Of a DNA stretch of 64,000 nt, positions 1 through 64,000 are shown piece by piece; position 1 is the stretch's first letter; every line of letters begins with the position of its first letter. The DNA lies in contig NZ_CP089468.1 in assembly GCF_021233435.1 (NCBI RefSeq), forward strand, positions 2,232,001-2,296,000, read 5' to 3'. The translations under genes were made by a program, and so were the position numbers. The notes below the pieces were generated by a model. The model did no database searches and had not been told where the DNA came from. It was given only the letters and a program-made list of their open reading frames with translations. This stretch comes from Halobacterium noricense. GTDB lineage: Archaea > Halobacteriota > Halobacteria > Halobacteriales > Halobacteriaceae.

Positions 1-420
1 CGGAGCGCCATCGCGGCGACCACGGACGCCGACGCCGTCGCCGAGCGCGGCCACGCGTTCGACGCCGACACCGAACTCCCGCTCGTCGTCAGCGACGACT
101 TCGAGGACCTCGTGAAGACCCAGGACGTCGTGGAGTTCCTGGAATCGGTCGGCGTCCACGCGGACGTCGAGCGCGCCGACGACGGACGCAACGTCCGCGC
201 CGGCCAGGGGACGCTCCGCGGCCGGAAGTACCAGGAGCCCTCGTCGCTTTTGGTCGTGACCTCCAGCGAGACCGGGCCGTCGAAGGCGGCACGGAACCTC
301 GCGGGCGTCGACATCGCGACGGGCCGCGAAGTCAACGCCGAGGACCTCGCGCCGGGTGCCGAGCCCGGCCGGCTAACCGTCTGGACGGAGAGCGCCGTCG
401 AGGAGGTGGCCGACCGATGA
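1..420 (+). CDS. rpl4: 50S ribosomal protein L4 (uL4), 5'-truncated by window edge
   Basis: Reading frame 1 is open from the first base to the TGA at 418-420, giving the last 139 residues of the large-subunit protein L4 (archaeal L1e/L4 family). It binds 23S rRNA and lines the exit tunnel. Visible residues include the C-terminal Rossmann-like part ([12 protein letters not shown]) and the conserved segment around [10 protein letters not shown]. The N-terminal half with the tunnel loop lies outside the window. Its stop overlaps the L23 start by 4 bases (ATGA), as expected for the S10 operon. Identity rests on the fold pattern and the operon position just before L23. Confidence 0.93.
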
Positions 421-671
421 GCGGCATCATCGACTACCCCATCGTGACCGAGAAGGCGATGGACGAGATGGACTTCCAGAACAAGCTCCAGTTCGTCGTC
501 GACATCGACGCCGCCAAACCCGAGATTCGCGACGCCATCGAAGCGCAGTACGACGTGACAGTCACGAACGTGAACACGCAGATCACGCCGGAAGCCAACA
601 AGAAGGCGACCGTCACGCTGTCCGACGAGGACGACGCACAGGACGTCGCCTCCCGCATCGGGGTGTTCTGA
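417..671 (+). CDS. rpl23: 50S ribosomal protein L23 (uL23)
   Basis: An 84-residue protein, the usual archaeal length. It begins with the family pattern [12 protein letters not shown] (bacterial equivalent: I..PviTEKa) and contains the TVTNVNTQ strand. L23 binds 23S rRNA at the tunnel exit, where the signal recognition particle and SecY dock. The ATG overlaps the L4 stop by 4 bases and L2 follows after 2 bases, so translation is probably coupled. Confidence 0.96.
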
Positions 672-673
672 AC

Positions 674-1396
674 ATGGGACGAAGAATTCAAGGCCAACGA
701 CGCGGCCGCGGTAGTTCGACGTTCCGCGCGCCGTCCCACCGGTACAAGGCAGAGCTCTCGCACCGCAAGACCGAGGAGACCGACGTGCTGGCCGGCGAGG
801 TCGTCGACATCGAACACGACCCCGCCCGCAGCGCGCCGGTCGCGAACGTCGAGTTCGAGGACGGCGACCAGCGCCTCGTGCTCGCCAGCGAGGGCGTCGC
901 CGTCGGCGACACCCTCGAAGTCGGCATTTCGGCGTCCATCGAGGAGGGCAACACGCTGCCGCTCGGGGAGATTCCCGAGGGCGTGCCCATCTGTAACGTC
1001 GAGAGTCAGCCGGGCGACGGCGGCAAGTTCGCTCGCGCGAGCGGGGTCAACGCCGACCTCGTCACGCACGAGCGCGACGCCGCGGTCGTGCAGCTGCCCA
1101 GCGGCGAAGTCAAGCGGCTCTCGCCGGACTGCCGCGCCACCATCGGCGTCGTCGCCGGTGGCGGTCGCACGGACAAGCCGTTCGTGAAGGCAGGCAACAA
1201 ACACCACAAGATGAAGACCCGCGGCGGCAAGTGGCCCATCGTCCGTGGTGTTGCGATGAACGCCGTCGACCACCCGTTCGGTGGCGGCGGCCGCCAGCAC
1301 CCCGGCCGACCGAAGAGCGTTTCGCGTAACGCGCCGCCGGGCCGGAAAGTCGGCGACATCGCCTCCAAGCGCACTGGCCGCGGAGGCAACAAGTAA
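674..1396 (+). CDS. rpl2: 50S ribosomal protein L2 (uL2)
   Basis: 240 residues, archaeal L2p length. L2 binds 23S rRNA domain IV, bridges the subunits and is needed for peptidyl-transferase assembly. Visible signatures are [13 protein letters not shown] at the N-terminus, [24 protein letters not shown], and the near-C-terminal [14 protein letters not shown]. The last contains the conserved His of the G-V-A-M-N-P/A-V-D-H-P loop. The basic C-terminal tail is preserved despite the acidic proteome. Two-base spacing follows L23. Confidence 0.98.
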
Positions 1397-1398
1397 CC

Positions 1399-1821
1399 AT
1401 GAGTACGGAATACCGAACCGGCCGCGAGGGTGAGTTCACCTACCGCGGCTACGACCTCGACGAACTCCAGGGGATGAGCCTGGACGAAGTCGCGGAACTG
1501 CTCCCCGCACGCCAGCGGCGAACCATCACCCGTGGGCTGTCCGACGACCACCAGAAGGTGCTCGAGGAAGCCCGCGAATCGGAGCCCGAGGAGACGGCAA
1601 ACGACCCCATCCGGACGCACCTGCGCGACATGCCGGTGCTGCCGGAGTTCGTCGGGCTGACGTTCGCGGTGTACACCGGACAGGAGTTCGAACGCGTCGA
1701 GATTCAGCCCGAGATGATCGGGCACTACCTCGGCGAGTTCCAGCTCACACGAAACTCGGTCGAACACGGGCAGGCGGGCATCGGCGCGACCCGCTCCTCG
1801 AAGTTCGTGCCGCTCAAGTAA
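1399..1821 (+). CDS. rps19: 30S ribosomal protein S19 (uS19)
   Basis: 140 residues, the archaeal/eukaryal S15e-type length, with an N-terminal extension ([17 protein letters not shown]) typical of this branch. S19 sits on the head of the small subunit and contacts 16S rRNA helix 42 with S13. The family signature is seen in [12 protein letters not shown] and the following [16 protein letters not shown]. The gene follows L2 by 2 bases and is followed by L22 after 3 bases. Confidence 0.97.
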
Positions 1822-1824
1822 ACT

Positions 1825-2301
1825 ATGGGAATCAGCTACAGCGTGGACACCGACCCGGACGCCACCGCGAAAGCGATGCTCCGGGAGCGGCCCATCAGCC
1901 TGAAGCACAGCAAAGCCATCGCCCGCGAAGTCAAGGGCAAGACGGTCGCCGAGGCACGCGAGTACCTCGACGCCGTCATCAACGAGGAGCAGTCCGTGCC
2001 GTTCAAGCAGCACAACAGCGGCGTCGGTCACCGGAACGACATCGAAGGCTGGGACGCCGGACGGTACCCGGAGAAGGCCTCGAAGGACTTCCTGAAGCTC
2101 CTCGAAAACGTGGCGAACAACGCCGACCAGCAGGGCTTCGACGCCGACCAGATGGTCATCGAACACGTCGCCCCGCACAAGGTCGACGAGAGCCGCGGCC
2201 GCAAGCCCCGCGCGATGGGGAAGGCGGACCCGTGGAACACGACCCTCTGTGACGTCGAACTCGTGGTCGTCGAACCCGACGTTGAGGAGGTGAGCGCGTA
2301 A
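1825..2301 (+). CDS. rpl22: 50S ribosomal protein L22 (uL22)
   Basis: 158 residues, archaeal L22 (eukaryal L17 type). The visible signature is the GRKPRAMGKADPWNT loop corresponding to the conserved GR..R......H motif that reaches into the exit tunnel, preceded by VIEHVAPHKVDESR. The terminal A of its TAA stop is the first base of the S3 start codon. A strong Shine-Dalgarno sequence for S3 lies inside its last codons. Confidence 0.96.
   Translation: MGISYSVDTDPDATAKAMLRERPISLKHSKAIAREVKGKTVAEAREYLDAVINEEQSVPFKQHNSGVGHRNDIEGWDAGRYPEKASKDFLKLLENVANNADQQGFDADQMVIEHVAPHKVDESRGRKPRAMGKADPWNTTLCDVELVVVEPDVEEVSA
2286..2293 (+). promoter_or_regulatory. Shine-Dalgarno site for rps3 inside the rpl22 3' end
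   Basis: GGAGGTGA lies 7 bases before the rps3 ATG, within the last L22 codons. It is complementary to the CCUCC 3' end of archaeal 16S rRNA, so it supports internal initiation and the chosen S3 start. Confidence 0.75.
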
Positions 2302-3287
2302 TGGCCGACGAGATGGAGTTCATCGAGCAGGGCCTCCAGCGCTCCCAAATCGACGAGTTCTTCGCCGAAGAGCTGGCGCGCGCCGGCTACGGCGGCATGG
2401 AACTCGCCCCGACCCCGATGGGCATGCAGATCGTCCTCAAGGCCGAGAAGCCCGGGATGGTCATCGGCAAGGGCGGGAAGAACATCCGGAAGATCACCAC
2501 CCAGCTCGAGGAGCGATTCGACCTGGAGGACCCGCAGATCGACGTGCAGGAGGTCGACGAACCCGACCTGAACGCACAGATCGTCGCGGACCGCCTCGCG
2601 AACGCGCTCGAACGCGGCTGGTACTTCCGGAAGGCCGGACACACGACCATCGACCGCATCATGGAAGCCGGCGCACTCGGCGCCGAAATCGTCCTGAGCG
2701 GGAAGGTCACCGGCAACCGTGGCCGCGTCGAGAAGTTCAACCGCGGCTACATCAAGCACAACGGCGAGCCCGCCGAGGAAATCGTCGACCACGGCAAAGG
2801 CGTCGCCGTGATGAAGCTCGGCACCATCGGCGTGAGTGTCAAAATCATCCCGCCGGAAGCGAAGCTCCCCGACGACTTCGAGATCCACGAGGACGCCGAC
2901 ATCGAGGACCTCATCGTCGAGGAAGAGGAAGCCAGCGAGGAGCTCGAAGAGCTGCTCGAAGGCGAAGACGAGGAAGTCGAGGCCGGCGGTCCCGAGGGCG
3001 AGGTGCCCGCGGACGCGGCCGAGACCGACGCGGCCGACGAGGCCGCCGTCGAGGAGATCGTCGAAGAGGACATCGAGGTCGAGGAGGGCGCCTCCGAGAC
3101 CTCGCCGCCGGACACGGACGCGGACGTCGAGGAGGACCTCGACGAACTCGCCGCCGACGTGGAAGCCGAGGCCGAGGACGTCGACACCGAGGACTTCGAC
3201 GAGCTGGAGTCCGACGCGGAGGAGACCGCCGAAGAACTCCTCGAAGAGATGGAGTCCGAAGAAGAGTCCGAGGAGGGTGAGGAATAA
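2301..3287 (+). CDS. rps3: 30S ribosomal protein S3 (uS3) with long acidic tail
   Basis: 328 residues. The first about 200 form the S3 core: a KH type 2 domain with the GXXG-type loop in [13 protein letters not shown] (about residues 52-64), then the C-terminal domain ending near [21 protein letters not shown]3 forms the mRNA entry channel of the small subunit. The remaining about 120 residues are almost entirely Glu/Asp/Ala, a haloarchaeal extension with no obvious motif. The low-complexity DNA there creates long false reading frames in the other frames. Starts on the last base of L22; ends on the first base of L29. Confidence 0.97.
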
Positions 3288-3565
3288 TGGCGATTCTCCA
3301 CACCGAAGAGATTCGGGACATGACCCCCGCGGAACGCGAAGCAGAGCTCGAAGACATCGAGACGGAGCTGCTGAACGCCAAGGCCGTCAAGGCCGCTGGC
3401 GGTGCCCCGGACAACCCGGGCCGCATCGGCGAACTCCGTCGTACCGTCGCGCGAATCAAGACGATTCAGCGCGAGGAAGGGGACGTGCAAACGTCCGAAT
3501 CCGCGAACGGCGGAAGCCGCGAGCGAGGCGACCTCGAAGCAGCAGCGGAAACGGAGAGCGAATAA
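3287..3565 (+). CDS. rpl29: 50S ribosomal protein L29 (uL29) with C-terminal extension
   Basis: 92 residues. The first about 65 match L29, a two-helix protein at the tunnel exit that is part of the SRP and SecY docking platform ([18 protein letters not shown], then [15 protein letters not shown]). About 25 further polar/acidic residues rich in Ser and Glu follow; they are absent from typical 65-70 aa homologues. The ATG shares its A with the last base of the S3 stop. Confidence 0.94.
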
Positions 3566-3566
3566 G

Positions 3567-3956
3567 ATGCAAGTGACGCCCGAGACACTGCCACGGCACG
3601 AACTCGTCGGCCTGCACGCGCGGGTCGTCGAGTCGACGGACCCGTCGCGGGTCGGCATCGAGGGCGAGGTCGTCCGCGAGACGATGCGGACACTCGTCAT
3701 CGACAGCGAGGAGCCACGCTCCTCGGACAGCGACTCGGGCGTCAAACAGGTCCCCAAGCGGGGGGCGAAATTCGAGTTCCGACTCACAGATGAAGCTGCG
3801 GCGTCCGCGAAGGACGCCGGGACCGCGTCTCAACCTGCAGGTGGCGAGAGCCAAACCACTGGCGAGGGCGCGGCCTACGTTACGGTGGATGGGGTCGAGT
3901 TGCTCTCACGACCCGCTACACGCTCCGAAACCGGAGTTGATTCGAAATGGCGATAG
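3567..3956 (+). CDS. rnp1: Ribonuclease P protein component 1 (Rpp29/Pop4)
   Basis: 129 residues. This is the archaeal homologue of Rpp29/Pop4, a protein cofactor of the RNase P ribozyme that removes 5' leaders of pre-tRNAs. The Sm-like barrel is recognisable in [36 protein letters not shown] and in [12 protein letters not shown]. The segment between about residues 85 and 108 (Ala/Thr/Gly/Ser-rich) looks like a halophilic loop insertion. The ATG at 3567 follows the L29 stop by 1 base; an in-frame ATG further upstream is inside L29 and unlikely. The stop overlaps the S17 start by 10 bases. Position between L29 and S17 is the standard archaeal location. Confidence 0.92.
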
Positions 3957-4297
3957 GACTGAACGTAACAGAACCGGAAGGCACGTGCTCCCACGAGGAC
4001 TGCCCGTTCCACGGAAATCTTTCCGTGCGCGGCCAGGTCATCGAGGGTGAAGTGGCTTCCACCGACATGGACAAGACCATCGTCGTCGAGCGCGAATACG
4101 ACGTATTCGTGCCGAAGTACGACCGCTACATGAAGCGGCGGTCGCGCGTCCCGGCACACCAGCCGGACTGCCTCGACGTTGAGGTTGGCGACACGGTCAG
4201 TATCGCAGAAACCCGACCGCTCTCGAAGACCAAATCCCACGTAGTCGTCGAATGCGTGGCTTCCGACGAAGCCACGGTCGACGGAGGTGACGCCTGA
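3947..4297 (+). CDS. rps17: 30S ribosomal protein S17 (uS17)
   Basis: 116 residues, archaeal S17/eukaryal S11 type. The OB-fold core is marked by [17 protein letters not shown] and by [27 protein letters not shown]. The N-terminal [10 protein letters not shown] contains Cys/His residues seen in archaeal members. S17 is a primary 16S rRNA binder in the small-subunit body. The 10-bp overlap with rnp1 in another frame argues for translational coupling. Confidence 0.96.
4283..4290 (+). promoter_or_regulatory. Shine-Dalgarno site for rpl14 inside the rps17 3' end
   Basis: GGAGGTGA sits 6 bases before the L14 ATG and overlaps the last codons of S17. It is the same octamer as before rps3. Confidence 0.7.
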
Positions 4298-4695
4298 TGG
4301 AAGCCATCAAGGCAGACGTCACGCAGGGTCTGGAGAAGGGCTCGCTCATCAACTGCGCCGACAACACTGGCGCACGCGAGCTCAAAATCACGAGCGTCAA
4401 GGGATACCAAGGAACCAAGAACCGCCACCCGAAGGCCGGGCTGGGCGACACCATCACCGTTTCGGTGACCAAGGGGACGCCGGAGATGCGTCGCCAGGTC
4501 CTCGAAGCGGTCATCGTGCGCCAGCGCAAGCCCATCCGACGGCCGGACGGCACGCGCGTGAAGTTCGAGGACAACGCCGCGGTCATCATCGACGACCTCG
4601 GTGAGCCTCGCGGGACCGAAATCAAGGGTCCGATTTCGCGCGAAGTGGCGGAACGGTACGGTACCATCGCGAGTACCGCCACGATGATTGTATAG
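4297..4695 (+). CDS. rpl14: 50S ribosomal protein L14 (uL14)
   Basis: 132 residues. L14 binds 23S rRNA at the subunit interface (bridge B5/B8) and contacts initiation and anti-association factors. The signature is clear in [14 protein letters not shown] and in [14 protein letters not shown]. The C-terminal [24 protein letters not shown] is the archaeal/eukaryal form. The start overlaps the S17 stop by one base. Confidence 0.98.
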
Positions 4696-4697
4696 AC

Positions 4698-5054
4698 ATG
4701 AGCAAACAACCACACAAACAGCGAAACCGCACGGAGCGCGCGCCGCTTCACGAGCGACACAAGCAGGTGCACGCGACGCTGTCCGACGACCTCCGCGAGG
4801 AGTACGACCAGCGACGCGTTCGCGTCAACGTCGGCGACACCGTCGAAGTGATGCGCGGCGACGACGCCGGCGAGACCGGAGAGGTCGTCGACGTCGACCT
4901 GCGCGACGAGACCGTCAGGGTCGAGGACGTCACCGTGGAGAAGGCCGACGGCGAGGAGCTGCCCAAGCCCCTCGACGCCAGCAACCTCCGCGTCACCGAA
5001 CTCGACCTCGAAGACGACGTGCGCGCCGCGCGGCTCGAAGGTGACAACGAATGA
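4698..5054 (+). CDS. rpl24: 50S ribosomal protein L24 (uL24)
   Basis: 118 residues, archaeal L26e-type L24. The KOW motif is visible at [24 protein letters not shown] (about residues 37-60). L24 initiates large-subunit assembly and lies near the tunnel exit. The basic N-terminus ([22 protein letters not shown]) is the usual RNA-binding tail. It overlaps S4e by 4 bases. Confidence 0.96.
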
Positions 5055-5770
5055 CGAACCACCAGAAGCGACTCTCGGTACCGAAATCCTGGCCGGTCGA
5101 GCGGAAGACGGCGAAGTTCACCGCGAAGGCTGGGGCTGGTCCGCACGGCGAGTCGGGCGTACCGCTCGTCGTCGTGCTTCGGGACGTCCTGGGCTACGTC
5201 GACGACACCAGCGAAGCGCAGTACGCCATCAACACCGACGGCGTGCTCGTCAACGGTGGCTCGGTCGGCGACGTCAACCGCCCCATCGGGATGTTCGACA
5301 TCCTGGCGTTCCCCGAGCGCGACGAACACTACCGGGTCTTCCCCGACGAAGGGGGCCGACTCGGGCTGACGCCCATCGACGCGGACGCGGCGGACAGCAA
5401 GCTCAGCAAGGTCGAGGACAAGACCACCGTCTCCGGCGGGCGAACCCAGCTGAACCTCCACGACGGCACGAACCTGCTCGTCGAGGAGGACGTCTACAGC
5501 GGGGACGACTCCATCGTCGTGGACAACGAGTCCAGCGACGTCGTCGCCCACTTCGAGTACGGCGAGGGCGCGCTGGTCACCGCAGTCGCGGGCCAGCACG
5601 CCGGCGACATCGGCCGCATCGACGAGATTTCGGTGCAGCCGGGTAGCGCCGACAACACCGTCTACGTGGAGACCGCCGACGGGAGCTTCGAGACGGTCGA
5701 ACAGTACGTCGTCGTCATCGACGAGCAGTTCGTCGAGGACGACGCCGACCTCCCGGGTGATGGCGAATGA
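5051..5770 (+). CDS. rps4e: 30S ribosomal protein S4e (eS4)
   Basis: 239 residues, absent from bacteria. Domains in order: S4-like RNA-binding region ([12 protein letters not shown]..., [19 protein letters not shown], with [16 protein letters not shown]), the central domain, and a C-terminal KOW-like segment ([21 protein letters not shown]). It overlaps L24 and L5 by 4 bases on each side, which fits tight coupling. Confidence 0.96.
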
Positions 5771-6291
5771 GCGAGACTGAAGCCGACTTCCACGAGATGC
5801 GCGAGCCGCGCATCGAGAAGGTCGTCGCCCACATGGGCGTCGGCCAGGGTGGTGTCGACCTCCAGAACGCCGAAGGCATCCTCGAGGAGATTACGGGCCA
5901 GCAGACGGTCCGGACCACCGCCAAGCGCACCGAGCCCGAGTTCGGTATCCGCGAGGGCGACCCGATCGGCGCGAAGGTCACGCTCCGCGGCGAGGACGCG
6001 TACGACTTCCTCGACCGGGCGCTCCCGAACGTCGACCTGGCCGAGCGCCAGTTCGACGACACGGGGAACGTGAGCTTCGGCATCGAAGAGCACACCGACT
6101 TCCCGAGTCAGGAGTACGACCCCGACATCGGTATCTACGGCCTCGACGTGACCGTGAACCTCGTGCGCCCGGGTTACCGGGTCGCGAAGCGCGACCAGGT
6201 CAGCCGCCAGATTCCGTCGAACCACCGACTCAACCCCGAGGACGCAGTCGCGTTCCTCGAAGCGAACTTCGACGTGGAGGTCAACGAATGA
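5767..6291 (+). CDS. rpl5: 50S ribosomal protein L5 (uL5)
   Basis: 174 residues. L5 carries 5S rRNA onto the large subunit with L18 and contacts the P-site tRNA. Family blocks include [40 protein letters not shown] and [22 protein letters not shown]. Four-base overlaps join it to S4e and S14. Confidence 0.97.
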
Positions 6292-6443
6292 GCGAGAGCG
6301 AACAAGCAGAAGAAACGGGCCAGACACACGAGTGTCGGCGCTGTGGCCGCGAACAGGGCCTCGTCGGCAAGTACGACATCTGGCTCTGTCGACAGTGCTT
6401 CCGGGAGATTGCCCGTTCGATGGGCTTCAAGAAGTACAGCTAA
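6288..6443 (+). CDS. rps14: 30S ribosomal protein S14 (uS14), zinc-binding form
   Basis: A 51-residue gene starting at the ATG that overlaps the L5 stop (ATGA). The sequence reads [20 protein letters not shown], then [20 protein letters not shown], and ends SMGFKKYS. The two C-x2-C pairs (CRRC and CRQC) form the zinc site of the C+ S14 type found in archaea. It binds 16S rRNA in the head of the small subunit. It is easily missed because of its size, but the position between L5 and S8 and the motif make it firm. Confidence 0.96.
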
Positions 6444-6445
6444 CA

Positions 6446-6838
6446 ATGACGGCAAACGACCCCCTGTCCGACGCGGTCTCCGGCATCGACAACGCCGAGA
6501 GCGTCGGGCACCTCACGCACACAGTAGAGCCCGCCTCCAACATGGTCGGCTCCGTCCTCGAGGTCTTCTACGACCGCGGGTACATCGACGGCTTCGAGTT
6601 CGTCGACGACGGGAAGGCCGGCAAGTTCGAGGTCGAACTGAAAGGTGCCATCAACGAGTGTGGCCCCGTGAACCCACGGTACTCCGTGGCAGCCGACGGG
6701 TACGAGAAGTGGGAGAAGCGCTACCTCCCCGCCCGTGACTACGGCGCGCTCGTCGTCACGACGAGCCACGGCATCATGAGTCACTACGAGGCCCGCGAGA
6801 AGGGCATCGGTGGCCAAGTGATCGCGTACGTATACTAA
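6446..6838 (+). CDS. rps8: 30S ribosomal protein S8 (uS8)
   Basis: 130 residues. S8 binds 16S rRNA helix 21 and drives central-domain assembly. The ATG at 6446 is 2 bases after the S14 stop; the frame is open upstream but earlier starts fall inside S14. Conserved features are NDPLSDAVSGIDNAE at the N-terminus and the C-terminal VVTTSHGIMSHYEAREKGIGGQVIAYVY, with the S-x-G-I-M-T/S motif that binds RNA. Confidence 0.97.
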   Translation: MTANDPLSDAVSGIDNAESVGHLTHTVEPASNMVGSVLEVFYDRGYIDGFEFVDDGKAGKFEVELKGAINECGPVNPRYSVAADGYEKWEKRYLPARDYGALVVTTSHGIMSHYEAREKGIGGQVIAYVY

Positions 6839-6840
6839 TC

Positions 6841-7377
6841 ATGGCACGAGTCGAAATCGAAATTCCGGACGACGTGACGGCGGAGGTCGACCACCTCGAC
6901 CTCACCGTCGAAGGCCCCGAAGGGTCCGTGTCGCGCCGCCTCTGGTATCCGGACGTCAGCGTCTCCGTCGAGGACGACGCCGTCGTCGTGACCAGCGACG
7001 TCGACGACGCGAAGACGCTCTCGACGGTCGGTACCTTCGAGAGCCACGTGGAGAACATGTTCCACGGCGTCACCGAGGGCTGGGAGTACCAGCTCGAAGT
7101 GCACTACTCTCACTTCCCGATGCAGGTGGAAGTCGAGGGCGGCGAAGTCGTCATCCAGAACTTCCTCGGCGAGAAGGCTCCGCGACGGACGCCCGTTCGC
7201 GGCGACACCGAGGTTTCTGTCGATGGCGAGGAAGTGACGCTCAACGGCCCGAGTATCGAGGACGTCGGCCAGACTGCGGCCGACATCGAACAGCTCACGC
7301 GCGTCACCGACAAGGACACGCGCGTGTTCCAGGACGGCGTGTACATCGTCGAGAAACCCACGAAGGGAGGTGCCTGA
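6841..7377 (+). CDS. rpl6: 50S ribosomal protein L6 (uL6)
   Basis: 178 residues, two tandem L6 domains (about 1-80 and 85-178). L6 lies near the factor-binding site and sarcin-ricin loop. Blocks seen are EIPDDVTAEVDHLDLTVEGPEGSV and the C-terminal L6 motif region IEDVGQTAADIEQLTRVTDKDTRVFQDGVYI. Its final codons contain a Shine-Dalgarno sequence for L32e. Confidence 0.97.
   Translation: MARVEIEIPDDVTAEVDHLDLTVEGPEGSVSRRLWYPDVSVSVEDDAVVVTSDVDDAKTLSTVGTFESHVENMFHGVTEGWEYQLEVHYSHFPMQVEVEGGEVVIQNFLGEKAPRRTPVRGDTEVSVDGEEVTLNGPSIEDVGQTAADIEQLTRVTDKDTRVFQDGVYIVEKPTKGGA
7366..7372 (+). promoter_or_regulatory. Shine-Dalgarno site for rpl32e
   Basis: GGAGGTG lies 8 bases before the L32e ATG, inside the last codons of L6. 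It supports the start at 7381. Confidence 0.6.
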
Positions 7378-7380
7378 TAG

Positions 7381-8094
7381 ATGGCAGAAGAGAACAACGA
7401 CACGCCAGAGACGCTGGAAGACATCTCGGGCGTCGGCCCCTCGAAGGCGGAAGCGCTCCGCGAGGCCGGCTACGACACCGTCGAGGACATGCGGGCAGCG
7501 AGCCAGAGCGAACTCGCGGACGTCTCCGGCATCGGCAACGCGCTCGCCGCGCGTATCAAAGCCGACGTCGGCGGTCTCGAAGTCGAAGCGGAGACCGAAG
7601 CCGAAGTCGAGGAAGCCGCACCCGAGGAAGCGGAAGCCGAGGAGGAAGTGGAGACGGAGCTCCGTCCCCGCGGCCTCACCGAGAAGACGCCGGAGCTCAG
7701 CGACGACGAGCAGCGCTTGTTGAACAAGCGCCGTCGCGAGGGCAAGCCGCAGTTCAACCGGCAGGACTACCACAAGAAGAAGCGGACCCCGAAGTCGTGG
7801 CGCCGCCCGAAGGGCACGCTGTCCAAGCAGCGCCGCGGCGTGAAGGGCAAGGGTGACACCGTCGAGGCTGGCTTCCGGACGCCGGAAGCGATTCGCGGCA
7901 AGCACCCCAGCGGTTTCGAGGAAGTCCGCGTGCACAACACGGACGACCTCGACGGCATCGACCCGGACACGGAGGCAGCCCGCATCGCCTCGAAAGTTGG
8001 CGCACGCAAGCGCGAACGCATCGAGGAGCAGGCCGAAGAAGCGGACATCCGCGTCCTGAATCCGACCTACGTCGAAGTGGAGGTTGACCAATGA
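7381..8094 (+). CDS. rpl32e: 50S ribosomal protein L32e (eL32) with N-terminal helix-hairpin-helix domain
   Basis: 237 residues, about 100 longer than a minimal L32e. Residues about 10-60 are a RuvA/Rad51-like double helix-hairpin-helix ([19 protein letters not shown], then [13 protein letters not shown]). A Glu/Ala linker (about 63-88) follows, then the L32e core ([53 protein letters not shown]). The core binds 23S rRNA on the archaeal/eukaryal large subunit. Haloarchaeal L32e is known to carry this extension; its job is not clear from sequence. It overlaps L19e by 4 bases. Confidence 0.96.
8079..8084 (+). promoter_or_regulatory. Shine-Dalgarno site for rpl19e
   Basis: GGAGGT lies 6 bases before the L19e ATG at 8091 within the last codons of L32e. 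Confidence 0.5.
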
Positions 8095-8540
8095 GCGACC
8101 TGAGCGCACAGAAGCGACTCGCGGCCGACGTCCTCGACGTCGGGAAGAACCGCGTCTGGTTCGACCCCGAGGCGCAGGCCGAAATCGCGGACGCGATCAC
8201 CCGAGAGGACATCCGCGAGCTCGTCGACGAAGGGACGATTTCGGCAGAGGAAAAGCACGGAAATTCGCGCGGTCGCGCACGCGAGCGCGACGAGAAGAAG
8301 GCCTACGGACACCAGAAGGGTCCCGGCTCCCGCAAAGGGAAGTCGGGCGCTCGTGAGAACGAGAAGCAGTCGTACATGGGCCGGATTCGCGCGCAGCGGC
8401 GGACGCTCCGGGAACTCCGCGACGAAGGGACGATTACCCAGAGTCAGTACCGGAAGCTGTACAACATGGCCAACGGTGGCGAGTTCGACAGCGTCCGACG
8501 CCTCCAGAAATACGTCGAAGAACACTACGGTGATAGCTAA
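8091..8540 (+). CDS. rpl19e: 50S ribosomal protein L19e (eL19)
   Basis: 149 residues, archaeal/eukaryal-specific. Starts [23 protein letters not shown], the highly conserved family N-terminus, followed by the basic hinge ([34 protein letters not shown]). In the haloarchaeal ribosome this protein spans the large subunit and forms an interface bridge. It overlaps L32e (4 bp) and L18 (1 bp). Confidence 0.97.
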
Positions 8541-9097
8541 TGGCGACAGGACCACGATATAAGGTACCGATGCGGCGCCGCCGCGAGGTCCGGACCGACT
8601 ACCATCAGAGGTTGCGCCTCCTGAAGTCAGGGAAACCTCGGCTCGTTGCTCGGAAGAGCAACAAGCACGTCACGGCGCAGCTGGTCGCGACCGGCCCCGA
8701 CGGCGACGAAACGATCGCGAGCGCACACTCCAGCGACCTCGAAGAGTACGGCTGGGAGGCTCCCACGGGGAACCTGCCGGCAGCGTACCTGACGGGGCTG
8801 CTCGCCGGAGTGCGCGCACAGGACACTGACGCGGACGAGGGCGTGCTCGACATCGGCCTCAACACCGCGACCCAGGGTTCGAAGGTGTTCGCAATTCAGG
8901 AGGGCGCAATCGACGCCGGCCTGGACGTTCCGCACAACGACACAGTCTTCGCGGACTGGTCGCGGACGCGCGGCGAACACGTCGCGGAGTACGCTGAGTC
9001 TCTCGACGAGCCGCTGTACAGCGGCGAGTTCGACGCAACGGAGCTTCCCGAGCACTTCGACGAAGTGCGGGAGGCCATCTTGGAGGACAACGAATGA
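8540..9097 (+). CDS. rpl18: 50S ribosomal protein L18 (uL18)
   Basis: 185 residues, archaeal L18/eukaryal L5 type. It binds 5S rRNA together with L5. N-terminal [37 protein letters not shown] is the diagnostic block, and the central [12 protein letters not shown] helix is conserved. It overlaps S5 by 4 bases. Confidence 0.97.
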
Positions 9098-9732
9098 GCT
9101 ACAACGACACCTGGGAACCGAAGACACGCCTGGGTCGCCTCGTCAAGGACGGCGACATCGACTCGATGTCCGACGCCCTCGACAGCGGACTCCCGCTCAA
9201 GGAGCCGGAGATCGTCGACAACCTGCTGCCGGGACTCGACGACGAAGTGCTGGACATCAACATGGTCCAGCGCATGACCGACTCCGGTCGACGCGTGAAG
9301 TTCCGCTGCGTTGTCGTCGTCGGCAACCGCGACGGCTACGTCGGCTACGCGGAGGGCCGCGACGACCAGGTCGGCGGCGCCATCCAGAAGGCGATCGAGG
9401 TCGCGAAACTGAACATCATCGACGTCTCCCGCGGCTGTGGGTCCTGGGAGTGTGGCTGTGGGCGCGCCCACACCGTCGCACTCAAGACGACCGGGCAGGC
9501 CGGGAGCGTCGAGGTCGAACTGATTCCCGCGCCGCGTGGCCTCGGCCTCGCGGGCGGCGAGACCGTGCGCCACGTCCTCGACCTCGCAGGTATCGATGAC
9601 GTGTGGACGCGCTCCTCGGGGAAGACCCGGACGACCGTGAACTTCGCGAAGGCGACGTTCAACGCGCTCCGGAAGACCGCGGAAGCCCGCGTCCCTCAGC
9701 ACGCCCACGAGCAGCGTGAGGTGATCGAGTGA
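9094..9732 (+). CDS. rps5: 30S ribosomal protein S5 (uS5)
   Basis: 212 residues, archaeal S5/eukaryal S2 type. The dsRBD-like S5 domain is at about 55-120 ([32 protein letters not shown]). [38 protein letters not shown] follows, with its archaeal Cys cluster. S5 acts in mRNA entry and decoding fidelity. Its TGA overlaps the L30 ATG. Confidence 0.97.
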
Positions 9733-10196
9733 TGCAGGCAGTCGTCCAACTGCGCGGCGAGGTCAACATCAGCGAGGACGTCGTCGACACGTTCGAGATG
9801 CTGAACATCCACAGCGTCAACCACTGCGCGCTCGTCCCCGAGACGGACGCGTACGAAGGGATGGTCGCGAAGGTCAACGACTTCGTCGCGTTCGGCGAAC
9901 CGAGCCGCGAAGTGCTCACCGACCTCATCGAAGCCCGCGGCGAGCCCGAGACGGGCTCCGCGGACATCGACGACGAGTGGGTCGCCGAGAACACCGAGTA
10001 CGACGACGTCGCCGACTTCGTGGGCGCGCTCCTCGACGAGGAGACGACGCTCCGCGACGCCGGCCTGGCACCCGCGCTCCGTCTGCACCCGCCGCGTGGC
10101 GGCCACGACGGCATCAAGAAGCCGGTCAGTGACGGCGGCCAGCTCGGCAAACACACCACCGAGGAGATCGACGACCTCCTCACCGACATGCACTAA
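9732..10196 (+). CDS. rpl30: 50S ribosomal protein L30 (uL30)
   Basis: 154 residues, the long archaeal L30/eukaryal L7 form. The ATG at 9732 ([12 protein letters not shown]) overlaps the S5 TGA by one base. An in-frame GTG three bases earlier (9729) is also possible but adds only one residue. Conserved blocks are DTFEMLNIHSVNHCALVPE and FRLHPPRGG-like LRLHPPRGGHDGIKKPVSDGGQLG near the C-terminus. Confidence 0.96.
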   Translation: MQAVVQLRGEVNISEDVVDTFEMLNIHSVNHCALVPETDAYEGMVAKVNDFVAFGEPSREVLTDLIEARGEPETGSADIDDEWVAENTEYDDVADFVGALLDEETTLRDAGLAPALRLHPPRGGHDGIKKPVSDGGQLGKHTTEEIDDLLTDMH

Positions 10197-10198
10197 CT

Positions 10199-10660
10199 AT
10201 GACGAGCAAGAAACGACGACAGCGCGGCTCCCGCACGCACGGCGGCGGTACACACAAGAACCGGCGCGGTGCCGGGAACCGCGGTGGCCGCGGCCGGGCG
10301 GGTCGCAAGAAGCACGAGCAACACAACTACGAGGACGTCGGCAAGTCCGGCTTCAAGCGCCCGGAGAAGACCGACCGTGACGTCCGCGAGGTCTCCGTCC
10401 AGAAGCTGGACGAGGACATCGCGCTGCTCGCCGCAGACGAGGTCGCCGAGGAGACGGAGTTCGGCTACCGCGTCGACGCCCGCGACGTCGCCGAGGACGG
10501 CTGGGAGGCCGACGTGGTGAAAGTACTCGGTGGCGGACAGGTCCACGAACAGCTCGAAGTGACGGCGGACGCGTTCTCCGCGGGTGCCGTCGAACTCATC
10601 GAGAGCGAGGGCGGCGACGCCGTCGTCTCCGAGCGCGGTACCGAGGACAGCGAGGAGTAA
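10199..10660 (+). CDS. rpl15: 50S ribosomal protein L15 (uL15)
   Basis: 153 residues, archaeal L15/eukaryal L27a type. The Gly/Arg/Lys/His-rich N-terminus (SRTHGGGTHKNRRGAGNRGGRGRAGRKKHEQH) penetrates 23S rRNA. The GYRVDARDVAED...VKVLGGGQV globular part follows. Placement just before secY is the usual spc-operon end. Confidence 0.97.
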   Translation: MTSKKRRQRGSRTHGGGTHKNRRGAGNRGGRGRAGRKKHEQHNYEDVGKSGFKRPEKTDRDVREVSVQKLDEDIALLAADEVAEETEFGYRVDARDVAEDGWEADVVKVLGGGQVHEQLEVTADAFSAGAVELIESEGGDAVVSERGTEDSEE

Positions 10661-10663
10661 CCC

Positions 10664-12139
10664 ATGGGATGGAAGGAGACTGCCGCACCGGTCCTCACGC
10701 GGATGCCCGCAGTCCAGCGTCCGGAAGGACACGTGCCGTTCCGCCGCAAGATGTACTGGACGGCCGGCGTGCTCGTCCTGTACTTCTTCCTGACGAACGT
10801 CACGCTCTGGGGGCTGGACACCGGCACGAGCCAGGACCTCTTCGGTCAGTTCCGGAGCCTGCTCGCCGGTGGCCAGGGTACAGTGCTCCAGCTCGGCATC
10901 GGTCCTATCGTCACGGGGAGCATCGTTCTCCAGCTGCTCGGCGGGGCGAACCTGCTGGGGCTGGACACGAACGACCCCCGGGACCAGGCGATCTATCAGG
11001 GCCTCCAGAAGCTGCTGGTGGTCGTGATGGTGTTCCTGACGGGCATCCCGATGGTGTTCTTCGGGAACTTCCTGCAGCCCAGCAGCGCGCTCGCGCAGAC
11101 GCTCGGCGTCGGTTCGCTGGGCGTACAGGTGCTGTTGTTCGCCCAGATTGCCGCCGGTGGCATTCTCCTGTTGTTCATGGACGAGGTCATCTCGAAGTGG
11201 GGCGTCGGCTCCGGTATCGGCCTGTTCATCGTGGCAGGCGTGAGCCAGAGCCTCGTCGGCGGGTTCGTCTTCTGGGAGGGACAGTTCCCGAACCAGGGAC
11301 TCATCCCGAACTGGATCTCGCTGGCGCTGGGTAACGTCTCGAACATCCCGCCGCTGCTCTCGGTCGACGGGTTGTCGTTCCTGCTCATCCAGGGCGGCGT
11401 CCTCGGGCTGTTCACGACGCTGCTCATCTACGTCACCGTCGTGTACGCCGAGAGCGTTCGCGTCGAGATTCCGTTGAGCCACGCACGCGTGAAGGGCGCG
11501 CGCGGTCGGTTCCCCGTGAAGCTCATCTACGCGAGCGTCCTGCCGATGATTCTCGTTCGTGCGCTGCAGGCGAACATCCAGTTCGTCGGCCAGATTCTGA
11601 ACTCGACGACGAACCTCCCGGCCTGGCTGGGTGTCTACTCCGACGGCACCGCCATCGGCGGGCTGTTCTACTACCTCTCGCCGGTGTACAACCGCGAGAG
11701 CTGGATGTGGTGGCTGGGCGGGACGCCCGCGTCCATCGAGCCGTGGCAGATCATGATCCGCATCGGGGTCGACCTGACGTTCATGATCGTCGGCGGTGCC
11801 GTCTTCGCCATCTTCTGGGTGGAGACGACGGACATGGGGCCGAAGGCCACCGCGAAACAGATTCAGAATTCGGGGATGCAGATTCCCGGATTCCGGAAGA
11901 ACCTCGGGGTCATCGAGAAGGTCCTCGAACGGTACATCCCGCAGGTGACCGTGCTCGGCGGCGCGCTCGTCGGGCTGCTGGCGGTGCTGGCGAACATGCT
12001 CGGCACCATCGGCAACGTCACCGGGACGGGCCTGCTGCTGACGATATCCATCACGTACAAGCTCTACGAGGAAATCGCCGAAGAGCAGATGATGGAGATG
12101 CACCCGATGATGCGGGACATGTTCGGCGGCGGCGACTAA
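10664..12139 (+). CDS. secY: Preprotein translocase subunit SecY (Sec61 alpha)
   Basis: 491 residues, ten predicted membrane helices. This is the protein-conducting channel of the Sec translocon. The N-terminal cytoplasmic segment (WKETAAPVLTRMPAVQRPEGHVPFRRKMYWT) precedes TM1. The plug/TM2 region contains GIGPIVTGSIVLQLLGG. The loop between TM6 and TM7 includes RVEIPLSHARVKGARGRFPVKLIY, and the last cytoplasmic loop MGPKATAKQIQNSGMQIPGFRKN is the classical ribosome-contact SecY signature. Three bases separate it from L15. It ends the ribosomal cluster here; adk, its usual archaeal neighbour, is 10.8 kb downstream. Confidence 0.97.
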   Translation: MGWKETAAPVLTRMPAVQRPEGHVPFRRKMYWTAGVLVLYFFLTNVTLWGLDTGTSQDLFGQFRSLLAGGQGTVLQLGIGPIVTGSIVLQLLGGANLLGLDTNDPRDQAIYQGLQKLLVVVMVFLTGIPMVFFGNFLQPSSALAQTLGVGSLGVQVLLFAQIAAGGILLLFMDEVISKWGVGSGIGLFIVAGVSQSLVGGFVFWEGQFPNQGLIPNWISLALGNVSNIPPLLSVDGLSFLLIQGGVLGLFTTLLIYVTVVYAESVRVEIPLSHARVKGARGRFPVKLIYASVLPMILVRALQANIQFVGQILNSTTNLPAWLGVYSDGTAIGGLFYYLSPVYNRESWMWWLGGTPASIEPWQIMIRIGVDLTFMIVGGAVFAIFWVETTDMGPKATAKQIQNSGMQIPGFRKNLGVIEKVLERYIPQVTVLGGALVGLLAVLANMLGTIGNVTGTGLLLTISITYKLYEEIAEEQMMEMHPMMRDMFGGGD

Positions 12140-12203
12140 CCTCGCGCCGAATATTGGTGGAGCGGCCACCGCTACTCGCATCGACCGCGACGCAACGACC
12201 GCA

Positions 12204-12213
12204 CTTTTGTTTG
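12204..12213 (+). terminator. Possible T-rich terminator after the ribosomal-secY operon
   Basis: CTTTTGTTTG in an otherwise GC-rich 126-bp gap between the convergent secY and phoU genes. Archaeal terminators are often simple T-runs. Nothing else is recognisable in this gap. Confidence 0.3.
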
Positions 12214-12265
12214 CGTACTTCGCTGGACAGCGGCAGCGACGAACCGAAAAGAGCCTGCGGCGGCG

Positions 12266-12949
12266 TCAGTAGACGAGTTCCGGGTCGCTCTCGACGGCGT
12301 ACAGCGTGCGCGCCGCGACGTTGACGGCGTGGTCGCCGACGCGTTCGACGTCCCGAATCGTCAACAGCAGCCGGGAGACGTCGTCCATCAGCGCTTCGGT
12401 CTGCCAGGGGTCGTCGCCGCCTTCGCGTTCGATGAGGTCGCGGACGACGCGCTCGCTGGCGGCCTGGCAGAGCGCGTCGACGTCGTCGTCGCGCTCGGCG
12501 ATGTCGTAGCAGGCGTCGGTGTTACTGTCGGCGTACGCGTCGAGGGCGTCCGCGACGAGGTCGCGGGCGTCCCGGCCGACGTCGACGACGTCCACGTCTA
12601 CACGGCGGGCGTCGTCGGCGGCGAGCGCGTACCGGCCGAGATTCGTCGCGAGGTCGCCGACGCGTTCGAGGTCGGTGAGAATCTTGAACGACGCGGCGAC
12701 GAACCGGAGGTCGCCGGCGACGGGCTGCTGGAGCGCGAACAGGTCGATGCACTCGCTCTCCAGGGCGAGGTAGCGCTCGTTGACTTCGTCGTCGCCGTGG
12801 ATGACGGCCCGCGCGAGGTCGTCGTCGCCGTGTTCGAGCGCGTCGAGGCCGTCGTCGAGGCGACCCAACACGAGGTCACCCATCTCGGAGACGCTGGCGC
12901 GCAGGTCGTCGAGGGACTGCTGGAACTCCTCGCGTGGCAAAGTAATCAC
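12266..12949 (-). CDS. phoU: Phosphate transport system regulator PhoU
   Basis: 227 residues with two PhoU-type three-helix repeats. Metal-binding-type motifs are [12 protein letters not shown] (about residues 80-91) and [12 protein letters not shown] (about 198-209), matching the E-R-x-x-D signature. PhoU proteins damp Pst uptake and phosphate signalling. The start is a GTG (12949) overlapping the pstB stop by 4 bases (GTGA). The frame is open far upstream inside pstB, so the coupling and the family N-terminus ([15 protein letters not shown]) decide the start. It is the last gene of the pst operon. Confidence 0.93.
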
Positions 12950-13851
12950 CCGAACTTGCCGGTGATGTAGTCCTCGACGCGCTGGCTCTCGGGGTCCTCG
13001 AAGATTTGGTCGGTGTCGCCGTACTCCACGAGCTCCCCGCCCGTGAGGAAGACCGCGGTCTGGTCGCTGATGCGGGCGGCCTGCTGCATGTTGTGCGTGA
13101 CGACGACGACCGTGTAGTCCTCGGCGAGTTCCTCGATGAGGTCCTCGATTTTCGCGGTCGCAATCGGGTCGAGGGCCGAAGCGGGTTCGTCCATCAGGAT
13201 GACGTCCGGGTCGACGGCGAGACAGCGCGCGATGCAGAGGCGCTGTTGCTGCCCGCCCGAGAGCCCGAGAGCGTTGTCGTCGAGGCGGTCTTTCACCTCG
13301 TCCCACAGCGCCGCGCGCTCGAGCGCGCGCTCGACGAGCGCCTGCTCGTCCTCGCGGTCGTCGCGGCCGAGCAGGCGCGCGAGCAAGCCGGTGTCGAGGT
13401 CGCCGTGCTTGCGGGGGCCGTAGGAGATGTTGTCCCGGATGGACTTCGGGAACGGGTTGGGCTCCTGGAACACCATGCCGATGCGCTTGCGGAGTTCCAC
13501 GAGGTTGACGCCGTCGGTGTAAATCTCCTCGCCGTCGAGTTTCACGGAGCCCTCGATGCGGGCGCTCTTCACGCGGTCGTTCATGCGGTTCAGACACCGC
13601 AGGAACGTCGACTTCCCGCAGCCGGAGGGTCCGATGAGCGCGGTGACGCTCTCCTCGGGGACGTTCAGGGAGACACCCTGGAGGGCTTGCTCGTCGCCGT
13701 AGTAGACGTCGAGGTCCTCGACGGCGAGTTTGGCGTCGCCGTCGAATTCGTACTCGGTCCACTCCTCGCGGACCTGCTCGTCGCTCTCGCCGGTGGTAGT
13801 CAGTTGCTGTGCGGGCTCGCTGGGTTCGTGGACTGCTTCGGTGTTACTCAT
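12946..13851 (-). CDS. pstB: Phosphate ABC transporter ATP-binding protein PstB
   Basis: 301 residues. It powers phosphate import with PstA/PstC. Motifs in order: Walker [10 protein letters not shown] (about residue 92), Q-loop [15 protein letters not shown] signature [16 protein letters not shown], Walker [14 protein letters not shown], and the H-loop [12 protein letters not shown]. An N-terminal extension of about 45 acidic residues ([22 protein letters not shown]) precedes the ATPase domain. The start overlaps the end of pstA by 8 bases and the stop overlaps phoU by 4. Confidence 0.96.
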
Positions 13852-15448
13852 GGTGTAGCTTCCTCCGGAAGTAGAGGCGGCTGCCGATGCCGATGGCGTA
13901 GAGGCCGAGGACGACGAGCAACAGGACGAGCGCGGTCCCCCAGCCGAACTCGGTGTTGGTGAAAATCTCCTTGGGGAACACGCCCGCAGTAATCGTCGAG
14001 TACAGCTGGTAGGGGAGCGCGCTTGCGGGCGACAGCAGCGCTTCGTTGGTGACGAACGGCGGCTGGGTGCTGAACTGGAAGCTCCCGAGGACGTTCGGGT
14101 AGCTGCTGGGGTACGGCGACCCGCCGAACACCAACAGCAGCGGCGCGGTTTCGCCGGCGATGCGACCGACGCCGAGGATGACGCCGGTGATGGTGCCGGG
14201 CATCGCGGCCGGGAGCACGACGCTGCGGATGGTCTCCCACTTCGTCACGCCGAGCGCGGCGCTGGCGTTGCGGTGCTCGTCGGGCACCGCGAGGATGGCT
14301 TCGCGGCTCGTGATGAGCACGAGCGGCAACAGCATGAACCCGAGCACGAGCTGGCCGACGAAGATGGAGTTCCCGCCGCTGATGCGCGGGACGAGGAACG
14401 CCAGCCCGAACAGCCCGAACACGATGCTCGGGGTGCTCCAGAGGCCGTTGGTCGCCACTTCGACGACCTGCGTGAACCGGCCGCGTTCGGCGTACTCGGT
14501 GAGGAAGACGGCGGCCCCGATGCCGAGTGGGACGGCGAACAGGACCGCGCCGAACACGAGCCACAGCGTCCCCATGACGGCAGGGAGGACGCCGGGCACC
14601 TCGACGAAGAGGCCGCCGGTCTGGTTCAGCAGGAACGGGAACTCCGCCCACGGCACGCTGCCGACGAACGGGAGCGTGAGGTGGCCGCCCGTCAGGCTCG
14701 TGCCCGTGAGCATAGTTTCGAGGCCGTTCTTGACGATGAACGCGACGAGGAGCGCGAGCACGCCGAGCATGGCGAAGACGACCGAGCCGACGAGGTAGTA
14801 CGCGCCCGCCTGGCGGCCCTCCGCGCCGAAGCCGTCCCTTGCTTTCGCGGCGCTCCACGCGCTCAGCAGCGCGCCGAAGACGACGAGCAGCGGCACGAGT
14901 TCGCTCCCGGGGAACACGGCCGACGACCACGACGGCGACCACGTCCAGCCGGCGTTGATGCCGCCGACGGCGACGTAGCCGCCGAACAACACGAGAATTG
15001 CGGCGACGGGGAGCGTCGAGCCGACGTCCTCGCGGGGGAGCACCGACACGAGGAGACCGACGATGCCGAACGCGGCGGCGACGGGGAGCCACACCGCGAG
15101 CGCGTTCCCGAGTAGTCGCGTAGCGACGAGGCCGCCGACGACCGCCCAGAGCAGGCCGAAGACGAAGCCGACCGGGAGGCCGGCGGTCGACGACGGCGTG
15201 CTCTCGAAGTATTCGAGGCGGGAGCCGACGCCGACGACAGTGAGACCGACGCCAGCCGCGACGAGGGCGACGCCGAGGAGCTTCAGGACGTGGACGCCGG
15301 CGATGGGGGCCGTTTCGTCGACCCACTGGAAGAGGACCAGCCACGACGCGAGAAACGCCAGCGCGGACACGGCGAGCACGCCGCGGGAGACGAGCGTGCT
15401 CGTCCCCGAGTCACCGGCGACGAGGTGGTTGCGCCGAACGTTGCTCAT
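13844..15448 (-). CDS. pstA: Phosphate ABC transporter permease PstA, long form
   Basis: 534 residues, about 200 longer than a standard PstA. The C-terminal about 250 residues are the MetI-like permease core, with the EAA loop [20 protein letters not shown]. The N-terminal about 260 residues add about six hydrophobic segments (for example [17 protein letters not shown] and [20 protein letters not shown]) of unknown role, a layout also seen in other haloarchaeal PstA proteins. The start ATG overlaps the pstC stop by one base. Confidence 0.93.
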
Positions 15449-16581
15449 CAGCGCTCACCTCCGAGCTTCTGGTGCATCCGCCACTCGACGTACTGGGAGC
15501 CGACGCTCAACAGCATCACCATCACGAACAGCACGATGCCGCCGGCGAACAGCGCGCTCATGTGGAGGCCGCTGGCGTTCCCGCCCTCGAAGGCGATGAC
15601 GGTCGTGAGCGTCTCGCCGTAGTTCGAGAACACGTCGAACACCGGCGACGGGAACCCCTTCGTGTGCGTGAGCATCACGGTCGCGGCCATCGTCTCGCCC
15701 ATCGCGCGGCCGACGCCGAGCAGGACGCCCGCCGAGACGCCGGACAGCCCCGCGGGGATGGTGACGCTCTTGGTGGTCTGCCACGGCGTCGACCCCATCG
15801 CGAGCGCGCCGCTCTTGATGGACTCGGGGACGGCGTTCAGCGCGTCCTCCGCGACGGTGACGACCGTCGGGAGCGCCATGACGCCAATCATCAGACCGGC
15901 CGCGAAGTACGTCCCGATGGTCGGCGTCCGGAACTCCGCGTAGAAGTACTGGTTGAGGATGGTGAGCCCGATGAACCCGTACGTAATCGAGGGGATGCCG
16001 GCCATCAGCTCGATGCCGGGTTTGACCACTTCGCGGACGCGCCGGGGCGCGATTTCGCTGACGAACACCGCGCCCGCGATGCCGACCGGGGCGGCGACGA
16101 GCGTCGCGATGACCGTCGTCACGGCGGTCCCGACCATCATCGGCGTCAGCGAGTAGACGCCGCCCTGGTTGGACGTCCACAGCGGTTGTTCGACGCGCAT
16201 GAGGACGTCGAGGCCCATGTGCGCGACGATGGGTTCGGACCGAATCAGGAGGAACGCGACGATGAGCGAGAGTATCGACACCGTCACGACGGTCGTCAGA
16301 AACGTCAACGCCTTCGCGGCCTCGGCCTGGTAGCGATACCAGCCGACGCCCATCACGACGAGGAAGGCGAGAACGGGGACGACGGTCCACGCCGAGCCGG
16401 CGAGGAACGACAGGAACGTCGCGAGCAGGGACGCGAAGACGAGCACGTGCATCACGATAGCGCCGTCCTGCGTCCGGGACCGGTAGTTGTGCGCCCACTG
16501 CCTGGTCGCTTCGACGCGCCGGGTCACGAACGCGTGGAGCCGCGTCGGCAACTTCCGCGTCCGCCCGAGTAACTGAGTCAT
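15448..16581 (-). CDS. pstC: Phosphate ABC transporter permease PstC
   Basis: 377 residues. The N-terminal about 55 residues are a basic cytoplasmic tail. TM segments follow from about residue 43 (IVMHVLVFASLLATFLSFLAG), and the permease core has MMVGTAVTTVIATLVAAPVGIAGAVFVSE. The EAA loop is NAVPESIKSGALAMGSTPWQTTKSVTIPAG. It forms the membrane channel with PstA. The gap to pstS is 49 bases; the downstream overlap with pstA is one base. Confidence 0.95.
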   Translation of the reverse strand: MTQLLGRTRKLPTRLHAFVTRRVEATRQWAHNYRSRTQDGAIVMHVLVFASLLATFLSFLAGSAWTVVPVLAFLVVMGVGWYRYQAEAAKALTFLTTVVTVSILSLIVAFLLIRSEPIVAHMGLDVLMRVEQPLWTSNQGGVYSLTPMMVGTAVTTVIATLVAAPVGIAGAVFVSEIAPRRVREVVKPGIELMAGIPSITYGFIGLTILNQYFYAEFRTPTIGTYFAAGLMIGVMALPTVVTVAEDALNAVPESIKSGALAMGSTPWQTTKSVTIPAGLSGVSAGVLLGVGRAMGETMAATVMLTHTKGFPSPVFDVFSNYGETLTTVIAFEGGNASGLHMSALFAGGIVLFVMVMLLSVGSQYVEWRMHQKLGGER

Positions 16582-16630
16582 GTGGAATAAATCGTGTGTC
16601 GAGAAGACCGCGAACGCGGCGGTCGGGGGC

Positions 16631-17800
16631 TTACTCGTAGTTCGACGGCGCGACCTTCTCCCGCTGGGTCTGGAGGCGGTCGTCGGGCAGCTGGAAGTAG
16701 TTGTTCGACTCGACGAACGTCTCCTGGCCGAAGTCGCTCAGCAGGAAGTTGATAAACGCGGCTTCCTTCCGGGAGGTGTCCTGCCACGTGTACGCGTGGA
16801 GGTCGCGGGACAGCGGGTAGTCCTGCGCGCCGAGGTTCTCGCCGTAGGAGTACGTGGTGCCGTCGATGACGAGGTCGAGCGGCGGCGTGCCGCCGTCGGG
16901 CTCGACGAACGCCAGCGCGATGTAGGAGATGGCGTTGTCGGCCTGCGTAATCGCCTGCTGGAGCTGCTGGTTCTGGCCGAACCGCTGGTCGGGGCTGATG
17001 GCGGCGTTCGGGTCACCGAAGACGTTCGCGCGGAACGCGGTGTCGGTCCCGGAGCCCTCAGCGCGGCCGAGCGCGAGGATGTCGCGGTCCGGGCCGCCGA
17101 GCTCCGACCAGTTCGTAATCTCCTGGCGGTAGATGGAGCGGAGTTCCTCGATGGTAATCTCGGTGACACCGGCGTCTTTGATTTCGTTGCTGACGACGAT
17201 GGGCTGGCCGTCGACGCCGACCACGTGGTCGACGAAGTTGTTCAGCGTCTCCTCGGAGGGGTTGCTGCCGGCGAGTTCCGCCTGCGCGGAGGCGCTGGAG
17301 TCGCCGATGTCGACGCGGCCCTCCATGACGCCCTCGATGCCGGTGCCGGAGTGGCTGAGCGCGACGGTTGCGCGGAACGGCGGGTTCGAGCGTTCGCCGG
17401 TGGGCTCGTAGCCGTACTGGCTGGCGAAGTAGTCGGCGAGCCGCATGTCGGTGCCGTACTCGTCGGCCCACTCGGTCGGCCAGTAGTCTCCGTCGCCGGC
17501 TTCGGGGTTGGAGTTCCAGTAGCTCGCGCCGGTGTTCGTGATGGGGAACACCGTCGAGGAGCCGTCCGCGGTCAGCACGCTGGTGTCCATCTCGTTGGAC
17601 TGCTCGCCGGCGGTCGTCTCCTGGTCGCTGCTCGGGTCGGCAGTGGTCGGCTCGCTGGTGTCGCCGTCGCCGTCGCCCCCACTCGAACAGCCTGCGACCG
17701 TTGCGACGCCTGCTGCGCCGGCAGTCGCGATGAATTTCCGCCGCGATACGAGGTCGGACAGACGCGTCGAATCCTGCGCCATCACGTGAACGGAAGACAT
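16631..17800 (-). CDS. pstS: Phosphate-binding lipoprotein PstS
   Basis: 389 residues. It captures phosphate outside the membrane and hands it to PstC/PstA. The N-terminus carries a Tat-lipoprotein signal: SRRKFIATAG then lipobox TVAGC (Cys about 38), followed by an acidic Gly/Asp/Thr linker. Ligand-binding blocks DGSSTVFPIT, LSHSGTGIEG and AEGSGTDTAF are those of PstS. Start: ATG 17800 has a TATA at -28 to -34, but an internal ATG at 17782 (MAQDSTRLSD) is a credible alternative with its own AT-rich box. It heads the five-gene operon and diverges from an iron-type binding protein 145 bases away. Confidence 0.95.
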   Translation of the reverse strand: MSSVHVMAQDSTRLSDLVSRRKFIATAGAAGVATVAGCSSGGDGDGDTSEPTTADPSSDQETTAGEQSNEMDTSVLTADGSSTVFPITNTGASYWNSNPEAGDGDYWPTEWADEYGTDMRLADYFASQYGYEPTGERSNPPFRATVALSHSGTGIEGVMEGRVDIGDSSASAQAELAGSNPSEETLNNFVDHVVGVDGQPIVVSNEIKDAGVTEITIEELRSIYRQEITNWSELGGPDRDILALGRAEGSGTDTAFRANVFGDPNAAISPDQRFGQNQQLQQAITQADNAISYIALAFVEPDGGTPPLDLVIDGTTYSYGENLGAQDYPLSRDLHAYTWQDTSRKEAAFINFLLSDFGQETFVESNNYFQLPDDRLQTQREKVAPSNYE

Positions 17801-17827
17801 TCCACTATATGAACTATAATATGAGTG

Positions 17828-17834
17828 ATATATA
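17828..17834 (-). promoter_or_regulatory. TATA box of the pst operon
   Basis: On the minus strand TATATAT lies 28-34 nt upstream of the pstS ATG at 17800, consistent with a leaderless or short-leader transcript. A second AT-rich stretch (ATTATAG and CATATAG, 17804-17820) would suit a start at 17782 instead. Confidence 0.55.
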
Positions 17835-17917
17835 CGGCTGTGAGGTCGGCGTAGCCGTCTGTTTGTGAAAGTCTCCCACCGAGCGCTATATAGCCGTCCG
17901 GACGGAATCCAAACGCC

Positions 17918-17924
17918 TATATTT
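17918..17924 (+). promoter_or_regulatory. TATA box of the iron-type binding protein gene
   Basis: TATATTT lies 22-28 nt before the ATG at 17946. The distance implies a leaderless mRNA that begins at or near the start codon. Confidence 0.6.
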
Positions 17925-17925
17925 G

Positions 17926-17941
17926 TTTAGGCCAGCCTAAA
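17926..17941 (+). promoter_or_regulatory. DtxR/IdeR-type iron-box palindrome
   Basis: TTTAGGC-CA-GCCTAAA is a perfect 7-bp inverted repeat with a 2-base centre. It sits between the TATA box and the start codon of the siderophore-type binding protein. Seen directly: symmetry and position. Known: DtxR-family metalloregulators bind TTAGG...CCTAA-type palindromes, and haloarchaea carry such regulators. Inferred: iron-bound repressor blocks transcription of the downstream gene. Confidence 0.7.
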
Positions 17942-17945
17942 TTCC

Positions 17946-19169
17946 ATGAGCGAGAAACGTGAGCCGTTCACGCGACGACAGTACCTCAGGGGAGCGAGCG
18001 CAACGGCTGCCGCCGGCCTTCTCGCGGGATGCACCGACTCGGGGGACAGTAACGGCGACGGTAACGGAGGCAACGGCACGACCGCGAACACCGGGACGAC
18101 GAACCCCACGACGACCGACTCCTCGCTGACGGCGTCCCTCGCGCCGGTCGGCGACGTCACGTTCGACGGGCCGCCGGAGAGCGCGTTCGTCCTGTTCCCG
18201 CAGTACGCCGACATGGCCGTCGCGCTCGGGCACGGCGACGCCGTCAACTCCATCTACGTCCCGGAGATGTCGGGGACGACGATGAACCACTACTACGAGC
18301 GCCTCGACGGCGTCTCCTTCGACTGGGAAGGGCTTCCGGACCCCTTCGGAAACGGCATCCAGGAGGAGCAGCTGTACAACCTCGACAGCGACGTCCACTT
18401 CCTCGACCCCGCGTACCTCGTCACGCAGGACAACTGGTCGGTCGGGGACGCCGAGGACATCGCGGAGAGCGTCGGGCCGTGGTTCGGGAACTTCTACAGC
18501 GGCACCCACGACCAGCCGCCCGAGCAGTACCGCGACGACTACGAGTACTACACGCTCTGGGAGCTGTTCGGCCGCGTCGCCGACGTCTTCGGGGAGCGCG
18601 AGCGGTTCGAGGCGCTCCGCGAGATCCACGACGACCTCGTCGCGACCATCGAGGCCGACCTCCCGCCCGCGGAGGAGCGCCCGACCGCCGTCCGCGTGAC
18701 CTACTCGCAGGGCACCTTCTACACGTACCACCTCAACAAGCCCGGCTACTGGCTGGCGGATACCCGTCCACTGGGGGCCCACGACGCGTTCGCCGACCAG
18801 GACTGGTCGAGCCTCTGGGGGTCGGTCGGCTACGAGACGATGCTCGACGCCGACCCCGACGTCGTCCTCCACCTCTGGGGCGCGACGCCGAACTACGACA
18901 TGGCGTCGGTCCGCGAGCAACTCCGGAACAGCGACGCCGGCGGGACGCTGTCGGCCGTCGAGAACGACCGCGTCTACGCCTCCGGGATGCGCTACCAGGG
19001 CCCGCTGATGAACCTCTTCCAACTGGAGATGACCGCCAAACAGCTCTATCCCGACGTCTTCGGCGAGTGGCCCGACTACCAGGACGGCGACCACTACCCC
19101 GAGATTCCGGCCGACGAACAGCTGTTCGACCGCGAGCGCGTCGCCAGCATCGTCACCGACGGCGCTTGA
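17946..19169 (+). CDS. Iron/siderophore-type ABC transporter substrate-binding lipoprotein
   Basis: 407 residues. N-terminal Tat-lipoprotein signal: RRQYLRGASATAAAGLL then lipobox LLAGC (Cys about 30), followed by a Gly/Asn/Thr linker. The mature part has the periplasmic-binding-protein class III look: FVLFPQYADMAVALGHGDAV, a later TMLDADPDVVLHLWG, and NDRVYASGMRYQGPLMNLF near the end. That class binds ferric siderophores, haem or cobalamin. No permease or ATPase gene is adjacent, so it must work with components elsewhere. The operator in its promoter favours iron. Confidence 0.82.
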   Translation: MSEKREPFTRRQYLRGASATAAAGLLAGCTDSGDSNGDGNGGNGTTANTGTTNPTTTDSSLTASLAPVGDVTFDGPPESAFVLFPQYADMAVALGHGDAVNSIYVPEMSGTTMNHYYERLDGVSFDWEGLPDPFGNGIQEEQLYNLDSDVHFLDPAYLVTQDNWSVGDAEDIAESVGPWFGNFYSGTHDQPPEQYRDDYEYYTLWELFGRVADVFGERERFEALREIHDDLVATIEADLPPAEERPTAVRVTYSQGTFYTYHLNKPGYWLADTRPLGAHDAFADQDWSSLWGSVGYETMLDADPDVVLHLWGATPNYDMASVREQLRNSDAGGTLSAVENDRVYASGMRYQGPLMNLFQLEMTAKQLYPDVFGEWPDYQDGDHYPEIPADEQLFDRERVASIVTDGA

Positions 19170-19317
19170 CCGCGCGGGGCGCGTTCCGGGATTCCAGCGG
19201 GACGTGCAGTTGTGCGAGCACGCGCGCGGTGCCGACGCGGTAGCTGAGGTAGGCGAACACGACGGTGACGGCGGCGACGACGCCGAGGACCATCAGGAGA
19301 CGGCGGTCCAGACTCAT
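19153..19317 (-). CDS. Small single-span membrane protein, unknown function
   Basis: 54 residues from the ATG at 19317 (MSLDRRLLMVLG...). One hydrophobic helix at about residues 7-26 (LLMVLGVVAAVTVVFAYLSY) is followed by a basic C-terminus ending AVKRRR. Its end overlaps the convergent binding-protein gene by 17 bases. A longer start at 19344 adds an unlikely MWPPDPLSN. I do not recognise the family. Coding is supported by the clean hydrophobic-plus-basic layout and lack of a rival frame. Confidence 0.55.
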   Translation of the reverse strand: MSLDRRLLMVLGVVAAVTVVFAYLSYRVGTARVLAQLHVPLESRNAPRAVKRRR

Positions 19318-19476
19318 ATTCGAGAGTGGGTCCGGGGGCCACAAACGGCTGTCGGCGGCCGGAACCTCGCACCCCCGACGACGCGCGTGCGGCGCGTACG
19401 ACGACGCTGGCCGTTCCGAAGCGCTATTGACGCAGGGGATTCACCTACCGGGCATGTACGAAGGGGTGGCGAACTG

Positions 19477-20820
19477 ATGCGCATCCTCGTCGTCGGCGCT
19501 GGCGAGGTCGGGTCGAGTATCGCCAGCAGCCTCTCTGACGCCCACGAAGTCGTGGTCGTGGACGTCGACCCGGAGCGCGTCGAATCGCTGACCTACTCCG
19601 AGGACGTGCTCGCGGTCACTGGGGACGGCACTGACCTCGACGTCCTCAGGGAAGCCGAGGTCGGGAAGGCCGACGTCGTCATCGCGAGCACGGACGACGA
19701 CGAGACGAACCTCGCGACGTGCGCGACGGTTGGCACCATCAGTGACGCGTTCACCATCGCGCGCGTGGAGGACACGAACTACCTCGACACGTGGCGCGAA
19801 CACCACGGCGCGTTCGGCGTGGATTTCATGGTGTGTACGGACCTGCTGGCGGCGGAAGCCATCGTCCGCGTCGTGGGCCTACCGACCGCGCGCGACGTCG
19901 ACCCGTTCGCCGGCGGGTCGATTCAGATGGCGGAGTTCGAGGTGCCCGAGGACAGCCCGATAGCCGGGGAGACGGTCGCGGAAGCCGACCGCTTCGACGA
20001 ACTGACGTTCGTCGCCGTCATCCCGGAGGGAGCCGACCACGCCAGCGTCCCGCGCGGAGATACCGTCATCGAGGGGAACGCCCGCGTGGTCGTCGTCGGG
20101 CGGCCGGCCAGCGTCCGCGAGTTCGCGCGCGTCATCGACCCCGCCAGCGTGGCCAGCAAGGTCGACGACGTCGTCATCGTCGGCGGGTCGACGACCGGCC
20201 AGCTCACTGCCGAGTCGCTCGTCGAGCGCGGCGTTTCGGTGCGCATCATCGAGTTCGACGAGGACCGCGCCCGCGAACTCGCGGAGTTGCTGCCGTCCGT
20301 GACGGTGTACTCCCACGACGCCACCGACCCCGAGTTCCTCTCCCGAGAGCACATCCAGGACGCGGACGTGGTCATCGCGACGGTCGGCAGCGACGAGCGC
20401 AGCCTGCTGGCGGCGCTGCTCGCGAAACGCGAGGGTGCCGAGCGCACCATCGCGGTCGTCGAGCAGGCGCGCTACGTCGACCTCTTCGAGACGGTTGGCG
20501 TGGACGTCGCGGTCAACCCCCGCCGGGTGACCGCCGAGGAGATTACGCGGTTCACCCGGGAGCGCCGCGCGGAGAACGTCGCCATCATCGAACCCGGCGG
20601 TGCCGAGGTCGTCGAGGTCGAAGTTGACGAGGACAGCGTACTCGCGGGTCGCTCCATCCAGAACGTGATGGCGGACCTGCCCGGTGGCGTGGTCGTCGGC
20701 GCCATCACGCGCGGCGGGGAGTACGTGACCCCGCGCGGGAGCACGGTCGTCGAAGCCGGCGACCACGTCGTCGCGTTCGTCCAGGCCGACGCCCTCGAAG
20801 CGGTAACGTCGAAACTATGA
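19477..20820 (+). CDS. trkA: Trk potassium uptake regulatory subunit TrkA
   Basis: 447 residues with two tandem RCK units. The first NAD-binding fold is at 1-120 (RILVVGAGEVGSSIAS; acidic ribose-binding end VVVDVDPERV). The first TrkA_C domain is about 140-220, the second Rossmann fold about 225-340 (VVIVGGSTTGQLTAESL; IIEFDEDRA), and the last TrkA_C about 360-447. It gates TrkH on the cytoplasmic face. The start at 19477 gives the family N-terminus; the frame is open upstream but without homology. trkH follows after 19 bases. K+ uptake is central for a salt-in halophile. Confidence 0.94.
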   Translation: MRILVVGAGEVGSSIASSLSDAHEVVVVDVDPERVESLTYSEDVLAVTGDGTDLDVLREAEVGKADVVIASTDDDETNLATCATVGTISDAFTIARVEDTNYLDTWREHHGAFGVDFMVCTDLLAAEAIVRVVGLPTARDVDPFAGGSIQMAEFEVPEDSPIAGETVAEADRFDELTFVAVIPEGADHASVPRGDTVIEGNARVVVVGRPASVREFARVIDPASVASKVDDVVIVGGSTTGQLTAESLVERGVSVRIIEFDEDRARELAELLPSVTVYSHDATDPEFLSREHIQDADVVIATVGSDERSLLAALLAKREGAERTIAVVEQARYVDLFETVGVDVAVNPRRVTAEEITRFTRERRAENVAIIEPGGAEVVEVEVDEDSVLAGRSIQNVMADLPGGVVVGAITRGGEYVTPRGSTVVEAGDHVVAFVQADALEAVTSKL

Positions 20821-20839
20821 CCGCGGGACGGCACGAACG

Positions 20840-22408
20840 ATGAATCTGCGCGTCGACTGGCGGGCCAGCCTCGCGCTCGTCGGCACAGTGGTGAAGTGGC
20901 TGACGGTGCCGTTGCTGGCGCCGCTGGCGGTCGCGCTCTACTACGGCGACGGCGGGCTGGCGGCGTTCGTCGCGACCATCGTCGTCGCGTTCGCTGCGGG
21001 GACGGCGCTGGAGACTGTCGGCGACCCGACCGACCTCGGCGCCCGCGAGGGGTTCCTGATGGTTGCGGCGACGTGGCTCGCGGCGAGCATCGTCGGCGCG
21101 CTGCCGTACCTGTTCGCGGCCCACGGCGTCCCGGGCGTCGCGGCGGCGTCCGCACCCGGATCCACGCTCGGCAACCCCGTGAACGCGCTGTTCGAGACGA
21201 TGAGCGGGTTCACCACCACGGGGGCGACGGTGATGGGCGACATCTCCTTCGACACCCACTCCCACGCCGTGTTGCTGTGGCGACAGCTCACCCAGTGGCT
21301 CGGCGGCATGGGTATCGTCGTGCTCGCGGTCGCCATCCTCCCCGAACTCTCCGTGGGTGGCGCGCAGTTGATGGACGCCGAAGCGCCCGGTCCGAGCATC
21401 GAGAAGCTCACGCCCCGCATCGCGGAGACCGCGCGGGCGCTGTGGCTGGCGTACGCCGGCATCACCCTCCTCGAAATCGTGTTGCTGTACGGCCTCCACC
21501 GCACCGGCTACGCGCCCAACATGGGGCTGTACAACGCCGTCGCGCACGGTTTCACGACGATGGCGACCGGCGGGTTCAGCCCGGAGGCGCGCTCCATCGA
21601 GGCGTTCTCCGGCGTCGTCCAGTGGGTCATCGTGCCGTTCATGTTCGCGGCGGGGACGAACTTCGCGCTCATCTGGCAGGCGCTGACCGGCGACACGGAG
21701 GCGCTGTTCGGCGACTCGGAGTTCCGCTTCTACCTCGGCGTCGTCGGCACCGTCACCGCGCTGCTGGCCGGCCTCCTGTTCACGGGACCGGTGCTCGGCG
21801 TCCGGGACGCCGTCGGCCCCGTCGCCGGCAACCTCGAAGCGTCGCTGCGCCACGCCGCCTTCCAGGCCACGTCCATCGTCACCACCACCGGGTACGCGAG
21901 CATGGACTTCGCGGAGTGGGGCAACGCCAGCCAGTACGTGCTGTTCGTCGCCATCTTCCTCGGCGGGAGCGCGGGCAGCACGGGCGGCGCAGTGAAGATG
22001 GTGCGCTGGCTGGTCATCCTCAAGAGCCTCAAACGCGAACTGTTCGTGACCATCCACCCCGAAGCCGTCAAACCCGTCCGGCTGGGGGGGCGCGCGCTCG
22101 ACGAGAAGGCGGTTCGGGGCATCTACGCGTTCACCGCGGTGTACTTCGCACTGTTCGTCGCCGGCACCGTCTTCGTCGCCATCGACGTCACGCGCATCGA
22201 ACAGTCGCTGACCGCGCTGGAAGTGATGAGTTCGGTCGCGGCGACCCTCGGGAACGTCGGTCCCGGGTTCGGGCTCGTCGGCCCGATGGGGTTCTACGAG
22301 TTCCTCCCCGAGACGACGAAACTCGCGATGGTCGTGCTGATGTGGATTGGGCGGCTCGAAGTGCTGCCCGTGCTCGTGTTGCTGACGCGGGCGTACTGGA
22401 AGTCCTGA
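20840..22408 (+). CDS. trkH: Trk potassium uptake membrane subunit TrkH
   Basis: 522 residues, about ten to twelve hydrophobic segments. The four selectivity-filter-type P-loops are recognisable, e.g. FETMSGFTTTGATVMG (about residue 115-130), VAHGFTTMATGGFSPEA, ATSIVTTTGYAS and SSVAATLGNVGPGFG. A WRQLTQWLGGMGIVVLAVAILPEL block matches the Trk/Ktr family. Forms the K+ pore regulated by TrkA just upstream. Confidence 0.95.
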   Translation: MNLRVDWRASLALVGTVVKWLTVPLLAPLAVALYYGDGGLAAFVATIVVAFAAGTALETVGDPTDLGAREGFLMVAATWLAASIVGALPYLFAAHGVPGVAAASAPGSTLGNPVNALFETMSGFTTTGATVMGDISFDTHSHAVLLWRQLTQWLGGMGIVVLAVAILPELSVGGAQLMDAEAPGPSIEKLTPRIAETARALWLAYAGITLLEIVLLYGLHRTGYAPNMGLYNAVAHGFTTMATGGFSPEARSIEAFSGVVQWVIVPFMFAAGTNFALIWQALTGDTEALFGDSEFRFYLGVVGTVTALLAGLLFTGPVLGVRDAVGPVAGNLEASLRHAAFQATSIVTTTGYASMDFAEWGNASQYVLFVAIFLGGSAGSTGGAVKMVRWLVILKSLKRELFVTIHPEAVKPVRLGGRALDEKAVRGIYAFTAVYFALFVAGTVFVAIDVTRIEQSLTALEVMSSVAATLGNVGPGFGLVGPMGFYEFLPETTKLAMVVLMWIGRLEVLPVLVLLTRAYWKS

Positions 22409-22441
22409 CGGCCCCTATTGGGGCCGCCCCCGGCGTGGCGC

Positions 22442-22852
22442 TCAGAGTTCGACGGCCCACAGTCGGAAGTCCGCGGGGAGGTCGTAGACGGTCTGGAAGA
22501 CGGCGTCGACGAACTGGCCGACGCGGTCGTCGTCGGCGCGCGCCTCGATGCGGACGTTCGTTCCGGGGTCCTCCTCGGCGGTGTCCGCGGCGACGGTCTC
22601 GCGCTCGGCGATAGTGAACGCGCCGAAGCGGGAGACGACCGTCGCCAGCCGGTCGAGTTCCTCGTCGGTGCAGTCGAGGTTGAGCGTGCCGTCGGCGAAC
22701 TGCACCCACGGCGGCAAAAGCTCGGGGTCGCCGCTGCGGTCCTCGTCGGCTTCCAGCGTGCAGAACGCGCTGTCGCGCTCGCGGTGGGCGGCGATGGCGT
22801 CCGCGACGAGTTCGATGCGGCCGGCGTCCGTGTCGGCGTCGAATCTGGTCAT
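22442..22852 (-). CDS. Conserved haloarchaeal hypothetical protein
   Basis: 136 residues from ATG 22852 (MTRFDADTDAGRIELV). Soluble, acidic, with the block LPPWVQFADGTLNLDCTDEELDRL and a C-terminal VGQFVDAVFQTVYDLPADF. No catalytic motif is recognised. The pattern of alternating strands and helices suggests a small alpha/beta domain. Convergent with trkH (33-base gap) and divergent from adk with 98 bases between the starts. No function assigned. Confidence 0.75.
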   Translation of the reverse strand: MTRFDADTDAGRIELVADAIAAHRERDSAFCTLEADEDRSGDPELLPPWVQFADGTLNLDCTDEELDRLATVVSRFGAFTIAERETVAADTAEEDPGTNVRIEARADDDRVGQFVDAVFQTVYDLPADFRLWAVEL

Positions 22853-22950
22853 AGGTGGGGTTGGCGGCCCGCCCACAAAGCAGGTCGGGTGTGCGCGCCA
22901 GTTCGGCCGGAAACAACACCTCCTTAATCGAGGCCCGGAAACGGGACGAT

Positions 22951-23601
22951 ATGAGTAACCCGCGAATCCTGATTCTGGGCGCTCCGGGCGCCGGCAAGGG
23001 CACACAGAGCCGCCGACTCACTGAGGAGTTCGGCGTCGAGCACGTCACCACCGGGGACGCGCTCCGCGAGAACAAAGGGATGGACATCAGCCACCTCGAC
23101 CTGGAGTACGACACGCCCGGCGAGTACATGGACGCCGGCGAACTCGTTCCCGACGAGGTCGTCAACGAAATCGTCAAGACCGCGCTGGAGGACGCCGACG
23201 GCTTCGTCCTCGACGGTTACCCCCGTAACGAGAGCCAGACGGAGTACCTCGACTCCATCACGGACCTCGACGTCGTGCTCTATCTCGACGTCGACGAGGA
23301 CGAACTCGTGCGCCGGCTGACCGGCCGCCGCGTCTGCGAGGACTGCGGCGCGACCTACCACGTCGACTTCAACCCGCCCGAGGAGGAGGGCGTCTGCGAC
23401 GAGTGCGGCGGCGACCTCTACCAGCGCGAGGACGACACCGAGGAGACCGCGCGCGAGCGCATCGAAGTCTACGAGGAGAACACCGCGCCCGTCGTCGAGT
23501 ACTTCCGCGACCAGGGCGTGCTCGAAGAAATCGACGGCGAGCAGTCCCCGAACGAAGTCTGGGAGGACGTCAAAGCCGCCGTCGAAGCGCACGCGAACTG
23601 A
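22951..23601 (+). CDS. adk: Adenylate kinase
   Basis: 216 residues. Catalyses AMP + ATP to 2 ADP. The P-loop is [10 protein letters not shown] (residues 9-18). The nucleotide-binding block [13 protein letters not shown] matches DGFPR-type motifs. The LID carries a zinc ribbon CEDC...CDEC (about residues 129-155), so this is the long, zinc-type bacterial-like Adk used by haloarchaea. The ATG at 22951 gives the standard N-terminus [10 protein letters not shown]. It is normally adjacent to secY in archaea. Confidence 0.96.
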
Positions 23602-23700
23602 CGGACGGACCGCCGACAGCGATTTTCTCGCCGACCGGCGCTCGTCAGTAGCGGGTTCCGTAAGAGGTTCAAGCGGCCACCGCAAAGAACAGCCAAGAAG

Positions 23701-24570
23701 ATGTCTCGAACCGCGGAGAAAGTCCGCTCGCTGGTCCGCGAGGACCCCGAACTGGCCGACGTGCTCGAAGACCTCCTCGACCACGAGGGTGAGATTCGCT
23801 GGCGGGACGTCAAAGGCGACGTCTCCAGCGGCCAGTGGGGACGCCTACTGGAGAAAGACGTTCTCGTGGAGTCCGGCGAGGGCTTCGAGTTCGCGGACCC
23901 AGACGGCGTCCGCGAGGGACTCGAACCCGAGGAGGAACTCGACGAGAGCCCGGAATCCTCGTCGTGGTCGAAGTGGGACAAACTCGCGGCGGTCGGGTCG
24001 TTCGCCGCGATTCTCGGTTACAACTTCCAGCCGATTCAGAACACCATCGGCGGAGCCGTCGAAGTCGTGCTCGGGCCGCTGGACGCGATGCTCCCGTTCT
24101 ACGTCGTCGTGATGGCGCTGGCCGTCCTCACGGGCCTGTACTCCACGCTCCTGCAGGCGAACCTGACGGACATGAGCAAGATGTCCAAGTATCAGGAGCG
24201 CGCCCAGCAGCTCCAGGACAAGATGTCCGAGGCCAAGGAGCGCGGCGACGAAGCCGAAATCGAGCGCCTCCGCGAGGAGCAGATGGAAGCGTTCGGCGAC
24301 CAGGCCGGCATGCTCAAAGAGCAGTTCCGCCCGATGGCGTGGATTATGCTCCTGACCATCCCGGCGTTCCTCTGGATGTACTGGAAGCTCGGCACCGGCC
24401 AAGTCACCGGCGAGGAAGTCCAGATGGTCCTCCCGCTGATGGGCGAGGTCAACTTCAACACGGGCCGCGCGCTCGTGTTCCCCGTCTGGATTATCTGGTA
24501 CATGGTCTGCTCGTTCAGCTTCTCGAACGTCATCCGGAAGGCGCTGAACATCCAGACGACGCCCACATAG
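23701..24570 (+). CDS. DUF106 / EMC3-TMCO1-type membrane protein (Oxa1 superfamily)
   Basis: 289 residues. N-terminal about 80 residues look like a winged-helix segment ([44 protein letters not shown]). Membrane helices follow at about 130-152 ([21 protein letters not shown]), 212-230 ([16 protein letters not shown]) and 255-275 ([18 protein letters not shown]). A cytoplasmic coiled coil lies at about 160-200 ([21 protein letters not shown]). DUF106 proteins belong to the Oxa1 superfamily of membrane-insertion factors. The position between adk and cmk near secY fits a membrane-biogenesis role. Confidence 0.88.
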
Positions 24571-24575
24571 ACGCA

Positions 24576-24582
24576 CTTTTTG
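24576..24582 (+). terminator. T-run terminator after the DUF106 gene
   Basis: CTTTTTG starts 6 bases after the stop codon, inside GCGCA-like flanks. A pure T5 run is rare in this GC-rich DNA. Confidence 0.4.
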
Positions 24583-24590
24583 CGCTGCGT

Positions 24591-24730
24591 GGGGCGCGCT
24601 CCGCGCCCCCACTCGGCAAAAACTTGCGGAAAAAGCACTCTTCGCTCCCGTCGCGCCCTTCGGGCGCGGTGGTCGCTCGTCGGCCCGCGAGCCGAAGGCT
24701 CGCGGTGAATCGCGCGGCGAAGCCGCGCGA
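24591..24730. repeat. Cluster of four perfect short hairpins
   Basis: Four palindromes with 3-base loops lie in 140 bp between the DUF106 gene and cmk. Stems are 24591-24598/24602-24609 (8 bp, loop CTC), 24652-24658/24662-24668 (7 bp, loop TTC), 24685-24693/24697-24705 (9 bp, loop GAA) and 24710-24718/24722-24730 (9 bp, loop GAA). No gene is present. Such GAA-loop palindromes look like dispersed intergenic repeats; a terminator or transcript-stabilising role is possible. Confidence 0.7.
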
Positions 24731-24811
24731 ATGCCCTGTTTTCTGCGCGAAACCGCCACACGCCGGGTTCAGGTTCAAAACCTCTTTGTCCGCGCCGCCC
24801 CCAGCACGGAT

Positions 24812-25390
24812 ATGTTAGTCACGATCTCCGGCCCGCCGGGGAGCGGGAAGAGCACGGTGGCGTCCGCGCTCGCCGACCATCTCGACTACGACCACATCTC
24901 CGGTGGCGACATCTTCCGTGAGCTCGCCGACGACCGCGGGCTCACCCTCGAAGAGTTCAACGAACTCGCCGAGGAGGACCCCCAAATAGACAAGGACCTC
25001 GACCGACAGCTCCGCGAGACCGCGCGCGAGCGCGACGAAGTCGTGCTCGAATCCCGGCTCTCGGGCTGGATGGCCGGCGAGTACGCCGACATCAAGATCT
25101 GGCTGGACGCGCCGCTGAGCGTGCGCGCGCGCCGCATCGCCGAGCGCGAGGAGAAGACACCCGCAACTGCGCGCGCCGAGACCGAGAAGCGCGAGGACTC
25201 CGAGAGCGCGCGGTACGCCGACTACTACGGCATCGACTTCGACGACCTCACTATCTACGACCTCTCGGTGAACACCGCGCGGTGGGGGCCGGACGCCGTC
25301 ACGGACATCGTCCTGTACGCCGTGGACAACTACGAGCCGTCCAACGACGAGGGGCCCGCGCCAATCGAGAACGTCAACTACGAGTTCTGA
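24812..25390 (+). CDS. cmk: Cytidylate kinase (archaeal Cmk)
   Basis: 192 residues, the short archaeal type. Phosphorylates CMP/dCMP with ATP. P-loop [11 protein letters not shown] (residues 7-17); [15 protein letters not shown] follows, and [12 protein letters not shown] is the substrate-lid block typical of archaeal Cmk. The arginine-rich LID is [15 protein letters not shown] 24812 gives the compact N-terminus [14 protein letters not shown]. The stop is 2 bases before cbf5, so the pair is co-transcribed. Confidence 0.94.
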
Positions 25391-25392
25391 CG

Positions 25393-26286
25393 ATGCTACG
25401 AGACGCCCCCGCGGACCGCGACCCGGACGACGTCTTCGAATTCGGCGTCGTCAACCTCGACAAGCCGCCGGGGCCGTCGGCCCACCAGGTGTCGGCGTGG
25501 ATTCGGGACATGGTCGGCGTCGAGAAGGCCGCGCACGCGGGCACGCTCGACCCGAAGGTCACGGGCTGTCTGCCCGTCCTGACGGGTGCGGCGACCCGGC
25601 TCGCGCCCGCGCTACTCGAAGGCCCCAAGGAGTACGTCGCCGTGCTGGAACTGCATGCAGAGCCGCCCGCGAACCTCCACAGCGTAATCGAGGAGTTCGA
25701 GGGGCCGACCTACCAGAAGCCGCCGCGGAAGTCCGCAGTCGCGCGCCGCCTGCGCGTGCGCGAGATTCACGACCTCGACGTGCTCGAAGTGAAAGAGCGG
25801 CAGGCGCTGTTGCGCATCCGCTGTGAGTCCGGGACGTACATCCGGAAGCTCTGCCACGACCTCGGGCGCGCGCTCGGCACCGGCGCGCACATGGGCGACC
25901 TCCGCCGCGCCGCCACCACGCCGTTCGACGACACCACGCTGTCGACGCTGCACGACCTCTCGGACGCGCTCGCGTGGCTGCGCGACGAGGACGACACCAG
26001 CCCGCCGAGCGGCGACCCCGAAGCCGCGCTCCGGGACGTGCTCGTGCCCGCCGAACGCGCGCTCGAACACATCCCGTCGGTGACCATCGCGCCCTCCGCC
26101 GCCGAGCAGGTCGCCGAAGGCGCGCCGGTCTACGCGCCCGGCGTCATCAGTGCGGAGGACGCCGAGCGGAACCAGTTCGTCGCGTGCTACACGCCCAACG
26201 GCGCTGCGGTCTGCCTCGGTCGCTTCGTCGGCGACCCCGACGCCGACGCCGGCACCGTGGTCGAACTCGAACGCGTGCTCGTGTAA
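25393..26286 (+). CDS. cbf5: tRNA/rRNA pseudouridine synthase Cbf5 (TruB family)
   Basis: 297 residues. Catalytic subunit of H/ACA RNPs, and able to form pseudouridine 55 in archaeal tRNA. N-terminal block FGVVNLDKPPGPSAHQVSAWI is followed by the catalytic HAGTLDPKVTG (Asp about 57). YQKPPRKSAVARRLRVREI and ESGTYIRKLCHDLG are the remaining TruB motifs. The PUA domain occupies about residues 220-297 (ALEHIPSVTIAPSAAEQVAEGAPVYAPGV). ATG 25393 is chosen 2 bases after cmk. Confidence 0.94.
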   Translation: MLRDAPADRDPDDVFEFGVVNLDKPPGPSAHQVSAWIRDMVGVEKAAHAGTLDPKVTGCLPVLTGAATRLAPALLEGPKEYVAVLELHAEPPANLHSVIEEFEGPTYQKPPRKSAVARRLRVREIHDLDVLEVKERQALLRIRCESGTYIRKLCHDLGRALGTGAHMGDLRRAATTPFDDTTLSTLHDLSDALAWLRDEDDTSPPSGDPEAALRDVLVPAERALEHIPSVTIAPSAAEQVAEGAPVYAPGVISAEDAERNQFVACYTPNGAAVCLGRFVGDPDADAGTVVELERVLV

Positions 26287-26307
26287 CGCGATTCCGAAAC
26301 GAAGGCC

Positions 26308-26312
26308 TTAAT
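26308..26312 (+). promoter_or_regulatory. TATA-like box of tRNA-Pro
   Basis: TTAAT lies 27-31 bases before the first base of the tRNA in GC-rich surroundings. Confidence 0.45.
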
Positions 26313-26338
26313 GCCGGACGCCGCTTCGGTCGATACGT

Positions 26339-26409
26339 GGGACCGTGGGGTAGCGGTATCCTCGGCGGATGGGGTCCGTCGGACCTGAGTTCGAATCTCG
26401 GCGGTCCCA
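26339..26409 (+). tRNA. tRNA-Pro (anticodon GGG)
   Basis: 71 bases fold as a complete cloverleaf without CCA. The 7-bp acceptor stem is GGGACCG/CGGTCCC with discriminator A. The D-arm contains TAGCGGTA. The anticodon stem GGCGG/CCGTC encloses loop ATGGGGT, giving anticodon GGG. The T-arm is CTGAG/CTCGG with loop TTCGAAT. No intron is seen. It borders the AT-richer island to its right; I could not find a copy of its 3' end further on. Confidence 0.93.
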
Positions 26410-26420
26410 CTTCACTTTCG

Positions 26421-26439
26421 CCCGGAATCCAATTCCGGG
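26421..26439 (+). terminator. Hairpin just after tRNA-Pro
   Basis: CCCGGAAT-CCA-ATTCCGGG is a perfect 8-bp stem with a 3-base loop, 11 bases past the tRNA. There is no T-run, so a termination or processing role is inferred only from position. Confidence 0.4.
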
Positions 26440-26708
26440 CCTACTGACTCAACGTTCTAGAGGCGTCTCTGTGTTCAGTTCGGCTCGCGGGGCTGGTGGT
26501 TCTTCACGTTCCCTCTGCTCGTTGTGTGGTTACGAGTTCGGCTGTGGCGAGTCTTGTCATGGTCGTATCGACTGCCCCTCCTCGGAGAACCTCACGGGGC
26601 GTTCAGTTCCCCGTTCGAAGTAGTAAGTACACCACTCCAATACACTCCTCACACTCCAACACAGCCGAAAGAGACGTTTCTCCCGCCGCTAATCTTGCTT
26701 TCGGCTCG
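26440..26708. other. Gene-less boundary between tRNA-Pro and the AT-rich island
   Basis: About 270 bases without a convincing gene. Open frames here are short, mutually overlapping and not haloarchaeal in composition. One frame holds CSLCGYEFGCGESC-like Cys spacing that might be a gene remnant, but it lacks any start or context. Composition shifts from GC-rich to AT-rich at about 26640. Confidence 0.4.
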
Positions 26709-27566
26709 CTATTCGGTTAGTATGGCCAAAGTAGAGTTCCTCTCCATCTCTCCACGAACCACCCCATCTTCATAGTCGACGTTCTGGAACTTGACATTCT
26801 TCGGGTTTTCAACCCCCTTCCCTATCGTAGGGAACTCGTTAATTGCTGTTCTTGGTACATACTCCAATATTTGTCCAAAGGGTATATCCCGATATGTATT
26901 TCCAAGAACATCCTTGTACTCGACTACGACAATCCACGTTATGGGGTCGCCCGGGTTAACCCCCGGGAGGTCAAACCTCTGAAAGCTCCTATGTGTCTCC
27001 CCCGTCGGTAGATATTGGAAATGCGATCCACCGACGAAGAAATCACCTTCCTGTGAGTTTAATGAATCAGATGGCTGTTCCAACCCCTTACTTAGGCGTC
27101 TAGCAGAATCGGACAAATCAGCTCGTCTCGCCATCTCTCTGACTTTCTCTATCCTCTCCTCAACTGGAGTCTGTATTTGAATTTCAGTATCTATGACAAT
27201 CTCGGCTCTAATATTGAGCGCTCTTCCTTGACCGTAATTGTATGCTTCAAACTTGGGCGCTTCGTGCGAAAATCCATCCTGTTCCCCGAAGACTTCCTGC
27301 ACTTCAGTTACGACGATTTCGCGCTTACCATAGGATAACATCGGCATATAATCGGCCTCCATAATCCTTTCTTGACGCTCCAGAACTTCTTTCTGCTGCC
27401 TATAAAGCAACACTAACAGGGCTGATAGAATGACGGAGAAGGACCCGCTTAACGCGGATATGGCTTGATTCCCGAAGAGCCAGCCACCGATAGCAAAGAT
27501 TGAGACTAACCCTATCGTTGCGATCAACAGCCAAAATAGTCGTGAATCAAATTCGTCTTCGGGCAT
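26709..27566 (-). CDS. Membrane-anchored protein of unknown function (island gene)
   Basis: 285 residues from ATG 27566 (MPEDEFDSRLFW). Two N-terminal membrane helices (about 11-31 LLIATIGLVSIFAIGGWLFG and 38-56 LSGSFSVILSALLVLLY) precede a short coiled segment (RQQKEVLERQERI). A soluble domain of about 210 residues follows, with several beta-strand-like runs (AYNYGQGRALNIRAEIVID; DPITWIVVVEYKDVLGNTYRDI). The strand order with ALNIRAEI resembles membrane-anchored sensor or effector modules, but no family is recognised. AT-rich codon use differs clearly from the ribosomal genes, suggesting recent acquisition. An AT-rich box (CTATTT) lies about 25-31 bases upstream. Confidence 0.7.
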   Translation of the reverse strand: MPEDEFDSRLFWLLIATIGLVSIFAIGGWLFGNQAISALSGSFSVILSALLVLLYRQQKEVLERQERIMEADYMPMLSYGKREIVVTEVQEVFGEQDGFSHEAPKFEAYNYGQGRALNIRAEIVIDTEIQIQTPVEERIEKVREMARRADLSDSARRLSKGLEQPSDSLNSQEGDFFVGGSHFQYLPTGETHRSFQRFDLPGVNPGDPITWIVVVEYKDVLGNTYRDIPFGQILEYVPRTAINEFPTIGKGVENPKNVKFQNVDYEDGVVRGEMERNSTLAILTE

Positions 27567-27811
27567 ATCTTTGTGTTATCGGATTGCCTGAAATAGATGG
27601 CTGACATTAGTGCGTCTTTCCAATCGATAGGCTGTAGCGATTCCAAAAACCAACGAACTATTCTCCTGCGACCCCAGCTCGCAGGGTTGCGCGTCGAGAG
27701 AATCGTTTCCCCAAATTTGCACGCGAATCCACGAAGATCGTGTGTATATGTTTCGACGGTCGTCCTAATATAACCCCGAACTTGCCGAAGTCCTGGGTTC
27801 GTCGAGAAGAA
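27567..27811. other. AT-rich spacer between the two island membrane genes
   Basis: 245 bases with no supported gene. It holds the promoter of the downstream minus-strand gene near 27590-27597 and nothing else recognised. Confidence 0.4.
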
Positions 27812-28462
27812 TTAATTGTTTGACGGGTCGATTGTCGCCCAATAGATAATCGGTACGGAAATCACCACGAAGAGAAGGAGTCCGGATGCGAAAATAACGA
27901 CATTAACCTGCGCTCCGAGCAGGTCAACCTTCTCGGTTAGCGATTGCATGATGGCATTAACTATCAGTGTAAGTGGAATTGCGGGCGTAGTGAACTGCAA
28001 AACGGTGAATAGCAGGATGCCGACAGGAGAAATCCCTCCCGCAAATGTGTTTATTAGAGAGTTAATGGGCTTCGACTGCGCGATTAGTGAATCATGAGCT
28101 AACGCGAAAGAGATAGCTATGAGAACTAAGCTGTATGTGAGTGAGCTTAGCATATTCTGATAAACCCAGTAGACAAAGAACGCGATAAAAATCCCAAAGA
28201 ACAGGCTATTAACGGGTTTTTGTGACTTGGTTAGCGACTTACCAAAGTAGTGCCCCGTTGACGATCCGATAAAAAGGGAAGCAAGCACCGCGGAATAGTT
28301 TTTCAGTAGACTCGCAGAAGCGGCCTCTGACTGGATATACTGGGCGCTGGCAATTAGCGCTCCGACTAGGGTAATCCCAGCAATTACTGATTGCCAGTGA
28401 AAGATTGACGCCATCCGTCTCAACAAACTATCCCCTGTCGAATTCCCCGAGCTGTCCGACAT
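27812..28462 (-). CDS. Six-helix integral membrane protein of unknown function (island gene)
   Basis: 216 residues from ATG 28462 (MSDSSGNSTGDSLLRRM). About six hydrophobic helices: near residues 25-42, 56-74, 86-104, 108-127, 142-168 and 186-208. Short polar loops contain GKSLTKSQKPVN and QSKPINSLINTFAGG. No transport or enzyme motif is seen. AT-rich codon use matches the neighbouring island gene, 245 bases downstream on the same strand, so the two may be co-expressed. No function can be assigned. Confidence 0.68.
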   Translation of the reverse strand: MSDSSGNSTGDSLLRRMASIFHWQSVIAGITLVGALIASAQYIQSEAASASLLKNYSAVLASLFIGSSTGHYFGKSLTKSQKPVNSLFFGIFIAFFVYWVYQNMLSSLTYSLVLIAISFALAHDSLIAQSKPINSLINTFAGGISPVGILLFTVLQFTTPAIPLTLIVNAIMQSLTEKVDLLGAQVNVVIFASGLLLFVVISVPIIYWATIDPSNN

Positions 28463-28487
28463 TCTAACAGACTCATCTCAACTATAG

Positions 28488-28496
28488 AGTATAAGA
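28488..28496 (-). promoter_or_regulatory. Probable TATA box of the six-helix membrane protein
   Basis: On the minus strand CTTATACTC lies 26-34 bases before the ATG at 28462, the normal haloarchaeal spacing. Confidence 0.4.
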
Positions 28497-28809
28497 TTAC
28501 TCCTAGAGAACCACAGTCCCTCGGGTTCTGATTAACTGTGGCAGCATTTTCTATATTACTGCACCAATACTCACCTTCGCTTGCTCCGTTCCTTGATGCG
28601 TTCCACCGGCGTACCACCGAACCGTAGGACGATTCACTGCTTAATGATGCCTGTGTGCGAGCACCTGGACACTCCAACCGCGAACCCGGTACGCCGTGAA
28701 GAAATACACACCTCCCTGCTACTGTAGATTCTCGTAGTACTCTTGACCACCCTAACTATTTAGGCCCAGTTGGAATGCGTGACGCGACAGTATTCGTGTG
28801 ATACCGACG
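28497..28809. other. Gene-less right part of the island
   Basis: About 310 bases without a supported gene. A 7-bp inverted repeat (CCACAGT...ACTGTGG, 28511-28536 area) is visible. The composition returns to GC-rich by about 28780. Short frames here have no recognisable features. Confidence 0.4.
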
Positions 28810-29010
28810 ATGGCGAGCGAGGCACCACACAGCGCCGGTCGGACGGAGTCGTGCGAGAACTGTCGCGGGAAGACGCCACATAGCGTCACGATAGACCTCC
28901 GCGTGGAGAGCACGCCGGAGGCGGACGCGGCGTTCGCTCGCCAGCCGTATCGCGTGTCGGCGTGCCGCGAGTGCGGAACGGAGTCCGTTCGGGCGATGGA
29001 CGAGGACTGA
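28810..29010 (+). CDS. Small zinc-ribbon protein, haloarchaeal
   Basis: 66 residues from ATG 28810 (MASEAPHSAG). Two C-x2-C pairs, CENC (about 14-17) and CREC (about 54-57), enclose a beta-rich segment (PHSVTIDLRVESTP). This fits a single zinc beta-ribbon. A start 12 bases earlier is possible. Proteins of this size and motif are common in haloarchaea; their function is unknown. Confidence 0.72.
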   Translation: MASEAPHSAGRTESCENCRGKTPHSVTIDLRVESTPEADAAFARQPYRVSACRECGTESVRAMDED

Positions 29011-29109
29011 GGCACCACTCACTGGGCGTGTGAGCGGGTTCTGGTGGAAGATTCAGCGTTCTGACGCGTAGCACGTGGTATGATATGACCTGGCGTGGTA
29101 GCGCGGAGT

Positions 29110-29499
29110 ATGCCCGTGACGTTCCGGGTGGTGTTGCGCTCGACGGAGACCCAGCCGTCCCAGCAGACCCAGGAGAGCGTGCTGCCGGCGATGTCCCAGC
29201 AGTTCGGGCAGCGGGTCTCGATTAGCGCGGCCGACCTCGCGCCCGACGACCGGCTGGGGGCGGCGACCATCGGTACGGTCGACACCGACGCGGCGGCGGC
29301 GCTCCGGGACGTCTACGAGTACGTGGAGCCCCACCGGCTGGTGAAGGTCGGTGCGATTCGGACGAACGACGACAGCCGCGTCGCCGTGCGGAAAGCCCAC
29401 GAGGTCGACCGGGAGGCCGTCGAGCGCCACGAGCGCGCGACCGTGCTCGGGGAGGTGCACGGCGACCTCCTCGTGCGCGTTCGTCGCGGCGACGAGTGA
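29110..29499 (+). CDS. Hypothetical protein, beta-rich N-terminus
   Basis: 129 residues from ATG 29110 (MPVTFRVVLRSTETQPS). It has a basic/acidic alternating C-terminal half (VAVRKAHEVDREAVERHERATVLGEVHGDLLVRV). No motif is recognised. Composition and codon bias match the chromosome, so it is probably real. It lies alone between the zinc-ribbon gene and a cold-shock gene on the opposite strand. Confidence 0.6.
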   Translation: MPVTFRVVLRSTETQPSQQTQESVLPAMSQQFGQRVSISAADLAPDDRLGAATIGTVDTDAAAALRDVYEYVEPHRLVKVGAIRTNDDSRVAVRKAHEVDREAVERHERATVLGEVHGDLLVRVRRGDE

Positions 29500-29573
29500 G
29501 TCCTCACGAGCCGGTGGCTACGCGAGTGTCAGACTGTCCCGCGACGAACGCGCCGCTGTTCGGCGTCGGTCAC

Positions 29574-29578
29574 AAAAA
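29574..29578 (-). terminator. T-run terminator of the first cold-shock gene
   Basis: Five T residues on the minus strand, about 35 bases after the csp stop at 29613. Confidence 0.4.
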
Positions 29579-29612
29579 TCGGAAAGTGTAGTTCTACGAA
29601 GGAACGCCGGGA

Positions 29613-29807
29613 TTACAGCCGGGTGAGGTTCGTCGCGCGCGGGCCCTTGTCGGCCTGCTCGATGTCGAACTCGACTTCCTGTCCTTCTTCGAGGTCCGGG
29701 CCGCCGACGTCCTCCATGTGGAAGAAAACGTCCTCGTCCGCGTCCTCAGATTCGATGAAACCGTAACCGCCCGTGTCGTTGAAGAAATCAACCGTACCGG
29801 TTGCCAT
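29613..29807 (-). CDS. Cold-shock domain protein (CspA family), copy 1
   Basis: 64 residues. A single cold-shock/OB domain with both RNA-binding motifs: RNP1-like GGYGFIESE and RNP2-like DVFFHMEDV. These proteins melt RNA secondary structure and act as RNA chaperones. ATG 29807 gives MATGTVDFFND; the open frame further upstream lacks homology. The protein is about 85% identical to the copy at 47932-48126, and long stretches are identical even at DNA level. Confidence 0.95.
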   Translation of the reverse strand: MATGTVDFFNDTGGYGFIESEDADEDVFFHMEDVGGPDLEEGQEVEFDIEQADKGPRATNLTRL

Positions 29808-29820
29808 TGCAACTACAGGT

Positions 29821-29839
29821 AGGCCGGATGCACGGATAA
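29821..29839 (-). promoter_or_regulatory. Promoter motif of cold-shock gene 1, shared with copy 2
   Basis: The minus strand reads TTATCCGTGCATCCGGCCT, 14-32 bases before the ATG. It matches 16 of 19 bases at the same distance in front of the second cold-shock gene. The TTATCC end falls where a TATA box is expected. Confidence 0.6.
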
Positions 29840-29992
29840 CCTTTCCGAGACCGGTCGTGGCACGGGTGGCTGTGCCATGGACCGATTTGCGGGCCGGCCA
29901 GCGGAGCCGGGAACCGACGGAGGGCTGCGTGAAGAACGTGAAAAGGCGTCGAACACGGGAGGATTTAAGCGTGGCCCACGTGAGGACCACCG

Positions 29993-30682
29993 ATGAGACT
30001 CTCGACCGGCGTCGCCGGGCTCGACAGCCTCCTCGACGGCGGGCTCCCGGCGCGCCGCCTGTACACGCTGAGCGGGCCGCCGGGCAGCGGGAAGACCACG
30101 CTCGCCGCCCAGTACGTCACGGAGGGCGTGAAGAACGGCGAGGACGTGCTGTACGTGACGATGCACGAGACGCGCAACGAACTCGTCGACGACATGGCGA
30201 ACTACGAGTTCGGCTTCTCGCGGGCGGCCAACGCCGAGAACTTCGAGTTCCTGAACCTCACGCGGGAGCGCTCGCGGCGCTCGCTCACCCAGTACGGTCG
30301 CGAGTCCGGGCTCTCCTCGCGGCTCGCGTCGATGATTCGCCAGGAGGACTACGACCGCGTCGTCGTCGACTCCACGATGCTGCTGGCGCACTTCGCCGAC
30401 GACGCCGACGCGGAGGTCACGCACTTCGCCACCGGGCTCAAGCAGACCGACGCCACCGTCCTGCTCGTCTCGGAGATGACCGACCCGACGGCGTACGCCG
30501 AGGAGCACTACCTCGCCCACGGCGTCATCTTCCTCCACAACTTCCTGGAGGGCGGCGGGATGACCCGCGGCGTCCAGCTGGTGAAGATGCGCGGCACGAA
30601 CATCGACTGCGACATCCGGGACATCTCCTTTACGGGGTCGGGGCTGCAGGTCGACCCCGGCCGGAAGGTCCGCCCCGAGTGA
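29993..30682 (+). CDS. KaiC/RAD55-type RecA-superfamily ATPase
   Basis: 229 residues, one KaiC-like domain. Starts MRLSTGVAGLDSLLDGGLPARRLY, then Walker A GPPGSGKTT (about 27-35) and the acidic stretch VTMHETRNEL. Walker B is RVVVDSTML (about 120-128). A single-domain KaiC relative of this kind is common in haloarchaea; exact roles (signal transduction or DNA transactions) are unknown. The stop overlaps the next ATG by one base. Confidence 0.85.
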   Translation: MRLSTGVAGLDSLLDGGLPARRLYTLSGPPGSGKTTLAAQYVTEGVKNGEDVLYVTMHETRNELVDDMANYEFGFSRAANAENFEFLNLTRERSRRSLTQYGRESGLSSRLASMIRQEDYDRVVVDSTMLLAHFADDADAEVTHFATGLKQTDATVLLVSEMTDPTAYAEEHYLAHGVIFLHNFLEGGGMTRGVQLVKMRGTNIDCDIRDISFTGSGLQVDPGRKVRPE

Positions 30683-31122
30683 TGTACGACGAATCCTTCT
30701 CCCGCGACTGGGACGGCGAGGAACTGGACCGCGAGGAAGCCGTCTGGCGGGCGTACGCGCTGGGCGTCGCCGCGGCGCTGGGCGACCGGAACCCACAGGA
30801 GTACCGCCAGCTCGTCGCCGCGGCGGGCCGGTCGCTCGTGGAGATGGCCTACGACGAGGGGAAGAGTTCGGCGGCGGATCTGGACAGCCAACTGGCCTCG
30901 GGGGAGAGCGACGTCGACCCCTCGGAGTTCCCGTCCCGCGAGCGCGCGGTCTGGTCGAAGCTAATCACGTACAAGGGAGAGGAGGGCGGCGACGTCGAGA
31001 CGAGTAGCGAGGGCGGCGACCGCATGGACCTTCCGGAGCTACTGGACCGAATCGACATCGACACGCTCCCCAGAAAAGACCTCGACCGGCTGCGACTCCC
31101 GGAGTTTCTCTCGCGAAAGTAG
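30682..31122 (+). CDS. Hypothetical protein coupled to the KaiC-like ATPase
   Basis: 146 residues from the ATG overlapping the ATPase stop (TGATG). Helical, acidic, with EEAVWRAYALGVAAALGDRNPQEYRQLVAAAGRSLVEMAYDEG in the first half and a Leu-rich C-terminus (MDLPELLDRIDIDTLPRKDLDRLRLPEF). No family recognised. The tight coupling suggests it works with the ATPase, perhaps as a partner or adaptor; this is inference. Confidence 0.72.
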   Translation: MYDESFSRDWDGEELDREEAVWRAYALGVAAALGDRNPQEYRQLVAAAGRSLVEMAYDEGKSSAADLDSQLASGESDVDPSEFPSRERAVWSKLITYKGEEGGDVETSSEGGDRMDLPELLDRIDIDTLPRKDLDRLRLPEFLSRK

Positions 31123-32883
31123 TTACTCGCGCTTCGCCGCGGGGTTGGTGACGGCGCCGTGAGCGGCGGAGCCGAACTGGGCGCCGTACTTCCGGAGCAC
31201 GCCGGAGTCGTAGCGCGGCTCCGGCTCCGCCCAGTCCTCGCGCCGAGCCGCCATCTCGTCGTCGTCGACCGCCACGGAGAGTTCGCGGTTCGGCACGTCG
31301 ACGGTCACCTCGTCGCCGTCCTCCACGAGCGCGATGGGGCCGCCAGACGCGGCTTCGGGCGCGACGTGGCCGACCATCGGCCCGCGGGTCGCCCCGGAGA
31401 AGCGGCCGTCGGTGAGCAGCGCCACGTCGTCCTCGTGGCCCTGGCCGACGACGGCGGCGGTGACGCCGAGCATCTCGCGCATCCCGGGCCCGCCGCGCGG
31501 CCCCTCGTTCCGGATGACGATGACGTCGCCGGATTCGATGTGGCCCTCCTGGACGTACGCCATCGCGTCCTCCTCGGACTCGAAGACGCGGGCGGGACCC
31601 GTGTGCTGGGTCTCGTCCTTCCCGGTGACCTTGAGGACCGCGCCGTCGGGCGCGAGGTTCCCCGTGAGCACCGTGATTGCGCCCGTCTCGTGGAACGGGT
31701 CGTCGACGGGCTTGAGGAAGTCGACGTCCTCCTCGACGCTGCCTGCTCGCGGCTCGTCGCCGCTCGCTGATTCCGACGTGGGTTGCACGTCGCCGTCCAC
31801 GCCGAGGTGGTCGAGTTCCTCTTCGATGGTGCGCCCGGTGACGGTGAGCGCGTCGCCGTGGATGAGGCCCGCGTCGAGCAGGCGCTTGAGGACGACGGGG
31901 ACGCCGCCGACCTCGTGGAGGTCGTTCATCACGCGCGAGCCGCCGGGCTGGAGGTTCGCAACCTTGGGCGTGCGGTCGCTGATGGTGTTGAAGTCCTCGA
32001 TGTCGAGGTCGACGCCCGCTTCCGCGGCGAGCGCGAGCAGGTGGAGAACGGCGTTCGTGGAGCCGCCGAGCGCGACCTGAATCGCGATGGCGTTCTCGAA
32101 GCTCTCCCGCGTGAGGATGTCGGAGGGACGGCGGTCCTCGCGGACGCACTCCGCGGCGAGTTCGCCGGCGCGCTCGGCGACGTCGTAGCGCTCGTCGCTC
32201 TCCGCGGGCGGGCTAGCCGAGCCCAGCGGTGCGAGGCCGAGCGCCTCCGAGATGGAGGCCATCGTGTTCGCGGTGAACATCCCGCCGCAGGCACCCGCGC
32301 CGGGGCAGGCGTGGCGCTCCATCTCCTCGAGTTCGTCCTCGCTCATGTCGCCCGAGGCGACCGCGCCGACGCCCTCGAAGACGTTCTGCACCGTAATCTC
32401 GCGGCCGTCGTGCTCGCCGGGCATGATGGAGCCGCCGTAGAGGAACACCGACGGGACGTCGGTGCGAATCGCGGCCATCATCATCCCGGGGAGGTTCTTG
32501 TCGCAGCCCGCGACGGTCACCAAGGCGTCCATGCGCTCGCCGAACGCCACGAGTTCCACGGAGTCCGCGATGACCTCGCGGGAGATGAGCGACGCGCGCA
32601 TCCCCTCGGTCCCCATCGAGATGGCGTCCGAGATGGTGATGGTGCCGAACTCGATGGGCATACCGTCGCCGCCTTCGACGCCGTCGACCGCGGAGTCGGC
32701 GACGTCGTCGAGGTGAACGTTACACGGCGTGATGTCGGCTGCGGGGTTCGCAACGCCGACCATCGGCGAGGAGAAGTCGGCGTCGTCGTAGCCCATCGCG
32801 CGGAACATCGCGCGGTGGGGCGCGCGCTCGACGCCTTCGGTGACGTCGGCGCTCGGGAGGTCTGTGTCCTTCTGCTTGCTCAT
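31123..32883 (-). CDS. ilvD: Dihydroxy-acid dehydratase
   Basis: 586 residues. Fe-S enzyme that dehydrates 2,3-dihydroxy acids in valine, isoleucine and leucine synthesis. Conserved blocks: [18 protein letters not shown] (cluster Cys), [16 protein letters not shown] (cluster Cys) and [17 protein letters not shown] (cluster Cys). C-terminal [19 protein letters not shown] is the ILVD_EDD signature. A Ser/Ala/Glu insertion sits near residues 375-395. ATG 32883 ([14 protein letters not shown]) is chosen; an upstream in-frame start gives a non-conserved, Arg-rich leader. Confidence 0.96.
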
Positions 32884-33021
32884 ACCTAGTGGGTAGCCCG
32901 TCCGTGGGTTAAAGTCCGCCGACTGGACAGATGTTGCCGGTGGTCTGCGGCAAGGCGATGATGTTCGTCGATGGAGCCACACCGGCGAAGGTTTTTCTGT
33001 GATACAGGTGTACTACAGGGT

Positions 33022-33297
33022 ATGAGTGCGGACACGGAATCCGGCGACGACCGGATGCAGAAAATCAACGTGCGAGTGCCCGAAGCGCTCGTGGAGAGAA
33101 TCGACGAAGAGTTCGAGCAGCGCGGCTACTCCAGTCGGTCGGAGGCCATCCGCGACGCGCTCCGGGACTGGGTGGACCCGAACGTGACTATCTCCGAGGA
33201 GTTCCTCGACGACCTCGCGGAGAGTCGCGAGCAGGCAGAACGTGGTGAGACGGTGTCGGCGGAAGAGGCGCGCGAACGGCTCGACCTCGATGACTGA
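33022..33297 (+). CDS. CopG/RHH-type antitoxin
   Basis: 91 residues from ATG 33022 (MSADTESGDDRMQ). The ribbon-helix-helix DNA-binding domain is at about residues 12-52: KINVRVPEALVERIDEEF, then RGYSSRSEAIRDALRDWV. A C-terminal acidic tail (LDDLAESREQAERGE) would bind a toxin. The gene overlaps the following RelE-type frame by 8 bases, the usual antitoxin-toxin order. It can also autoregulate the pair. Confidence 0.85.
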   Translation: MSADTESGDDRMQKINVRVPEALVERIDEEFEQRGYSSRSEAIRDALRDWVDPNVTISEEFLDDLAESREQAERGETVSAEEARERLDLDD

Positions 33298-33553
33298 CGT
33301 CGAATACACCGAGCAGGCGCTCGAGCATCTACAGAACCTCGACCCGCAGGTGGCCGACCGCGTGATGAACAAGGTCGATGAAGCGACCGAGTAGACCGAG
33401 AAACGCCTCGGCCCGCTCCCCGGATTTCCCTACTACAAGCTCCGTGCCGGCGACTACCGAGCGATAATCAGATGGGACCGCGAAAACGACGTCCTCCGCG
33501 TCGAAGCAGTCGGCCATCGACGGAACGTCTACGACAGACACCTGCCGCCCTGA
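33290..33553 (+). pseudogene. RelE/ParE-type toxin interrupted by an in-frame amber codon
   Basis: The frame from ATG 33290 would encode 87 residues. Before the break it reads MTDVEYTEQALEHLQNLDPQ, and after the break TEKRLGPLPGFPYYKLRAGD and YRAIIRWDRENDVLRVEAVG, with the RelE-like terminal HRRNVYDRH. Codon 35 at 33392-33394 is TAG, where relatives commonly have a Trp (TGG) in an A-T-E-W-T setting. Everything after the stop stays in frame, so a single base change explains the damage. Either the toxin is dead or the base is a sequencing error. The intact antitoxin lies directly upstream. Confidence 0.85.
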
Positions 33554-33629
33554 CTACCGCCGCGCTCGGGTACCGGGAAGGTTTGCCAGCGGCAGAACCA
33601 CCAACATCGCCGGTCACGAACCAACTGCT

Positions 33630-34616
33630 ATGCCAACCCGGGTCGAGAGCGGCGGCCGGCTCCACTTCGGCTTCCTGAACCTCTCGCTGTCCCACGACCG
33701 GCTCTACGGCAGCCTCGGCGTCGCGCTCGATCAGCCGCGGGTGGTCGTCGAAGCCGAGCGCGCGGACGGAGTTCGATGCGACCACGAGCGAGCGCGCGAG
33801 CACGTCGAGCGCGCCTGCGAGGTGCTCGGCGTGCCGGGCGCCGACCTCACCATCCGCGAGGAACTGCCGCCGCACGTGGGGCTCGGCTCCGGAACACAAC
33901 TCGCGCTGGCGGTGCTCGAAGCGGTCGCGCGAGCCCATGGCGACGAGGTCGACGTCCGCGACCTCGCGCCGGAGTTGGGACGGGGTGGGCGGAGCGGCGT
34001 CGGCGTCGGGACGTTCGGGGGCGGTGGGTTCGTGCTCGACGCCGGCCACCCGACCTGGCTGTTCACGACGGAAGCACCCGCACGCGGCGAGTGGACAGTC
34101 CCGCCGGTCGCGGCCCGTCACCGGATTCCCGACGACTGGCGGTTCCTGCTCGTGCTGCCGGACACCGAACCCGGCAAAGCCGGCAGCGAGGAGGATGTGA
34201 GCATGCGGTCGGCCGTGGAGGCCGCCGACCCCGGGCTCGCAGACCGCATCTCCGGTGTGGTGACGCGGCGCGTGCTTCCAGCGCTGGCAAGCGAGGACGT
34301 GGCGGCGTTCGGCGCGGCGGTCGCGGAGGTCGGGCGGCTGAACGGCGCGTGGTACGCCGACGAGCAGGGCGGCGTCTACCGGCCGCCCGTCGGCGGCATC
34401 GTCGACGCGCTCTCCGGGAACCCCGCAGTCTCGGGCGTCGGACAGTCGTCGTGGGGACCAGCGGTGTACGGCGTCACGGACGCGGCTCGCGCCGACGCCG
34501 CGCTGGCGGCCGGCCATAATGCGCTGGACGCGGCTGGCGTCGACGGCGACGTGCGCGTGGTCGCGCCCCGCAACGAGGGCGCGCGCGTCACAGAGACGGG
34601 GCAGGGAAAAGCGTAA
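33630..34616 (+). CDS. GHMP-kinase-superfamily protein, beta-RFAP synthase type
   Basis: 328 residues. Resembles beta-ribofuranosylaminobenzene 5'-phosphate synthase. That enzyme joins 4-hydroxy- or aminobenzoate to PRPP in the methanopterin route; haloarchaea keep a homologue of uncertain substrate. Visible blocks: MPTRVESGGRLHFGFLNLS, the Gly/Ser-rich phosphate loop PPHVGLGSGTQLALAVLEA (about 82-100) and LGRGGRSGVGVGTFGGGGFVLDAG. C-terminal QSSWGPAVYGVTD matches the family. A monocistronic position is likely. Confidence 0.82.
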   Translation: MPTRVESGGRLHFGFLNLSLSHDRLYGSLGVALDQPRVVVEAERADGVRCDHERAREHVERACEVLGVPGADLTIREELPPHVGLGSGTQLALAVLEAVARAHGDEVDVRDLAPELGRGGRSGVGVGTFGGGGFVLDAGHPTWLFTTEAPARGEWTVPPVAARHRIPDDWRFLLVLPDTEPGKAGSEEDVSMRSAVEAADPGLADRISGVVTRRVLPALASEDVAAFGAAVAEVGRLNGAWYADEQGGVYRPPVGGIVDALSGNPAVSGVGQSSWGPAVYGVTDAARADAALAAGHNALDAAGVDGDVRVVAPRNEGARVTETGQGKA

Positions 34617-34640
34617 ACGCCGCCCGCGCGACTCGCACGT

Positions 34641-35480
34641 ATGGCGACGATTCCGTTCGGCATCTCGCGGCTGGACGGCCGCATCGGGGGTGGCGCACCC
34701 GAGGGGAGTGTCGTGTTGCTGTCGGGGGAGGCGAGCGCTGGCGCTCGCGAGTTCGTCTACACGAGCGCCGTCCTCAACGGCCTCCAGGCCGCCGACCCGG
34801 AGCTCTTCGAGTTACACTACGGCGACCTCCACGGCTCGGCGGTGCCGCCCGAGGACATCCACTACGTCTCCTTCACGGCCGACGAGGCCGAACTCCGCCG
34901 GGAGATTTCGTTCACGATGGACGAGGAAATCGTCGACGCGGGCCTCGACGCGGTGACCTTCGCGGACTTCTCGCCGGAGTACTTCCAGTTGAGCCCCGTC
35001 CCCCGGGAGTGGTACGCGAGCGAACACCGTTCGATTACGGACCTCGGGCAGAGTGACAGCGACCGCCGGGACGTCCTCGAAGCGTTCGCGGACTACCTCG
35101 ACGAGCACGCCAGCGGCAGCCTCGTGGTCGTGGACTCGCTGACCGACCTCATCGGCGCGCGCAAGCGGGACATGGCGTTCAGCGACGTCGTGATGACGCT
35201 GAAGGGGCTGCGGAAGGCCGCGCGCGGCTGGGACGGCCTGCTCCTGTTGCACTTGACGCGGGACGCGGTCACCGAGGAGGAGTTCGGGAGCCTGATGACG
35301 TCCGTGGACGGCACCGTGCAGTTCCGGTGGGAGAGCGGCGGGAACGAGCGCGTGCGCACGATGTTCGTCCGGGAGTTCCGGGGCGTGCTCGGGCGCTTGG
35401 AGGCAGAGGACATCGTGCAGTTCGAGACCGAGATTCACGACGCGGGCTTCGACGTCACGGACGTCCGGAAGATTCGGTAA
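34641..35480 (+). CDS. RAD55/HTR-like RecA-superfamily protein with degenerate P-loop
   Basis: 279 residues. KaiC-type N-terminus (IPFGISRLDGRIGGGAPEGSVVLLSG) is followed by EASAGAREF where Walker A should be GxxGxGKT/S. Both the Lys and the Ser/Thr are missing. The Walker-B-like strand SLVVVDSLTDLIG is kept (about 153-165). So it probably does not hydrolyse ATP in the usual way. Members are known in haloarchaea as HTR-like proteins of unknown function. The transposon right end begins within about 20 bases of its stop. Confidence 0.78.
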   Translation: MATIPFGISRLDGRIGGGAPEGSVVLLSGEASAGAREFVYTSAVLNGLQAADPELFELHYGDLHGSAVPPEDIHYVSFTADEAELRREISFTMDEEIVDAGLDAVTFADFSPEYFQLSPVPREWYASEHRSITDLGQSDSDRRDVLEAFADYLDEHASGSLVVVDSLTDLIGARKRDMAFSDVVMTLKGLRKAARGWDGLLLLHLTRDAVTEEEFGSLMTSVDGTVQFRWESGGNERVRTMFVREFRGVLGRLEAEDIVQFETEIHDAGFDVTDVRKIR

Positions 35481-35493
35481 CGCGGGCGAACGA

Positions 35494-35551
35494 GTGAACT
35501 ACCCCACCTTATTCACTCACCGCTTGCGCGGTTCACTCCTTGACGGTGGGG
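35494..35551 (-). ncRNA. Probable omega-RNA (reRNA) scaffold at the tnpB 3' end
   Basis: On the minus strand an outer 7-bp stem (35502-35508 with 35545-35551) encloses an inner stem ACCGC/GCGGT (35519-35523/35528-35532) with a TTGC loop. GTGAAC/GTTCAC (35494-35499/35531-35536) offers an alternative pairing. TnpB systems process a 3' overlapping RNA from this place, and its guide comes from sequence just outside the right end. Structure is seen; RNA function is inferred from the family. Confidence 0.5.
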
Positions 35552-36768
35552 CTTCCTGTTTCAACGACGCACTTTGCATCCACGACGGTGGACGACCCAC
35601 CAGTCGTGGACGTAGGGAGTGCAGTCTCCGCAGGCGTCACTTCGGCGTGTCCCAAACCTAACTCCGAAAGACCGCGTTGTAGCACGTTGTACGCGGCGTT
35701 CTCGTCACGGTCAGTCTCGAACCCGCACGTCGGGCAGGAATGCTCGCGCACCCACACCTCCTTCTCCACCTTGACGCCACACTCGGCGCACTCCTGTGTC
35801 GTCCCTTCAGGTTCGACTTTCACGAAGTGCGTGCCATCTCGTTCGTACTTGTATTCGAGGAAGTCCATGAACGTCCGCCACGACGCCGACGCTCGGTTTC
35901 GACTGTTCGACGAGAGTTGCATCATCCCGTGAACATCGAGGTCTTCGACGGCTACAAGGTCGTACTCCCGAGCGTAGTAGTTTGAGAGTTTGTGCAGGAA
36001 GTCGCGGCGCTTCCGTACGATGCGAGCGTAGATGCGGGCCACGCGACGACGTTGGTCGTGCCAGTTCTGCGAGCCTTCCTGTTTGCAGCTCAACGCTCGT
36101 TGCTCGCGTTCGAGACGCTCGTACTCAGCGTCGAGGGCGAGACTGCCGACCATCGTGCTGTCGGTGTCGTGGGCGTACTTGATGATGCCCACGTCGATGC
36201 CAACCATATCCTCGCGGGAAATCTCATCCAGAGCGGGTTTTTCGGGTGAGCCGTCTTCGGTTTCGATGCCGAAGACCGCGTACCACTCACCCGTTTTCTC
36301 TTGCTTGACCGTGACCTGTTTCACTCGGGCGTCGTCGGGGATGTCGCGGTGGAGGTGTATCGGCATCTCACCAATCTTGGAAAGAGAAATGACGGCCTGG
36401 TCACTCGTGTTCTTGAGTTCGAAACCAGACTGGTTGTAGGTGAGGCTCCGATATTCGCGCGGTGGTTTCCACTTGAGCATCCCGACCTTGTGCCCGTTGT
36501 CTTTCTTGTCTTTGAGGCGGTCGAGGTTGTCACTGACACGGCGGGCGACCATCTGCAACACTTTCGAGTACACGTCGTTCAACTCGTCCCACCAGTCTTT
36601 CAGGTCGGGCAGCATGTTCTGCATCGCCGTGTAGGAGAGGTACTCGTCGGTGTTGCGGAGTTCGTACAGAAAGTGGTTGTAGAGTTGCCTACAGGTATCG
36701 ATGTGTCGTTCTAACTCGGCTTCGACAGCCTCGCTCGGCTCGATTCGATACCTGTAGTTGTAGTTCAT
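35533..36768 (-). CDS. tnpB: TnpB RNA-guided nuclease / IS605 OrfB family
   Basis: 411 residues, full length. RuvC-like nuclease split motifs are all present: Asp in DMVGIDVGIIKYA (about 195), Glu in YDLVAVEDLDVHGMM (about 278), and Asp in FETDRDENAAYNVLQRG (about 361). The zinc finger between them is CAECGVKVEKEVWVREHSCPTC. N-terminal helical RNA/DNA-binding part: RIEPSEAVEAELERHIDTCRQLYNHFLYEL. Intact catalytic residues suggest an active nuclease. Its 3' end overlaps the putative guide-RNA scaffold. It starts 4 bases after the DUF2080 stop. Confidence 0.93.
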   Translation of the reverse strand: MNYNYRYRIEPSEAVEAELERHIDTCRQLYNHFLYELRNTDEYLSYTAMQNMLPDLKDWWDELNDVYSKVLQMVARRVSDNLDRLKDKKDNGHKVGMLKWKPPREYRSLTYNQSGFELKNTSDQAVISLSKIGEMPIHLHRDIPDDARVKQVTVKQEKTGEWYAVFGIETEDGSPEKPALDEISREDMVGIDVGIIKYAHDTDSTMVGSLALDAEYERLEREQRALSCKQEGSQNWHDQRRRVARIYARIVRKRRDFLHKLSNYYAREYDLVAVEDLDVHGMMQLSSNSRNRASASWRTFMDFLEYKYERDGTHFVKVEPEGTTQECAECGVKVEKEVWVREHSCPTCGFETDRDENAAYNVLQRGLSELGLGHAEVTPAETALPTSTTGGSSTVVDAKCVVETGSPTVKE

Positions 36769-36772
36769 CGTG

Positions 36773-36922
36773 TTACTCGTCTTGGTCGTCGGGGTCGGTG
36801 ACGCGGATGACCTTCACGTCTGCGCCGCGCCAGTCTTTGGGAACGGTGACGTGGGCACTCCCGCCGAACTCCTTCGCCTCACGGTCGATGATTTCTTCGC
36901 CGTCCAGTTCGAATGTGCCCAT
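36773..36922 (-). CDS. DUF2080 transposase-associated small protein
   Basis: 49 residues from ATG 36922: MGTFELDGEEIIDREAKEFG, then GSAHVTVPKDWRGADVKVIR, then VTDPDDQDE. The central VTVPKDWRGADVKVIRV is the AbrB-like/DUF2080 pattern that regularly precedes haloarchaeal tnpB genes. Its role is unknown; a small DNA-binding or regulatory protein is plausible. Four bases separate it from tnpB. Confidence 0.85.
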   Translation of the reverse strand: MGTFELDGEEIIDREAKEFGGSAHVTVPKDWRGADVKVIRVTDPDDQDE

Positions 36923-36940
36923 ACACGAATATATATTCAG

Positions 36941-36950
36941 TATATATTTA
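36941..36950 (-). promoter_or_regulatory. TATA region of the DUF2080-tnpB operon
   Basis: TAAATATATA on the minus strand lies about 19-28 bases before the ATG at 36922, followed by another AT-rich run (ATATATATTC). It is the only strongly AT-rich stretch nearby. Confidence 0.5.
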
Positions 36951-37087
36951 GTCTTTTCGTTGGATGGGGTCCGCTGTGACGGCTGTATCCCCGCCCTACT
37001 GTGCTACACGACCTACAGCCTGCGTTGCTCCTTGAGATGGGGACTTACCTGTAAGAGTTAAGACAGCAGAGTGCCAATTCGGGGTGA

Positions 37088-38080
37088 ATGGCCGACAGAT
37101 CGTCGGAGGCAGTCGAGACGACACTGGAAGGCCCCGTGGCGTCGTGGCTGTCGGAGCGCGCCGACGGCCTCGGCGTGCCCACCGAGGTGTTTCTCGAACG
37201 AGTTCTGGCGGCGTACCGCGAGGCCGACGAGCAGACAGACGTGGTCACCAGCGACGACCTCGACGACCGCTTGGCTTCCGTCGAGGACGACCTGCGCGCG
37301 GACGTCGAGGCCGTGGACAGCGAGTTCGACGAGAAGATTCAGGACGTCCGCGAGCGCGTCATCCAGGTCAAGCGCGACGCCGACGCGAAGGCACCGAAAG
37401 ACCACGACCACCCCGCCCTCTCCTCGAAGGCGGAGGAGGCGGTGAACGCCGCACGGGACGCCCAGGCCGAGGTCGCGGAGGTCTCCGAAGCGGCGCGGCG
37501 GCTCCGCGGGCGCGTGGACGCGGGCTTCGACAACTTCGAGGAGGTGCTGACGTACCTCCGCGACGAGACCCAGGCCCTCGACCGGAAGACGACGACGCTG
37601 GCGACGGCGGTCGTGTCGATGCGCGATTCGGTGGCGTCGCTGGCGGCCGCGGAGGCGCGCCGGGAGCGCGCCGAGCGGCTCAAGCGGGAGGCGAACGTCG
37701 CGGGCGTCCGCGAGGCCGAGTGCGGGGAGTGCGGCGAGCAAGTCTCGGTTGCGCTGTTGACGACCCCGGAGTGTCCGTTCTGCGCGGCGACCATCGAGGA
37801 AGTGAAGGCGAACCCGGGCTGGTTCGGCGCGCACGTCCTCGTGACGGGGTCGGCGCCCGCACTGCCGACCGACGAGAGCGTGCTCGACGACGAGTCGTGG
37901 CTCGGCACGGACGGCGAGACGCTGGAAGCGATGGCTTCCGGCGACGACGGCGAAGCGGACGACGGACCGAAGGTCGTCGACCCGGAGCCGGTCGATGACG
38001 ACGAACTTGCGGACACCTTCGAGGTTTTCGAGAGTGCCGGTGTTCCGAACGACGAAGCCGAGGGTGGACGCGATGAGTGA
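37088..38080 (+). CDS. Coiled-coil protein with C-terminal zinc ribbon
   Basis: 330 residues. The N-terminal about 45 residues look like a small helical DNA-binding segment (EGPVASWLSERADGLGVPTEVFLERVLAAYREA). Residues about 50-205 form an extended coiled coil, with DDRLASVEDDLRADVEAVDSE and NAARDAQAEVAEVSEAARRL as examples. A zinc ribbon follows at about 215-240: CGECGEQVSVALLTTPECPFC. The last about 90 residues are acidic and disordered. No known family name is certain. It overlaps the next gene by 8 bases, so the two are an operon. Confidence 0.78.
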   Translation: MADRSSEAVETTLEGPVASWLSERADGLGVPTEVFLERVLAAYREADEQTDVVTSDDLDDRLASVEDDLRADVEAVDSEFDEKIQDVRERVIQVKRDADAKAPKDHDHPALSSKAEEAVNAARDAQAEVAEVSEAARRLRGRVDAGFDNFEEVLTYLRDETQALDRKTTTLATAVVSMRDSVASLAAAEARRERAERLKREANVAGVREAECGECGEQVSVALLTTPECPFCAATIEEVKANPGWFGAHVLVTGSAPALPTDESVLDDESWLGTDGETLEAMASGDDGEADDGPKVVDPEPVDDDELADTFEVFESAGVPNDEAEGGRDE

Positions 38081-38522
38081 CGGCGACAACGAGCACGACG
38101 AGGAGCACGAGCCGCTGGCGGACCTCCGCGAGGACGTCGAACGGAGCCGCGAAGCCGAAACTGACGACGAATTCGAGGAGCTGTTCACGGACGTCGACGT
38201 CGACAACGTCGACGAGGAGGCGGTCTGGGCGGAGCTCTCGGAGTCCGCCGACGAGCCGGTCGCGGACGCGGTGGGCGTCGCGGAGGCGTCGGGCGTCGAA
38301 GCCGAAACCGCCGAAGAGGTCGACCGGGACGTGCGCGTCGTCGAGAAGCGACTCTGTCAGGGCTGCGAGCACTTCTCGGACCCGCCGGAGACGGCGTGCA
38401 CGCACGAGGGGACGACCATCGAGGCGGAGGTGGACACCGACCACTTCCGCGTCGTGAACTGTCCGGTGGTCGCGGCCCGCGAGGAGAACGAGGCGAGTGA
38501 TTTTTCCGGAGACGAGCCCTAG
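38073..38522 (+). CDS. Acidic protein with C-terminal Cys/His cluster
   Basis: 149 residues from ATG 38073 (MSDGDNEHDEEHE). The first 85 residues are very acidic. The C-terminal 60 hold CQGCEHFSDPPETACTHEGTT and then FRVVNCPVV, a likely zinc- or metal-binding site of four Cys and one or two His. It overlaps the coiled-coil gene by 8 bases and precedes TFS by 8 bases. Unknown function; its context hints at a transcription-linked role. Confidence 0.75.
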   Translation: MSDGDNEHDEEHEPLADLREDVERSREAETDDEFEELFTDVDVDNVDEEAVWAELSESADEPVADAVGVAEASGVEAETAEEVDRDVRVVEKRLCQGCEHFSDPPETACTHEGTTIEAEVDTDHFRVVNCPVVAAREENEASDFSGDEP

Positions 38523-38530
38523 CTCGGGAC

Positions 38531-38845
38531 ATGCAGTTCTGCGACGAGTGCGGGTCGATGATGCACAAGCAGGACGACGAACGGGTGTGTTCCGGGTGTG
38601 GGCACACCGAGCCCGCCGGCGACAGCGGCGAGTTCGTCACGACCGCCGCTCAGGACACCAGCGACGTCATCGAGACGAGCGAGGAGGCCAACTTCGAGGG
38701 GAAACCCACGGCCGAGGAAATCTGCCCGGATTGTGGCCACGACGAGGCGTGGTACACCATCAAGCAGACCGGTGCCGCCGACGAGCCGCCGACGCGCTTC
38801 TTCAAGTGCAAGGAGTGCGGGAGCCGGTGGCGCGAGTACGCCTGA
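38531..38845 (+). CDS. tfs: Transcription factor S (TFS, TFIIS/RPB9-like)
   Basis: 104 residues. Two zinc ribbons: N-terminal CDECGSMM...CSGCGH (RPB9-like, residues 4-24) and C-terminal CPDCGHDEAWYT...FKCKECGSRW (TFIIS-like, about 65-100). The catalytic acidic hairpin appears as ADEPPTRFF, matching the D-E-P-x-T-x-F pattern. It induces transcript cleavage by backtracked RNA polymerase. It ends at the convergent ZIP gene with no gap. Confidence 0.94.
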   Translation: MQFCDECGSMMHKQDDERVCSGCGHTEPAGDSGEFVTTAAQDTSDVIETSEEANFEGKPTAEEICPDCGHDEAWYTIKQTGAADEPPTRFFKCKECGSRWREYA

Positions 38846-39706
38846 TTACTGCAGCAGCAGCCACGCGGTTGCGACCGCGATGCCGCCGAGCGCAGTGGAC
38901 GCGACGGCGTGGACGCGGAGCCGGTCGAGGACGCCGTGGTCGTGGTCGTCGAGGCCGCGGGTGGCGGCGGCGTGGACTTCGCTGCCGGTCTCGCACTCGG
39001 GGAGGAAGTCCATCGCGACGTGGAGGAAGATGCCGGCGGCGAACCCGAAGATGACGGCGCGGACGGTGGCGTCCGTCGGGAACGAGAGGATGGTGACCGC
39101 GAGCGCGGCGATGCCGACGCCGGCCGACGGGAGCAGCAGCATCATCGGGGAGCGGCCCTGCGCGGTGAGCCGGCGCGCGGCGGCGTAGCCCGCGGGGCCT
39201 TTGTGGGAGACGATGGCGAGCCCGAGCAGCGGGCCGAGGTCGGGCATCGCGGTGTAGACGATGCCGATGATGGAGCCGGCGGTCAGCGAGTGCGCGGCGA
39301 GTTCCGCCGAGGTTCGGTCCAGCGGGAGGTCACGGTGCGTGACGAGGTGGCCGACGGTGTGCGCGCCGAAGCCGACGAGGATGCCCGCGGCGATGCCGAA
39401 GCCGCCGGACTTGGGCGCGTAGCCGATGGCCTGCGGGACGAGAAACGCGGCGGAGCTGGCGACCATCGCGCCGCTGGCGAGGCCGTACCCCCAGACGAGG
39501 CCTGTTGGGTGTTCGGTGCTGGCGCGCGCGCCGATTGCGGCGGCGCCGGCCATCGCGGCGAACGCGACCCACGCGATGCCGAGGAGTTTCCGCGCCTCGC
39601 CCGTGCTGAAGACGTAGGCGGACAGCGCGAGGAACGCGACGAGACTGACGGCACCGAGGCGCGAGGTGCGCGCCCGGACCGTCGCGACGGACTGCGTGAC
39701 AGACAT
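38846..39706 (-). CDS. ZIP-family metal transporter
   Basis: 286 residues, about eight membrane helices. The paired amphipathic helices that form the metal site carry HSLTAGSIIGIVYTAM (about 146-161, with the His) and, further on, FAAGIFLHVAMDFLPECE (about 231-248; His, Asp, Glu). A cytoplasmic stretch RGLDDHDHG may bind metal. ZIP proteins import zinc, iron or manganese into the cytoplasm. The start is 82 bases from the divergent DUF2071 gene. Confidence 0.82.
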   Translation of the reverse strand: MSVTQSVATVRARTSRLGAVSLVAFLALSAYVFSTGEARKLLGIAWVAFAAMAGAAAIGARASTEHPTGLVWGYGLASGAMVASSAAFLVPQAIGYAPKSGGFGIAAGILVGFGAHTVGHLVTHRDLPLDRTSAELAAHSLTAGSIIGIVYTAMPDLGPLLGLAIVSHKGPAGYAAARRLTAQGRSPMMLLLPSAGVGIAALAVTILSFPTDATVRAVIFGFAAGIFLHVAMDFLPECETGSEVHAAATRGLDDHDHGVLDRLRVHAVASTALGGIAVATAWLLLQ

Positions 39707-39787
39707 TCAGTTATTAAATTATCGCGGAGAGTTAATACTGTGTCGGTTGGCCGGCACGCCGAAGGCCCCAGGTTGCGTAGTGCGAGT

Positions 39788-40471
39788 ATGGACGTCGTCT
39801 CGATGGAGTGGCGGGACGTGTTGGTCGCGAGTTGGCCGGTCGACCCCGAAGTCGTCGCCAGACGACTGCCCGACGGTGTCGAGGTGGATGCGTTCGACGG
39901 CCGCGCGTGGCTGTCCGCGGTCCCGTTCGTGATGAAAGACGTCCGGCCGTTCGGCATCCCCGCGTCCGTCGGCCGGACGTTCGGCGAACTGAACCTCCGC
40001 ACGTACGTCACCGGCGACGCCGGCCCCGGCATCTACTTCTTCAACCTCGACGCCAACGACCGGCTCGGCGTCGCGCTCGCGCGCACCCTCTTCCGGCTGC
40101 CGTACTACCACGCGAAGATGAACGTCACCCACGAAGACGGCGCAGTCGAGTTCCAGAGCCACCGCACGCACTCGGGCGTCCCGGACCTGGAGTTCGACGC
40201 GACCTACGAGCCCGTCGGCGAGCCCGCGGCAGCCAGTCCGGGCACGCTCGAAGCGTTCCTGCTGGAGCGCTACCGCTTCTACGCGGCCGGCCGCTCGCGG
40301 GTGTTCTGCGGCGAAGTCAGCCACGACCCGTGGCGGCTCGCGCACGCCGACGCGACGTTCCGCCGGAACGACCTCTTCGCCGCGAACGGCTTCGAACAGC
40401 CCGAATCAGTCCCGCACCTCCTCTACAGCCCGGGCGTCGACGTCACCGCCGAGCGCGTGCGCGTCGTCTGA
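39788..40471 (+). CDS. DUF2071 (YqjF-like) protein
   Basis: 227 residues from ATG 39788 (MDVVSMEWRDVLVASWPVDP). Typical DUF2071 blocks: LPDGVEVDAFDGRAWLSAVPF, RTFGELNLRTYV, and GIYFFNLDANDRLGVALAR. C-terminal FCGEVSHDPWRLAHADA fits the lipocalin-like fold. Function unknown. A second in-frame ATG five codons later is also possible. Confidence 0.85.
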   Translation: MDVVSMEWRDVLVASWPVDPEVVARRLPDGVEVDAFDGRAWLSAVPFVMKDVRPFGIPASVGRTFGELNLRTYVTGDAGPGIYFFNLDANDRLGVALARTLFRLPYYHAKMNVTHEDGAVEFQSHRTHSGVPDLEFDATYEPVGEPAAASPGTLEAFLLERYRFYAAGRSRVFCGEVSHDPWRLAHADATFRRNDLFAANGFEQPESVPHLLYSPGVDVTAERVRVV

Positions 40472-40482
40472 GCACGCGCGCC

Positions 40483-41808
40483 CTACAAGCCGAGGTCGTC
40501 GGCGTGCGCGTCGAGGAAGTCGGCGACCGTGGTGTCGTGGAACTCCACGTGGTAGTCCACCTGCACGATTGGCGCGTCCACGTCGACGTAGTCCGACAGC
40601 GAGTGCGGCGTCCCCGCGACGACGACCTCCGGATCGACGTTCCGGATGGTGGCTTCGAGGTCCGCAATCTGCTCATCGGTGTACCCCATCGCGGGCAGCA
40701 GGCGGTCGAGGTGGTCGTACTTCTCCAGGGTGTCCGCGATGGAGCCGACGGCTTCCTCGCGCGGGTCGAGGCGCGTGGCGTCGTAGCGCTCCGCGGCGAC
40801 CGTGCCGGCGCCGTAGTCGGTGCCGCCGTGCGTGAGCGACGGTCCATCTTCGACCACGAGCGCGTCCTTCCCGTGGACAGCGTCGGGGTCGTCGACGGTC
40901 ACGACGGAGTCCGCGTGGAGAATCTCGGCGTCCGGGTTCACGTCGCGGACGTTCTCCACGACAGTCCGAATCTGGTCGTCGCTGGCGCTATTCTCCTTGT
41001 TCACGACGACGACGTCCGCGTCCCGGACGTTCGCCTCCCCGGGGTGGGAGGTCAGTTCGTCGCCCGCGCGCAGCGGGTCCGCGAGCACGACGTGGAGGTC
41101 CGGGCGGACGAACGGGAGTTCGTTGTTCCCGCCGTCCCACACGATGACGTCGGCTTCGGCGCTCGCGCGCTCGACGATTGCCGCGTAGTCCACGCCCGCG
41201 TAGACGACGTGCCCGCGCTCGACGTGTTGCTCGTACTCTTCGCGTTCCTCGATAGTGAGGTCCGCGAGGTCGGATTCGTCGGCGAAGCGCTCGACGCGCT
41301 TCTCGGTGAGGTCGCCGTACGGCATCGGCTCGCGGACGACCGCGACGTCGTAGCCACGGGATTCGAGTTCGGCCGTGAGCGCTCGCGACACCTGGCTCTT
41401 CCCGCAGCCTGTGCGCACCGCGTCCACCGCGAGTACGGGCACGTCGGCGTCGAGTTGCATCTCGTCGGGGCCGACGACGCGGAAGTCCGCGCCGGCCGCC
41501 AGCGCCCGCGAGGCGACGTGCATCACCTTCTCGTGGGAGACGTCGGAGTACGAGAAGACGACCTCGTCGGCGGCGTACTCGTCGACGACGGCTTCGAGTT
41601 CGGACTCGGGGACGATGGGGATGCCGTCGGGGTGGTCCGGGCCCGCGAGTTCCGCGGGGAAGGTGGCGTGGTGGTCGCCCGTCTCGCCGAGGTTCTGGCT
41701 GGGCGCGGCGGTGAACGCGACGACGCGGTGGTCGCGGCTGTCGCGAAAGACGGTCAGGAAGTCGTGGAAGTCGCGGCCGAGGGCACCCACGATGACGACT
41801 CGTCGCAT
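40483..41808 (-). CDS. Cyclic 2,3-diphosphoglycerate synthase-like GTPase/ATPase
   Basis: 441 residues from ATG 41808 (MRRVVIVGALGRDFHDFL). N-terminal Rossmann-like part with FTAAPSQNLGETGDHHATFPAELAGP. A P-loop domain then has AVRTGCGKSQVSRALTAELE (about 137-155) and NKENSAS near residue 295. The match is to the cyclic 2,3-diphosphoglycerate synthetase family (CpgS), which makes the compatible solute cDPG in methanogens. In haloarchaea the real product is unproven. Ends just after the DUF2071 gene and overlaps nothing conserved. Confidence 0.8.
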   Translation of the reverse strand: MRRVVIVGALGRDFHDFLTVFRDSRDHRVVAFTAAPSQNLGETGDHHATFPAELAGPDHPDGIPIVPESELEAVVDEYAADEVVFSYSDVSHEKVMHVASRALAAGADFRVVGPDEMQLDADVPVLAVDAVRTGCGKSQVSRALTAELESRGYDVAVVREPMPYGDLTEKRVERFADESDLADLTIEEREEYEQHVERGHVVYAGVDYAAIVERASAEADVIVWDGGNNELPFVRPDLHVVLADPLRAGDELTSHPGEANVRDADVVVVNKENSASDDQIRTVVENVRDVNPDAEILHADSVVTVDDPDAVHGKDALVVEDGPSLTHGGTDYGAGTVAAERYDATRLDPREEAVGSIADTLEKYDHLDRLLPAMGYTDEQIADLEATIRNVDPEVVVAGTPHSLSDYVDVDAPIVQVDYHVEFHDTTVADFLDAHADDLGL

Positions 41809-41849
41809 ACTGTGGCGTCGCCACGCCATCACCGTAAGCCTACCCGCCA

Positions 41850-42761
41850 CTACCCGAGGAGGAAGGTCGGGACGTAGAGCACGAGACACGCCAACGACCC
41901 GGTGCGGCCGACGGGCCGGCGCGTGTAGACGACCGCGAGCACGAGCGCGCTGGCGACAATCATGTATCCGACGGAGGTGAGGACGGCGTCGACGCCGGTG
42001 ACGTGGACGCCCGCGAGCGCAGCGCCGACGCCCAGCGAGAACAGCGGGTCCGTGATGTTCGAGCCGAGCAGCGTCCCCACCGCGATGCCGGTGCGGTCGC
42101 GGCGGACGGCGACCAGCGCCACCGCGATTTCGGGCGCGGTCGTCCCCAGCCCCGTGACGAGGCCGACGAGGTAGCTCGGGACGCCGACGCGGACCGCGAG
42201 GCGCTGGCCGCCCGTCACGAGGAGGTGGCCGCCGACGACCACCAGCGCGACGCCCAGCAAGACGTAGCCCGCGGCGCGCTGGAGCGTCAGCTCCGACTCG
42301 GCGACGCGCTCGGCGTAGTCCTCGTGTTCGGCGAGCACCGCGAGGAAGCCGAGATAGGCCAGCACCATGAGCGCGCCCTGGGTGCGCGTGATGGTTCCGG
42401 ACTGGAGCGCGACCGCCATCACTGCCATCGCGGCGAGCATCCCGCCGCCGTAGACGCGGGTCTTCTGCCGGGAGACCGACAGCGGCGCGGCCAGCGAGAG
42501 GATGCCCACGCCGAGTGTAATCTGGGAGGTCGCGGAGCCGACGATGTGGCCGACCACGAAATCGCCGGAGCCGTACGCCGCGGCGTACAGCGACGTCGCG
42601 ATTTCGGGCACCGAACTCCCGACGGCGACGACGGTGACGCCGACGAAGAACGTGGAGACGCCGGCGTGGCGCGCGAGTTCGCTCGCGCCGTCGACCACGC
42701 GGTCGCCGCCGTAGACGAGCGTCGTGACGCCCGCCAGCAGCGTGAGCAGTGACGCGAACAC
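41850..42761 (-). CDS. Sodium/calcium exchanger (CaCA family)
   Basis: 303 residues, ten membrane helices in two inverted repeats. The alpha repeats that bind Ca2+/Na+ are GVTVVAVGSSVPEIATSL (about 41-58) and VTGLGTTAPEIAVAL (about 202-216), with G-S-S-x-P-E and G-T-x-x-P-E motifs. The second copy of the second part is GTLLGSNITDPLFSLG. Likely exports Ca2+ in exchange for Na+. Confidence 0.9.
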   Translation of the reverse strand: MFASLLTLLAGVTTLVYGGDRVVDGASELARHAGVSTFFVGVTVVAVGSSVPEIATSLYAAAYGSGDFVVGHIVGSATSQITLGVGILSLAAPLSVSRQKTRVYGGGMLAAMAVMAVALQSGTITRTQGALMVLAYLGFLAVLAEHEDYAERVAESELTLQRAAGYVLLGVALVVVGGHLLVTGGQRLAVRVGVPSYLVGLVTGLGTTAPEIAVALVAVRRDRTGIAVGTLLGSNITDPLFSLGVGAALAGVHVTGVDAVLTSVGYMIVASALVLAVVYTRRPVGRTGSLACLVLYVPTFLLG

Positions 42762-42852
42762 GCTACCGAGCGCGGGCTACGAGGTGTGGTTCGGACACGC
42801 GACTACGCATCGGTCGGGCGGAGACGCCGTAGCGGGAAAACAGCCGGGCCGG

Positions 42853-43668
42853 TCAGCCCGTCAGCACCGCGCCGGTGAGGTCGCCGAGCGGCCGCGTGAC
42901 GTCGAAGGCGGGCGTCTGGACGTGAATCGGCGTGTCCGCAGTGACGTCGTAGAACTTGAGGTGGAGGTTGAACGTGCCGTCGTCGGCGATGGGCGCGGCC
43001 TCCTGCTGGCCGGACGCCTCGTGGGTCGCCCACGCGTACTTCCCGGCGTACTGGGGGTCGACCTCGCCGTCGACGAATGCCTCCTGAGGTGCGCTGAAGT
43101 CGGTACCGCGCATCGGGTCGCCGCCCTCGTACCACGGGCCGAACCCCTCGTCGATGACGAAGACGTTCGAGAAGCCGGCCTGCTGGAGCGCGGACGCCCG
43201 AATCGAGGAGAGGTGGTGCGGGCAGCCACAGTAACAGACGATGCGGTCGTCCTTCGACCAGCCGCCGATGCTGCCACCCTCCGAGCCGCGCTGGGCGGGG
43301 CTGCTCACGGCACCGTAGATGTGCGCGCGCTCGTACTGCTGGAGGCCGCGGGCGTCCACGAAGCGGGCGGCCGCGCGCTGGTGCCAGTAGCGCGCCACCT
43401 CGATGGGCGCGAGCCCGACGGTCTCGCCGTTCGTGGTCGTCGTGGGGAACGACGACGGGTCGACGCTGCGCTCGTCGGGGTTGCCGTACTCGGGCGGGTA
43501 GCCGTCGGCCGGGTCCTCGTCGGCCGGCAGCGAGGTGTTCGCGTGGAACTCCGCGTCGAGGTTGCCGACGTGATTCACCGACGAGGAGGAGCCCAGCAGC
43601 CCGAGACAGCCCGAGACCGCGGCCAGCGAGCCCGTGGCACTGGCGGCGAGGAACGCGCGACGGTTCAT
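42853..43668 (-). CDS. Rhodanese-domain Tat lipoprotein
   Basis: 271 residues from ATG 43668. Signal: NRRAFLAASATGSLAAVSGC with the lipobox VSGC (Cys about 21). The rhodanese fold covers about residues 85-195: VARYWHQRAAARFVDARG, HIYGAVSSP, and the active-site loop VCYCGCPHHLSS (catalytic Cys). GFSNVFVIDEGFGPWYEGG closes the domain. A 70-residue beta-rich C-terminal extension follows. Extracytoplasmic sulfurtransferase or sulfur sensor is likely; the substrate is unknown. Confidence 0.82.
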   Translation of the reverse strand: MNRRAFLAASATGSLAAVSGCLGLLGSSSSVNHVGNLDAEFHANTSLPADEDPADGYPPEYGNPDERSVDPSSFPTTTTNGETVGLAPIEVARYWHQRAAARFVDARGLQQYERAHIYGAVSSPAQRGSEGGSIGGWSKDDRIVCYCGCPHHLSSIRASALQQAGFSNVFVIDEGFGPWYEGGDPMRGTDFSAPQEAFVDGEVDPQYAGKYAWATHEASGQQEAAPIADDGTFNLHLKFYDVTADTPIHVQTPAFDVTRPLGDLTGAVLTG

Positions 43669-43778
43669 ACCCGTATCTGTGGGCGTCACCGAAGTAAGGG
43701 CTGTCGCTGTCCGCACCGGTCGCCCGTTCGCCGCGGCCGCCGACGACACGTTCGGCTCGCCAACGTTCGCAGTCGCGC

Positions 43779-44153
43779 CTAGAGGCGTTCCAGTTCCTCG
43801 ACCGTCCGCTCACTGTCGTCGGCGTCACCCGTGTTCGTCGTGCCCGCCGGTTCGAAGAGCACGACTTTCGTCTCCTCGTGGGCGACCGGCCGGTGTTCGA
43901 CGCTCGCGGGTGCGACCGTCAGATCGCCTGGGCCGAGGTGAACCGCATCCTCGTGGTCGTCCTCACGGTACTCGATAGTGAGGTCGCCGTCGACGACGTA
44001 GAACAGTTCGTCGGCGTTCTCGTGGGCGTGCCAGACGAACTCGCCGTCGAGCCGCGCGACCTTGACCTGCTGGTCGTTCAGTTCCGCGAGCACGCGGGGC
44101 TCCCACGGCTCCTCGAACGACGCGAACGCTTCGGCGAGCGAACGAGCCTCCAT
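43779..44153 (-). CDS. Cupin-domain protein
   Basis: 124 residues from ATG 44153 (MEARSLAEAFASF). The single cupin barrel has motif 1 FVWHAHENADELFYVVDGDLTIEY (metal-type H-x-H-x4-E-x6-G) and motif 2 GPGDLTVAPASVEHRP (P-G-D...H). Conserved metal ligands are intact. A dioxygenase, isomerase or sensor role cannot be chosen. The start is 117 bases from the divergent YchF gene. Confidence 0.85.
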   Translation of the reverse strand: MEARSLAEAFASFEEPWEPRVLAELNDQQVKVARLDGEFVWHAHENADELFYVVDGDLTIEYREDDHEDAVHLGPGDLTVAPASVEHRPVAHEETKVVLFEPAGTTNTGDADDSERTVEELERL

Positions 44154-44270
44154 GGGTGAGCCTCGGAGTCGTGGGGCGAAAGGTCTTCGACGCCGGCAGA
44201 CGTGTGCGAGCGCGTCACAGACCACAGCGGGGACGCAACCCGTTTGTACGGCGGTCCACTGTATCAATTA

Positions 44271-45461
44271 ATGAGTTATCGGATTGGGCTCGTGGGCAAG
44301 CCCTCTGTGGGGAAGTCCACGTTCTTCAACGCGGCGACGATGAACGACGTGCCGGAGGGCGCGTACCCGTTCACGACGATAGACCCGGCGGTCGGCGAAG
44401 CCTACGTGCGCGTGGACTGCGCGGCACCCGAGTTCGGCGAGACGTGCACGCCCTCGACGGGCTACTGCGAGGACGGCACGCGGTTCGTCCCGACGAAGCT
44501 CGTGGACGTCGCGGGGCTCATCCCCGGCGCTCACGAGGGCGCTGGCCTCGGCAACCAGTTCCTCACGGACCTCAACGAGGCGGACGTGCTCGTCCACGTC
44601 GTCGACTTCTCCGGAACGACGGACATGGAGGGCGAAGCCACCGAGGGCCACGACCCCCGGAAGGACATCGATTTCCTCGAAGACGAACTCGACCAGTGGT
44701 ACCTCGACATCCTGGAGAAGGGCATCGAGCGCTTCGAGGGCCAGCATGCCGGCGAAACCGCCCTCGAAGTCGAACTCGCCGAGCAGATGAGCGCGTTCCG
44801 TACCACCGACGAGGAGATAAAGCAGGTCATCCTCGCGCTGGGCCTCGAACTCGACCCCGTAACGTGGGACGACGACGACCGGATGGAACTCGCGCGCGAG
44901 ATTCGCAAGCGCACGAAGCCGATGGTCGTCGCCGCGAACAAGATGGACACGCCCGAAGCGCAGGCGAACTGGGCGACCATCACCGACGACCCCGACTACG
45001 ACCACCTGACGTTCGTGCCGACGAGCGCGCACGCCGAGAAGGCGCTCAAGCAGGCCAGCGAGGGCGGCGTCGTCGACTACCGTCCCGGTAGCGACGACTT
45101 CGAGATTACGGGCGACGTCGGCGACGAGCAGGCCGCCGGCCTCGAATCCATCCGCGAGTTCCTGAGCGAGTTCGGCGGGACGGGCGTCCAGCAAGCCCTC
45201 GAAGCCGCGCTGTTCGACGAACTCGGCGTCGTCCCCGTCTTCCCGGGTTCGGCGAACGGACTCGGGACGACCGACGGCCGCGTGCTCCCGGACGTCTTCC
45301 TGCTCCCCGAGGGCGCGACCGCCGAACAGTTCGCGTACCACGTCCACAGCGACGTCGGCGACGGCTTCCTGCACGCCAAGGACTGCCGCGTGAACCGCCA
45401 GATTGCCGCCGACCACGAGCTCGACGCGCGCGACGTCGTCGAAATCATCACCACGAACTGA
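44271..45461 (+). CDS. YchF/Obg-type GTP/ATP-binding protein
   Basis: 396 residues from ATG 44271 (MSYRIGLVGKPSVGKSTFF). G1 is GKPSVGKST; the G3 region is KLVDVAGLIPGAHEGAGLGNQFL, including the YchF-type replacement after DxAG. A helical insertion and G4 NKMD (about 224-227) follow. The C-terminal TGS domain is at about 330-396 (VFLLPEGATAEQFAYHVHSDVGDGF). Archaeal members (COG0012) act around ribosomes and ATP/GTP use. Confidence 0.92.
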   Translation: MSYRIGLVGKPSVGKSTFFNAATMNDVPEGAYPFTTIDPAVGEAYVRVDCAAPEFGETCTPSTGYCEDGTRFVPTKLVDVAGLIPGAHEGAGLGNQFLTDLNEADVLVHVVDFSGTTDMEGEATEGHDPRKDIDFLEDELDQWYLDILEKGIERFEGQHAGETALEVELAEQMSAFRTTDEEIKQVILALGLELDPVTWDDDDRMELAREIRKRTKPMVVAANKMDTPEAQANWATITDDPDYDHLTFVPTSAHAEKALKQASEGGVVDYRPGSDDFEITGDVGDEQAAGLESIREFLSEFGGTGVQQALEAALFDELGVVPVFPGSANGLGTTDGRVLPDVFLLPEGATAEQFAYHVHSDVGDGFLHAKDCRVNRQIAADHELDARDVVEIITTN

Positions 45462-45513
45462 GTGCTCGCCCGGGTCCGACACGTTGAGGGGCCCGAGCGC
45501 TCTCGGTCCGGCC

Positions 45514-45843
45514 ATGTCGCCGTGGCTGGTGTTGCTCGTCGCCGGACTGTTCGAGACTATCTGGGCAATCGGACTCGCGTACACTGACGGGTTCACGGAG
45601 CCGCTGCCGTCGGTCGCGACGCTGGCCGCGATGGGCGTCTCCGTCTACCTCCTATCGCGGGCCGTCCAACAGATTCCAGTCGGGACGGCGTACGCCGTCT
45701 GGACGGGTATCGGCGCGGTCGCGACTGCGATTCTCGGCGTCTACCTCTTCGACGAGCCGGTGTCGGCGCTTCGCGTTGGCTGCATCGCGCTCGTCGTCGT
45801 CGGCATCGCCGGCCTCCAAATCACGAGCAGCGGCCACGCCTAG
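45514..45843 (+). CDS. Small multidrug resistance (SMR) transporter
   Basis: 109 residues from ATG 45514, four membrane helices. MSPWLVLLVAGLFETIWAIGL has the essential membrane Glu (residue 14). PVGTAYAVWTGIGAVATAILGVYLFDEP is the SMR signature. Resembles SugE/EmrE-type exporters of quaternary cations or guanidinium. It overlaps the convergent AEC gene by 4 bases. Confidence 0.88.
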   Translation: MSPWLVLLVAGLFETIWAIGLAYTDGFTEPLPSVATLAAMGVSVYLLSRAVQQIPVGTAYAVWTGIGAVATAILGVYLFDEPVSALRVGCIALVVVGIAGLQITSSGHA

Positions 45844-46799
45844 AGCACGACGCCCGAGCGCAGGACCGCGATGAGCACCGTCAACACCGGGACGCCGAGC
45901 AGCGTCGTGACGAGCACGCACGTCGAGACGTACTCGGGAACGGAGACGCCCTCCGACCGCGTGCCGGCGGCGAATTCGCCGACGAGGATGACGGGCGTGA
46001 CCGCCGCGGGCATCGCGGCTTCGAGGACGAACACGCGCGCGACCGTCACGTCTCCGAACGGTATCACGAGCGCGACGGCGAGCGCGACCAACGGTGCGAC
46101 GCCGAGTTTGAGCGCCGTGGCGGGCGCCGTCCGGGAGACTGCCGCGCCCGTGTCGGTGCGCGCGAGCTGGATGCCGAGCACGAGCAACATCACGGGAATC
46201 GAGGCGTCGCCGACCAGCTTGAGGGACTCCATGCCCGCATTACTGGCTGGCGGGACGACGCCGAGCGCGCGCACCGCGAGCGCGGCGACGACGGCGTAGA
46301 CGAGCGGCAGGCGGAACACCCGCCGGAGGCCGACCAGCCCCGCGGAGCCGCCGCTCCGGGACGCCGCATAGACGCCGAGCGTGTACATCAGCACGGACTG
46401 CACGGAGAGGAACACGACCGCGGTCTGTCGGCCGACGTCGCCGAACGCGAAGTCCGAGACGGGGATGCCGAGGTTGCCGGCGTTCGAGAACATGGCGACG
46501 AGCACGAGCGCGCTCAGAATGGGTTCGCGCTCGCCGAGCAGGCGGCCCGTCGCTTCCGCGACGCCCCACATCGCGACGGTGAACGTGACGATGCCGACCG
46601 TCAGCCACTGGAGCGTGGCGGCGGCCAGCTCCGTGACCGCGAGGCTGTGGAAGACGAGCGCGGGCGCGAGCACGTAGACGACCGCGGTGTTCAGCGGCTG
46701 CGGGTCGATATCCTTCAGCGTCGCGAGCACGTAGCCGACGGCCGCGATAGCGACGATGGGACCGACAGCGCCGAGGAAGATGCCAGCGAAGTCGACCAT
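45840..46799 (-). CDS. AEC-family transporter (auxin efflux carrier type)
   Basis: 319 residues, ten membrane helices. N-terminal IFLGAVGPIVAIAAVGYVLA and the conserved FSNAGNLGIPVSDFAFG loop (about 103-120) mark the family, as does the later EAAMPAAVTPVILVGEFAAG. Substrate unknown; bacterial relatives export malate or other organic acids. Confidence 0.87.
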   Translation of the reverse strand: MVDFAGIFLGAVGPIVAIAAVGYVLATLKDIDPQPLNTAVVYVLAPALVFHSLAVTELAAATLQWLTVGIVTFTVAMWGVAEATGRLLGEREPILSALVLVAMFSNAGNLGIPVSDFAFGDVGRQTAVVFLSVQSVLMYTLGVYAASRSGGSAGLVGLRRVFRLPLVYAVVAALAVRALGVVPPASNAGMESLKLVGDASIPVMLLVLGIQLARTDTGAAVSRTAPATALKLGVAPLVALAVALVIPFGDVTVARVFVLEAAMPAAVTPVILVGEFAAGTRSEGVSVPEYVSTCVLVTTLLGVPVLTVLIAVLRSGVVL

Positions 46800-46968
46800 C
46801 AGTAGCGCGCTGCCGAGCGGTGCGAGCAGTTGCCGAGCGAGGCGGCGCGGCGTGAGTCCGGGAGCACGGTCTTGTTTCGATGCTCGCAGCTAGGACCTTT
46901 CTGTATTTCGACACCGGAACGGGACGGCTGTCCGTCGCGTGAGGTGTGCTACCACTACTTCCCGTTGA

Positions 46969-46974
46969 TTTAAA
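46969..46974 (+). promoter_or_regulatory. TATA box of eIF1A gene
   Basis: TTTAAA lies 24-29 bases before the GTG start at 46998. No Shine-Dalgarno sequence is present, so a leaderless message is likely. Confidence 0.55.
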
Positions 46975-46997
46975 CGTCTCGGACGGCTACACTAGGT

Positions 46998-47282
46998 GTG
47001 AGCGAAGAATCTGGGCGCCGCAACCTGCGGATGCCCGACGAAGACGAACTTTTCGCCGTCGTGACCGAACACAACGGCGGAAATCACGTGCGTGTGCGGT
47101 GCGAAGACGGCGAGAACCGGATGGGGCGAATCCCCGGCCGCATGAAGTACCGGACCTGGATCAACGAGGGCGACGTCGTCCTCGTCGAACCGTGGGACTG
47201 GCAGGACGAGAAGGCCAACATCGAGTGGCGCTACGACGAGCAGGACGCCGACCAGCTCCGCGAAGAAGGCCACATCAACTGA
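46998..47282 (+). CDS. eif1A: Translation initiation factor aIF1A
   Basis: 94 residues, GTG start at 46998 (first residues [18 protein letters not shown]). The OB fold is typical: [55 protein letters not shown] is conserved throughout, broken here only by loop changes. It occupies the ribosomal A site and stimulates initiator tRNA binding and scanning-like steps. Stands alone with its own promoter. Confidence 0.95.
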
Positions 47283-47355
47283 TTCGTCGGCCGCCGAACG
47301 CGGCGTAGTTTCGCAGTCTTTTCCCGTATTTCGACGCCGTAGCGACGCTGCTGAC

Positions 47356-47790
47356 TTACTCGTCGTCGGTCAGCGATACCGTGAGCACGGGCACGTCCGC
47401 GGAGGCCACGACCTCCCGAGAGACGCTGCCGAGCATCGAGTTCTCGAAGTCGCCGCGCCGCGTCCCCATCACGACGAGGTCGGCGTCAGCGTCGGCGGCG
47501 TAGGCGAGAATCTCCTCGCCGGGGTTGCCGCGGCGCAGTTCCGTCTCGACGGTGACGCCCTCGGACTCGAAGGTCTGTTTCGCGTCGCTGAGCGCGCCCC
47601 GGCCCTCCGCGCGGAGCTGTTCGACGGCTTCGCTCTGCATCGCGTCGTCGAGCGTGAGGAACGCGCGGTCGTCGACCACGTAGAGCACGTGGACGGTCGC
47701 GTCGCGGCGCGCGGCGATATCCGCGGCGTGTGCGAACACCTTCGGCGAGGCGTCGCCGCCGTCAGTCGGGACCAGAATCCGGTCGTACAT
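47356..47790 (-). CDS. Universal stress protein (UspA family)
   Basis: 144 residues from ATG 47790 (MYDRILVPTDGGDAS). One Usp domain with the nucleotide loop MGTRRGDFENSMLGSVSREVV, one residue shorter than the usual G-2x-G-9x-G(S/T) pattern, and C-terminal VLTVSL. A start five codons earlier is less likely. Role in stress response is known only at family level. Confidence 0.9.
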   Translation of the reverse strand: MYDRILVPTDGGDASPKVFAHAADIAARRDATVHVLYVVDDRAFLTLDDAMQSEAVEQLRAEGRGALSDAKQTFESEGVTVETELRRGNPGEEILAYAADADADLVVMGTRRGDFENSMLGSVSREVVASADVPVLTVSLTDDE

Positions 47791-47902
47791 GCTCGCCGGT
47801 AGCACCGACGGCGTAATAGGCGGCCGGATTTCGGTCGGGTGCGCAGAACCGCGACGACGCCGTCGCTGTGTGTCGTAGGTCCGAAAGAAACGTAGTGTCT
47901 GT

Positions 47903-47918
47903 GTCGCCGTGAGGCGAC
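47903..47918 (-). terminator. Hairpin after the second cold-shock gene
   Basis: A 6-bp perfect stem (GTCGCC/GGCGAC, 4-base loop) starts 14 bases after the csp stop on the minus strand and is followed by T-rich DNA. Confidence 0.4.
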
Positions 47919-47931
47919 GGAAAGAGCCGAA

Positions 47932-48126
47932 TTAGAGCCGGACGACGTTCGTCGCGCGCGGACCCTTCTCAGCCTCTTCGATGTCGAATTCGATCTCGGT
48001 GCCCTCGGTGAGGTCCTCGCCGCCGACGTCCTCCATGTGGAAGAAAACGTCCTCGTCCGCGTCCTCAGTCTCGATGAAACCGTAGCCGCCCGTGTCGTTG
48101 AAGAAGTCAACCGTACCTTCTGCCAT
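47932..48126 (-). CDS. Cold-shock domain protein (CspA family), copy 2
   Basis: 64 residues: MAEGTVDFFNDTGGYGFIET at the start, with RNP motifs GGYGFIETE and DVFFHMEDVGG and the end EKGPRATNVVRL. It is the paralogue of the gene at 29613-29807. The DNA between the two is unusually similar over the central part (for example the stretch coding EDVFFHMEDVGG), pointing to recent duplication, conversion or strong codon constraint. ATG 48126 chosen by homology. Confidence 0.95.
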   Translation of the reverse strand: MAEGTVDFFNDTGGYGFIETEDADEDVFFHMEDVGGEDLTEGTEIEFDIEEAEKGPRATNVVRL

Positions 48127-48139
48127 TACACCCATACGA

Positions 48140-48158
48140 AGGCCGGGTACACGGTTAA
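48140..48158 (-). promoter_or_regulatory. Promoter motif of cold-shock gene 2, shared with copy 1
   Basis: The minus strand reads TTAACCGTGTACCCGGCCT, 14-32 bases before the ATG. It is identical at 16 of 19 positions to the motif before copy 1, at exactly the same spacing. Confidence 0.6.
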
Positions 48159-48276
48159 GGGTTGGCATCCAGCCGTCGATGCGACGAAGACCCGCAACAC
48201 GCACACACACAGCGGGCGCGCGGCTACGGTTCGGACGGCCACCCGATTTTTGCCGGCTTGGACCACACGTCCGATA

Positions 48277-50289
48277 ATGGCGACACACCACATTCCGAAG
48301 GGCGTGAGCCTCGACACGCTCCGGGAGATTATCGCCGGCTGGGACGCCGTCGGCGCGGCGGCGGAACCGAAGTACACCACGGCCGTGGAGGACGCCACGG
48401 ACATCAGCGACGCGGTCGGCCGACAGACGCGGTTCCTCGAAGACGTCGGCGTACTCACCGAGGAGGGACAGAAGCACCGGCTGACGGACCGCGGGCAAGC
48501 CCTGGCGGGCGCGCTCGCGGTGGACGACGACGAGCGAGCCAGCGGCCGCGCCCGCGAACTGCTGGCGGACTGGCCGGTGACCGAGGAACTCCGCGGGCTC
48601 GTCCGTGGGAATCCCAGCACCGAGGACGAGCTCGTGCCGCTCGTGGCTGCAATCACGGGCCACGACTCCGAGGCGAGTCGCGTCCGGAGCGGCATCACCA
48701 CCCTGCTAGAGCTGTACGACTGGGCGCGCCTGCTGGACCGCGACGAGGACGGGCGGTACCGTCTCCCCGAAGGCGAACGCCCGCCGAGCGGCGAAGCAGC
48801 AGGGACGGCGGCAGGCGAACACGAGACAGAGGCCGACGCGGCAGTCGGACGCGTCGCCGCGGCGGCCGAGTCCGCCGCCGAGACCGCCGAGGCCGTCGAG
48901 GAGACGGTCGAGACCACGGCCGAGCAGGCGGAGACGGCGAGGGAGGCAGCCGAAGCCGCCGCGGCGGAAACCCACGAGGCGGCCAAGCGCGCGGAAGCGG
49001 CGAGTGAGTCCGTCGAAGAGGCCGCCGTCGCGGTCGAGGAAGCCGCTACAGACGTCGAATCGGCCGCGGAGCGGGCCCGCGAGCGCGTCGAGTCGGTGGC
49101 CGAAGCGGCCGAGACCGTCGAAACGACCGTCGGCGAAGCCGTCGAAGCCGCCGAGGACATCACCGAGACTGGCGGGGGAGCCACTGAGACGGGCGAGACA
49201 GCGGCAACAGTGGAAGCCACTGTCGAACCGGCTGCGGAGGCCGCCGCTGAAGCAGAAGAAACAGTCGAGTCCGCCGTCGAGCCGGTCGCGGAAGCCGCGG
49301 AAACAGAGGCCGAAGCCGTCGAGTCGGGCGCGGAGCCGGTGGGCGAAGAACTGGAATCCGCCGTCGAACCCGCGACCGAGGGAGTCGAGGCTTCGGAGTC
49401 GGCGGTCGAGGAGGTCGCCGAGGAGCCGGCGACGACGGCCGAATCGGTCGTCGAGTCGGTGCAGGACGTCACGCGCGAGGCGAGTCGGGGCATCAGCCCG
49501 GGAGCCGACACCGAAGTCGGAGACGAAGGTGAAGCCGCGGAAGCCGCCGAAGCAACAGAGGGAGCCGCCAGCGCGTCGCTCCCGCCGGAAGTCGAGTTGG
49601 AGTTGGATGACGGCACGAACGTCCACATCGCGGTCGGCGACGACGGCGGCATTCAAATTTCCGTCGACGGCGACGTCGGCCTGGAGGACTTGAGCGTCGG
49701 CGGCGACGTCGACGTCGAGGGAGCCGCGGACGGCGGGCCCGACGACCTCCAGCCCGACGGCGGCGAGCCCGAGCCGGACGTCGACATCTCCGAGGAGGGC
49801 GGGACGGTGACCATCGAAATCGGCGCCGAACCCGGAATCACGATTTCGGTCGGCGGCGGGGAAGCCGACGAAGCAGCGGAGGCCGCCGAAGCGGCCGCCG
49901 AGGCAGCGGTAACAGCCGAAGACGAGGCTGAGGAGGTCGCCGAAGAGGGTGAAGAAGCCGCTGAAGAGGTGGAAGAGGCGGCCGAGTCGGCCGAAGAGGC
50001 GGCGGAATCCGCGGAAGCGGCCGCGGAAATCGAGGGGACGGCCGTCTCCGGGGAGGCTATCGAGGCGGTCGTGGATGCGGCGGACGTCTCGGACGTCGGG
50101 GCGCTCGTAGACGAAATCGAGACCGCCGCCGCGGCAACGGCGGAATCGAACGGCGACGGTGGCGAGTCGGGCGACGGCGAGCACGCGCTCTCGTTGGAAG
50201 TGGACTTGGACGCCGACCCCGAGGACCTCGAAGTGCTCGTGGGAAGCATCCGGCGCGGGCTGACCGGCGAGAGCGCGGGAGACGAGTAG
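48277..50289 (+). CDS. Large Ala/Glu-rich coiled-coil protein with N-terminal winged-helix-like domain
   Basis: 670 residues from ATG 48277 (MATHHIPKGVSLDTLREIIA). Domains: about 1-165, two helical/wing segments that look like winged helix domains (SDAVGRQTRFLEDVGVLTEE, TRFLEDVG then LTDRGQALAGAL; SRVRSGITTLLELYDWARLL). About 170-430, an Ala/Glu/Val-rich region of heptad-like repeats (EAAETVETTVGEAVEAAEDI). About 440-530, beta-rich pieces (VELELDDGTNVHIAVGDDGG; GTVTIEIGAEPGITISVGGG). About 535-600, another Ala/Glu run. The C-terminal HALSLEVDLDADPEDLEVLVGSIRRGL may be a small fold. The repeated GAG/GCC DNA creates long false frames on both strands. No known family; may be a DNA-linked scaffold. 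Confidence 0.8.
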   Translation: MATHHIPKGVSLDTLREIIAGWDAVGAAAEPKYTTAVEDATDISDAVGRQTRFLEDVGVLTEEGQKHRLTDRGQALAGALAVDDDERASGRARELLADWPVTEELRGLVRGNPSTEDELVPLVAAITGHDSEASRVRSGITTLLELYDWARLLDRDEDGRYRLPEGERPPSGEAAGTAAGEHETEADAAVGRVAAAAESAAETAEAVEETVETTAEQAETAREAAEAAAAETHEAAKRAEAASESVEEAAVAVEEAATDVESAAERARERVESVAEAAETVETTVGEAVEAAEDITETGGGATETGETAATVEATVEPAAEAAAEAEETVESAVEPVAEAAETEAEAVESGAEPVGEELESAVEPATEGVEASESAVEEVAEEPATTAESVVESVQDVTREASRGISPGADTEVGDEGEAAEAAEATEGAASASLPPEVELELDDGTNVHIAVGDDGGIQISVDGDVGLEDLSVGGDVDVEGAADGGPDDLQPDGGEPEPDVDISEEGGTVTIEIGAEPGITISVGGGEADEAAEAAEAAAEAAVTAEDEAEEVAEEGEEAAEEVEEAAESAEEAAESAEAAAEIEGTAVSGEAIEAVVDAADVSDVGALVDEIETAAAATAESNGDGGESGDGEHALSLEVDLDADPEDLEVLVGSIRRGLTGESAGDE

Positions 50290-50292
50290 CGG

Positions 50293-51438
50293 TCAGAACA
50301 GGCGGTCGGTGGCGACTGCGGCCCCGTCGACGAGCGCTTCGAGCTTCTTCCACGCGATTTCGGGGTGGACCATCGCGAGGCCGGCCTGCGTGTCGAAGCC
50401 GCAGTCGGGCGCGGCGACGATGCGCGTGGGGTCGCCGACAGCGTCGGCGACGCGCTCGATGCGGTCGGCGACGACGTCGGGGTGTTCGACGACGTTCGTC
50501 TTCACGTCGACGACACCCGGCAGCAGGTCCCAGCCGTCGGGCAGGGGGTGTTCCGCGAAGACCCGGTACTCGTGCTCGTGGCGGGGATTAGCTTCCTCGA
50601 TGGAGAGCCCGCCGACGTCGAGTTCGTAGAGTTCCGGGAACACGTCCACGAGCGGCGTGTCGCGGTGGTGGGGGCCTTCGTAGCTCCCCCAGCAGGTGTG
50701 GACACGAATCTGATCGTCGGGGATGTTTCGGGTGGCTTCGTTGAGCGCGGCGACGTGCAGGCGGACGATGGGCTTGAGTTTCTCGACGGGGCGGTCGCCG
50801 AAGCCGCGGTGCCCGGTCGTCAGCAGGTCCGGGGCGTCGAGGTGGAGAATTGCGCCGGTGTCGGCGATAGCCTCGTACTCCTCGCGGAGGGCGTCGCCGA
50901 CGGCGTGGACGAACTCCTCGTGGGAGTCGTAGTGCTCGTTAACGAGCGTCGCGGCGGCGACGCCGGGGGAGGCGGCGGTCAGGAACGTCCCCTCGAAGTC
51001 GGCGTCGACGGCGTCGAGCGCGTCGGCGAACGTCTCGATTTCCTCGTCGACCGCCGCTGTTCCGTCGTACTCGACCGGGCCGGTGACCGACGGCTGCTTC
51101 GTGAGGTCGATGGTCTCGGTGTCGAAGGCGTCGCTGGCGTACTCCGGGAAATCCGCGAGGTCGTCCCACAGCGGGGCGTCGCGCTCGCCGCCGATGCCGG
51201 AGAGGCGGTTGGCGACGTACCAGTTGAACGAGACGCGCGGTTGCTCGCCGTTGTTCACGACGTCGAGGCCGACGTCGGCCTGCTTCCGGACGACGGACTC
51301 GGTGGCGTCCTGGACGGTCTGGTGCCACTGGTCGGGGTCGACGTTTTCGCCGTCCTGGCGGCGTTGGAGGAGGTCGAGGAGTTCGGGGTCGCGGGGGAGA
51401 CTGCCGATGTGCGTCGTGGAGATGTGGTCGTCGCTCAT
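50293..51438 (-). CDS. MetE-like cobalamin-independent methionine synthase family protein
   Basis: 381 residues, corresponding to the C-terminal catalytic barrel of MetE. Visible: TTHIGSLPRDPELLDLLQ at the N-terminus, DVVNNGEQPRVSFNWYVANR (E and N of substrate pocket), HTCWGSYEGP (zinc His and Cys, about 246-248) and APDCGFDTQAG (zinc Cys, about 352). Likely a methyltransferase using a corrinoid-independent zinc mechanism; archaeal versions may take methyl groups from methylcobalamin or folates. The substrate is not settled by sequence. Confidence 0.85.
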   Translation of the reverse strand: MSDDHISTTHIGSLPRDPELLDLLQRRQDGENVDPDQWHQTVQDATESVVRKQADVGLDVVNNGEQPRVSFNWYVANRLSGIGGERDAPLWDDLADFPEYASDAFDTETIDLTKQPSVTGPVEYDGTAAVDEEIETFADALDAVDADFEGTFLTAASPGVAAATLVNEHYDSHEEFVHAVGDALREEYEAIADTGAILHLDAPDLLTTGHRGFGDRPVEKLKPIVRLHVAALNEATRNIPDDQIRVHTCWGSYEGPHHRDTPLVDVFPELYELDVGGLSIEEANPRHEHEYRVFAEHPLPDGWDLLPGVVDVKTNVVEHPDVVADRIERVADAVGDPTRIVAAPDCGFDTQAGLAMVHPEIAWKKLEALVDGAAVATDRLF

Positions 51439-51609
51439 TCGTTGTCAGTGCAGAAGCCGACGACGGGGATATGACTTGTGGTAGTATCTCAATTCAAAAT
51501 ATTCCCATAGGTTATCTCGTTCGGGTGGGGAACGACGTCCCGGCACGGACCGAGCAATCACCGAACGGGTCAAACGTCCTTTCTCCCGGCCGCCTGAACG
51601 ACCGGTACA

Positions 51610-52104
51610 GTGATTCCGCCGACGCTCCCGTTCGACTGCGGGCTGGCGGCACCACCCGCGGTCTGCTCGCTGGCGCTGCTCTCGACGATACTCTGGGGGC
51701 TGACCCCGGTGGTCGTGAAGTACGCGCTCTCGCGCGGTGGCACACCGCTCCAGGCGGCGGTCGTCATCGTCTCCGTCGACGCCGCCGTACTCTGGGTGGT
51801 GACCGCGGTGCTCCACGGTCCCGCCGCCGTGTTGCAGTTCTCCGCGCGTGCCGTCGGGCTATTCGCGCTCGCCGGCGCGATGGGGACGGCGGTAGGCCGG
51901 CTGGTCGTCTACAGCGGCATCGACCGCCTCGGAGACGCCATCAACACCGCCGGCGTGAGCACGCGCCCGCTGTTCGCGGTGGTCATCGGTGTCGTCGCAC
52001 TCGGCGAGCGCGTCGGCCACCTGACACTCGTCGGTGCCGCCGTGCTGACAGCCGGTCTCGTCGTCCTCTCGCTGTCGAAGGGTGGTGACGTCAGGGGGTG
52101 GTGA
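51610..52104 (+). CDS. Half-length EamA (DMT) transporter, probably truncated
   Basis: 164 residues from GTG 51610. One EamA unit of about five helices: LSTILWGLTPVVVKYALSRG, AVVIVSVDAAVLWVVTAVL, RAVGLFALAGAMGTAVGRLV, TRPLFAVVIGVVALGERV and LTLVGAAVLTAGLVVLSLS. Most drug/metabolite transporters have two such units (about 300 aa), so the second half is missing. The frame ends GGDVRGW in a 16-bp tandem duplication. Possibly a dimeric short form, but truncation is more likely. Confidence 0.6.
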   Translation: MIPPTLPFDCGLAAPPAVCSLALLSTILWGLTPVVVKYALSRGGTPLQAAVVIVSVDAAVLWVVTAVLHGPAAVLQFSARAVGLFALAGAMGTAVGRLVVYSGIDRLGDAINTAGVSTRPLFAVVIGVVALGERVGHLTLVGAAVLTAGLVVLSLSKGGDVRGW

Positions 52105-52112
52105 CGTCGGGG
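52081..52112. repeat. 16-bp tandem duplication at a gene junction
   Basis: GGTGGTGACGTC occurs at 52081-52092 and again at 52097-52108, i.e. a 16-base unit repeated almost exactly. It lies where the C-termini of the short EamA gene (+) and the small RHH-like gene (-) meet, and both read through it. Confidence 0.75.
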
Positions 52113-52273
52113 GATGGCAACAGCGCGACCTGCTGTTCACCGCGCTCGAACACCCCGCCGGCCGGCTCGTCGTCTTCGAGCCCGCGCTCCAGCGCCCGCT
52201 CGAACACCTCGGACTCGGGGAGGTCACGAGCCTCCGCGATTTCGCGAACCCGGTCGGAGATTTCGGCGGCCAT
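52091..52273 (-). CDS. Small ribbon-helix-helix-like protein, possibly truncated antitoxin
   Basis: 60 residues from ATG 52273. The N-terminal MAAEISDRVREIAEARDLPE then SEVFERALERGLED matches the start of haloarchaeal VapB/RHH-type antitoxins (DRVRELAEERGLSESEVFERALERG). The tail GGVFERGEQQVALLPSPDVTTP differs from expected and ends in the 16-bp tandem repeat, overlapping the EamA stop by 14 bases. A partner toxin is not seen. It may be a remnant. Confidence 0.5.
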   Translation of the reverse strand: MAAEISDRVREIAEARDLPESEVFERALERGLEDDEPAGGVFERGEQQVALLPSPDVTTP

Positions 52274-52428
52274 ACGGTCTGATGCCACTGGGCTTGTAAG
52301 ATCACGCTCCCGGCCACATGATCGGATCAGGAATGCATCGGTACTGTGCATATCGTGAGAGTGTCCTGTTCGCACATGTCTTTTTCCAGTAGTTCTATTG
52401 GAGTTGAATTGTAACTGGCCTGTAACTG

Positions 52429-53781
52429 ATGAGACGGCGGAATTTCCTTCGGGCCGGGGTCGCTGTAGGCTTGACAGCGACGCTGGCGGGCTGTTCAGAT
52501 AACTCAGGTGACGGTACTGAAACAGGTACGCCAACCGGCACAGCAACTGATACCACCACAGAGACAGATTCGTCGGAAGACGAAACAACAACTGAAGAGG
52601 AAACAGAGGACGACCCAGAAGTCGACAGACCGGCCAACTACCGCTGGGATATGAGTTCATGGGTGAACACGGAGCTTAGAGATGGACTTGGTCAGTACGT
52701 CGAAGGAAATGTTAACCGGGTGCTTCCAAGCCACCCTGCCTTCGAATACAGTACAGAACAACCGGAAGATGATCACCCGGTCGACTTCGTAGGTCTCAAA
52801 CTATACAGAGAAGCACAATTCGATGTAATGTCTGAAAACCCTAATACAGGGCCAATGGAACAAGTCGTAGAATCTTTTGTTGACGATTCATTGTACGAAA
52901 GCGCTAAGAATAATCGGTTTGTTAATCATGATGTTGATGCTCCGACCAGTTATGACAGTGAAGCATGGTTGAACGCGGAAACAGTTGAAGACTCTCTCGA
53001 TTTAGGTCATGACCTGGTAGTATCTATTGCCAAAGCAGCAGAAAGACTCTCCACGGACGAAATGGCAGCAATAACGCGAGAGGCGTACAAAAGACATCAT
53101 GACTTTGATGTGCTTGCTTGGGAAGTACCGATGCAAGGTGGATCGCTTAAATCAGGGATGATGTATTCGCCTGACGATGATAAAGTTAGATCATTCAATA
53201 TCCAAGGGCCTTGGCTAGGAGAGGAATCAAGACAACTTCACACCGAGATACAAGACTGGAACGTCATCAACAATCCAAACGACGCCGGACGCAATCCAAC
53301 CGACCTACATCACCCACTACGATTCCACACTGATGAATGGAATCGAGGATTTGTTGGAGGAGGCGGCTTTGAAGATGCTAAAAATGCAGCTATGTCGATG
53401 ATCTATGGTATAGGAGCAGATAATTACTTAGATTTCAACTATGAGGCAGTTGGCATAGTTAACAGGATTGTAATGACTACGGGGGCGACTGAGCAGTTGA
53501 CCCGGACACTGCTTGATTACAATAAGTCGGGTGTTGACGCTGAGTTCGATGATATCTGGCAGCTTTCCAGTTTCGCAGCCGGAAAACACATCGATGACCC
53601 CTCACTGAATGGTGTGATTGATACTGTAGAGTCAGGTGGTGAAGACTATGATGAGTACTTCGGTGGTGGATTCGCATTCTACGAAGTAGACAACGAAGAC
53701 ATTATTGACGAGGTCAAAGCTGATCAAGCCGGGGATTACGACAACTTCGGTCAGGTCTACGACGAACTTGAAGCGGCTTAA
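52429..53781 (+). CDS. AT-rich Tat lipoprotein of unknown function
   Basis: 450 residues from ATG 52429. Signal MRRRNFLRAGVAVGLTATLA with lipobox TLAGC (Cys about 22), then a 40-residue Thr/Glu/Asp linker. The mature part is alpha/beta with HDLVVSIAKAAERLSTDEMA, FDVLAWEVPMQGGSLKSGMMY and GGGGFEDAKNAAMSMIYGIGAD. No family recognised. AT-rich codon use (many ATA, AGA, GAT, TTA) stands out from the high-GC neighbours, so it was probably acquired recently from a lower-GC relative or virus/plasmid. Confidence 0.8.
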   Translation: MRRRNFLRAGVAVGLTATLAGCSDNSGDGTETGTPTGTATDTTTETDSSEDETTTEEETEDDPEVDRPANYRWDMSSWVNTELRDGLGQYVEGNVNRVLPSHPAFEYSTEQPEDDHPVDFVGLKLYREAQFDVMSENPNTGPMEQVVESFVDDSLYESAKNNRFVNHDVDAPTSYDSEAWLNAETVEDSLDLGHDLVVSIAKAAERLSTDEMAAITREAYKRHHDFDVLAWEVPMQGGSLKSGMMYSPDDDKVRSFNIQGPWLGEESRQLHTEIQDWNVINNPNDAGRNPTDLHHPLRFHTDEWNRGFVGGGGFEDAKNAAMSMIYGIGADNYLDFNYEAVGIVNRIVMTTGATEQLTRTLLDYNKSGVDAEFDDIWQLSSFAAGKHIDDPSLNGVIDTVESGGEDYDEYFGGGFAFYEVDNEDIIDEVKADQAGDYDNFGQVYDELEAA

Positions 53782-54101
53782 GCCGCTAACCCTTTCTTCT
53801 TAGTTATCAATATATCATGAAGCCTGACTAGTCTATAAAGTCTAAGTTACCGTAATCAAAGCTATCACATGCTCTTATACTTGATCCATCAGTAAAGTAC
53901 GGATTATCAGGCACACAATCTAACCTGTAATCCGAATCAGGAGCAGTATCATACCGAGTATAACCCGCCTCATCCTGCCAGATCTTCGAGAAAGTCCTCA
54001 GAGCTCATTTCGTCATGTAATCAGTTGCAACAGAAATACCGCTTCCAGTAGAAAGAATTCCCACCACCAAACATACATAATGGATTTTTTATATACACTT
54101 C
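53782..54101. other. AT-rich stretch with coding remnants, no intact gene
   Basis: Minus-strand frames contain protein-like pieces without starts: SKIWQDEAGYTRYDTAPDSD then FTDGSSIRACDSFDYG and FID (about 53833-53990), and GSGISVATDYMTK ending near 54003. A TATATAAAAAA run at about 54079-54093 could be an old promoter for them. These look like the broken end of an acquired gene. Confidence is low for any single piece. Confidence 0.35.
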
Positions 54102-54233
54102 CCAACAGGTGAGATCGAGAAGGAACTCGACGAGCTGAAAGACGCCGAATTGCTGGAGCAGTCGTCACTGCCCGAACGGAGTATTGGTTTAACATTTGCC
54201 ATCGAAAGCTTTAGTAAACGGACGTATGTGTAG
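54102..54233 (+). pseudogene. Remnant of a helical (regulator-like) protein
   Basis: An open frame reads FPTGEIEKELDELKDAELLE then QSSLPERSIGLTF and ends at TAG 54233, with no start codon or upstream domain. The pattern resembles the recognition-helix end of a winged-helix regulator, but this is uncertain. It sits at the border between AT-rich and GC-rich DNA. Confidence 0.35.
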
Positions 54234-54648
54234 CTTTCCGCCTATGCTTGGCACCAAAGGTGTGGCCTCGGCACTCATAGGGCTCGTCGTCCCGCGGGAG
54301 CCACCCCGGGTCGGCCCGGTGGCGTCGTCATCGGCCGCGTAGACGTACTGGAGCCACGGACAAGAGGATTCCGAGAGCGCTCATTCGCTGCGGAGGACGT
54401 CGAGGCGGTCAGACGCCATCCGGCATCGCGTGGTTGGCGTCGTCGGCGAGGTTACGGAGGCGGTCGCGGTGTGTCGCGTCGAACTGGGCCTGGCATCGGG
54501 CGACCCACGACTCGGGCGTGTCGCCATGCTGTCGGTCCGTGTCGTCCGAGGCGGGCGTGGCCTGTCCCGCCGTCCCGGCAGGTGTTGCGTCGGTCCGCGC
54601 GTCGGTGGTCGGGTTCGATTCGGTCGTGCGTTGGGGGTGTGTGCTCAC
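54211..54648 (-). pseudogene. Frameshifted remnant of a haloarchaeal gene
   Basis: The first part (GTG 54648 to TGA 54409) encodes 79 residues ending DRLRNLADDANHAMPDGV. After that, related-looking pieces continue in other frames: DRLDVLRSE, then WLQYVYAADDDAT, then RADPGWLPRDDEPYECRGHT with FGAKHRRKATHTSVY ending at 54211. The pieces share strand, order and spacing. This is best read as one gene broken by frameshifts and a stop. The first part could also be a small intact protein. No family recognised; C-x2-H-like spacing is seen near the end. Confidence 0.4.
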
Positions 54649-54878
54649 GTCTAGCGTGTGTGGAGAGTCGGTCTGAGGGCTGTACGGCCGGGAAGGAGTT
54701 ACTCGCGTACAGATACGACCGACATGACGTGTCCGCTACTGCGACGAGAAATGTGATAAAAGTTCCTGTGTTATCCTGCTGCTCGACGAGAGCGACGCGA
54801 GTCGGCCGGAAGACGACCGGCTAACGAGTGACGAATCCGGCGGGTGAACGAGAAACGAAGAACGAATCGAGCGACCGG

Positions 54879-56276
54879 TCAGTCGTCGGCGGTGGCGCTC
54901 GCAGCGGCGTCGTCCTGTTCGGCGTCCGTGGCGTCCTCATCGGCCCGCGGGAAGTTCTCGATGGTGGCGTCGCGGAACGCGTCCTCGTCGAACCCGTGGT
55001 CGTCGTCGAAGAACGCCATCAGCTGCTCGGTGTCCCGCATCGCGTTCTTCAGGCACGTCGACGCGCCCGGGGACGGCGTGATGTTGAAGATGATGCCGTC
55101 GCCCGTAATCTTGGCCTCGCCCATGTCGAGGGACTTCGCCTCGGTGTCGACAATCTGGGGGCGGACGCCGCCGTAGCCTTTCGCGCGCTCGATGTCGTCG
55201 AGGGTCGCGCTCGGCACGACCTTCTGGACTTCCGGGAGGAACGTGCGCTTCCCGACTTCGGGGACGTCGTAGACGAGGTTGCGGACGACGTACGGGAAGA
55301 GGATGCGGTCGGCGAGAATGTTCCCGTAGCTCAGGAACGAGTCGACGTTCAGGCCGAACACGTCGAAGAAGTCGCCGATGGTGTCGAGTTCGCCGCGTTC
55401 GAGCGTCGGCACGAGCTTCGCGGTCGGCCCGAAGCGCGTGATGGAGTCGTCGTGGACGTCGGCGTCGCCGTGAACGGCGGCGAACGGGAGCTTCTTCATC
55501 TGGAGGGTGTACACTTTCCCGTTGAGGAAGTCCTCCGCGAGGAAGAAACTGCCCGCGACCGGGAGCAGGCTCTTGTTCTCGCCGTAGCCCATCTCCTTGG
55601 CAATCTGGAGGCTGTGCGAGCCCGCGGCGACGACGGCGACGTCGGACTCGAACCAGCCGGCGTCCGTCTCCACGAGGAACTCGTCGCCGGCGTCGTTGAT
55701 CTCCTCGACTTCGGTGCCGGTGAAGACGTCGACGCCGTCCACTTCTTTGGCTTCGTCGACGAACGACTGGGCGGTCATCCCGTAGTCGACGACGTAGCCG
55801 TCGGGCGTCTGGAGCGCGAGCATCTCCTTGTCGGGGTCGCGGCCCTCGACGACCTTCGGTTCGAGTTCCGCGATCTCCTCGCGGTCGATGTCCCGGAGCT
55901 TCGGGTAGAGGTCGCCGAACCCTTCGTCGTGGTAGCGGGATTCGAGCTGCTCGACTTCCTCCTCGCCGACTGCCAGCACCATCTTCGAGCGCTTGCTGTG
56001 CATCTCGCGGTCGGGGTCCTCGTCTTCGAGGTAGCCCGCGAGCAGCTCCGCACCCTCCTTGACTTCCTCGGCTTTTTCGAGCGTGTAGTTGGTCTCGATG
56101 TCGCCGAAGTGCAGTGTCTGGGAGTTGTTCGTGCGGTGGGAGTTGACGCTCGCGATTTCGTCCTCTTTCTCCACCAGCGCGATGTTCTCGATGTCCGTGA
56201 ACTTCGCGGCCGTGTACAGCAGCGAAGCTCCGCTGATACCCCCGCCGACGATGAGTAAGTCGTATTCGTCTCTCAT
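54879..56276 (-). CDS. mqo: Malate:quinone oxidoreductase-like FAD enzyme
   Basis: 465 residues. FAD-binding GxGxxG near the start: EYDLLIVGGGISGASLLYTAAK. The family marks are NSHRTNNSQTLHFGDIETNYT, SHSLQIAKEMGYGENKSLLPVAGSFFLA, DSITRFGPTAKLVPTLERG, and GYGGVRPQIVDTEAKSLDMGEAKI with NITPSPGASTCLKNA. Mqo oxidises malate to oxaloacetate and passes electrons to quinone. An acidic tail (about 25 residues) ends the protein. Stands alone. Confidence 0.87.
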   Translation of the reverse strand: MRDEYDLLIVGGGISGASLLYTAAKFTDIENIALVEKEDEIASVNSHRTNNSQTLHFGDIETNYTLEKAEEVKEGAELLAGYLEDEDPDREMHSKRSKMVLAVGEEEVEQLESRYHDEGFGDLYPKLRDIDREEIAELEPKVVEGRDPDKEMLALQTPDGYVVDYGMTAQSFVDEAKEVDGVDVFTGTEVEEINDAGDEFLVETDAGWFESDVAVVAAGSHSLQIAKEMGYGENKSLLPVAGSFFLAEDFLNGKVYTLQMKKLPFAAVHGDADVHDDSITRFGPTAKLVPTLERGELDTIGDFFDVFGLNVDSFLSYGNILADRILFPYVVRNLVYDVPEVGKRTFLPEVQKVVPSATLDDIERAKGYGGVRPQIVDTEAKSLDMGEAKITGDGIIFNITPSPGASTCLKNAMRDTEQLMAFFDDDHGFDEDAFRDATIENFPRADEDATDAEQDDAAASATADD

Positions 56277-56526
56277 GCTTGAGTGGCTCCCGCGCGGTAG
56301 TCCGTACAGTAACCTGGGTGGCGATTCGGCTACTTAACTCTCCCTTTCCATGCACGACAGTATGTATTGCTACCCTTCGGAAAACACCACCATCAGGCCC
56401 CAGCAGCGTATTTTTCGCTTGAAGGACGGCACGTGACGAAGGGTAGTTTCGTCAGTTGTCGTCCGTGGTGAGCGTGTCGGTAGTGGCCCGGTCGCGTACA
56501 CTAGTCACTTCGACAGGACTGCGTGC
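56277..56526. repeat. Gap with a 10-bp inverted repeat
   Basis: No gene. CTACCCTTCG (56370-56379) and its exact complement CGAAGGGTAG (56437-56446) are 57 bases apart. A T5 run (56412-56416) lies between them. Could be a transcript hairpin, an operator pair or a tiny element relic. Confidence 0.5.
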
Positions 56527-57285
56527 TCAGAGGCCGGTCGGGTGGTCGACGAACGTCGTCTCCACGCCCCAGTCACCGGCGACTGACTGGAGCGCGCGCA
56601 CGCCCAGCGTCTCCGTGGCGTAGTGGCCCGCGAGGAACACCGAAATGCCGGCCTCCCGAGCCTCGTGGTAGAGCTTCTGCTTGCCCTCGCCGGTGACGAA
56701 GGCGTCCATGCCATCGGCCTCGGCCTCCCGAATCCAGTCCGCGCCGCTGCCGGTCATCACCGCAATTTCGTCGAGCGTGTCCGGCCCGAAGTCCAGCACC
56801 TGCACGCCGCCCTCGGGGTCGAGTTCGTCGTCGAGCGTCGCCGCGAGTTCGTCCGCCGTGAAGCCCGTCGGCGCGGTGCCGCGCGACCCGAGGTGTTCGC
56901 CGGCGTGCGCGCCGAACGGCGCGCGGTTCTCCAAGCCGAGCTGGTCGGCGAGCTGTGCGGCGTTCCCGAGTTCCGGGTGGCCGTCCAGCGGGAGGTGCGC
57001 GGCGTACAGCGCGCAGTCGCCGTCCAGCAGCGCCCGCACGCGGTCGTGCTCGCGGCCCGTCACCGCGTCGATGCCGCCCCAAACGATGCCGTGGTGGACG
57101 ACGAGCAGGTCCGCGCCCCACTCGACGGCCTCGTCGATGGTCGCGGTCGCGGCGTCCACCGCGAACGCTACTTGCTCGATTTCGGCGTCGTCGGGGCCGA
57201 CCTGGAGGCCGTTCGTGGCAGCGTCCTCGTAGTCGTCGACGCGCAGTCGCTGGTTGTACTTCGCGACGATGTCCGAGAGGTCCAT
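56527..57285 (-). CDS. Nif3-like dinuclear metal-centre protein
   Basis: 252 residues from ATG 57285 (MDLSDIVAKYNQRL). Nif3/GCH1-like blocks: EDAATNGLQVGPDDAEIEQVAFAVDAATATIDEAV, metal site VVHHGIVWGG (two His) and AAHLPLDGHPELGNAAQLADQLGL. The C-terminal metal residues are GISVFLAGHYATETLGVRAL (His and Glu). Function of the family remains unclear. An upstream TTG start adds only two residues. Confidence 0.9.
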   Translation of the reverse strand: MDLSDIVAKYNQRLRVDDYEDAATNGLQVGPDDAEIEQVAFAVDAATATIDEAVEWGADLLVVHHGIVWGGIDAVTGREHDRVRALLDGDCALYAAHLPLDGHPELGNAAQLADQLGLENRAPFGAHAGEHLGSRGTAPTGFTADELAATLDDELDPEGGVQVLDFGPDTLDEIAVMTGSGADWIREAEADGMDAFVTGEGKQKLYHEAREAGISVFLAGHYATETLGVRALQSVAGDWGVETTFVDHPTGL

Positions 57286-57336
57286 GTGCAAAAGCGTGGG
57301 CTCCGGGGACTTTACTGTCGCGGCGGAGACCGCGTG

Positions 57337-58206
57337 CTACGCGTCGGCGTGCGCGTGGACGAACTCGCGGACGAGTTTCGCGGCGAGCGTGGCGGCCTGT
57401 CCGTCGTCGCGGTCGTTGACTTCCACGACGTCGAAGCCCACCGACTGCGGGGCGAGCTCGCGGACGAGGTCCCGCATCGTCGCGGAGTCGAGACCGAACG
57501 GCTCCGGCGTGCCCGTTCCGGGTGCGTACGCGGGGTCGGCGGCGTCGATGTCCACCGAGAGGTAGACCGAGCCGTCGACGTCGGGCATCCAGTCGGCCGC
57601 GTCCTCGGGAGCGTCAGCGACCGAGGGCTCGGCAGAATACATTCTGGCGGCGTCCTCGGGCGTGACAACGGTGAGGTCGCCCTCGGTGGCGCGCTCCCAC
57701 TCGGTCTCGTTGCCCGAGCGCGCGCCCACGACGACCGCTTCGTCGGCGACGTCGAGCGCGTGGCGGGTGACCGTCGAGTGACTGAGCGGGTCGCCGTCGA
57801 GTTCCTCACGGAGGTCGAGGTGGGCGTCCAGCGCGACGAACACGTCGGGGTCGGCGGCACGCACGCCCGCCACCGAGACGGTGTGTTCGCCGCCGAGTAG
57901 CACGGGGACGGCGTCCGCCCAGTGGACGTCTGTCAGGACGCCTTCGAGGTAGTCGAGGTACGCCGCGGTGTCGTGCCACGCGTGGACGTCGCCGTGGTCG
58001 GCGACGTGGAGCTCGGAGAAGTGTGTCCCCGTCGTGGGGTGGAAGTCCTCGAACGTGCGAGCGAACTTCCTGATTCGGTCCGGGCCGAACCGCGCGCCCG
58101 GACGGAACGACGTGGAGGTGTCCAGCGGCGCGCCCACGGCGACGTAGTCCGCGTCGGCGAACGGTGCGTCCGCGGACTCGTCGACGGGGCTCGCGCCGGG
58201 GAACAT
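57337..58206 (-). CDS. speB: Agmatinase-type ureohydrolase
   Basis: 289 residues. Manganese-site motifs of the ureohydrolase family are present: VLLGGEHTVS (His), FVALDAHLDLREEL (DAHxD) and YLSVDIDAADPAYAPGTGTPEP (DxDxxDP). Hydrolyses agmatine to putrescine and urea, or a near analogue. It lies directly downstream of eIF5A on the same strand with a 3-base gap. In haloarchaea agmatinase takes part in making hypusine from agmatine-conjugated eIF5A, so the neighbourhood gives the likely substrate. Confidence 0.9.
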   Translation of the reverse strand: MFPGASPVDESADAPFADADYVAVGAPLDTSTSFRPGARFGPDRIRKFARTFEDFHPTTGTHFSELHVADHGDVHAWHDTAAYLDYLEGVLTDVHWADAVPVLLGGEHTVSVAGVRAADPDVFVALDAHLDLREELDGDPLSHSTVTRHALDVADEAVVVGARSGNETEWERATEGDLTVVTPEDAARMYSAEPSVADAPEDAADWMPDVDGSVYLSVDIDAADPAYAPGTGTPEPFGLDSATMRDLVRELAPQSVGFDVVEVNDRDDGQAATLAAKLVREFVHAHADA

Positions 58207-58209
58207 TCG

Positions 58210-58590
58210 TTACTGGAGGATTTTGCGCTTGTCCTCGAACTCGAGGAACTCGATGTTGTCGTCCGCGGAGAGGTCCAGGTCCGCGGGAATCTGCATCGTC
58301 ACGGTCTCGTAGGTGTCGAGGTCCATGACCTGCGCGACCGTCTCGGACTCGATGGAGACGACCTGGCCCTGCTTTCGCTCGATGATGGGAATCCAGACCT
58401 TCGCGTCGACGGGCTGGCTGAAGCTGCGCTTCTTCCCGTCGAAGACGCCCTCGGCCTCGACGCGGGCCTTCGCGCTCCCGTGCTTCCCGGGCTTGGCGGT
58501 ACTGTAGGCGTTGATCTGACACGGCGTGTCCTCGATCATCACGTAGTTGCCTTCCTGCAGTTCCCGGACTTCTGTCTGCTCTTTCGCCAT
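58210..58590 (-). CDS. eif5A: Translation factor aIF5A (hypusine-containing)
   Basis: 126 residues from ATG 58590 ([20 protein letters not shown]). The hypusine loop is [20 protein letters not shown], with the modifiable Lys in GKHG (about residue 36). KOW-like N-domain plus OB C-domain ([21 protein letters not shown]). Promotes peptide-bond formation on poorly reacting motifs and termination. The open frame extends upstream but lacks homology. Confidence 0.96.
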
Positions 58591-58700
58591 ACGCCCGGAT
58601 TCACGCCTGCCGTGTATAAACTGTTTGGAACGCGTTCTGGCCGGGAGAGGCCCCGACACTCGCGGAGACGGGGTGTATGCGGGACGCGAGTCGTCCCCAC

Positions 58701-59774
58701 TCAGAGCACGTCGTCGACGCGCGCCAGCCCGTTGCGGAGCTCGTCGGTCGGCAGCCCGAAGCCGAGTCGGAAGTAGTCGTCGTAGGACTCGCCGCCCGTC
58801 GAGAAGCAGTCCCCGGGCGCGAGCACGACGCCGGCGTCCTCAACGACCGTGCGGCAGAACGCTCGCGACCCTTCGAATCCGTCGGGCACGCGCAGGAAGA
58901 CGTTACAGCCGACGGGGTCGGGCCAGTCGAGGCCGTGGCCGCGCGCCCACTCCGCCGTAATCTCGTGGTTCTCCCGGACGTGTGCCAGCGCCTCCGAGCG
59001 CAGCGCTTCCTCCTCGCCGTCGAGCACCTGCCGGGCGACGTGCTGGCCGAACTTCGACGGCGAAATCGTCGTGTAGTCCTTCCAGCGCTCCGCGGCCGCC
59101 ACGACCTCCGCAGGCCCGACGAGCCAGCCGAACCGGAGACCCGCGAGTCCGTACGCCTTCGAGAGGCTGCCCGTGCTGATGCCGTACTCGCCCATGCTGG
59201 CGACCGGCGGGACTGGGTCCTCGGCGAGCAGCCGGTACACCTCGTCGCCGAGCAGGTAGGCGTCGTTGGCCGCGGCGACGTCGTAGAGCGCGCGCATCGC
59301 GTCCTCGGGGTGTTTGCGGCCGGTCGGGTTGTTGGGGTTGTTCACGACCACTAACTTTGTCTCGGGCCGCATCGCGTCCTCGACCGCGACCACGTCCAGC
59401 GTCCAGTCGGGTTCGTCCAGCGACACTTTCGTCACGTCGCAGATGGAGTCGGGGACGGCGTGGAGGCTCTGGTACGTCGGCGTGACGACGACCGCGTGGT
59501 CGCCGGGCGAGAGTATCGACTGGAACGCGAGGAAGTTCGCCTCCTGCGTGCCGACGGTACAGAGCACCTCGTCGGCGCTCCGGCTGTAGTCGGTGGCAAT
59601 CGTCTCGCGGACGTCGGGCGCGCCGGCCGTCGGAATCACGTAGTCGAGGTCGCCGGGGTCGGTGTCGAAGCGGTCCGCCGGGAGGCTTCGGACGCCGCTC
59701 TCCGCGAGCATCACGTCCGCCTCGTGCTCGTACTCCGCAAACCACCGCTCCAACTCGAAGGGGTCGACGTCCAT
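58701..59774 (-). CDS. PLP-dependent aminotransferase (class I/II fold)
   Basis: 357 residues. Fold-type I features: [46 protein letters not shown], the PLP lysine in [21 protein letters not shown] (about Lys 209), and [10 protein letters not shown] near the end. Substrate unknown; a related-size enzyme family includes aspartate-type and capreomycidine synthase-like enzymes. Monocistronic or loosely linked to the UbiB gene upstream. Confidence 0.88.
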
Positions 59775-59824
59775 AGCCGGCGTTCGCGCGGCAGCGTAAA
59801 AACACGGCCGGCAGCGGCAGCCCG

Positions 59825-61486
59825 TCAGTCCTCCCGGCGCTCACCGAGGTTCTGGCGCGTGAACTGCGGGGTCGCCAGGGTCCCGCGGCGCTTCCGAAAC
59901 GACCGGTAGAGACCGATGCCGACCAAAGCCGTGAACGCGGCCATGACGCCGGCTGCGACGAGGTCAGCCTCCACGTAGAGGAGTGCGGTCGTCGGCACGC
60001 TCGTGGCGAACACGAGGCCGAGCACGACCCGGTGCGCCAGCCGGTCGACGACGCCGTCGCTGTCTTCGAGGTCCGCGCGCACGTGGAAGTCCTCGCGCTC
60101 CACGCGGTCGAGCGCGGACTCCAGTTTCGGCGGGATTCTGACCGCCGACTGCGCGGAGCGCTGGAACTGGTCGGCGGTCTCCTCGGCGAACTGCCGCACC
60201 GACTCCTCGCGGTAGCCCTCCTCGGCGAGGTAGTCCGTCGCCACCGAGATGAAGTCGAACTCGGGGTCGAGGGTGACACAGACGCCCTCGACGACCGTCG
60301 CGACCCGCAACACGAGCGCGAGATTCGACGGGAGGCGCAGCGGGAACTCGTAGATGGTGTCCTCGACCTGGCCGACAATCTGCTGGACGCGGTACGTCTC
60401 GATGTCCTCCCCGCGGGCGTCCTGAATCGCGAGCTCCATCACGTTCGCCATCGTCGCACGGTCGGCCTCCGGGGAGAGCGTCCCCATCTCGATGAGCGCG
60501 TCCAGGATGGCGTCGATGTCCTGATTCGCGACCGCGACGTAGAAGTCCACGATTTTCCGCTGGATGAACTCGTCGACGCGCCCGCTCATCCCGAAGTCGT
60601 AGAACACCACGGAGCCGTCGTCGCGGACCGCCAGATTCCCCGGGTGGGGGTCGGCGTGGAAGACGCCGTCCTCGATTATCATCTGGAGGTACGCGCGCTC
60701 GACGGTCTCGGCGACCTGTGAGCGGTCGATGCCCCGGCGGTCGAGTTCCGGAACGTTCGAGATTTTCGTGCCCGGGACGTACTCCATCGTGAGCACGCGG
60801 CTGCTGGAGTGGGGTTCGTAAACCGCCGGAATCACGATGTCGGGTTCGTCGGCGAAGTTGCCGCGAATCTCCGTGAGCATCTCCGCCTCGCGGGCGTAGT
60901 CCATCTCCTCGCGGATGGTCTTCGCGAACTCGTCGGCGAGGTTCTGGAGGCTGAACGCCCGCGACTCCCCGACGAACCGTGCGACGACGGGCAGCGTCCA
61001 CCGAATCACGCGGAGGTCCGCCTCCACGAGTTCCTCGATGTCCGGCCGTCGCACCTTCACCGCGACCTCGTCGCCGTCCACCTTCGCGGTGTACACCTGG
61101 CCGAGGCTCGCGCCGCTGATGGCGTCCGTGTCGAAGTCGTCGAAATGCTCGTCGACAGGGCCGAGTTCGTCTTCGAGGACGACGCGCGCGTCCGCCCAGT
61201 CCGCGGGCGGCACGCGGTCCTGGAGGTCCGCCAACACCTCCACGTATTCGGGTGGGAGCACGTCCGGCCGCGTCGACAACAACTGCCCGAGTTTGATGAA
61301 CGTCGGCCCGAGCGTCAACAGCGAGTCCAGCAGCCGGCGAGCGCGCGCCACCCGCATCTCCGTCGTGACGCGGCGCTGCCCGCCGAACAACACGAACCGC
61401 CGGCGGTCGCGCACGTACCCCCACACGAGCGGGAAGAACTGCCAGACCACGACGGCGAACCGCCGGTACGCCCGGAGCAGCGCCAC
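59825..61486 (-). CDS. UbiB/ABC1/ADCK-type atypical kinase
   Basis: 553 residues, GTG start at 61486, 4 bases after the Hsp20 stop; the longer open frame upstream is inside the Hsp20 gene. Hallmarks: KxGQ motif FIKLGQLLSTRPDVLPPEYV, Ala-rich nucleotide loop SGASLGQVYTAKVDGDEVAVKVRRPD, catalytic HADPHPGNLAV, and metal site YDFGMSGRV. Two membrane helices end the protein (about 495-540). Related proteins support quinone synthesis or lipid homeostasis. Confidence 0.92.
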   Translation of the reverse strand: MALLRAYRRFAVVVWQFFPLVWGYVRDRRRFVLFGGQRRVTTEMRVARARRLLDSLLTLGPTFIKLGQLLSTRPDVLPPEYVEVLADLQDRVPPADWADARVVLEDELGPVDEHFDDFDTDAISGASLGQVYTAKVDGDEVAVKVRRPDIEELVEADLRVIRWTLPVVARFVGESRAFSLQNLADEFAKTIREEMDYAREAEMLTEIRGNFADEPDIVIPAVYEPHSSSRVLTMEYVPGTKISNVPELDRRGIDRSQVAETVERAYLQMIIEDGVFHADPHPGNLAVRDDGSVVFYDFGMSGRVDEFIQRKIVDFYVAVANQDIDAILDALIEMGTLSPEADRATMANVMELAIQDARGEDIETYRVQQIVGQVEDTIYEFPLRLPSNLALVLRVATVVEGVCVTLDPEFDFISVATDYLAEEGYREESVRQFAEETADQFQRSAQSAVRIPPKLESALDRVEREDFHVRADLEDSDGVVDRLAHRVVLGLVFATSVPTTALLYVEADLVAAGVMAAFTALVGIGLYRSFRKRRGTLATPQFTRQNLGERRED

Positions 61487-61490
61487 CCGT

Positions 61491-61841
61491 CTACCCCTCG
61501 ATGGGCACGCTGTGGCTGTCGGTGCCGCGCTTCGGCAGCCGAACGTCGAGCACGCCGTCTTCGACGCTCGCGGACGCACCCTCGTCGGTGGCGTCCGGCG
61601 GCAGCGGGAGCTCCAGTTCGAGGAACAGCGACCGCCCCTCGCTGCGGTAGTCGAACTCGGCGGGCACGTCCTTCTCGCGGCGCGCGTCCACCGCGAGCAT
61701 GCGACCCTCCACGCGGACGTCCACGGTGTCGCCGGTCGCCCCCGGCACGTCGACGACGAACGCGTACGCGTCGTCACTCTCTAAAACGTCGACGAACACG
61801 GAATCGGGCAGGCTCCCTAGCGCTTCGCGCAAACGGGGCAT
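61491..61841 (-). CDS. Hsp20/alpha-crystallin-type small heat-shock protein
   Basis: 116 residues from ATG 61841 (MPRLREALGSLPDSVFVDVL). The alpha-crystallin core is YAFVVDVPGATGDTVDVRVE, SLFLELELPLPPDATDEGA, then ASVEDGVLDVRLPKRG (the usual A-x-x-x-n-GVL motif). It lacks the C-terminal IxI motif. Chaperone role inferred. It probably forms an operon with the UbiB kinase. Confidence 0.88.
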   Translation of the reverse strand: MPRLREALGSLPDSVFVDVLESDDAYAFVVDVPGATGDTVDVRVEGRMLAVDARREKDVPAEFDYRSEGRSLFLELELPLPPDATDEGASASVEDGVLDVRLPKRGTDSHSVPIEG

Positions 61842-62609
61842 GCTCGGGCGTTGGGTCGGCGCAGCGTTAAACCCGGTGGTCGTCGGCGGGAACGACCGCG
61901 AAAACGGAGCAGACCGTCCGCGGTGGACGGGCGCGCTCGCGGCGGGGGACGACCGCGAGCGCGCGGAAACCGGCTGTGCTTCGACACACCGGATGGCGTC
62001 CTGACAGACTCTGACGTGGACCACGCCGGTGGGGGGAATCGCGTGGCCCGACCGCGTCGCCGGCGGCGAGAGGGGGATGTGGGGGAGTGCGGCCGGCGAC
62101 GCACCGTGACGCTCAGTGTGCCCTGACCGGCGGCGAACGTCCGCCGCCACTCGACTCGTACACCGCCGGGGTATTCAACGATGCAGTCGCTCGCCCCGGA
62201 TTAGCGACGGTTAAGCCGAATTAAGTGGGGTTTTCCGGCTGTTGGGTGGGTTGGTGGGATGGTTCGGTTGTTGGGGTGGGTGCGCTAGGGTGTTCGCGGG
62301 TCGGTCGCGTCTGTCGTGGTGGTCGTCGCTCACGATAACGTGGCTTCCCTGCGGTCCGCCGCGCTGCTCGCGGGTCGCTCAGAGTGCTCGCGGTTCCCGA
62401 TGGTCGCCGCTCTCCATTCCGCGCTCTCCTCCGCCGAGCACGCGCGCCCACGCTGCTCACGGCTCACTTCGTTCGCCGCTCGCAATAACGTGGGCTCGCT
62501 TCGCTCGCCCAAACTGCTCACGCATCGCTGCGCTCCGCGTTCGCATTAACGCGGCGCGCCGGCGGCGCGCCGCGCAGCCTTTACCCCTACCCCAACCCAA
62601 CAGACGCTC
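61842..62609. other. 768-base gene-less region before moeA with repeat-like DNA
   Basis: No supported gene. 62320-62550 contains near-repeats of CGCTCxCxATAACGTGG (starting about 62328 and 62477) with similar TCGCTGCGCTC-type filler, which look like dispersed haloarchaeal intergenic repeats. A TTAAGTGG-rich AT pocket lies at 62210-62226. The right end holds a strong hairpin (separate entry). Confidence 0.6.
62550..62574 (+). repeat. 11-bp perfect hairpin before moeA
   Basis: CGCGGCGCGCC (62550-62560), 3-base loop GGC, then the exact complement (62564-62574). It ends 35 bases before the moeA ATG. A role in regulation or termination is only suggested by position. Confidence 0.6.
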
Positions 62610-63809
62610 ATGACCGAACACGACCGGCACGACGCCGGCTTCAAGGAACGAACACGCGTCGAGGCCGCGCGCGAGCGGCTCCTCGACCGGGTCGCGGTCC
62701 ACGACCGCACCGAGCGCGTCGCGCTCGAAGACGCGGACGGGCGGACGGTCGCGACCGCCGTCACCGCCGAGCGGGACGTTCCGCACTACCGGCGCGCGGC
62801 GATGGACGGGTTCGCGGTGCGCGCCGAGGACACGTTCGGCGCGAGCGACCGGTCGCCGGCCATCCTCCGCGAAGACGAGGCCAAGCGCGTGCACACGGGA
62901 AGCGCGGTCCCGGAGTGGGCGGACGCGGTCGTGATGATCGAGCAGACCGACACCGCCGACGGCGAAGTCGAAGTGTTCTCCGCGGTCGGCGAGGGCGAGA
63001 ACGTCGCGCCCGTCGGCGAGGACGTCGAAGCGGGCGACCGGCTCTACGAGCCCGGCCACCGCCTCCGGCCCTCCGACCTCGGGCTGTTGAAGTCCGTCGG
63101 CCTGCGGAATGTCGAAGTGTACGAGCGCCCGGACGTCGCCGTCGTCCCGACCGGCGAGGAACTCGTGCAGGACGACCCCGAACCCGGCGAGGTCGTGGAG
63201 ACGAACGGGCTCACGGTCTCGCGGCTCGTGAAGCGCTGGGGTGCGAGCGCGCGCTACGAGGACGTCGTGACCGACGACGAGACGGCGCTCGCGGACGCCA
63301 TCGAGGCGAACGTCGACGCGGACGTCATCGTGACCACCGGCGGGTCCTCGGTCGGCGAGCGCGACCTCATCCCGGAAGTCGTCGACGACCTCGGCGAAGT
63401 GTTCGTCCACGGGGTCGCGCTGCGGCCCGGCCACCCGGTCGCGCTCGGCGAGGTCGCGGGGACGCCGGTCGTGATGCTCCCCGGCTACCCCGTCGCCTGC
63501 ATCGTGAACGCCGTGCAGTTCCTGCGGCCCGCGGTGAAGCGCGTCGGCGGAATGCCGCTGGACGACCTGCCGAGCGTGCAGGCGCGGCTGGACGGGAAGA
63601 TTCGCTCCGAGCCGGGCGTGCGGACGTTCGCACGGGTTCGTCTCCGAGAAGCCGACGGCGAGCGCGTCGCGGAGCCGGTGAGCGCGAGCGGGAGCGGCGT
63701 GCTCTCCAGCGTCGCGCTCGCGGACGGCTGGGTCGTCGTGCCCGAGCAGACGGAGGGCATCGACGCCGGCGAGACAGTCGCCGTCCAGAACTGGGAGGCG
63801 CACCGATGA
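62610..63809 (+). CDS. moeA: Molybdopterin molybdotransferase MoeA, copy 1
   Basis: 399 residues. Inserts molybdate into adenylated molybdopterin. Domains in order: N-terminal (VPHYRRAAMDGFAVRAEDTFG), DVVVMIEQT-like stretch VVMIEQTDTADG, and the MPT-binding domain at about 170-315 (VAVVPTGEELV..., VIVTTGGSSVGERDLIPEV, VVMLPGYPVACIV). Domain IV at the C-terminus has VRTFARVRLREADGERVAEP. The ATG overlaps nothing; the stop overlaps the next moeA by 4 bases (ATGA). Confidence 0.93.
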   Translation: MTEHDRHDAGFKERTRVEAARERLLDRVAVHDRTERVALEDADGRTVATAVTAERDVPHYRRAAMDGFAVRAEDTFGASDRSPAILREDEAKRVHTGSAVPEWADAVVMIEQTDTADGEVEVFSAVGEGENVAPVGEDVEAGDRLYEPGHRLRPSDLGLLKSVGLRNVEVYERPDVAVVPTGEELVQDDPEPGEVVETNGLTVSRLVKRWGASARYEDVVTDDETALADAIEANVDADVIVTTGGSSVGERDLIPEVVDDLGEVFVHGVALRPGHPVALGEVAGTPVVMLPGYPVACIVNAVQFLRPAVKRVGGMPLDDLPSVQARLDGKIRSEPGVRTFARVRLREADGERVAEPVSASGSGVLSSVALADGWVVVPEQTEGIDAGETVAVQNWEAHR

Positions 63810-64000
63810 GCGACCGCAAACAGTTCCGTGACCTCGCCAGCCCCGAGGAAGCACGCGAAGTCATCGCCGGCCTCGACCTTTCGCCGGGCGTCGAGCGCGT
63901 GGACTTGGACGACGCGGACGGCCGCGTGCTCGCGGACCGCATCGACGCCCGCCTCGACGTGCCGGGGTTCGACCGCGCGAAAGTCGACGGCTACGCGCTC
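63806..64000 (+). CDS. MoeA-like protein, copy 2, cut by window end
   Basis: 65 residues visible, frame open to the last base. MSDRKQFRDLASPEEAREVI, then DLSPGVERVDLDDADGRVLA, then the MoeA N-terminal motif VPGFDRAKVDGYAL. This is a second MoeA-family protein translationally coupled to the first. Haloarchaea often have a copy with an added substrate-binding-like domain, which cannot be checked here. Confidence 0.85.
   Translation, partial: MSDRKQFRDLASPEEAREVIAGLDLSPGVERVDLDDADGRVLADRIDARLDVPGFDRAKVDGYAL

Follow-up and report, generated by a model that had tools for sequence, protein, structure and literature searches.

A putative one-dimer iron box between the TATA element and the start codon of a solitary substrate-binding protein gene in Halobacterium noricense

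A 16-bp palindrome located in front of a solitary ABC substrate-binding protein gene is very probably the operator of a metal-dependent iron-uptake regulator of the DtxR family, which would repress the gene when iron is replete and which is most likely of the Idr type. The gene lies in what is here called the window, the whole stretch of DNA analysed (64,000 nucleotides, G000:C1:2232001-2296000 of a 3.3-Mb genome). From the sequence we infer that the regulator binds here, that its metal is Fe2+ and that it represses instead of activating, and likewise the choice among three encoded regulators and the substrate of the binding protein.

On the forward strand, the promoter starts with an A-rich, BRE-like stretch (GGAATCCAAACGCC, positions 17904..17917), followed by the TATA element TATATTT (17918-17924), 22-28 nt before the ATG, and a single G at 17925; for haloarchaea, CGAAA has been proposed as the BRE (PMC4983044). 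The palindromic operator TTTAGGC-CA-GCCTAAA (17926-17941, assigned to neither strand) comes next, with arms at 17926-17932 and 17935-17941 around the CA at 17933-34. A gap of four bases, TTCC (17942-17945, forward strand), leads to the ATG, which begins at 17946. The operator thus adjoins the core promoter elements, lying directly between TATATTT and ATG and spanning -20 to -5 relative to the latter. Direct reading confirms the TATA element, the 7-2-7 palindrome and the start codon described in an earlier note on this DNA, with exact coordinates and symmetry. The iron-box core TTAGG...CCTAA claimed there is also present: residues 17927-17940 (TTAGGCCAGCCTAA) form a perfect inverted repeat, TTAGG-N4-CCTAA, and are a candidate iron box of the DtxR/IdeR type.

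The distance from the TATA element to the ATG and the placement of the palindrome both fit a leaderless start, so transcription probably begins with a leader of 0-5 nt; in Haloferax volcanii, 72% of the protein-coding transcripts are leaderless (PMC4983044). The earlier note had a bound repressor covering this start. Such coverage is likely only by way of a wider protein footprint, on which it depends; the box itself, spanning only -20 to -5, stops short of the start base. When iron is plentiful, a dimer of the Fe2+-loaded regulator would occupy TTAGG-N4-CCTAA just downstream of the TATA box and block recruitment of RNA polymerase, or its start, at the leaderless or nearly leaderless promoter. 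Under iron shortage, the regulator would be released and the extracellular lipoprotein made; this would capture a ferric siderophore and deliver it to a shared FecCD/ATPase importer, the genes of which lie elsewhere (G000:C1 2.77-2.78 Mb) and also carry boxes.

Palindromy alone was rejected as evidence, as the window contains 166 perfect inverted repeats with 7-bp arms and spacers of 0-8, twelve of them with AT-richer arms. The core is much rarer: TTAGGNNNNCCTAA (TTAGG-N4-CCTAA) is present once in the window and not at all in 100 dinucleotide shuffles. Pattern searches with the reversed pattern as control gave 13 sites versus 4 in the genome itself and 306 versus 33 across 26 genomes of the family, with counts above control in 25 of the 26; G002, where an Idr orthologue is present, has a single site, which is not above control. 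The abundance of 7-bp repeats is what would favour an inverted repeat arisen by chance, or a hairpin or terminator in the RNA. Either has a negligible probability, because the exact core and its position are kept in orthologues across nine genera, a 2-nt loop is poor for a hairpin and no T-run follows; the box, lying upstream of the probable leaderless start, would also be absent from the message. On sequence grounds, the box is far beyond chance once the rarity of its core and the footprint in the orthologues are combined.

That footprint was traced in two sets of genes. The first comprises 15 named orthologues from nine genera, with identities of 58-84%. A perfect core stands 3-6 nt before the ATG in 13 of them; in the Halogranum orthologue the core has one mismatch, and the exception is the Halohasta orthologue, which lies inside a tandem array. 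Among 29 loci from the family genomes, a set that overlaps partly with the named orthologues (some are the same organisms), the core is perfect in 21, has one mismatch in one and is missing from seven. The seven box-less loci hold several tandem copies of the gene, and in four of them a box precedes another start. When 36 distinct homologous promoters are aligned, the box ends 3-6 nt from the ATG in 34; of the remaining two, one has its ATG 1 nt further on and one is a second, upstream copy. A TATA-like T-A-T precedes the box by 7-9 nt and an A-rich stretch precedes it by 14-16 nt, with A in 29 of the 36 at offset -15 from the core. The palindrome extends beyond the bases used for selection, into both the flanks (T before the core in 32 of 36, A after it in 35 of 36) and the unselected core bases (C at position 6 in 27 of 36, G at position 9 in 30 of 36), while the central 2-4 bases of the core vary. 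A protein-binding operator lying within a promoter would be expected to look like this.

The same alignment bears on the sense of the regulation. The regulator might instead activate, or work both ways alongside other DtxR proteins: several paralogous regulators are present in the genome, and in Halobacterium the targets of Idr1 and Idr2 reportedly include activated genes. Activation or dual action is improbable all the same, as a protein bound between the TATA element and the start codon, at the near-fixed spacing of the 36 promoters, would hinder the polymerase.

Second copies of the box, often degenerate, are found at a distance of 29-38 bp (upstream regions L078, L079, L088 and L039; L016:6400 and 6429), in several promoters beyond the TATA element and BRE. 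Several relatives have such a copy about 36 bp upstream; it was sought in the window and is absent before the window gene. At 28751-28764 of the window, CCTAACTATTTAGG consists of the same half-sites facing outward, with 4-bp spacing. Five to seven paralogues of the binding protein stand head to tail in arrays at L043:1-6334, G005:C6:296312-304939 and G019:C3:165138-173769; the array of G005 has a single TTAGG-N4-CCTAA box at its front (C6:304966-304979).

The gene behind the box (17946..19169, forward strand) encodes a lipoprotein-type ABC substrate-binding protein of 407 amino acids, with an N-terminal R-R motif and the lipobox LLAGC. It matches PF01497 (E 3e-8, 33.7 bits against a cut-off of 27.5), and the closest solved structures, both by sequence profile and by fold, are iron or siderophore binding proteins. 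Foldseek searches with the AlphaFold model (mean pLDDT 79) gave an E of 4e-13, and many iron-siderophore binding proteins matched with values under 1e-9, the best matches including 5cr9, 3tny (ferric schizokinen) and YiuA; Haloferax volcanii is a predicted maker of schizokinen (PMC11349517). Binding proteins of the FhuD, CeuE, YfiY and FepB type share the Pfam family PF01497 and the fold with the window protein, which is however only 11-21% identical to them in fold alignments and is encoded by a solitary gene. All NCBIfam matches are far below cut-off and provide no confident substrate name. The family does not fix the ligand, since PF01497 and its fold class also hold heme and cobalamin binders; a ferric siderophore is suggested by regulon membership and by the context of the paralogues. 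Two paralogues from the same genome, 36% and 35% identical, both lie in siderophore-type loci next to FecCD permease/ATPase genes. The product of the window gene thus probably binds a ferric siderophore or iron chelate.

No permease or ATPase gene is located beside the window gene, which stands alone between a minus-strand pstS-type gene and a trkA-type gene that follows. The pstS-type gene (PF12849) starts at 17800, 126 bp from the box, and it could be supposed that the box serves phosphate control of this opposite-strand neighbour. The chance of this is minimal: the box lies beside the start codon of the substrate-binding protein gene, not that of pstS, and it is kept in orthologues from Haladaptatus, Halogranum, Halorussus and others that have no pst neighbours. 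The connection with pst was rejected on this gene context. The Halorussus and Haloarchaeobius orthologues each come after genes for a FecCD permease and an ATPase.

The 13 genomic sites cluster before iron-type transporter genes, as the earlier note would have predicted from a genome scan. The genome contains five PF01497 genes, and three of these are preceded by a site (P about 5e-7 for such an overlap, with 13 sites and about 3300 genes): the window gene, the head of an SBP-FecCD-ATPase-DUF7260 operon and a gene standing alone beside a FecCD/ATPase pair. In the retrieved loci, on the strand that was scanned, no near-match is present upstream of the other two, one of which is near the third FecCD gene; two of the three FecCD genes belong to site-bearing operons. 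The fourth and fifth sites precede the ATPase and the FecCD gene of the aforementioned pair, and the sixth an operon of the Fe3+ ABC type, with an FbpA-like SBP, a permease and an ATPase. Sites seven and eight are before a gene with DUF7552/DUF7551 and before the gene of a thioredoxin-reductase-like FAD enzyme. Site nine, with the identical 16-mer, precedes a FilR1-like regulator gene and is directly upstream of the SBP-FecCD operon. Of the remaining four, two precede an RGP-like gene, one a gluconate-dehydrogenase-3/GMC oxidoreductase pair, and one is near a gene for a CopD-like membrane protein. The RGP-like protein, the CopD-like membrane protein and the GMC oxidoreductase have no obvious iron role, which counts against the iron reading. 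The assignment of the orphan binding protein to iron, made in the earlier note, is supported by the clustering of the sites and by the retention of the box in the orthologues.

Several of the other boxed genes recur in similar surroundings. DUF7551/DUF7552 and DUF7260 are found beside siderophore-type transporters or under the box (L014:3185-3991, L019:12171-12974, L043:6369-8092, L047:60-584), which suggests a so far unrecognised role of these proteins in iron uptake. The gene for the thioredoxin-reductase-like FAD enzyme, boxed in the genome of the window, has FecCD and ATPase genes as neighbours in both Halorussus and Haloarchaeobius (L018:4127-5032, L044:803-1741, L047:476-1510), and its product is a candidate ferric-siderophore reductase.

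Three clear PF01325 proteins of the DtxR family are encoded in the genome, and there are two PF02742 hits. The first is a long SirR/MntR-like regulator (G000:C1:690211) with an FeoA/SH3-like tail and best matches to MntR/DtxR equivalog models, the second a short Idr-type regulator (G000:C1:695294-695719) and the third another short DtxR protein near 2.7597 Mb (G000:C1 2759691). The same operator might be read by the first or the third of these, with Mn2+ or several metals. Apart from the presence of three such proteins and the fit of the long one to the equivalog models, published work gives this some weight: a SirR-type repressor has been proposed for iron uptake genes of Haloferax mediterranei (PMC11218638) and several DtxR regulators have been reported in haloarchaeal networks (PMC11349517). 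We consider it rather unlikely. The boxed genes encode ferric-chelate transporters, not manganese (NRAMP/ZIP) transporters. Orthologues of the short protein at 2.76 Mb are missing from several site-rich genomes, G003, G004, G005 and G019, in all of which an Idr-type orthologue is present. The SirR/MntR-like protein is disfavoured as reader of the box by a related yet distinct palindrome of its own, TTAGACNNGTCTAA, which suggests a different half-site; seven genomes have it 12-14 nt ahead of the start of this gene, and the control gave no match (L048:1474-1487, equal to G000:C1:690184-690197, and orthologues in G003, G008, G014, G015, G016 and G017). The gene for this regulator is probably autoregulated through that half-site.

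Idr-type orthologues (71-100% identity) are found in all site-rich genomes bar one incomplete assembly, G015, which is 87% complete and has 11 sites with no close Idr match. Behind the Halohasta array lies the gene of a PF01325 regulator (E 1e-14) that is closest to the Idr-type protein of our genome. The variant palindrome at the long regulator, the missing 2.76-Mb type, the near-universal Idr type in site-rich genomes and the Halohasta relative together favour the Idr-type protein at G000:C1:695294-695719 as the most likely reader of the box; that a regulator of this kind would bind it is deduced from the co-occurrence of regulator orthologues and sites.

The DtxR/IdeR iron box of Actinobacteria, TTAGGTTAGSCTAACCTAA, has the same half-sites TTAGG/CCTAA with 4-bp spacing and lies over iron-uptake promoters. 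Compared with it, the window site is a one-dimer, 14-bp unit only, in an archaeal promoter (TATA/BRE, probably leaderless). The full 19-bp, two-dimer arrangement was looked for at the window site, where the bases at an offset of +5, CCAGC CTAA ATTCC, form no second unit, and our claim is therefore limited to the 14-bp type; a single-dimer site has been described for IdeR, and the redefined single-dimer 14-bp consensus proposed for IdeR/DtxR is TTAGGNNNNCCTAA (PMC8464063), with which the window core is identical. For the fhu genes of Haloferax volcanii, a ferR signal and increased expression under iron starvation have been reported (PMC11349517). A haloarchaeal regulon of ferR and the DtxR family was predicted by Leyn and Rodionov in 2015, as cited in PMC11349517. 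Compared by the description given there, it is alike in having a signal before fhu siderophore ABC genes and several binding-protein paralogues per genome; our genome and the window gene may fall outside the 2015 set. Idr1/Idr2, SirR and TroR of Halobacterium salinarum and Haloferax volcanii (PMC11349517) share the regulator family and the iron theme, a likeness at the family level.

Earlier publications already cover the regulator family, the motif unit and signals of this sort in front of haloarchaeal fhu genes, and the window site is a further example; less settled is the set of other genes that share the box. Tentatively, and at somewhat less than an even chance, haloarchaea would have a compact one-dimer iron switch between TATA element and leaderless start, with boxes defining a wider regulon (DUF7551/DUF7552, DUF7260 and the thioredoxin-reductase-like FAD enzyme, maybe freeing siderophore iron) and single-operator arrays in which up to seven tandem binding-protein paralogues share one permease. 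Reading a 16-bp signal by eye can be enough to place an isolated binding-protein gene in iron uptake. Haloarchaeal iron control would thereby gain a sharp operator, a 14-bp one-dimer box at a fixed distance from a predicted leaderless start, and the box points to other genes, a few of them uncharacterised, as likely parts of archaeal siderophore uptake.
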